From positions 1 to 24,750 of the IMG/VR virus record IMGVR_UViG_3300035157_000266: a stretch of DNA of 24,750 nucleotides; one strand, 5' to 3'. The notes under the pieces are model-generated. The model saw nothing but the letters and a program-made list of their open reading frames with translations, was not told the origin of the DNA and searched no databases. The translations under genes were made by a program, and so were the position numbers. This DNA comes from a virus. Below are positions 1 through 24,750 of this stretch, one piece after another. Every line of letters starts with the position of its first letter. Within the stretch, counting starts at the first letter, position 1.

Positions 1-23
1 AGCTGCTTATCACTCAGTGCCTG

Positions 24-38
24 ATGATTGTGAATCAT
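24..38 (-). other. Small hairpin after the last early gene seen
   Basis: The inverted repeat ATGATT/AATCAT encloses a 3-nt loop, or 4 bp closes a 7-nt loop TTCACAA on the minus strand. It sits just after the stop of the basic 43-residue gene. The loop shares TCACA with the hairpins at 323-338 and 612-629, so it may be another member of that set. The window ends before any acceptor-like partner could be seen, so this is only a tentative assignment. Confidence 0.35.
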
Positions 39-43
39 AAATG

Positions 44-175
44 TTATTTAATCTGTGTAAGTTTGCGTACTAGCTGTTTCGTTCTGGCCTTAGCTTGCCG
101 TATCTTAACAGGATTCTTCCTGCTTTTTGTCTTACGTTTACTATCAGCGTCCTTGAACTTTAAGATAATATTCAT
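44..175 (-). CDS. Very basic 43-residue early protein
   Basis: This short reading frame starts with ATG at 175 and stops with TAA at 44-46. The protein is strongly positive: after MNIILKFKDAD it is mostly Lys and Arg with Gln, Thr and Ala, and has no long hydrophobic stretch. That composition suits nucleic acid binding, but no family is recognised. The start overlaps the end of the upstream gene by 32 nt. An AAGGAG ribosome-binding sequence lies about 10 nt before the ATG, inside the upstream gene, which suggests translational coupling. The frame contains one copy of the recurring heptamer CAAGGAC, read here as Phe-Lys-Asp. A chance frame is possible because it is short, but start, ribosome site and composition agree. 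Confidence 0.55.
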   Translation of the reverse strand: MNIILKFKDADSKRKTKSRKNPVKIRQAKARTKQLVRKLTQIK

Positions 176-296
176 TGAGTAGTTTCTCCTTCAATGTGTG
201 TACGTCCTTGCTACTCATAGTGCATGACTCGGGACGTAAATTGATATGGTTAAATCTACCAATGAGATGTATAAGTTCAGCACTATTTAAATTCAA
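144..296 (-). CDS. Small early protein, probable TTG start
   Basis: An open frame continues upstream of 296, but that part would run through the structured element at 323-361. The best start is TTG at 294-296, preceded by a clean GGAGG at 301-305 with a 4-nt spacer. This gives a 50-residue protein beginning (M)NLNSAELIHLIGRFNHI and ending KVQGR. An alternative is an internal ATG (MSSKDVHTLKEK), giving 24 residues. No family is recognised; the second half looks helical and charged. It overlaps the next gene by 32 nt and holds one CAAGGAC heptamer (Ser-Lys-Asp). The GGAGG could pair with an upstream CCTCCA at 359-364, so initiation may be structure-controlled. Confidence 0.5.
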   Translation of the reverse strand: MNLNSAELIHLIGRFNHINLRPESCTMSSKDVHTLKEKLLNEYYLKVQGR

Positions 297-322
297 TTGA
301 CCTCCATAAGATAGGTGTGCTA

Positions 323-361
323 AGGGATGTGAATCCCTCATCCAACCCACGCATGGGCTGG
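323..361 (-). other. Intergenic double-hairpin element, T-arm-like
   Basis: Two hairpins fill the boundary between the 73- and 50-residue genes. The first (342-361) has an 8-bp stem CCAGCCCA/TGGGTTGG on the minus strand with loop TGCG; one pair is G.U and exists only in minus-strand RNA. The second (323-338) is AGGGA, TTCACA, TCCCT. The element at 612-664 has the same order, the same flanking GATTCTYTCCTC and an equivalent second hairpin with a compensatory G-C to A-T change. The pair therefore looks like a conserved RNA element. No acceptor-like stem was found here. Confidence 0.6.
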
Positions 362-371
362 AGGAGAGAAT

Positions 372-593
372 CTATTTAGTAGCCTTTGAACGTGTAGGTT
401 TCTTTACTTCTTTCTCAAGTGATTTCTTTACTATCTCTTGAGCAAACTTGAGTACTGTCTCAGGCTTAATACCAGTAAGAACTACACGATCTTCATAGTC
501 TCTGCTGATAATCAAACCACCGTGCTCCTCGCAGTACCAGATCTGTGCGTCCTTGAGGTAGTACTCGTGTGTTGATTCGAAATCTAAAGCCAT
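372..593 (-). CDS. Hypothetical early protein, 73 residues
   Basis: The chosen start is ATG at 591-593 (MALDFESTHEYYLKD); the frame upstream to 680 would run through the structured element 612-664 and is unlikely to be translated. The protein has a mixed N-terminal half with EYYLKD, IWYCEEHGG and a VVLTGIKPE segment, and a lysine-rich tail (KSLEKEVKKPTRSKATK) that looks disordered. No family is recognised. There is no clear Shine-Dalgarno sequence; TTAATCATG surrounds the start exactly as it does at the ArdA-like gene. One CAAGGAC heptamer encodes Leu-Lys-Asp. It is the fifth gene of the early run, separated from its neighbours by folded elements on both sides. Confidence 0.7.
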   Translation of the reverse strand: MALDFESTHEYYLKDAQIWYCEEHGGLIISRDYEDRVVLTGIKPETVLKFAQEIVKKSLEKEVKKPTRSKATK

Positions 594-611
594 GATTAAT
601 TGATAAACAAC

Positions 612-664
612 GAAGGGTGTGAGTCCTTCATCAAGCCAAGTATACCTATGTGGATATACATGGC
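612..664 (-). other. Intergenic double-hairpin element, T-arm-like
   Basis: On the minus strand a long hairpin comes first (635-664): 4 bp GCCA/TGGC, one T.T mismatch, then 7 bp GTATATC/GGTATAC with a 6-nt loop CACATA; its G.U pair exists only in minus-strand RNA. The second hairpin (612-629) is GAAGG/CCTTC with loop ACTCACAC. Both the flank (GATTCTTTCCTC) and the second hairpin match the element at 323-361. It lies between the 95- and 73-residue genes. It is probably an RNA processing or translation-control element. Confidence 0.6.
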
Positions 665-676
665 AAGAGGAAAGAA

Positions 677-964
677 TCAATCAAACGCACGCGCATAAGC
701 TCGGTCATAGATGACACGCGCTTGCTTGCCTACGTTCATGATGTCCTTAACAAGAGCACGTGATTCACGCTGGCTTATACCCCAACGTGCACGTACGTCC
801 TTGATGTAACTACTAAGTGGGATAAGTGTTGGCTTATCTAATAAAGTTAATGCCTCAACTTCAGCCACTAAGCAGTGGTCTTGTAATGTGTTAGCTATAT
901 CTATTAACTTAGCCTTAGTAAGTTTCTCGTTAATAGATACATTGAGTGCGTCCTTGTAATTCAT
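677..964 (-). CDS. Hypothetical early protein, 95 residues
   Basis: The start is taken at ATG 962-964 (MNYKDALNVSINEKL). Further start codons upstream (ATG at 977-979, GTG at 980-982) lie inside the hairpin 976-994 and are less likely. The protein is mostly helical and charged, with segments LIDIANTLQDHCLVAEVEAL and WGISQRESRALVKDIMNVGKQARVIYDR; the second has a possible helix-turn-helix look (RARWGISQRESRALVKD), which is only an impression. It carries three Lys-Asp pairs, two in exact CAAGGAC heptamers and one in TAAGGAC. No Shine-Dalgarno sequence is obvious. Family unknown. Confidence 0.7.
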   Translation of the reverse strand: MNYKDALNVSINEKLTKAKLIDIANTLQDHCLVAEVEALTLLDKPTLIPLSSYIKDVRARWGISQRESRALVKDIMNVGKQARVIYDRAYARAFD

Positions 965-975
965 TAGACATAAAC

Positions 976-994
976 GCATCACTCAGTGTGATGC
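976..994 (-). other. Hairpin before the 95-residue gene
   Basis: A perfect 7-bp stem GCATCAC/GTGATGC with a 5-nt loop (ACTGA on the minus strand) lies between the tRNA-like element 997-1042 and the start codon at 964. Hairpins with 5-nt loops occupy the same place after the next two elements upstream (1313-1327 and 1721-1737). Confidence 0.65.
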
Positions 995-996
995 AA

Positions 997-1042
997 TTGT
1001 GTGGGTAGGAGTTGCACCTACCACGAGCTATTCTCTACACAA
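997..1042 (-). other. tRNA-like minihelix, 46 nt
   Basis: Minus strand: acceptor-like stem TTGTGT/ACACAA (6 bp, 1037-1042 with 997-1002). It stacks on a T-arm-like hairpin GGTAGG/CCTACC (6 bp, 1004-1022) with the 7-nt loop TGCAACT, which resembles the tRNA T loop TTCRANY. One A.C mismatch separates the stems. The remaining 14 nt can form a tiny GAG/CTC arm in the place of a D arm. There is no anticodon arm and no encoded CCA. The element overlaps the last codons and TAG stop of the KTSC gene. Confidence 0.6.
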
Positions 1043-1289
1043 ACTCAGGTAATACTGGACCTAAATCTCTAGTTCTATCTGCATTAATGCAGTTGTTATT
1101 AACCCAGAAACCTAAGCTGACATCAGGGTTGAAGAGCACATTTAATATTGCTCTAGCTGATACATTCTCATACTCATATGTGTATCCGTTCTTGAATGTA
1201 ACTAATGCAAGTCTATTGATTGCATCTACCTTCAAGTCCTTGATAGCAGCAGATGTACGAGTAGGTACTGTGATAAACATGTTGATCAT
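1035..1289 (-). CDS. KTSC-domain protein, 84 residues
   Basis: The start is ATG at 1287-1289 (MINMFITVPTRTSAAIKDL); a second ATG follows three codons later. A longer open frame reaches back to 1478, but it overlaps the ArdA-like gene and runs through the tRNA-like element, so it is rejected. Residues about 11-60 look like the small KTSC domain: TSAAIKDL at the front, then a strand VTFKNG, the central YTYEYENV (YxY motif) and a helix around ARAILNVLF. The family is named for a C-terminal extension of lysyl-tRNA synthetases and is thought, without firm proof, to bind RNA. The gene lies between two tRNA-like minihelices. One CAAGGAC heptamer is present (Ile-Lys-Asp). Confidence 0.72.
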   Translation of the reverse strand: MINMFITVPTRTSAAIKDLKVDAINRLALVTFKNGYTYEYENVSARAILNVLFNPDVSLGFWVNNNCINADRTRDLGPVLPEFV

Positions 1290-1312
1290 GTGTTGATAAT
1301 GTGAACAATTAA

Positions 1313-1327
1313 GGGATGTAATATCCC
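1313..1327 (-). other. Hairpin before the KTSC gene
   Basis: Minus strand GGGAT, loop ATTAC, ATCCC: 5 bp with a 5-nt loop, 23 nt before the start codon at 1289. It directly follows the tRNA-like element 1330-1370, repeating the order element, small hairpin, gene. Confidence 0.6.
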
Positions 1328-1329
1328 AG

Positions 1330-1370
1330 TGCTTGCAAGGGAGTCGAACCCTTGCTACGACCATCAAGCA
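1330..1370 (-). other. tRNA-like minihelix, 41 nt
   Basis: This is the clearest member. Minus strand: acceptor-like stem TGCTTG/CAAGCA (6 bp, 1365-1370 with 1330-1335). It stacks directly on a T arm CAAGGG/CCCTTG (6 bp, 1336-1354) whose 7-nt loop TTCGACT fits the tRNA T-loop consensus. Only 10 nt (ATGGTCGTAG) replace the D and anticodon arms. The 12 bp total equals the acceptor plus T stack of a real tRNA. It begins one base after the stop codon of the ArdA-like gene. No CCA is encoded. Confidence 0.72.
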
Positions 1371-1371
1371 G

Positions 1372-1707
1372 TTAGAAGTTACGGAAGTAATGTCCATCAA
1401 CTTCGAAGTAATCAAAGCGAAGTTCACAAGACCAAACAGACTCCCAATCAATATGATTAAGAATGAAATCAGGTACACCTTGATTGCTTCCTAAGTAGCC
1501 GCATTCATCAGCTATTTGTTCAGCAAACTCAGCACCTGATGTGTACTGTCCTTGATATGAATCTTCGAATTGCTCAAGACTTTCAATCCCATAATCAATA
1601 AGCTCATTAAAGAACTCAATTGATATAGTTTTGAATTCATCCCAGTATCCTTGCTCAACAATTGATTGTTGTAGCTGTTCAGCTGGAGTAGTCATTGTTG
1701 CTAACAT
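1372..1707 (-). CDS. Short ArdA-like antirestriction protein
   Basis: The 111-residue product is acidic and its second half resembles the C-terminal half of ArdA: FEDSYQGQYTSGAEFAEQIADE, a GYL segment, then HIDWESVWSCELRFDYFEVDGHYFRNF, matching the family pattern of an acidic YQGxYxS block and a final GHxFRN. ArdA proteins are DNA mimics that block type I restriction enzymes. Usual ArdA proteins are about 165 residues, so this one keeps only part of the fold. T7 also carries a DNA-mimic antirestriction protein (gp0.3) at the start of its early region, so the position fits. The start is ATG at 1707; an alternative ATG lies at 1695. A CAAGGAC heptamer occurs here out of the Lys-Asp frame (Gln-Gly-Gln). 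Confidence 0.75.
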   Translation of the reverse strand: MLATMTTPAEQLQQSIVEQGYWDEFKTISIEFFNELIDYGIESLEQFEDSYQGQYTSGAEFAEQIADECGYLGSNQGVPDFILNHIDWESVWSCELRFDYFEVDGHYFRNF

Positions 1708-1720
1708 GATTAATAACTAA

Positions 1721-1737
1721 CCAACCTCATTGGTTGG
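1721..1737 (-). other. Hairpin before the ArdA-like gene
   Basis: A perfect 6-bp stem CCAACC/GGTTGG with a 5-nt loop (AATGA on the minus strand) lies between the tRNA-like element 1743-1785 and the ATG at 1707. The position and loop size match the hairpins at 976-994 and 1313-1327. Confidence 0.65.
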
Positions 1738-1742
1738 CAATT

Positions 1743-1785
1743 GAAAGAGGAGGATTTGATCCTCAGCTACACGCTGTACTCTTCC
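1743..1785 (-). other. tRNA-like minihelix, 43 nt
   Basis: Minus strand: 7-bp acceptor-like stem GGAAGAG/CTCTTTC (one G.U pair, valid only in minus-strand RNA), stacked directly on a T-arm hairpin at 1750-1764. That hairpin can be read as GAGGA/TCCTC with a 5-nt loop, or as 4 bp with the 7-nt loop ATCAAAT. The remaining 14 nt can form AGC/GCT with loop GTGTA, like a D arm. The stacked stems total 12 bp. It overlaps the last codons and TAG stop of the upstream gene by 19 nt. Confidence 0.62.
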
Positions 1786-1976
1786 CAATATTCCTGAAGC
1801 TCATCAGGATCTGTAATACTTTCACTATCCACGACCTTGTAGTGATCACCTAGTCCTGAACTGGATTTATCCCAGTTATTCTCTAGTACATCCAGTACTA
1901 ATTGACTGCAGTTAGGTGATACCAATGCAACAGGTCTTGTGTGACCTTGAGGTGTGAATGGTATTAGTTTTTTCAT
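1767..1976 (-). CDS. First early gene, hypothetical, 69 residues
   Basis: The start is ATG at 1974-1976 (MKKLIPFTPQGHTRPVALV); an upstream in-frame ATG at 1994 would add MFIYFL and almost touch the tRNA-like element. The product has a Pro- and Lys-containing N-terminus, a middle LVLDVLENNWDKSSSGLGDHYKVVD and an acidic end (DELQEYWEEYSV). No family is recognised; the Trp- and acid-rich C-terminus recalls small phage host-takeover proteins only in a general way. It is the first gene after the leader. No clear ribosome-binding site is seen; the sequence before the ATG is AT-rich (TTTATATATTTTCTT). Its stop codon lies inside the next tRNA-like element. Confidence 0.65.
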   Translation of the reverse strand: MKKLIPFTPQGHTRPVALVSPNCSQLVLDVLENNWDKSSSGLGDHYKVVDSESITDPDELQEYWEEYSV

Positions 1977-1995
1977 AAGAAAATATATAAACAAC

Positions 1996-2052
1996 GGAGC
2001 AGATCAGGTCTCGAACCTGAACTCGTTGAAGAGTGAGCCGAACGGCTGCTCC
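1996..2052 (-). other. tRNA-like element at the end of the early leader, 57 nt
   Basis: Minus strand: perfect 7-bp acceptor stem GGAGCAG/CTGCTCC (2046-2052 with 1996-2002), one bulged T, then a T arm TCAGG/CCTGA (2004-2020) with a textbook loop TTCGAGA. The central 25 nt can form GCC/GGC and ACTC/GAGT arms, giving a dwarf cloverleaf. It is 15-20 nt shorter than a tRNA, has no convincing anticodon loop and no CCA. A UTR-type position just before the first early gene is clear. Confidence 0.68.
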
Positions 2053-2068
2053 TGTTCATGTCAACATT

Positions 2069-2087
2069 GCAAGTTCAACCAACTTGC
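2069..2087 (-). other. Leader hairpin
   Basis: A perfect 7-bp stem GCAAGTT/AACTTGC with a 5-nt loop (GGTTG on the minus strand). It lies 16 nt before the tRNA-like element 1996-2052 in the direction of transcription. There is no U tract, so it is not a terminator. Confidence 0.6.
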
Positions 2088-2102
2088 TAGTCACCAGCTC
2101 AT

Positions 2103-2164
2103 TTCATACGCTGCTGGTTCAGCGGAGTTGACTCTTTTCGGCAGTCAACAGGACCATTGATGAA
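2103..2164 (-). other. Leader fold: two adjacent hairpins in a possible three-way junction
   Basis: Minus strand: hairpin GTTGACT/AGTCAAC (7 bp, 9-nt loop, 2127-2149) is followed two bases later by CGCTG/CAGCG (5 bp, 6-nt loop AACCAG, 2109-2124). A 5-bp stem TTCAT/ATGAA (2160-2164 with 2103-2107) could close both into a three-way junction. The two inner hairpins are clear; the closing stem is weak. Confidence 0.5.
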
Positions 2165-2187
2165 GCTCCTCTACAGGCAGCGGCTAG

Positions 2188-2213
2188 TTCAGCTTGAAGG
2201 GACACCAGCTGAA
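2188..2213 (-). other. Leader hairpin
   Basis: A 7-bp inverted repeat TTCAGCT/AGCTGAA with a 12-nt loop. It is one of a series of strong folds filling the leader between the promoter candidates and the first early gene. Confidence 0.5.
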
Positions 2214-2233
2214 GAGTGTTCATTTGATTCTGA

Positions 2234-2298
2234 TTGAATCTTGAGAACTCTCTCACCCTCTAACGAGAGTTCGAAAGATCTCAATCTTCAAGAATCAA
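2234..2298 (-). other. Large branched fold in the leader
   Basis: An 11-position outer stem TTGATTCTTGA/TCAAGATTCAA with one mismatch (2288-2298 with 2234-2244) encloses two hairpins: GAACTCTC/GAGAGTTC (8 bp, 12-nt loop, 2245-2272) and AGAT/ATCT (4 bp, 2276-2287). The whole is a three-way junction just downstream of the promoter candidate at 2308-2335. It may be a ribonuclease III-type processing site or a 5' stabiliser. Confidence 0.6.
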
Positions 2299-2307
2299 TA
2301 TGGATCT

Positions 2308-2335
2308 ACTATACCACGGTGGATAGCACTGTTCA
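2308..2335 (-). promoter_or_regulatory. Candidate sigma70-type early promoter
   Basis: Minus strand: TGAACA (4 of 6 to TTGACA), 16-nt spacer, TATAGT (5 of 6 to TATAAT) with an extended TGG just before it. It points towards the early genes and lies just upstream of the branched fold 2234-2298. Early genes of T7-like phages are read by host RNA polymerase, so such a promoter is expected here. The call is by eye only. Confidence 0.45.
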
Positions 2336-2356
2336 TGTATCAAATGTTACCGAGCT

Positions 2357-2426
2357 AGTGATAGCAATGGGAGTGCCAGTTCAATAAAGTGTCCACTGTC
2401 GCTAATATCACAGTGATAGCAATGGG
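2357..2426. repeat. 15-nt direct repeat, two copies 55 bases apart
   Basis: AGTGATAGCAATGGG occurs exactly at 2357-2371 and 2412-2426. The second copy overlaps the promoter candidate and palindrome; the first lies between the two promoter candidates. Exact repetition in a gene-free stretch suggests binding sites. Confidence 0.8.
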
Positions 2427-2430
2427 TCAA
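2402..2430 (-). promoter_or_regulatory. Candidate sigma70-type early promoter with palindrome
   Basis: Minus strand: TTGACC (5 of 6), 17-nt spacer, TATTAG (4 of 6) preceded by TGA, an extended -10 arrangement. A perfect palindrome TATCAC-N-GTGATA (2406-2418) covers the spacer and the start of the -10 element, as an operator would. Confidence 0.48.
2406..2418. promoter_or_regulatory. Operator-like palindrome
   Basis: TATCAC, one base, GTGATA: a perfect 6-bp inverted repeat inside the promoter candidate 2402-2430. One arm is part of a 15-nt direct repeat whose second copy (2357-2371) keeps the arm GTGATA but not the other half. A dimeric repressor or host regulator could bind; nothing in the window identifies one. 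Confidence 0.45.
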
Positions 2431-2486
2431 GAGATTGTGTTGATTTGCTGACCGGACAGATCACACGAGATGCACACCACGCGAGT

Positions 2487-2589
2487 GAAACCAACTACCG
2501 CACGCAGGCGCAGGCGATTATATTGCCAAGATCCCAGTGTTTTGAGGGAGATTATCAATCTACCGCGCCCGCGAAACCAACTACCGCAC
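2487..2589. repeat. 17-nt direct repeat, two copies 86 bases apart, plus a partial third
   Basis: GAAACCAACTACCGCAC occurs exactly at 2487-2503 and 2573-2589, with a related CAATCTACCGCGC at 2556-2568. The stretch around them is rich in GC runs (GCAGGCGCAGGCG, CGCGCCCGCG), unlike the AT-rich genes next to it. Candidates are packaging or end-processing signals near the genome end, or protein-binding sites. Confidence 0.8.
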
Positions 2590-2605
2590 CCGCACGGGGA
2601 CATAT

Positions 2606-2624
2606 GGCGACCTCACACTATAGG
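2606..2624 (+). promoter_or_regulatory. T7-promoter-like sequence on the plus strand
   Basis: The plus strand reads CTCACACTATAGG, close to the 3' part of the T7 class consensus CTCACTATAGG (two extra bases). About 12 of 19 positions match when aligned on TATAGG. It would fire against talC, opposite to every gene here. It may be chance, or an antisense or replication-linked promoter for the phage polymerase. Confidence 0.25.
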
Positions 2625-2640
2625 TATTGCCTTCAGAAAT

Positions 2641-3279
2641 TTATGCCAAAAAATCACGGTTAAATTGCTCTAATCCCTTATCTGTTAGCACGTGAGAAGC
2701 CATATTATCAAAGACTTTTGGAGGAATAGTACATATATCAGCACCAAACTCAAAAGACCTACCAACTGACTGTACATCTCGTACAGAAGCAGCTAATACC
2801 TTAGTGTTAACCTTCTGTTTTTCAAATACATCACATATATCATGTAATAAACTCAAACCAGTAAGACTATTATCATCCATACGTCCAATAAAGGGTGATA
2901 TATACGTAGCACCAGCTAATGAGCACAGTATTGCTTGAGATGAGCTAAATACGAGAGTCATATTAACTCTAAGACCAATATTAGTTAAATACTTACAAGC
3001 TTTAAGTCCTTCTAACGTACAAGGAAGCTTAATAGTAGCTACGTTGCCATAGTTTTTATTAACAGCTATTCCATTAGCTATCAATTCTTTAGAAGTATCA
3101 CCATTTACTTCAATACTAAGATCTTCTACACCTAATTCTATTATATCTGTATATACCTTCCAAGGATCCCTACCACTCTTTCTAATAAGGGTAGGGTTAG
3201 TTGTTACACCAGCTATAAGACCAGTATCTAATCTTTGTTCTATATCAGATACAATAGCTGTATCAAGAAAAAGCTTCAT
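2641..3279 (-). CDS. talC: Transaldolase, phage TalC type
   Basis: The 212-residue protein has the short TalC/fructose-6-phosphate-aldolase fold length, not the about 320 residues of host transaldolase. Visible marks are FLDTA (Asp6), GVTTNPTLI at about 24-32, the Schiff-base lysine in ATIKLPCT (Lys84) and YISPFIGRMDD at about 126-136. It transfers a dihydroxyacetone unit between sugar phosphates in the pentose phosphate pathway. In cyanophages this is known to push host carbon flow towards NADPH and ribose-5-phosphate for nucleotide synthesis. Its start lies 17 nt inside the end of thyX, so the two are likely co-translated. It is the last late gene; the leader region follows its stop. Confidence 0.95.
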   Translation of the reverse strand: MKLFLDTAIVSDIEQRLDTGLIAGVTTNPTLIRKSGRDPWKVYTDIIELGVEDLSIEVNGDTSKELIANGIAVNKNYGNVATIKLPCTLEGLKACKYLTNIGLRVNMTLVFSSSQAILCSLAGATYISPFIGRMDDNSLTGLSLLHDICDVFEKQKVNTKVLAASVRDVQSVGRSFEFGADICTIPPKVFDNMASHVLTDKGLEQFNRDFLA

Positions 3280-3889
3280 AAGTGAGTGGAAATTGAGTTT
3301 TAATTAATTGTTGACAAGCTTCAGCTATGTCTTGATGTTCTTTCTGAGTACCGTTAGCTGTTCTAAGATCTACGTAATGAAGCCAAGACCTTAAGGTACC
3401 ATTCATATAAAGGCGTGTAGGAGCACCCATTGGCAACACTTCTCTAGCACATTCTTTAGCTATACCTTCTTCAAGCAAGTTCTTATAAAGCCTATAGCAC
3501 TTAGCATAATGAAGTTGGATAGTAGCTTGCCAATTAAGTTTATCTATATCATCACTATCGATACTATTCTGTCTATTCTTCAGATCTTGAAGTCTCAGGT
3601 CAGGAGGTGAAGGAAGTTCTAATTCTTCTACATTTGCATACCGTTGACTAAACTCTTGAAAGCTAAAAGATCTGTGTCTAAGTATCTGAGCAGATATAGA
3701 CCTAGTAGTATTAATTTCTACACACATATTCACCATCTCAAAGGGAGACCAGTGTTTATGTTTAATAAGATACTTAATTAGTTTAGAGCTATCTTTATTA
3801 TCTTGATTAGTAGGGTTAGAGACTCTAGCCATATAAGCTATCAACTCATCACCATCCTTAGTGGAGTGTACTAAAGATACTGTACTCAT
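3263..3889 (-). CDS. thyX: FAD-dependent thymidylate synthase ThyX
   Basis: The 208-residue protein carries the ThyX signature RHRSFSFQEFSQR at 71-83 (RHRxxSxxxxSxR), which binds FAD and dUMP. Near the C-terminus LRTANGTQKEHQDIAEA fits the second conserved dUMP-site block. ThyX makes dTMP from dUMP using methylene-tetrahydrofolate, NADPH and FAD. Length is normal for the family. The start is ATG at 3889 (MSTVSLVHS). It follows a 168-nt gap with a strong hairpin after the terminase gene and overlaps talC by 17 nt. Together the pair supplies thymidylate and pentose or NADPH for phage DNA synthesis. Its place in the late block, away from DNA metabolism genes, follows talC. Confidence 0.95.
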   Translation of the reverse strand: MSTVSLVHSTKDGDELIAYMARVSNPTNQDNKDSSKLIKYLIKHKHWSPFEMVNMCVEINTTRSISAQILRHRSFSFQEFSQRYANVEELELPSPPDLRLQDLKNRQNSIDSDDIDKLNWQATIQLHYAKCYRLYKNLLEEGIAKECAREVLPMGAPTRLYMNGTLRSWLHYVDLRTANGTQKEHQDIAEACQQLIKTQFPLTYEAFS

Positions 3890-3938
3890 ATGATATACGT
3901 ATTACGTTCGTTAGGGTGTTAGTGGTGGTGTTATAAGA

Positions 3939-3960
3939 ATATCGAAACCATGGTCGATAT
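3939..3960. other. Hairpin beside the terminase-thyX terminator
   Basis: A 7-bp inverted repeat ATATCGA/TCGATAT with an 8-nt loop. It lies 50 nt before thyX and next to the larger hairpin 3967-4010. It may be part of the same stop-or-process signal. Confidence 0.45.
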
Positions 3961-3966
3961 ATGTAT

Positions 3967-4010
3967 AAAGGGGAAGAGTTGTCTACGAAGTAGGCAATGT
4001 CTTCCCCTTT
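3967..4010 (-). terminator. Strong hairpin after terL, probable terminator
   Basis: An 11-bp perfect stem AAAGGGGAAGA/TCTTCCCCTTT continues through a small internal loop into an 8-position stem TTGTCTAC/GTAGGCAA with a 3-nt loop. It lies 47 nt after the terL stop and before thyX. The U tract in the minus direction is short (TTTATA), so it may be a phage polymerase terminator or an RNA processing and stability element. The remaining spacer to 4057 holds GTATACAGGGAGGAG, which resembles a phage start site but is not assigned. Confidence 0.6.
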
Positions 4011-4057
4011 GAGGGACGAGTCCACCCTTCTCCTCCCTGTATACGTAACGCACCTAG

Positions 4058-5800
4058 CTAAACCCAGGTGGGGACTGAGGAGTTGTTTGTGTCTATTAAG
4101 TTAGCTTGGTCTCTTTGTTTTTTATTCATTCCGAGTACCATATGGTTAGCGGAAGCTGTAGGATTATCCATAAATTCTTGAAGCATTGCATCCCATTCTT
4201 CACGTTTACGTTGTTTAGTTGTCTCATGAGCAGAGATAGACATAGCATCTGTGTAGTACTTAATACCCTGAGCTAAGCAGTCTAATCTGTCATCATGTTT
4301 AACAGCACCTTTCTCTCTACACATTCTAGACATCTGGTAGAAGAGCATATACATGAGACGTTTTTCTGGAGCTTCATCTTGGTTAGATTTGTAATCCCAC
4401 TCTATAACTGATCTGTCTACTACTAACCTGTGTTGGTTCATAACAGGTTCTAGGGAATCAATTATTCTGTCTTCTTTTCTAACATTAGCTCTAACTTCTT
4501 CTACATCTATAGCTTGACCTGTCATCTGTAGATGTTTTTTAAAGAGTTCCCCAACGATTCCATCTCCAAAGTTAGTTTCGATAACGAGTTTGGTAACGTT
4601 ATACTTCCTACATCCTCTAAGAATATTGAGCAAGGTATTGTCTGAGTACCCGTCTCTGTAAGCACGCATTTCATGCAGATATAGGAAGCCGTTCTTTTGA
4701 GATATGAATGCTGCGGCTGTTTCATCTGTTCCTCTACCCGACGGATCAACGGAGCATATAGATTCAGCGTATTCTGTCCATTCTCCTTGGAGTTGCATTG
4801 GAGAATAAAAATAATCTCCTGGTAGACCGACTGTGGGTAAGTCTTTGATAACGTTTTGAGGGTCTGAGCACCAAATAACTTGATCGGGAGCAGACTTAGG
4901 GTTAACACTTGTAACCACAAGGTCAGCCATTTTAAGAGGGAACTTTTCAGCATCACTTAAGGAGGTATCTAATTGGAACTGCAACATATAGTTGCTACGA
5001 CCCATAGCTGCCTCTCTTTCGAGTAGATCTTCGTTAGCGAATCTGTCAGGATCTGTTACGTCCCACTCTTGAGCACCACTATCTAGGTCTTCTTGTATTT
5101 GGGGTGCTAATAGTCCTTCGTATTTTGTAAGTTTATCTTTTCTTGGGTATCTACTTGGCCAAACGAACGGACGGTAGTTACGCTCTGCCAACTTACGATA
5201 AACAGTAAAAACAGTCTGAGGAGTCCCGAGATAGCAAATACGGCTATCAGATTTCGGCGTGAGGATGGATTCTGCTTCTGTGCAGAGTTGAAGAAGTTTT
5301 TCACGCATCAACTCCGTCATACTGTTTCCTGGTACTTCTATGTCGTCTAGAACCATGAGATCTGCACGGGAACCAGTTAGTTGTCCAGTAATACCAACGC
5401 TTTTTACGCTTGGAGCCTGATGAGGCGAGCAAGCTACGTCGAAGGATATACGACTCCACCTTGCCTCGTCGCTTTTTGGTTGGAGGTGAGTTAACCATGG
5501 TGTTTCGATTATTAGTTTTTGAAGGAAGATAGACATGTTATCTGCACGTTCTTTAGATGCAGATATAATCATGATCTTTCTTTCTGGGTCTTTGAATAAC
5601 GTCCACAACACGAACGCACCTGTAATCCAAGATTTTCCGACTCCTCGGAAGGCTTGAATCTGTAGACGTTTAGGACCGTGTTGTAGATAGTCAGCTATTG
5701 CGAATTGTGCTCTTGTTGGTGGAGGGAGGTCAAGCTGTTCCCATAAAGCGGTCAGAAACAGCTTGAAATCGCCCTGTAAGGCTTCCAAAGGGTTGGTCAT
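4058..5800 (-). CDS. terL: Terminase large subunit, T7 gp19-like
   Basis: The 580-residue protein has an N-terminal packaging ATPase and a C-terminal nuclease. Walker A is FRGVGKSW at 51-58 and Walker B is LMVLDDIE at about 148-155. The nuclease part shows an acidic strand CSVDPSGRGTDE (Asp352), VIETNFGDG (Glu409) and the final KHDDRLDCLAQG (Asp503, Asp504, Asp507), as in RNase H-like terminases. It cuts the concatemer and drives DNA into the prohead together with TerS and the portal. Length is close to T7 gp19 (586). It lies in the usual T7 place near the end of the late genes, 35 nt after the lysine-rich gene. Confidence 0.96.
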   Translation of the reverse strand: MTNPLEALQGDFKLFLTALWEQLDLPPPTRAQFAIADYLQHGPKRLQIQAFRGVGKSWITGAFVLWTLFKDPERKIMIISASKERADNMSIFLQKLIIETPWLTHLQPKSDEARWSRISFDVACSPHQAPSVKSVGITGQLTGSRADLMVLDDIEVPGNSMTELMREKLLQLCTEAESILTPKSDSRICYLGTPQTVFTVYRKLAERNYRPFVWPSRYPRKDKLTKYEGLLAPQIQEDLDSGAQEWDVTDPDRFANEDLLEREAAMGRSNYMLQFQLDTSLSDAEKFPLKMADLVVTSVNPKSAPDQVIWCSDPQNVIKDLPTVGLPGDYFYSPMQLQGEWTEYAESICSVDPSGRGTDETAAAFISQKNGFLYLHEMRAYRDGYSDNTLLNILRGCRKYNVTKLVIETNFGDGIVGELFKKHLQMTGQAIDVEEVRANVRKEDRIIDSLEPVMNQHRLVVDRSVIEWDYKSNQDEAPEKRLMYMLFYQMSRMCREKGAVKHDDRLDCLAQGIKYYTDAMSISAHETTKQRKREEWDAMLQEFMDNPTASANHMVLGMNKKQRDQANLIDTNNSSVPTWV

Positions 5801-5835
5801 GTATGTTTTATCGTTTGACTATTTTCAGTAGGCTT

Positions 5836-6660
5836 CTAGGCCATTGGAATCTTTAATCCTGGTTGTCCTGGTACGTTAAATATTTGAACAGGTTTATAGC
5901 CAGGTATATTAGTTTCTCCAAAGAGGGAGAACGCTGGATTCAATCTAGTATTTTTTATACCAAATCCTCCTTTGATTTTCATCTTTCCGTTCTTTCCGTT
6001 CTTTCCGTTAATTTTAACTCCATTATTTCTACCTAAAACTTCATCTGTTTCCTTACCTGCATTTTGGATAGATTTATAATATTTAGGTTCTGTTTTTCCA
6101 TGAAGTTTATCATGTGCAGTATGTGACATTTCGTAGATATTTCCTACAGAATGAGCACCACCTTTCAGTCCAACTGATGCATATCTTTGGTCAAATAATT
6201 TACCCGCTTTTGGACCACCTTTAGCTATAGCCTCTGCCTTTCCTTTTGCATAAGATGAAATTAATAAACCGTGATGACCTACTTTTCCTCTAGAACTAAT
6301 CTTAGCCATCTTTTTATTAGCTTTAGATCTAACCTCTGCATCAGGACTAGCAAGTTTTTCAGCATCTCCTCGTTTCCCTTTACCTGAGCCTCCTTTGCCA
6401 AAACGATTATCTTTACGTGTTTCAAAATTCTCATGTTCAGCTTTTATACCATAAGAGTCTTTTTTTGCACGTGACTTGTACCTCATTATTTTTGCAGGTT
6501 TGCCAGGTGGTTGATATACATTCAAACCTTTCTTCTTTGCTTCAGCTATAGATTTTGGTAATCCTTTTCGTCTTTCTTCTTTTGTTGGTGTTCTTAATCC
6601 ATTACCGTCGATTTTTATTTTCTGTCCATCGACGAAAACGAATTCGCCTGGTTTAGCCAT
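5836..6660 (-). CDS. Lysine- and glycine-rich protein, 274 residues
   Basis: Family not recognised. The first 110 residues are very basic (KKEERRKG-type runs, GKGGSGKGKRGD) and probably disordered. The middle, about 125-190, has KVGHHGLLISSY, GLKGGAHSVGNIYEM and AHDKLHG; the spacing of His and Asn recalls degenerate HNH-type nucleases, but this is only a resemblance. Near 220-230 a run of three NGK units is encoded by an exact 9-nt triplication. The ATG stands directly after the U tract of a Rho-independent terminator, leaving no room for a ribosome-binding site, so expression must come from read-through or an unusual start. A DNA-binding or virion-associated role is possible. It sits between the HNH gene and terL. 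Confidence 0.8.
   Translation of the reverse strand: MAKPGEFVFVDGQKIKIDGNGLRTPTKEERRKGLPKSIAEAKKKGLNVYQPPGKPAKIMRYKSRAKKDSYGIKAEHENFETRKDNRFGKGGSGKGKRGDAEKLASPDAEVRSKANKKMAKISSRGKVGHHGLLISSYAKGKAEAIAKGGPKAGKLFDQRYASVGLKGGAHSVGNIYEMSHTAHDKLHGKTEPKYYKSIQNAGKETDEVLGRNNGVKINGKNGKNGKMKIKGGFGIKNTRLNPAFSLFGETNIPGYKPVQIFNVPGQPGLKIPMA
5983..6009. repeat. 9-nt tandem repeat, three copies
   Basis: CTTTCCGTT is repeated three times without change, encoding Asn-Gly-Lys three times in the 274-residue protein. Exact 9-nt units keep the frame, so copy number can vary without breaking the gene. Confidence 0.9.
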
Positions 6661-6686
6661 AAAAAAAGCCGCCCTTGCGGACGGCT
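6661..6686 (-). terminator. Rho-independent terminator abutting a start codon
   Basis: Minus strand: AGCCGTCC, GCAA tetraloop, GGGCGGCT (8 bp with one G.U) followed by seven T residues. The seventh T is immediately followed by the ATG of the 274-residue gene. It lies 22 nt after the HNH gene stop. Confidence 0.88.
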
Positions 6687-6708
6687 ACGAGATATTGCTT
6701 TGTGGGTG

Positions 6709-7038
6709 TTATGTAATGTGACTAATAATTAGTCGTTCTCTCAGAGGGTTATGTCCATATGTCTGACGCATCCATCTGAGCCAATGACTGCTACCTTTCC
6801 CTTGATTGCACTTTTTGCAGGCGGGTACGAGATTGCTCGTAAGAGTCTCGCCACCATTTGTTTTAGGCTTGACGTGATCAAGCGTGAGTTCTGTAAGTTC
6901 ATAATTGTTTCCGCAATAAACACATTGACAATTGAAGTGCTCTTTAATAGCTCTTCTCCAGAGCTTCTTAGCGTCTGAATTTGTCATGGTTATTAGGTTG
7001 TATAGATAATGTTTAGGGGTTGGTAGAAGTGGGGTCAT
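6709..7038 (-). CDS. HNH homing-type endonuclease, small
   Basis: The 109-residue protein shows a complete HNH nuclease with zinc ligands: CVYC at 39-42, LTLDHVKPKTNGG with catalytic His55, SNLVPACKKCNQGKG with Asn69 and Cys74/Cys77, as in the classic CxxC-DHxxP-N-CxxC pattern. Such nucleases in phages either are mobile genes or help the terminase cut during packaging; in several phages an HNH protein lies beside the terminase genes, as here. The ATG at 7038 overlaps the previous stop as ATGA, which favours this start; a second start, MTNSDAKKLW, would remove 17 residues. It lies between terS and terL, with a terminator after it. Confidence 0.93.
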   Translation of the reverse strand: MTPLLPTPKHYLYNLITMTNSDAKKLWRRAIKEHFNCQCVYCGNNYELTELTLDHVKPKTNGGETLTSNLVPACKKCNQGKGSSHWLRWMRQTYGHNPLRERLIISHIT

Positions 7039-7289
7039 TTACGAATTTTTAGTCTGCTTTTACGATTAATAGATGGAGACTGTGTTCTTCCTTTTGTTTT
7101 AGATCCTTTGTAGTGAGCAGCATCTTTACCGTCACCATTTCCGTAGGTACCTAGTTTTCTATTAAGCTTGTTAGCGTTGACTCTGATCTTCAGACCCTTT
7201 TTTGTTTTGTTGTATTTCTTCTGTTGTTCAAGTCTCTTTTTACGAGCTTCAGGATTCTTCCTGTAGTACTCAGCTGTGCTTCCTGCCAT
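7035..7289 (-). CDS. Small basic protein, 84 residues
   Basis: The protein is rich in Lys, Arg, Asn and Tyr (MAGSTAEYYRKNPEARKKRLEQ, then KKYNKTKKG) and ends with GDGKDAAHYKGSKTKGRTQSPSINRKSR. No family name is recognised, but small basic proteins of this look are common beside terminase genes in marine T7-like phages. It overlaps terS by 20 nt and the HNH gene by 4 nt, so it is part of one tightly coupled unit. A nucleic acid-binding role in packaging fits composition and place, by inference. Confidence 0.82.
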   Translation of the reverse strand: MAGSTAEYYRKNPEARKKRLEQQKKYNKTKKGLKIRVNANKLNRKLGTYGNGDGKDAAHYKGSKTKGRTQSPSINRKSRLKIRK

Positions 7290-7518
7290 AAAGTCTACTC
7301 TGTACTAATTCTGGATCTACTTGTGGCATAACGGCTGCAAGTTTGGCGAGTGGACTACCTTCTACTGCTATACCGCTAATATCATTTGTTTTAAGCCAAT
7401 CACAGGCTGCTTTTAAATCTTGAGTAGAAGCTTCGCCACTTTTGACCCGTTTTAGAAACTCAGTCGTGACAAGATTATGTAGCTCGTTAAATTGGTCTTC
7501 AGTGGCTCGTTTCTTCAT
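7270..7518 (-). CDS. terS: Terminase small subunit, T7 gp18-like
   Basis: The 82-residue product starts MKKRATEDQFNELHNLVTTEFLKRVKSGEASTQDLKAACDWLK. This is a helical pattern (FxELHxxVxxxFLxxIxSGEAxxxDLxAAxxWLxxN) typical of small terminase subunits of T7-like marine phages, which are close to T7 gp18 in length (89). TerS recognises the DNA to be packaged and hands it to TerL. The ATG overlaps the previous stop as ATGA. It lies upstream of terL, with three genes between. The call rests on the motif look and the position. Confidence 0.8.
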   Translation of the reverse strand: MKKRATEDQFNELHNLVTTEFLKRVKSGEASTQDLKAACDWLKTNDISGIAVEGSPLAKLAAVMPQVDPELVQSRLYGRKHS

Positions 7519-7697
7519 TCGTCTTTCATTCCTGGGAATAGATTACGTTTGACAATCTCTACGGCTTTATCGTCAATAGTGTTATCTGTTGACTTTGCGT
7601 ATGCCTCAAGCAATTGAACAATTAAGTTTTTAACTGCATTCGTAGAGAGGAATGTCATAAGGATTGGTTTAATGACTAGCATTTCCTTATCCCTCAT
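7515..7697 (-). CDS. Small protein, 60 residues, unknown
   Basis: MRDKEMLVIKPILMTFLSTNAVKNLIVQLLEAYAKSTDNTIDD, then VEIVKRNLFPG. The first half is an amphipathic-hydrophobic stretch (about 7-32) that might touch a membrane; the rest is a charged helix. In T7 the holin gene 17.5 precedes terS, so a lysis role is possible from position alone, but a clear transmembrane segment is missing. It overlaps the preceding small gene by 11 nt and terS by 4 nt. Confidence 0.75.
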   Translation of the reverse strand: MRDKEMLVIKPILMTFLSTNAVKNLIVQLLEAYAKSTDNTIDDKAVEIVKRNLFPGMKDE

Positions 7698-7806
7698 CAG
7701 CCTTTACAAACTTTCCGTTTTCGTCTCTTTTCTTAGTAGACTTTTTCTTCTTTGCTTTAGCCTGTTCAGCTTCCATCTTTGCGATGGCATCGCTTAATGT
7801 ACTCAT
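7687..7806 (-). CDS. Small charged protein, 39 residues
   Basis: A short frame MSTLSDAIAKMEAEQAKAKK, a block of Lys and Thr, then KRDENGKFVKADEG. The ATG overlaps the stop of the preceding gene as ATGA and the end overlaps the next start by 11 nt, so the frame exactly fills a gap in an otherwise gap-free operon. The product is a charged helix with no hydrophobic part. Function unknown; the coupling signals make it a likely gene despite its size. Confidence 0.72.
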   Translation of the reverse strand: MSTLSDAIAKMEAEQAKAKKKKSTKKRDENGKFVKADEG

Positions 7807-8504
7807 TTTGTTTGTTCTAAATAGTAGTTTCCTAATCCATCCAACAGGTCGTCTTTTACTATGGTTGGTAATGCAGCAATAGGAATTACATCACTACATA
7901 TGGCTTCAAACCTTGACCCTGGTCTCAGAGTAAAACCCCTTTGTTGAATTTTTGTACAGTTATTGATACGCACGAGTTCATAATCCAACCTTTGTTTCTC
8001 TAGTTGTTGCTTAGCTATATTTTTACATATATCTACTGTACGACCATTAAGAGGGATCATGAATGTCATTTGTACTCCCCAGTTTTGATTGATGGTATAA
8101 GACTCAGGATCATAAGGTCTTCCTTCGTTCCCTAAATAAAAAGGGGAGAGTGCCAACGTTGCTCCGTTGCACACAATCCCTCCTCCATATTGTTGTCTTG
8201 ATACACTTGAATTATTCTGAAATTGCACTGCTTGATTAGTGACATTTCCAGTAGCAGCAGCTGAAGTCTGAGGATTTAAAACTGTTTCACCTTCAGCTAA
8301 AGCAGGACTCCCTATTGCGAGAAGACAGAGAGTGAAGTAGTTGTAGAGACGGTTTCGATGTCTCGACTTAGGTTTGTCTCTTCTACTAAACCAGCTGCTC
8401 TTGTTACGATCTCTAGTTGGAACTGTTCCCCAGCATTTGTCACTGAGAATGTTGTACCAACGTCGTTGATACCCGCGCTGGGTGTTACGTTTGTACCAGC
8501 CCAA
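7803..8504 (-). CDS. Secreted or membrane-anchored protein overlapping the upstream gene
   Basis: The 233-residue frame contains a signal-like segment LYNYFTLCLLAIGSPALA followed by EGETV at about 53-75, then a Thr/Asn/Gln-rich part, QYGGGIVCNGATLALSPFYLGN, NWGVQMTFMIPLNGRTVDICKN and a final RPGSRFEAICSD block with paired cysteines. Proteins of this look occur in marine cyanophages, but I know no function. The only normal start codon in this frame is ATG at 8504, which places 193 nt over the upstream gene in another frame and a 53-residue basic tail before the hydrophobic segment. Either this long overlap is real, or a rare start or frameshift is used. The stop overlaps the next ATG. Confidence 0.68.
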   Translation of the reverse strand: MGWYKRNTQRGYQRRWYNILSDKCWGTVPTRDRNKSSWFSRRDKPKSRHRNRLYNYFTLCLLAIGSPALAEGETVLNPQTSAAATGNVTNQAVQFQNNSSVSRQQYGGGIVCNGATLALSPFYLGNEGRPYDPESYTINQNWGVQMTFMIPLNGRTVDICKNIAKQQLEKQRLDYELVRINNCTKIQQRGFTLRPGSRFEAICSDVIPIAALPTIVKDDLLDGLGNYYLEQTK

Positions 8505-8668
8505 CTTGAATAATCTCCGCCATATACTTGTGTATGTGATACTTCTGTAATTTCTTGGGTGGTGTTAGTGGTGGATTGCATACTTCCTTGGGTGAAAGCA
8601 GGAGTAACAGTGGATGCTCTAACTGCAGACGGTGCTAGCAGTAGTAAAAGTAGTAAGTACTTCTTCAT
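8312..8668 (-). CDS. Secreted Ser/Thr-rich protein, 118 residues
   Basis: The protein opens with a clear signal peptide, MKKYLLLLLLLAPSAVRA, with cleavage expected after ARA or RAS. The mature part is rich in Thr, Ser and Val (TPAFTQGSMQSTTNTTQ, then VYGGDYSSWAGTNVTPSAG) and has no cysteine. Family unknown; a virion surface or periplasmic role is possible. The ATG overlaps the preceding stop as ATGA. Its last 193 nt overlap the next gene in another frame. Confidence 0.8.
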   Translation of the reverse strand: MKKYLLLLLLLAPSAVRASTVTPAFTQGSMQSTTNTTQEITEVSHTQVYGGDYSSWAGTNVTPSAGINDVGTTFSVTNAGEQFQLEIVTRAAGLVEETNLSRDIETVSTTTSLSVFSQ

Positions 8669-8982
8669 TTTGTGTCTTTTTTTTGATCTTTTTTACCGTT
8701 ACCATTATTTGATGTAGACAATCCAAAAGTTGCGAGTGCTCCCGTGAAAATCGAGGCAGGGAACGTGATATCGCCACCTGGACTCTTCTTAAACATAGGT
8801 ATCTCAACATAATTCAAAGTAATGATAAATCCAGACCAAATGACAACCCCAAGACGCACCATTGCGCCTAAGATCACCATCTGTTCATCGTGATCATCCA
8901 TACCTTCTTTTAATTTACTTAGAAGGTTCTTCGGCTTTTCCGTTGGAGTTTCCATTAAATTTCTTTTGGATTCTTGTTGCAA
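8665..8982 (-). CDS. Two-span membrane protein, holin candidate
   Basis: The product (105 residues from ATG 8982; an alternative ATG at 8955 gives METPTEKPKNLL) has a charged N-terminus and two hydrophobic segments: about 36-58 (VILGAMVRLGVVIWSGFIITL) and about 73-88 (FPASIFTGALATFGLS), then a lysine-rich tail. Two membrane spans, charged ends and a place near the tail fibre and terminase genes fit a class II holin. No family match is certain. It overlaps the preceding gene by 41-68 nt depending on start. Confidence 0.75.
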   Translation of the reverse strand: MQQESKRNLMETPTEKPKNLLSKLKEGMDDHDEQMVILGAMVRLGVVIWSGFIITLNYVEIPMFKKSPGGDITFPASIFTGALATFGLSTSNNGNGKKDQKKDTK

Positions 8983-9391
8983 TCTGTTTGATTATTGGCT
9001 TCATTACTTTTACTGTTTGTTTGAAAAGTGATGTCACCGTTAATGTAGCTATAACCGACACTGATGCTGTAGTCCCTGCAGTTATTAATATTTCTTCTTT
9101 GGGAACTGGAAACTGCAGATCAGTGAAGGGTATATCTATTCGTGTTACCTCAGCAGCTTGTGGCTTTTCTTTAGGTGGTTTACCTTCCTCTTTACGCTTC
9201 TCTGCCTGTTCTGTTAACTCTTCCTGAGCAACCGTAGGAACGCCCTGGGGTGGGGCTAAAACCCTTGGAGCTACAACCATAGGTTTATAGCTCGGTAGGT
9301 TAGCTGCAGGCTCGTTTAGGATCGGTCTAGGGAGATTAATAGGGTTAGGTAGACTTATGCCAGAAGGTAAACTAAAGGAAGGTATTTCCAC
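8915..9391 (-). CDS. Proline-rich protein with one membrane segment
   Basis: The frame starts with GTG at 9391, whose G is shared with the stop TAG of the preceding gene. The first 80 residues are proline-rich (SLPSGISLPNPINLPRP), followed by a charged stretch EELTEQAEKRKEEGKPPKEKP. A hydrophobic segment lies at about 102-122 (ILITAGTTASVSVIATLTVTS) and a basic amphipathic end follows. A single span with an extended Pro-rich arm suggests an envelope-spanning or virion-attached protein; spanin-like function is only a guess. Confidence 0.75.
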   Translation of the reverse strand: MEIPSFSLPSGISLPNPINLPRPILNEPAANLPSYKPMVVAPRVLAPPQGVPTVAQEELTEQAEKRKEEGKPPKEKPQAAEVTRIDIPFTDLQFPVPKEEILITAGTTASVSVIATLTVTSLFKQTVKVMKPIIKQIATRIQKKFNGNSNGKAEEPSK

Positions 9392-9648
9392 TACGCTATA
9401 CGAGCTTTACCTGATGTAATTGCTGCATCTATTGCAGTAAAGTCTTCATTAGTCCATATAGAGGTTGTACCGTCTTCCTTTTTATAAGCTTTGATAATTT
9501 CTAAGTGATCAGTATTACGTTTAATACGATCTTTCCACTCTTGCTCAGTTTCGTTAGATGCCTTGGCAGTATCGTTATTTATTAAAGTTACGCTATCACC
9601 AGCTGCTTTAAAGATTTGAGCTACTTCATCTGTTGTTCTTTCAGCCAT
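9391..9648 (-). CDS. Small protein downstream of tail fibre, 85 residues
   Basis: MAERTTDEVAQIFKAAGDSVTLINNDTAKASNETEQEWKDRI and so on; soluble, acidic, probably helical, with a C-terminal SIWTNEDFTAIDAAITSGKARIA. A good ribosome site (GGAGGAAA) lies inside the preceding gene, with the ATG 8 nt before that gene ends. Similar short proteins follow tail fibre genes in cyanophages, but I cannot name a role. The C-terminus resembles phage proteins that end with a short linker helix; fibre-associated function is an inference from position. Confidence 0.78.
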   Translation of the reverse strand: MAERTTDEVAQIFKAAGDSVTLINNDTAKASNETEQEWKDRIKRNTDHLEIIKAYKKEDGTTSIWTNEDFTAIDAAITSGKARIA

Positions 9649-9793
9649 CAGTTTCCTCCGTTTCGGTTGATTCGTTAGTTTCTTTTGCTAGACGTTCTAA
9701 TTCTTGAAGAGCACCATTAATTTCATTAATACGTGCTATTGCTTTTTCTCTTTCTTGTAGAAGTTCGTTTGCTCTTTCTTGTAGTTTTTCCAT
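9641..9793 (-). CDS. Short coiled-coil protein, 50 residues
   Basis: The frame runs from ATG 9793 to TGA 9641: MEKLQERANELLQEREK, then AIARINEINGALQELERLAKE and an acidic Thr-rich end. Leu and Ile recur at heptad spacing, so a coiled coil is likely. It begins 16 nt after the tail fibre gene and overlaps the next gene by 8 nt. A role as fibre cofactor or small virion protein is possible. Short but well placed. Confidence 0.78.
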   Translation of the reverse strand: MEKLQERANELLQEREKAIARINEINGALQELERLAKETNESTETEETDG

Positions 9794-9808
9794 GGGTAAA
9801 TAAGGGTG

Positions 9809-12800
9809 TTATGTTGCCTCTAGGGCTTTTACTTTTGCTGATAGTTCTTTAATGGCATTAACCAAGACAGGAACTAACCTCTCATACTTAAGACCATAAG
9901 CTGTGTCATCTTCATTTAGATTGACTACGAGCATGTCGTCTTTCTTACTAGCAAAGCCATCAGCTTGCTCTATTGCTAGTACATCTTGTGCTAAGAAACC
10001 AATATGTTGCCTTGCTCTTTTCTTTGAACCGTCTGGTGTACCTGCTGTTTTAACAGTACCGTCTTCATTATACTCGTCATACCAACAACGTTTATCCCAT
10101 CTATAGGTTACAGGTTTTAACTGCTCAACCCACTTTAAACCATGAGTAAAGTCAGTAATGTCTGTTTTATCTCGTTTATCAGATGAAGATATAGACGTAT
10201 CAGCACAATAGAAATCTGAGATATTGCTATCACCAAGACATACTATGTTACTAGAGGAGGTAATACTACCTGTTGGGCTGTTAACCCATCCAGCTCGATA
10301 TCCTAAGAATAAGTTGTTACCACCTGTAGTTACACTTGTTCCCGTGTTTCTTCCTACGAATGTATTATTACTACCATCAACTCCTGAACTACCACCATCG
10401 AGGTTACGTCCTGCTTGATAACCAATAGCTACAACGTAACTCATTCCATCACTAGCTGCGTACATCGATTCATAACCAATAGAAATATTGTTTGAACCAG
10501 TAGTATCCCTATTAGAATAATATCCAAGAGCAACATTGTAATTGCCAGTAGTTAGTAATTGAGCTGCATAAGTTCCTACAGCAATATTTGAATAACCAGT
10601 AGTTAGATTTTCTAAAGCCTGAGATCCGAATGCAGCATTACTACCACCAGTGGTGTTACTATTTAATGCTTTTTCACCAAAAGCAGAATTATTCCAACCA
10701 CTATCGTTTTCTAAAGCTTTATTACCAAAAGAAGTCCCATAAGCGTATGCATTAGAATCTGTTCCACCACGAGTTGCTGGATAGATGCTACCTACCGTTA
10801 TAGATTGAAGACCTTCGTCATCAGCCCAATAACCTTCACCACTACTATCAGCAGTTAGTATTTGTCCTGAGCTTGGTGTACCTGCGTTATCCTTAAGTAT
10901 GAAATTTACACCAGGAACTCTAAACTTCGTTATATTTGCATCGCCTATTGTTATTTCGTTATTAACTGTTGCTGAAGAAGCCTCTGTATCATAACCAATA
11001 CAAATATTATTGTCTCCAGTTTGTATATTATCTCCTGCATATCTACCTATACATGTATTACTATGACCTGTAGAGATAAGAGCACCTGCATTTGATCCTA
11101 CTGCTGTGTTGTAATAACCATTAGGGGAACCTGCATTACCGTCATTAACATTATATAAAGCCCATGCACCAATAGCTGTATTCTCTTTAGCACCATAGTG
11201 GGTATTATACATTGCCTGGTATCCTATGGCTGTATTATATTCACCAGTACCACCACCGTACATTGCATCAGCTCCTACAACTACTGTTTTTTGTTCAGTT
11301 GTAAGGTATTCACCAGCCTTTGTTCCAACTAAAGTGTTGTCACTTCCAGTTGTTATACTAGTACCAGCTCCGTAAGCACCAATAACAGTATTTTTTGTAC
11401 CTGTAGTGAGACTATAAAGAGTTTGATTTCCAAATGCAGCATTAGTACCAGCAGTAGATGCTCTTAATGCCTTGTGACCGAACGCGGAATTACTACTAGA
11501 ATTACCACTTTTATATGCTTCATATCCGACAACAGTGCAACTATCAGCAGTGCTAATACTATCGCCTGCATCAGTACCAGCGAATGTATTACGACTAGAA
11601 TCAGAAGAAGGAGAAGGAGCAGCAGCCCAATAACCTTCACCATTGGAGTCAGCAATTAATACTTGTCCAGTAGTAGGCGTTCCACCATTATCCTTGAGTA
11701 TAAAATTAATACCAGGGATTCTGAACTTTGCAACCCAATCATCACCTATAGTTACTTCGTTTTGAGCTGATGATGAACTTGGCTGTGCGTTATAACCTAA
11801 GCACATAACTCGCCATGTAGTAGTAATGCCTTGTCCAGCTTTATAACCAATCATGGTGTTAAACACACCACTGGTTATATCTTTACCTGCTTCATAACCA
11901 ATACATTCGTTTTGGTAACCACTAGTTATGCTGTATCCAGCATCCTTACCTATTGCTACATTGGTATGTCCGCCCGCAAGTGAATAAAGGGATCTATCAC
12001 CAACTGCTGTGTTGTAGTAACCACTTACAATACTGTATAGAGATGCAGCACCTACTGCAACATTACGACCAGTACCATAAGATTGAGTATTATATGCTTT
12101 CCAACCAATACCTACATTATAACTACCGTTATATATATTCTCACCTGCTTTATAACCAAAGAATGCATTGCTTGTTGGTGGGGTACTATCAATATTAGTT
12201 GCTATATCCGTACCAATATAAGTATTTTCGTTAGAAAACGTACCATCTGAAGCAGCAGCCCAAGTTAATCCACCTGTGTTACCACTTTGAGCAGTTAGAA
12301 CATAACCATTAGTAGGTGCATTAGATACTTTTAAATTAGCTTCATCAACTATGTTATCTGCAATAACAGTAGCTCCATCACCAGTAGACGTTACTTCTCC
12401 ACTATGGTTTGGGTGTGTATAGGCTGAAGCATCAGCCCAATAACCTTCTCCACTTCCATCAGCAGTTAGTACTTGACCAGTAGTAGGTGTGCCTCCGTTA
12501 TCCTTTAGAACGAAGTTAATCCCAGGAATACGGAATTTGGTTAGAGCTGAATCTCCTATCGTTGCTTCATGATCAACTGTATTGCTTGACGGTGTAGATT
12601 CATAACCAAGACAAATGTTATTTCTACCTGTTGTAAGCGTATTACCAGCTTTATAACCAATCAACGTATTGTCATAACCAGAAGTAACGGCGTATCCTGA
12701 GTTCATGCCTATTGATGTATTACCACCACCAGTAGTTGAACTATATAATGCACCTTTACCTAGACCAGTACCATTATAAGAACTAGTAGATCCAGACGAT

Positions 12801-14959
12801 CCTTGACCACAAGTATTACCTATGAAAGTGTTACCATAACCAGTGTTATATTTACCTGCTGCATAACCTATATAAATCTCACCTGTCGACCAACTCCTAT
12901 CTGAATAACCTGCTTGATAACCAATACTGATTATATACCTTGAATTATTATCATTACCATTACCGGCTTCATTGCCAAGAGATATACAATGAATACCACT
13001 ACCTCCATCTCCAGCAGTCGGTGTATATAAGTTATAACTGGTCGTACTCCAAGTTGAATTAGTATCTGTAGTCCAAGTAGTACCACCGAAACTAGTTGGC
13101 TTATTAAGGATTACAGCATCACCACTAGTAGCGTTCCAATCACTTTGTACGTTAGCTTCTGCACCTGCTGCAATACCATCTAACTTTGTACCATCAGCAG
13201 ATACGTCTCTACCATCAACTGTTTGGCTACCAGAGAAGGTAATATTACCTGTCATCTCTCCACCAGACTTAGCTAGTAAATCACCTGTAGCTGTTACACC
13301 ACCTTGCCAAGCTGAACCGTTATAGACTTTTAACTCATTAGAAGTAGTATTAAATACTAAATCACCAGTATGTAGATGTGAGGATGGATCTGAAGAACTT
13401 ATCCTATAGACATCTGAAAAGTCATTAACACTGCTGATGTTTGAAGCTACTGTATTAACATTAGCTATTGAACCAGCTGTAGTATTAACATTACTAATAG
13501 AACCAGCAACTGTATTGATATTACTGGAGTTTGAGTTAACAGCATTAATGTTTGTCTCATTACCAGCAACAGAAGTTACGTTAGAACTGATACCAGCAAC
13601 TGTTGTTACGTTGCTATTATTTCCAGCAACAGTATTGATGTTAGTTGCATTATTAGCAACTGCGTCAATGTTTGTTTCATTATTTGCTACTGCGTTGATG
13701 TTGGTTATGTTACCTGCAACAGTTGTGACTTCAGTAGCTTTAGGTGTAAGTCTATGGAATGTATAAGTATTTAATGTCGTAGTTGTCTCTACGATCATTC
13801 CATATGTAGCATTATATGTTGTGCTGTTATCTAAACCAGTAATGGTGACTGTTGAGTTACCGACAGTACCGTTAGCAATTGTTGCCACTCCTGATCCATT
13901 GGAGGTAAGGTTGCTGCTGAGAGCTTTAATAGATACAAGAGTTCCAGCGCCGTTATTAACGTCAGGGTTAGTGTTAGGAAAAGATGTTTCATTAGCTATT
14001 GGTACAAAACCACCTACATCATCAACAAGGTCTATTACACGAGCATCTATAGCTGCTGTAGTGGCTATCTTATTATCAGCTGCACTCCATGTCTCACCAG
14101 ATGTTATTTCACCAACACTACCTAGTTTGTAGAAGTTAGCATCAACTTCTGTTTCTGTGTAGTAGCGATTATCTAGTTGACCACCATCTAGCTCTGTCTC
14201 CGTATAATACCTACCATCTAGATCCGTAGATCCAACAGAGGTGACGTGACCCTGAGCTGTAACAGTAATATCCTGTAAGACATTACCATTACTATTATTT
14301 ACTGTTGAGTCAGCTCCAGTGACATTGTGGCTGATCGTAACCTGACCACCTGATGCACTCTTAGAAAGATCAGTACCAACTAGTACATCACCTTCTATAG
14401 CTGTATCAACTTTGCTATCTATACGTGCATCTATTGCACCTGATGTAGCAATGGTTGTATCATTTCCTGTCCAAGTTTCTGAACTTATATAAGTTTCTGA
14501 GCCTGTATCCCAAGTATTAGTATCGACATATGTCTTGTTTACTCCATCTGTACCAGCTGTAGGTGTACCTAGATTAGTAATTTTATTATTACCAATATCT
14601 AAGTCACCTTGCATAGCATCATCACCTAGTGTGGTAAATGCAAAAGCATCAACCTCTTGAGCTGTATAAAGGATCTGGTCAAAGTCATTATTCAGATCCT
14701 CTGCTTTAATTGCAGATCCAGGGTAGAATGTAGCTTTCTTAGCATCGTTATTCGTATCCCTGAATATTAGTATCGTAGAACCGTTAGATGGAGCCGTATT
14801 GAATTGAAGCGTTGTGGCTGTAGGAAGTGTATATGAAGTTGTGTTTTGGGTTGTACCGTTAACTTTTACCTTAACGTCAGCCGTATTTAAATATGGAAAT
14901 GTAAATGAATAGGTCGTTGTCGACCCATTCCCTGTGTATGAATTTGAGACTACTGCCAT
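9809..14959 (-). CDS. T7-type tail fibre with repeated modules and S74 chaperone
   Basis: The 1716-residue protein starts with the T7 gp17-like domain that fixes fibres to the tail (MAVVSNSYTGNGSTTTYSFTF to about residue 105). About 410-510 is a run of short N-x-VAGN-type repeats. From about 630 to 1590 there are many NTxIGxxAG units, as in YadA-like head repeats, arranged in three modules of about 268 residues, each closed by a block with LKDNxGTPxxGQxLxADxxGEGYW. The last 125 residues are an S74-type intramolecular chaperone (SSDKRDKTDI with Ser and Lys of the dyad, then HIGFLAQDV), which trims itself off after trimer folding. It is over three times T7 gp17 in length. It binds the host and is expected to evolve fast. 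Confidence 0.95.
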   Translation of the reverse strand: MAVVSNSYTGNGSTTTYSFTFPYLNTADVKVKVNGTTQNTTSYTLPTATTLQFNTAPSNGSTILIFRDTNNDAKKATFYPGSAIKAEDLNNDFDQILYTAQEVDAFAFTTLGDDAMQGDLDIGNNKITNLGTPTAGTDGVNKTYVDTNTWDTGSETYISSETWTGNDTTIATSGAIDARIDSKVDTAIEGDVLVGTDLSKSASGGQVTISHNVTGADSTVNNSNGNVLQDITVTAQGHVTSVGSTDLDGRYYTETELDGGQLDNRYYTETEVDANFYKLGSVGEITSGETWSAADNKIATTAAIDARVIDLVDDVGGFVPIANETSFPNTNPDVNNGAGTLVSIKALSSNLTSNGSGVATIANGTVGNSTVTITGLDNSTTYNATYGMIVETTTTLNTYTFHRLTPKATEVTTVAGNITNINAVANNETNIDAVANNATNINTVAGNNSNVTTVAGISSNVTSVAGNETNINAVNSNSSNINTVAGSISNVNTTAGSIANVNTVASNISSVNDFSDVYRISSSDPSSHLHTGDLVFNTTSNELKVYNGSAWQGGVTATGDLLAKSGGEMTGNITFSGSQTVDGRDVSADGTKLDGIAAGAEANVQSDWNATSGDAVILNKPTSFGGTTWTTDTNSTWSTTSYNLYTPTAGDGGSGIHCISLGNEAGNGNDNNSRYIISIGYQAGYSDRSWSTGEIYIGYAAGKYNTGYGNTFIGNTCGQGSSGSTSSYNGTGLGKGALYSSTTGGGNTSIGMNSGYAVTSGYDNTLIGYKAGNTLTTGRNNICLGYESTPSSNTVDHEATIGDSALTKFRIPGINFVLKDNGGTPTTGQVLTADGSGEGYWADASAYTHPNHSGEVTSTGDGATVIADNIVDEANLKVSNAPTNGYVLTAQSGNTGGLTWAAASDGTFSNENTYIGTDIATNIDSTPPTSNAFFGYKAGENIYNGSYNVGIGWKAYNTQSYGTGRNVAVGAASLYSIVSGYYNTAVGDRSLYSLAGGHTNVAIGKDAGYSITSGYQNECIGYEAGKDITSGVFNTMIGYKAGQGITTTWRVMCLGYNAQPSSSSAQNEVTIGDDWVAKFRIPGINFILKDNGGTPTTGQVLIADSNGEGYWAAAPSPSSDSSRNTFAGTDAGDSISTADSCTVVGYEAYKSGNSSSNSAFGHKALRASTAGTNAAFGNQTLYSLTTGTKNTVIGAYGAGTSITTGSDNTLVGTKAGEYLTTEQKTVVVGADAMYGGGTGEYNTAIGYQAMYNTHYGAKENTAIGAWALYNVNDGNAGSPNGYYNTAVGSNAGALISTGHSNTCIGRYAGDNIQTGDNNICIGYDTEASSATVNNEITIGDANITKFRVPGVNFILKDNAGTPSSGQILTADSSGEGYWADDEGLQSITVGSIYPATRGGTDSNAYAYGTSFGNKALENDSGWNNSAFGEKALNSNTTGGSNAAFGSQALENLTTGYSNIAVGTYAAQLLTTGNYNVALGYYSNRDTTGSNNISIGYESMYAASDGMSYVVAIGYQAGRNLDGGSSGVDGSNNTFVGRNTGTSVTTGGNNLFLGYRAGWVNSPTGSITSSSNIVCLGDSNISDFYCADTSISSSDKRDKTDITDFTHGLKWVEQLKPVTYRWDKRCWYDEYNEDGTVKTAGTPDGSKKRARQHIGFLAQDVLAIEQADGFASKKDDMLVVNLNEDDTAYGLKYERLVPVLVNAIKELSAKVKALEAT
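10815..12545 (-). repeat. Three repeated modules in the tail fibre
   Basis: A block encoding FRIPGxNFxLKDNxGTPxxGQxLxADxxGEGYWA recurs with its end near 12430, 11620 and 10815, about 805 nt apart. Between the blocks lie series of NTxIGxxAG repeats. The DNA copies have diverged, mostly at third positions, so the duplications are old. Confidence 0.88.
13430..13730 (-). repeat. Short repeats of about 11 residues in the tail fibre
   Basis: About ten units of the type N-I-N-T-V-A-G-N are encoded, with period near 30 nt. Such Asn/Val repeats fit a trimeric fibrous shaft. The antisense frame is open here only because of this repetition. Confidence 0.85.
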
Positions 14960-14989
14960 TTTTGTTCATTGTTATATTGCTTGGGTGAT

Positions 14990-17900
14990 TTATTTAAGTT
15001 TATACGACTCTTTGAATTTCTTAATTTGTTTATTTATCTCATTTGCTTTTTTATTATCACCAATTGAGCGTTGACGTGCTTCAAAGGTTTCTAAGTCTTT
15101 GAGTTTCTCAAGTCTTCTAATCTTATCGTGTGTAGAATTATCTTTTCTAGTCTTCTCCCATGCATACTTCTTAGCACCATTAAATAGTTTTCTAATCTGT
15201 TGACCATGGAAGGTACTACGAACATTGTACTGTCTACCAGCTTTCTTATCATTCTCCATATCAACTATAGATTGAATGATAAGAGGATTATTAAACAGTA
15301 ATTCTAATTCTTGTTCTAAGTTAACTAGACCGTTTGGACTGTATTCATGTATATAGCTTTGGAATCTAGATCTTAAGTCTGGATAATGTTTTAATGACAT
15401 ACCATTCTTAGGAGCTGTCATAAACGTTTCTTTTAAATCAATTCCACTTCTCATTAACCATTGTCTAGCTGGAGTAGGAGCAGTGTTGATGTTAAAAGGT
15501 AACATGGTATTAACCATTCTTGTTGACCAATCCCAATTCCTTATACGACTTCCATCTAGTAAATCCATCTTATAAGGAAGTAATTCACCATTAGAGATCG
15601 CATCAGCCCATAAGTTTCTATTACCTATACTTTGTAAGAATCCACCATTCAATTCTCTCATACCAGGACTTAGAGTTTTACCTAAATCATTTCTTAAACC
15701 AGCCCAAAGTAATTGATTATTAACTAGATTAGCAGCGTTCCTCATCTTAGCTCGATGACTACTACCTGTGAATATTTCTGATAAGTCATTCAAACCTGTA
15801 AGGAATGATTTGTTAGTTACGTTTTGAGCTACCATCCAACTTACTCTACTTAACCAATCACTAGTATGTTCATCACCCATTACTTTTTGAGAATCACCTA
15901 TATCAGCTAACAATGCAAGTATGCCAGCGAATGGTTCTAAGGCTTCATAGCTGACATACTTATCTCCTATCTTAATAGATCTTGGTTGCCATTTTGATAA
16001 TTGTGTCCAAGTTTCTCTTAACTCTCTATCAGGTGGTCCATTACCAGTTAAGTTACCTGCTAAGTATGCACCCGAAGCAAGAGATACGAAACCATATCCC
16101 ATAGCAGCTCTACCTTTAGCAATAGAAATAGCTATCTCATGATCATCCTGAGATTTAATTCCATACTTAATCATTTCTGGGTCATCCCAGAGTTTGGTCA
16201 TTATGTCGCTATGTTCTTTTAGATAACGATTTAAACCAGGTGTATATTTAGATGTCATCTTTAAAGCGTTGACACCTGTCCTCATAAAGACAAACCAAGG
16301 TCTTATATATGGAAACTGCTCAAAGAATCCTTCTAGGTTCTTACCCCATATATCTAATTCTTGAGTTAGTTTTGCTTCTGAAGAATGGAACTTTGCCATT
16401 TCATCTTGTAATGTTCCATCTGCACTCCAGACTTTTGATTCAAGATTCTTCTCTGCTTTATTAATAAGATCAGGTAGATCTCTATCAGTAAGAACCTTGA
16501 ATTGATCTACTGAGTCATAAACCTCATTAAATGCTAATTGTCTTTGTCTACCTCTACCTATTATTTGTGTAAAGGCAGCATCAATAGATGTTAATGCTCT
16601 TGGACCATAATTAGTGATCTTACTTTTGTTTATATTTCTAAGTACATCAGTAAAATGAACAGCAGTTAGATCACCAAGACTTCCTGTGTTTTCATAATAT
16701 TTCTTAGTTGCTTCCCATTCTAGATCTGACTTAGACATACGCACACCTCTCCAACCTTCAGGGTTAGCGTTGTATGCATCCCAATTAGCTTTTGCAACTT
16801 GCCACGATTCACCCATAGCAGATCGCATACCTTCTAAGTTTGCTAAAGCACCTCTCCATACCTTGTCATTACCAGTTAATAAACCTCCAATAAACATTGA
16901 TGAAGGTGTAAGAACGGTTTGCATGCCAGTTCCTATAAATGCTCTAGTTTGAGTACGAATACCAGATAACATTGAGTTGATACCCATTGTTGCCAGCTCT
17001 TCTACAAAGGCTGGTGTATCTTTAGTACCGAATGGTCCTCCCCATAGTTTCTTTTTAAAGAAAGCTTCTAGGTCTTTAAATTTCTGACCATCAGCACCAC
17101 CACCAACAGCTGTGTAATGGATGAATTCAGCTAATAGTTCATCATTAGCGTCATTTTTAATAAGGTTTTTAAACTGATCCCAATCTTTTCTTACATTAGT
17201 AACAGCCTTACCCATTGCTTCTTTATACTCTTCAACCCCGCCAAACTGACGTAGATCCCAAGAACTAGTAGCTGATGCTTCCTTACGCCAAGTTCCTATA
17301 ACTTTATACCTTTCAAAGATATTATCTAGTAATGAACCTGGAGCTTTAAGATCAACATGTTCAATAAGTGTAGTACCTGCTCTTGCTATATCTCTAGCTT
17401 CAGAAAGTAACTGACCCATTACAACGTCAGCAGCTCTGACTTGCATATGGTTCAAGGTAAGAGCTTTATAGTTTTCACTGATAGGTGTTTCTTTTAACTT
17501 AGACAACTCACCTGAAAAACTATTCTTAACCCATTTACCAAGTTCCTCTGGCTCAACATCTATTAATCTAGAATGTCCATTATCACTAAGGAACTTTTGT
17601 AGTTTTGCTGCGATCTCTAATAAATCCTCTCTAGTTGCTTTAGTTTCAAAAGCAAGATATGAAGGACTATCACCAAGAGCTTTAGCGATAGCTAATACTT
17701 CACCATGAGTTGAACCAGGATTAGATACGTTTAATCTCCGTATGTTAGCTTCAGTGACTACTCCTTTAGGTGAGCCATCAGCTTGGTTGATATCGTTTCT
17801 AATAACATACTGATCTCTAATACCTTCTACTGGATTAGTAGAACTTGTAGATATAGCAGGGTTATCAGTAACATCACCACCCTTGTAGTAAGCAGGGTTC

Positions 17901-18973
17901 TCTCTAGGACTACCATTAGATAAATCAAATTCTAATTGTGCTTCAGCTAGTTCTAAATGTGCCTTTCCGTTTTGACGTGTAGTAAAGCTTTGATCACGGA
18001 TTGGACCATAATCAATGGCGTTATCATTTGCATAGGTTGTGATTAACTCATCTTTATCTGCTTTAGATAATCCCTTCCATGACTTGTTTGGGTTCTCAGC
18101 TAAGAATTTAGCCTTTGTACCTTTTTCAAGGTCTATAGCTTTCTTGATATTATCAATTTGAATACTCTTTTCAACAGCATCCATACCTTCATCTGGAGAC
18201 AGGTTTAGCTTCTTAGCTTCTTTAATTGAATTTACTGATCTAGATCTTAACGCCCATCCTCCAGCTTCTAGGAAGCTACTAATAAGCGTACCAACAGCTG
18301 CACCTTCTCCGACGTTATACATCATCTTTTGAGCAGGTGACATATATTCTGTTGTAGCAAATGGACTAAGATGTTTAGACCATCCAGGTCTCATTTCTAG
18401 TACTGCAGCTGCTAAGTTACCTTCTTGTGATTGGTTACTGATGGCATCATAAGCAGCACCATGAATAGCATCTAATCCAACTCTACCTAATCTAGAAGTC
18501 TTACCTGCTTTAGTTAAATAGGTTAGACCTTTAGCAGCTGGTGCAACTCTAGTTAAACCTTTAACTCCCCAACCTACAACACCACTAACAGTAGCCATAC
18601 CTGCAGCAAACTCTGTTAAATGTTGCAGAGGTTTACCCCATTGGGTTTTCATTATTGGTTGGTAATCTATTAACCAAGGAGCTTCATACTTATAAGGGTC
18701 ATCAGGATTAGTAGGTTTATAGAAATCCTTATCAAAGAACTTAGGTAGTGATCCTATACTGTTGTACATATCAACTACACCACCTACTACAGCTCGTCGT
18801 AATTCACCTGAGTGGGATGGTTCCTCTATGTTCATACTAGGTGATTCTTTCTCCTTTGCTGCCTCTCTTTGTTTTAAGATCTCTGCCTGTTGTACTTGAA
18901 GCTCTTCTTCTCTTTGTTTAGCTTGTAGATCTAACTCTTCTTGACTTCTTAGTGGATAATCTATTGGTTCCAT
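14990..18973 (-). CDS. Internal virion protein, T7 gp16 position
   Basis: The 1327-residue protein has the length and place of T7 gp16 (1318), which is ejected first and forms the channel through the envelope. It begins with a charged coiled coil (EELDLQAKQREEELQVQQAE) and has moderately hydrophobic segments near 115-150 (GMATVSGVVGWGVKGL) and near 950-975 (MGYGFVSLASGAYLAG). I see no lytic transglycosylase motif at the N-terminus, unlike T7 gp16. The ATG follows the previous stop by one base, with a GGAG sequence upstream. The function is inferred from gene order and size. Confidence 0.85.
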   Translation of the reverse strand: MEPIDYPLRSQEELDLQAKQREEELQVQQAEILKQREAAKEKESPSMNIEEPSHSGELRRAVVGGVVDMYNSIGSLPKFFDKDFYKPTNPDDPYKYEAPWLIDYQPIMKTQWGKPLQHLTEFAAGMATVSGVVGWGVKGLTRVAPAAKGLTYLTKAGKTSRLGRVGLDAIHGAAYDAISNQSQEGNLAAAVLEMRPGWSKHLSPFATTEYMSPAQKMMYNVGEGAAVGTLISSFLEAGGWALRSRSVNSIKEAKKLNLSPDEGMDAVEKSIQIDNIKKAIDLEKGTKAKFLAENPNKSWKGLSKADKDELITTYANDNAIDYGPIRDQSFTTRQNGKAHLELAEAQLEFDLSNGSPRENPAYYKGGDVTDNPAISTSSTNPVEGIRDQYVIRNDINQADGSPKGVVTEANIRRLNVSNPGSTHGEVLAIAKALGDSPSYLAFETKATREDLLEIAAKLQKFLSDNGHSRLIDVEPEELGKWVKNSFSGELSKLKETPISENYKALTLNHMQVRAADVVMGQLLSEARDIARAGTTLIEHVDLKAPGSLLDNIFERYKVIGTWRKEASATSSWDLRQFGGVEEYKEAMGKAVTNVRKDWDQFKNLIKNDANDELLAEFIHYTAVGGGADGQKFKDLEAFFKKKLWGGPFGTKDTPAFVEELATMGINSMLSGIRTQTRAFIGTGMQTVLTPSSMFIGGLLTGNDKVWRGALANLEGMRSAMGESWQVAKANWDAYNANPEGWRGVRMSKSDLEWEATKKYYENTGSLGDLTAVHFTDVLRNINKSKITNYGPRALTSIDAAFTQIIGRGRQRQLAFNEVYDSVDQFKVLTDRDLPDLINKAEKNLESKVWSADGTLQDEMAKFHSSEAKLTQELDIWGKNLEGFFEQFPYIRPWFVFMRTGVNALKMTSKYTPGLNRYLKEHSDIMTKLWDDPEMIKYGIKSQDDHEIAISIAKGRAAMGYGFVSLASGAYLAGNLTGNGPPDRELRETWTQLSKWQPRSIKIGDKYVSYEALEPFAGILALLADIGDSQKVMGDEHTSDWLSRVSWMVAQNVTNKSFLTGLNDLSEIFTGSSHRAKMRNAANLVNNQLLWAGLRNDLGKTLSPGMRELNGGFLQSIGNRNLWADAISNGELLPYKMDLLDGSRIRNWDWSTRMVNTMLPFNINTAPTPARQWLMRSGIDLKETFMTAPKNGMSLKHYPDLRSRFQSYIHEYSPNGLVNLEQELELLFNNPLIIQSIVDMENDKKAGRQYNVRSTFHGQQIRKLFNGAKKYAWEKTRKDNSTHDKIRRLEKLKDLETFEARQRSIGDNKKANEINKQIKKFKESYKLK

Positions 18974-18974
18974 A

Positions 18975-21782
18975 TTATGAAGCTCCTGCTAATTTGTGAT
19001 ACATGCGTTCTTGAACTTCATCTCTGAGTAGTAAAAGATTAAATCCTCCCATTTTCTCTAAGTTTTGTTTAACAAGTTCTAGTTTCTGTGCGATATCTAC
19101 TTCTTCATCTTCACTTATATGACCACCTGGACCTGCTATCTGTACCCACTCTTGACCTATACCAGGGATAATAGTTCTAGCATCTACACCTTTTTCAGAA
19201 GTATTAACTAAAAACTTACCTGATCTCTCCCATAACATTAGTTGAGCTATACGTCGCTGTGTGTTTTCATCAAACTTCTCGTCAAGACCTACATAACCTT
19301 TTTCTATCATAGACCTTAAGTCTTGTTGATCGATGCTATATGGACCTGCAGATAGTATTCTCCCTAATCCTTGGTTGTTTAGTACTTCACCAGCTAACAT
19401 CTCAGTTAATGGTTTTTTAAATTTCTCTGTACCAGTAAGCCAAGATGAATCTTTTTCTTTATACGCATCAAAACCACCATACTGCTCATCAGTATTAACA
19501 GCTCCTTTATCTTTAATTGCATCTAGCATTGGAAGAAATGGATCATAATCTGGATTCATCAACTTGGTAGTTTTAAACATGGCATTACATGTTTTAGCCA
19601 TTGATGGTTTATTACATATCAATTGTTTGAATCTTGGATGTACATATCTATAACTTTTAGAAATACCCATAGGTTCAATCTCTTTAAGATTGTTAGACCT
19701 AAGTATTTCGTTCATGATTTCATATGGATCTCTCTTTGGATATTGACGATTGATTGTCTTAATGAAATCAGGAATACCGTTTATATTGGTATCTTGTATA
19801 GCCTTTAGATCTGCCTCTGCAAAGACACCTGGTGTTGAGATGAATGCTTTATTATTTTTAATGTGGCGTACATAATGATTACCTCTACCAAGTTTTGTAT
19901 TTTGTAAAATAAGGTATTTTCCAAACGTTGTTGAATTAGGGTCTTCATCTATTTTAAAATCACCGTCATCATTTTTTATCATCTCTTTGAGTTTTATAGA
20001 CTCTCCTATTGCTGCTTCTGCTGGTGTGTCGTACTCTCCTCTTTGTACAGCTTGTAATATATTTTTTCTAAGTACCTCCTCAGCTCTGCCAACCATAGTA
20101 GTAGTATCAGAACCTAGCTCACCTGAAGCTACTAAGTTGTTCATTCTCTCTTTAACTTTCTGACCGACAGCTTTGAGTTCATTTTTAACTGTTGGATCAC
20201 CTAATATAGGTGCAAACTTTTCCCATTGCTTAACTGTAACACCATCTAATCTTGGATCGAGTAGTACTGCAGGACTTAGTTGACCTGAGTCGTAGGTAGA
20301 TTGAAGGAAGTTTTGAGTCTTAGTCGCATTCAGCCTTCCAGGTAATAGAGATTGCCACGACTTTATATATTCAATCTCCTCTATATCAACAACACCGTCA
20401 TCAGCCATGACGTCTTTAATCAGCTCAAGTTCGTTAAAGCTGAAATTTCCGTCAGGCGTGCTCTGTCTATAAGATTCAAATTGAACGTAATGTTTAGCTA
20501 TTTTTTCTTTTTGTGTATCTTTAAGTTTTTTTTCTTGAGCAAAGATTCTTTCAGTAAATGCATTTTCAATTACCTCCCAATCCTCCTTCCATTGCTCACC
20601 AAGAAGTACTTCCTTACCTCCTACAATTAATTTATGTGCTTTAATCTCCTCCCACTCTTCATATGTAATCTGTCCATTTTTTACCATCTCAGCTATATAG
20701 CTTGCATGCTTTCTTCTCTCTATTCCCATTAAATTAGGGTTACCACCAGCTGCATTTCTTATTGATTGCATCACACGCTCACCAATTGGTTGTCCTGTTT
20801 CTAGACCACCTTTCTCAGATATTGCATTAGCTAAGAGCTGTTTTGATTTATCTCCTTTTTTCTGTTGCCAAGTAGTTAAACCTTGTTGATTAGCTCTTAC
20901 TCTGTACTCATCTAAGTGTTTCTCTATATATGGGTGAGCATGTAGAGATACAAATGTTGAATCATAACCACCACTCTTTGGGTTACTTTCATCTTTAACT
21001 ATCCCTGAACCATAGAGTTCTTGACGGATTTTGCCTATTACTACTTCAACATCTGGTGAATTTATTTCGTTTTCTGATAAGAGATCCTTGAGCGATTTTT
21101 TGCCGTCAAATCTTTTTTCTGCAAGTCTAGCAATATCTGTTTTAGCATTATATTTAGCCCAATTAGTTATAGCACCGACCTGAAAACCATGTAGTCTTGC
21201 ACCACTAAGGTCAAGAAATTGGTTTAATACCTCTGGTCCAACTTGATTTTCTAAATTCTGTATTATTTTATTAGAACCTAATTCTAGTGAACTCGTATGT
21301 GCATTGATGTTTGCAATTGCTTGAGCACTTTCACGAGTTACACCATATCTTACTGCTAGATCTATACCCTCTTTGCGTAATGCTTCCTGCCTTTTACCAT
21401 ATATACCTACACCTTGCATCAAAGTTTTAGGTATTAGCTCTTTGATTTTATTTAGATTACTTTCATTATGTGCCTCAACTTGATATCTTAGATTTAACTC
21501 TCGTTGTTCTAAGTCTAGTTGTTTCTGTTCTGTAGCTCTATAAGCCTTATTAAAGTTTTGAGCTAAGTTAAAATTCTCTCTTCTATTAGATGCCTCTTGT
21601 TGTTCTTTATACCTTAATCCTTGTAGATAATCCTGTCTGATTTGCATCTCGCCTTGATGAGCATCTTTCATAGCCCGTAGGGTACGATTAGTTTCCTCTT
21701 CAATACGATTTACAAAACTTGGATATTTAATGGGGTTGTAGCCCGTTCGTTGACCGTGGCCACGAAAACTTAGACTTCTCAT
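18975..21782 (-). CDS. Internal virion protein, T7 gp15 position
   Basis: 935 residues, largely helical; T7 gp15 has 747. The N-terminal 150 residues are charged coiled coil (RIEEETNRTLRAMKDAH and LEQRELNLRYQVEAHN), followed by a soluble body without membrane segments. The order gp14-, gp15-, gp16-like, fibre is that of T7, and this rather than motif evidence is the basis of the call. The ATG is preceded by ten A residues and no Shine-Dalgarno sequence. It would form the periplasmic part of the ejection channel. Confidence 0.82.
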   Translation of the reverse strand: MRSLSFRGHGQRTGYNPIKYPSFVNRIEEETNRTLRAMKDAHQGEMQIRQDYLQGLRYKEQQEASNRRENFNLAQNFNKAYRATEQKQLDLEQRELNLRYQVEAHNESNLNKIKELIPKTLMQGVGIYGKRQEALRKEGIDLAVRYGVTRESAQAIANINAHTSSLELGSNKIIQNLENQVGPEVLNQFLDLSGARLHGFQVGAITNWAKYNAKTDIARLAEKRFDGKKSLKDLLSENEINSPDVEVVIGKIRQELYGSGIVKDESNPKSGGYDSTFVSLHAHPYIEKHLDEYRVRANQQGLTTWQQKKGDKSKQLLANAISEKGGLETGQPIGERVMQSIRNAAGGNPNLMGIERRKHASYIAEMVKNGQITYEEWEEIKAHKLIVGGKEVLLGEQWKEDWEVIENAFTERIFAQEKKLKDTQKEKIAKHYVQFESYRQSTPDGNFSFNELELIKDVMADDGVVDIEEIEYIKSWQSLLPGRLNATKTQNFLQSTYDSGQLSPAVLLDPRLDGVTVKQWEKFAPILGDPTVKNELKAVGQKVKERMNNLVASGELGSDTTTMVGRAEEVLRKNILQAVQRGEYDTPAEAAIGESIKLKEMIKNDDGDFKIDEDPNSTTFGKYLILQNTKLGRGNHYVRHIKNNKAFISTPGVFAEADLKAIQDTNINGIPDFIKTINRQYPKRDPYEIMNEILRSNNLKEIEPMGISKSYRYVHPRFKQLICNKPSMAKTCNAMFKTTKLMNPDYDPFLPMLDAIKDKGAVNTDEQYGGFDAYKEKDSSWLTGTEKFKKPLTEMLAGEVLNNQGLGRILSAGPYSIDQQDLRSMIEKGYVGLDEKFDENTQRRIAQLMLWERSGKFLVNTSEKGVDARTIIPGIGQEWVQIAGPGGHISEDEEVDIAQKLELVKQNLEKMGGFNLLLLRDEVQERMYHKLAGAS

Positions 21783-21803
21783 TTTTTTTTTAGTTGTTAT
21801 TAA

Positions 21804-23624
21804 TTAGTCACTTAAGAGGTAAGTACCGAGGGCGGCAGCAACTGCGAATGGCCATGCTGCTACTGCACCTATACCTGTTGTTGCATTTGCAACTCCAAAT
21901 CCTGCTGCCTTAAGTCCTGAGTACACAGCTAGACCTGTTGACGCACTTCCTAATGCTTGTGCTGCAATATTTGATGCATTATTCCCTGAAGGAGTGGCAC
22001 CTATTGTTGGTAATGGTGGTGGGGTTGGTTCCATTGGATCTTGATATTCAATCATTGGTGGTTGATTTGCATCAAGACTAGGATCAGGTGGTAGTATTAA
22101 ATTCCCTTCAGCATCAGTTGGTCTAGTAGCTTCTAACATTCTTTGTGCTTCAGCTTGTAAGTCGGAACCTAACTTAGATAGAACTATATCTTTTTGATTA
22201 GCTACTGAATTTTCAACAGCACTATCAAGTTGTGCTTTAAGAATAGCTTGGTTTGTTCTAAACTTGGCTCCTATATTATCTAAACTCCAATCTGCTTTCT
22301 CCATTCCAAGAGCTGTATCTATTTGTGCAGTTCTTAGGTTTCTATTAATTTCTTTAAAGTCAATGTCAGTATTCTCTAGTAGATCTTCCATTTCCTTTCT
22401 AATAGCTTGTAGATCTAACTGACCTTGTTGACCAGTCATAGATAACCCTCTATCTACTTCACTCATCTCTCGATTAGTAGTTGCGATATTATCTAAAGTT
22501 TGTAGATCTATTTTATCACTAGCTACCATAGCTCTAGATTCAGTATCTAGAGAACCAATTAGATTTTGTACAGCTCTTGCATCACCTGCAGATTTACCTC
22601 TAACTAACGTTTCAACAAGCATTGCATTTTGCCTTCCTAGTTCAGCAAAGAATGCCTGAATAGCCTTACCTTGTGATCTACCAGCTTGTCCTAGTTGAGC
22701 TTGTCCTGCAGCCTGTAATGCTTTGACATTCGCTTCAGTAGTATCAAAAGCTGCTTTAGCTTTTTGATCATCTATCTGACGCATGAGCATATCATTTTCA
22801 AAGTCTGCTCTAGTCTTAGCTCCAAATACATCAAGTCCTAAAACGTATTGATCGTATTTACTTTGTGCTTCTTTTGCTCTTAAGCTTTGAGATAAACCAG
22901 CTTTCGTATAACTAGCTTTACCAGCTTGATCGATTAATTCTAATTGTTTACCTGCAGTGGCAAATTGAGAATTCTCTATCTGTTGTTTTACATTGGCTAA
23001 GCTTTTAGCTTTTATACTTTCAAGTTCCCCTTCTGTATTTTTCAAGCCTAACTTCATTTCAGCTTTATCAAAACCTGCAGCACCAGTAGCCTCATAAAGA
23101 TCTTGAATTATGTTGGTGTTATCAAATGCAGCTTGTATGAATTGCTCATCAAGAACCTTACGTTCTCTATCCAGAGCAAACTCCATACCAGATTGATTTA
23201 ATTGAAGTTGAGCATCAACCTCTTCGTCTCGTTTAGCAACAAATTTCTTTTGCTGCTCAAACTCATAATCAGCAATCGCTAAGCCATATTCATAATTCTT
23301 TACAGCAGTATCGATTTGATATTGTCGTTGTGCAGCAGCATTCTTTTTTTGCAGATTAACAGTCTCTTCTTGGAACTGAAAAAGTCTCCACTGTTCACCA
23401 TCTGTACCATCTTTTTGAGTTCCGTCTTCGTTTTTTGCAAACGGTTCCCAAGCATCACCACTTTCATATTCCTTTTTAAATATCTCATCCCATTTACCAC
23501 TGCCTTTTCTTATACTCTCCCACTGTTCATTAGTTCTAGCCCATTGCCTAGCCCAATCCTGTAAATTGGTTTTATACTGAGCATCTCTAAGTTGTTTCTG
23601 ATAATTTATTGCTGAAGTTGACAC
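21804..23624 (-). CDS. Internal virion protein, T7 gp14 position, enlarged
   Basis: The start is GTG at 23624 with a strong AGGAGG that overlaps the end of the preceding gene. The 606 residues are Ala/Gln/Glu-rich and helical (for example KKNAAAQRQYQIDTAVKNYEYGLAIADYEFEQQKK), then a Pro-rich linker (PPDPSLDANQPPMIEYQDPMEPTPPPLP at about 515-545) and a hydrophobic Ala/Gly end at about 560-606 (GFGVANATTGIGAVAAW). T7 gp14 (196 residues) inserts in the outer membrane; the hydrophobic tail could do this here. It is three times longer than T7 gp14. T7 has gene 13 between 12 and 14; no equivalent is seen. Confidence 0.8.
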   Translation of the reverse strand: MSTSAINYQKQLRDAQYKTNLQDWARQWARTNEQWESIRKGSGKWDEIFKKEYESGDAWEPFAKNEDGTQKDGTDGEQWRLFQFQEETVNLQKKNAAAQRQYQIDTAVKNYEYGLAIADYEFEQQKKFVAKRDEEVDAQLQLNQSGMEFALDRERKVLDEQFIQAAFDNTNIIQDLYEATGAAGFDKAEMKLGLKNTEGELESIKAKSLANVKQQIENSQFATAGKQLELIDQAGKASYTKAGLSQSLRAKEAQSKYDQYVLGLDVFGAKTRADFENDMLMRQIDDQKAKAAFDTTEANVKALQAAGQAQLGQAGRSQGKAIQAFFAELGRQNAMLVETLVRGKSAGDARAVQNLIGSLDTESRAMVASDKIDLQTLDNIATTNREMSEVDRGLSMTGQQGQLDLQAIRKEMEDLLENTDIDFKEINRNLRTAQIDTALGMEKADWSLDNIGAKFRTNQAILKAQLDSAVENSVANQKDIVLSKLGSDLQAEAQRMLEATRPTDAEGNLILPPDPSLDANQPPMIEYQDPMEPTPPPLPTIGATPSGNNASNIAAQALGSASTGLAVYSGLKAAGFGVANATTGIGAVAAWPFAVAAALGTYLLSD

Positions 23625-23626
23625 CG

Positions 23627-24750
23627 TTAACTCCTCCTATAAAATCTTGGTGAATAATATCCTTCCCACATCATCGATGTTATGGATACTGGGAAAGGTG
23701 AATCGCTTGATACTTTTAAGGTGAAATTATCTGACTTCTGATGTATAGGAACCATCATCACTGATTGGTCGTCAAGCGGTACATCATTAGCTAAATCAAA
23801 GTTTGCAAGTATTACTGGGTGTACATCTGTATAATCATTAGTACCTAATCGTTTTAGTTTAAAACCAACTAAACCAGTTAATCCAGTACTAAATTTCATA
23901 CGAGCTATAGTTAAAGCTGCACTGAAATCTGATATCTTCCCTTGATCATCTAATCTAAAGTATGTCTTAGGTAGGGTTATATCTAAGGTGTATCCAAAAC
24001 CAACAATAACTTGACCAGCTATACTACTGAAGTCTTTATTAGGTACTTTAAAATAAGTTCCTGTACCATCTGTTGCAATGGTTGGTGTAGTGGTGAATCC
24101 ACTTTCTACAAATGTAGGGTTAGTTAAATCTGATGAGGTACTTGCAATAACAACAAGCGGATCTAAACCAGTTACATTATTAAAAGGTATATAACATTTA
24201 CTAAATGGATTTGCTGGATCTGTTTGGTCATAGACTACTGAACTTGCTACTGCATATAAATCAACACAAGGATTCATCTTCTGTCCATCAGAGTTAACAA
24301 GTATTTGCTCCTCTGGTGTTTGGTTAATACTTGCTGATAACAACGTATATTGACCACCCTGCATAGTTACAGCATAGAAAGTATCACTATCTATAGATAC
24401 AGTCTGTACATTCCCTGGTAATTCCCATCTAAACCATGATTGCATTACCTCTCTTTGTCCATCACTAAAGGTTCTATAGAAATAGATATCCTTCTTTGTT
24501 GGACCATACATAGCTACAAAAGAGTTCTGTGGTGATGCAGCCATTTCAGTAATAGTTGATGGTACCCATTCAGACACAACTCTTCCAATGTCTAATACTT
24601 GTGGGTTCATCTCTTGACCCGCTGTCTTCATCTGGAAGATACGGGAATAACTAGGAGTCTTACTAATGAAGATTATGTTTGTACCATTATCAACAGGATC
24701 TACATCAATATCCATTTCATAGTTGGATATACCACGGATGATAGTTGATG
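23627..24750 (-). CDS. Tail tubular protein B, C-terminal part (T7 gp12-like)
   Basis: The frame is open to the window edge, so the N-terminal part is missing; residues before the internal ATG at 24715 read STIIRGISNYE. The visible part shows the gp12 pattern of a nozzle protein: FISKTPSYSRIFQM, VVSEWVPSTITEMAASPQNSF, KDIYFYRTFSDGQREVMQSWFRWELPG, and a beta-rich end finishing YYSPRFYRRS. The block with a short W-F-RW motif and VYALT-like strands is typical of T7 gp12 relatives. It builds the tail tip around which fibres attach. It is followed directly by the gp14-position gene, whose ribosome site lies in its last codons. Confidence 0.88.
   Translation of the reverse strand, partial: STIIRGISNYEMDIDVDPVDNGTNIIFISKTPSYSRIFQMKTAGQEMNPQVLDIGRVVSEWVPSTITEMAASPQNSFVAMYGPTKKDIYFYRTFSDGQREVMQSWFRWELPGNVQTVSIDSDTFYAVTMQGGQYTLLSASINQTPEEQILVNSDGQKMNPCVDLYAVASSVVYDQTDPANPFSKCYIPFNNVTGLDPLVVIASTSSDLTNPTFVESGFTTTPTIATDGTGTYFKVPNKDFSSIAGQVIVGFGYTLDITLPKTYFRLDDQGKISDFSAALTIARMKFSTGLTGLVGFKLKRLGTNDYTDVHPVILANFDLANDVPLDDQSVMMVPIHQKSDNFTLKVSSDSPFPVSITSMMWEGYYSPRFYRRS

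Follow-up and report, generated by a model that had tools for sequence, protein, structure and literature searches.

The early messages of phage T7 are separated by RNase III processing sites, and the 3′ ends of plant RNA viruses (TYMV and BMV type) and of the MALAT1 mascRNA mimic tRNAs and are read by tRNA enzymes. RNase P cleaves the phage phi80-induced RNA, the P1/P7 C4 RNA, and the mRNAs of some bacterial operons. In mitochondria, tRNA structures are located between the genes of polycistronic RNA and are processed by the enzymes that mature tRNA ends (PMC11996679). The locus described here is the early region of a T7-like marine cyanophage, in which predicted tRNA-like minihelices occupy successive gene junctions.

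The early region and its four minihelices

The window, which is the whole stretch of 24,750 bases analyzed here, is from an uncultured viral record; its terminase region has 74-77% DNA identity to P-SSP7, P-SSP2, P-SSP3, P-GSP1, and NATL1A-7. The genes are on the minus strand, with approximately 600 mostly non-coding bases separating talC from the early genes, which run from 1976 downwards.

3263-3889, minus strand: thyX
2641-3279, minus strand: talC
1767-1976, minus strand: early gene 1 (MKKLIPF...), with its TAG stop (1769-1767) within element E2
1372-1707, minus strand: early gene 2, an ArdA-like antirestriction protein, with its stop codon immediately 5′ of E3
1035-1289, minus strand: early gene 3, a conserved early protein of ~81-84 aa, putatively KTSC-like, with its TAG stop overlapping the E4 5′ strand
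677-964, minus strand: early gene 4 (MNYKDALNV...)

All four of the minihelices reported in an earlier note on this DNA are present. Each is composed of an acceptor-like stem stacked on a T-arm.

1996-2052, minus strand: minihelix E1, GGAGCAG/CTGCTCC + TCAGG-TTCGAGA-CCTGA, 7+5 bp and a single bulged U
1743-1785, minus strand: minihelix E2, GGAAGAG/CTCTTTC + GAGG-ATCAAAT-CCTC, 7+4 = 11 bp
1330-1370, minus strand: minihelix E3, TGCTTG/CAAGCA + CAAGGG-TTCGACT-CCCTTG, 6+6 bp with a 10-nt linker
997-1042, minus strand: minihelix E4, TTGTGT/ACACAA + GGTAGG-TGCAACT-CCTACC, 6+6 bp with a bulged C

The note had assigned a 12-bp stack to all four and had placed them at the first four early gene boundaries. 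The stack length is correct for E1, E3, and E4, but E2 has 11 bp in the window, versus 12 bp in most of its orthologs, and it is followed by A74-U75. Likewise, E2, E3, and E4 do occupy the three junctions after early genes 1, 2, and 3, but E1, which holds a small internal arm (ACTC..GAGT), precedes the first early gene. The short stretch said to replace the D and anticodon arms is, in many relatives, one or two small hairpins, and these linkers span 8-32 nt among the distinct elements of the window and its relatives. None of the elements forms a cloverleaf with a D arm, an anticodon arm, and a 7-nt anticodon loop; what they have is the 12-bp acceptor-T stack and a TTCRANN T-loop, from which E2 of the window deviates in both stack and loop (ATCAAAT). 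The window elements have no relevant match in Rfam at gathering or loose thresholds.

A descriptor of a T-arm plus acceptor finds four minus-strand matches in the whole window, namely E1, E3, E4, and a chance match in the terminase gene, and none on the plus strand; when bases 1-2100 are dinucleotide-shuffled, the average is 0.025 matches. The RNAfold z-scores of E1 to E4 (-2.2, -2.9, -1.6, and -2.6) are modest and too weak alone to decide, and the deciding evidence for the predicted minihelices, which is strong, is comparative and does not come from folding energy.

Conservation among cyanophage relatives

Approximately 60 related loci were obtained by scans with the early proteins; the early gene 4 protein has no tblastn match in phage records, and a scan with the integrase yielded few loci. 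Stack length was examined for all TTCRANN loops borne on a stem of 4 bp or more, by seeking a partner farther 5′ for the 3′ strand; complete tRNAs were masked and acceptor pairing was not selected for. Among 81 such T-arms on the coding strand, the stack is exactly 12 bp in 52 and 13 bp in 14. The opposite strand has 21 T-arms in a flat distribution, two with 12 bp and two with 13 bp; shuffled sequence gives three T-arms, none with 12-13 bp, and none of the 26 in 235 kb of host-type DNA reaches 11 bp. No element is found on the coding strand of the whole T7 genome. The split of the stack varies (6+6, 7+5, 5+7, and 4+8) and the sum is constant. A stack of 12 bp is the dimension of the acceptor-T domain of tRNA, an edge that is measured by RNase P and by CCA-adding enzymes. 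A loop length of 7 and an offset of 0-1 are also prominent when no loop sequence is imposed, in a scan with complete tRNAs unmasked, and the descriptor has 131 coding-strand versus 15 opposite-strand matches over the related loci, complete tRNAs included.

The stems are also supported by covariation. Changes on both sides occur in 12 of 18 pairs in the E1 set (9 sequences) and in 8 of 13 pairs in the E3 set (15 sequences), and the covariation score of ~0.54 in both sets is greater than in all 500 shuffles, with slid controls at 0.05-0.19. The sets were aligned with MAFFT and related sequences in them share changes; the percentage paired is biased upward because the aligned sequences were found with the descriptor. 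The loss of the paired stems from homologous boundaries, which the note had named among the results that would speak against its reading, is not what is observed, and these boundaries keep the stems with many compensatory changes. Covariance model R1 recovers E3 (E=6.7e-16) and model R2 recovers E1 (E = 2e-16), each of which is in the respective training set, and the models reach further members outside the training sets. Model R1 has no significant match in one Prochlorococcus genome. The presence of acceptor-T minihelices at early gene boundaries is thus strongly supported by the comparisons among relatives.

Minihelices are also present in cultured phages, where they lie at annotated junctions and are themselves unannotated.

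S-TIP37 (locus L075): minihelices at 986-1033 and 1441-1486
S-SBP1 (locus L074): minihelices at 929-975 and 1325-1371
9515-10a (locus L078): minihelices at 5828-5873 and 6481-6527
P-SSP10 (locus L081): minihelices at 5829-5874 and 6522-6568
P-GSP1 (locus L077): minihelix at 5317-5361
S-RIP2 (locus L071): minihelix at 4910-4956

When folded, the elements of S-TIP37, S-SBP1, 9515-10a, P-SSP10, and S-RIP2 give a three-way junction in which the acceptor meets one small arm and the T-arm, and a separate hairpin comes next. In related locus L018, six minihelices matched by the descriptor and one tRNA-Asp are spread over successive early junctions in a 2-kb stretch. As in tRNA punctuation, the elements are located at coding-strand gene junctions of a polycistronic region. 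The descriptor did not find elements in the sister phages P-SSP7, S-CBP4, S-CBP3, S-RIP1, and S-CBP1, and the elements are therefore not essential to this lifestyle, for which the group has more than one solution.

A complete tRNA-Asp(GTC) is identified by ARAGORN in the early region of most related loci (38 loci of uncultured relatives, duplicates removed), for example, at 4896-4969 in L058 and at 328-401 in L002, and ARAGORN finds no complete tRNA, tRNA-Asp included, in the window. The same gene pair is separated by the 46-nt E4 in the window and by a complete tRNA-Asp in L058, and the ~50 nt that follow on the 3′ side are identical (TTGCATCACACTGAGTGATGCGTTTATGTCTAATGAATTACAAGGACGCACT). This replacement suggests that the junction needs the acceptor-T half and the 3′ end, and not the decoding half. 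We note that L002 also has a partial tRNA-Leu-like sequence at ~4266-4310, shortly 3′ of the integrase gene, which is possibly an attachment site.

A separate hairpin follows E2, E3, and E4, and there is none after E1 or other members of its class.

1720-1738, minus strand: hairpin after E2, GCCAACC-AATGA-GGTTGGT, close to where the downstream RNA is predicted to begin
1313-1327, minus strand: hairpin after E3, GGGAT-ATTAC-ATCCC, beginning 2 nt after N73
975-995, minus strand: hairpin directly 3′ of E4, TGCATCAC-ACTGA-GTGATGCG, identical after the L058 tRNA-Asp

Among 65 distinct downstream sequences, 38 have a hairpin of 5 bp or more whose start is 1-4 nt past N73, whereas one starts within 6 nt in ~12% of shuffles, and the same hairpins also follow the complete tRNA-Asp. 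Between the hairpin and many early start codons there is a recurring TTGTTCAC-like stretch (e.g., at ~1310-1300 on the minus strand of the window), which stands in place of an obvious Shine-Dalgarno sequence.

The early region has other conserved signals. The two junctions after E4 carry elements of a different class, which we refer to as type B.

610-678, minus strand: type-B junction element, a long imperfect hairpin, GATTCTTTCCTC...GATGAAGGACTC, RNAfold z -4.0
310-373, minus strand: type-B junction element, GATTCTCTCCTC...GATGAGGGATTC, RNAfold z -2.8

The type-B pattern, GAYTCTYTCCTC-hairpin-GATGARGGAYTC, has 44 coding-strand and no opposite-strand matches in the window and at later early junctions of its relatives, and these elements might be RNase III-type sites. 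In addition, the heptamer CAAGGAC (extended, CAAGGACGYA) occurs seven times in the early region of the window (149-1554, minus strand), always on the coding strand, and nowhere in the other 22 kb. It has 353 coding-strand versus 26 opposite-strand occurrences in the relatives, including L002, most other related loci, and P-SSP7 (2072-3655 of locus L003), and is absent from 9515-10a and P-SSP10. The heptamer is not tied to one reading frame and also occurs in non-coding DNA, and thus looks like a signal at the nucleic acid level.

End signatures and candidate processing enzymes

The 3′ context of the minihelices resembles that of host tRNAs. U74 follows directly after the 3′ strand in 48 of the 52 distinct elements, and U74 or U75 is present in 49, although these 52 represent roughly a dozen families and the counts are thus not fully independent; CCA is absent. 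In a Prochlorococcus genome, 29 of 30 tRNAs lack an encoded CCA and 27 of those 29 have U74 or U75. The RNase Z of B. subtilis is stimulated ~200-fold when a U is located no more than 2 nt from the discriminator (PMC10100781). The phage elements share these features of RNase Z substrates, with an acceptor-T minihelix, no CCA, and a U no more than 2 nt after the discriminator.

The 5′ context is different. Only 9 of the 52 minihelices have U-1 and 25 have G1, whereas the complete phage tRNA-Asp has U-1 in 33 of 34 cases and G1 in all 34. In their sequence, the 3′ signature for RNase Z is thus retained and the 5′ signature for RNase P is lost. The stop of an upstream ORF was assignable for 34 of the 52 elements and for none of the other 18, and in 26 of the 34 this stop codon lies inside the element; alternative classes of ORF relation, which mislabel some elements as inside an ORF owing to spurious long frames, were set aside. 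A cut at the 5′ end would therefore strip the upstream message of its stop codon. The 5′ side of the elements is continuous with the upstream ORF, and the processed 5′ end preferred by human ELAC2 is absent. ELAC2 disfavors substrates with 5′ leaders and acts after RNase P (PMC11996679), a preference of the human enzyme that we did not use as a defining feature of bacterial substrates.

Cutting or capping of the early RNA at these elements, as the earlier note proposed, would be the best mechanism to account for these patterns. That note put RNase P first, but the evidence favors RNase Z, since the 3′ context (N73-U74-U75, no CCA) is tRNA-like and the 5′ context is not, and since an RNase P cut would remove most upstream stop codons. 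We consider it probable that the elements, as tRNA mimics with no decoding part, are signals for RNA processing at which host RNase Z cuts after N73. The polycistronic early RNA would be transcribed through each junction and the mimic would fold, retaining the part that is seen by 3′-end enzymes (the 12-bp acceptor-T stack, the T-loop, and the U after the discriminator). Following cleavage by host RNase Z, the upstream mRNA would end in a compact and protective tRNA-like 3′ structure that may receive CCA, and the downstream mRNA would have 2-4 nt at its start and then, in most cases, a 5-10-bp hairpin to shield the 5′ end; message stability or timing may be affected. The host genome examined has genes for RNase Z and for CCA-enzyme-type proteins. 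The proposal meets its main difficulty in the long upstream mRNA, which the cyanobacterial RNase Z would have to tolerate, and it also does not readily account for E1, which is 5′ of the first gene and has no hairpin, or for E2 of the window, with its 11 bp and A74-U75. A fuller scenario, which we offer tentatively, is that the phage lineage reduced tRNAs to the half that RNase Z reads, and set them between early genes with the stop codons inside, such that RNase Z cleavage would give CCA-tailed tRNA-like 3′ ends and a hairpin-led next mRNA in a cut-and-cap device.

It is unlikely that RNase P, either alone or followed by RNase Z, cuts the minihelix 5′ end and releases the minihelix in the style of mitochondrial punctuation. 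Minimal RNase P substrates are the subject of a study listed by PMC5723415. An acceptor-T stack with a T-loop is a minimal bacterial RNase P substrate, the complete tRNA-Asp of the same operons keeps U-1 and G1, and in some elements the upstream stop is clear of the 5′ end; the scarcity of U-1 and G1 in the minihelices themselves, together with the loss of the upstream stop in 26 of 34 cases, nonetheless argues against it. Quite unlikely, too, is a role as uncut folded mRNA elements that block 3′ exonucleases or act as sites for TruB, EF-Tu, or the CCA enzyme, altering the stability or translation of the overlapping genes. TruB has been crystallized with a tRNA minihelix (PMC4810234), and with the stop codon inside the element folding competes with translation termination, but this reading leaves unexplained both the U74 right after the helix and the hairpin 1-4 nt further on.

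We give little credence to a trans role in which released minihelices would engage host tRNA enzymes as decoys or shield tRNAs from tRNA-targeting defenses. The earliest region of a genome carries several copies and the T-loop is conserved, but the placement at successive junctions, the stop codon overlap, and the following hairpin indicate a role in cis. That the elements are tRNA genes in decay or remnants of integration sites, with no role today, is scarcely credible: the relatives do carry complete tRNA-Asp, E4 is at the tRNA-Asp site, and L002 has the tRNA-Leu-like sequence after its integrase, but decay would not give strong covariation, a 12-bp ruler with a changing split, and the same reduced form at several junctions. 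The covariation leads us to reject a remnant or attP as the present function, and tRNA decay is a possible origin of the elements. Two familiar signals were also rejected. Intrinsic terminators, in which a U run comes after a GC-rich stem, do not fit, as the minihelices are followed by N-U-U and then usually a hairpin, with no U run, although a weak terminator scanner flags some hairpins with AT-rich tails. A T7-type RNase III site is a long duplex with an internal loop, whereas E1 to E4 are minihelices; the type-B elements are closer to this form.

Relation to known systems

If the RNase Z proposal is correct, a widespread group of ocean viruses uses decoding-free tRNA mimics to hijack a host tRNA 3′-end enzyme for the processing of its early messages, much as T7 uses RNase III sites. 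Bacterial RNase Z would then have dedicated mRNA substrates, nature would offer in these elements minimal substrates of RNase Z and of CCA enzymes, and an RNA class would have been missed by the tRNA finder and Rfam. The proposal is directly testable, as the elements are carried by the cultured phages 9515-10a (Prochlorococcus MIT9515), P-SSP10 (NATL2A), and S-TIP37 (Synechococcus WH8109). We found no paper describing such elements within a literature coverage that was incomplete.

The arrangement is like mitochondrial tRNA punctuation in having tRNA structures between genes, but it is in a DNA phage genome, and most of the phage marks have no decoding arms and cannot be tRNAs; the RNase P signature is also missing from them, and they share bases with the upstream stop codon. 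Like the RNase III sites of T7, they are early-junction signals of a T7-like phage that would give separate messages with structured ends, although the cyanophage structure mimics a tRNA and is not a long duplex. Plant-virus tRNA-like structures and mascRNA differ in that the phage elements are repeated internally at junctions and have only the acceptor-T domain and small arms. The phi80, C4, and operon mRNA cases share with our prediction the action of a tRNA-processing enzyme on non-tRNA phage or operon RNA, but to our knowledge these are single sites, with no minihelix series at successive junctions and no U74 signature. Both tRNA punctuation and tRNA mimicry are thus known in kind, and what appears to be new is that they occur in series and free of decoding parts in the early operon of a T7-like phage, with the 3′-processing signature alone.
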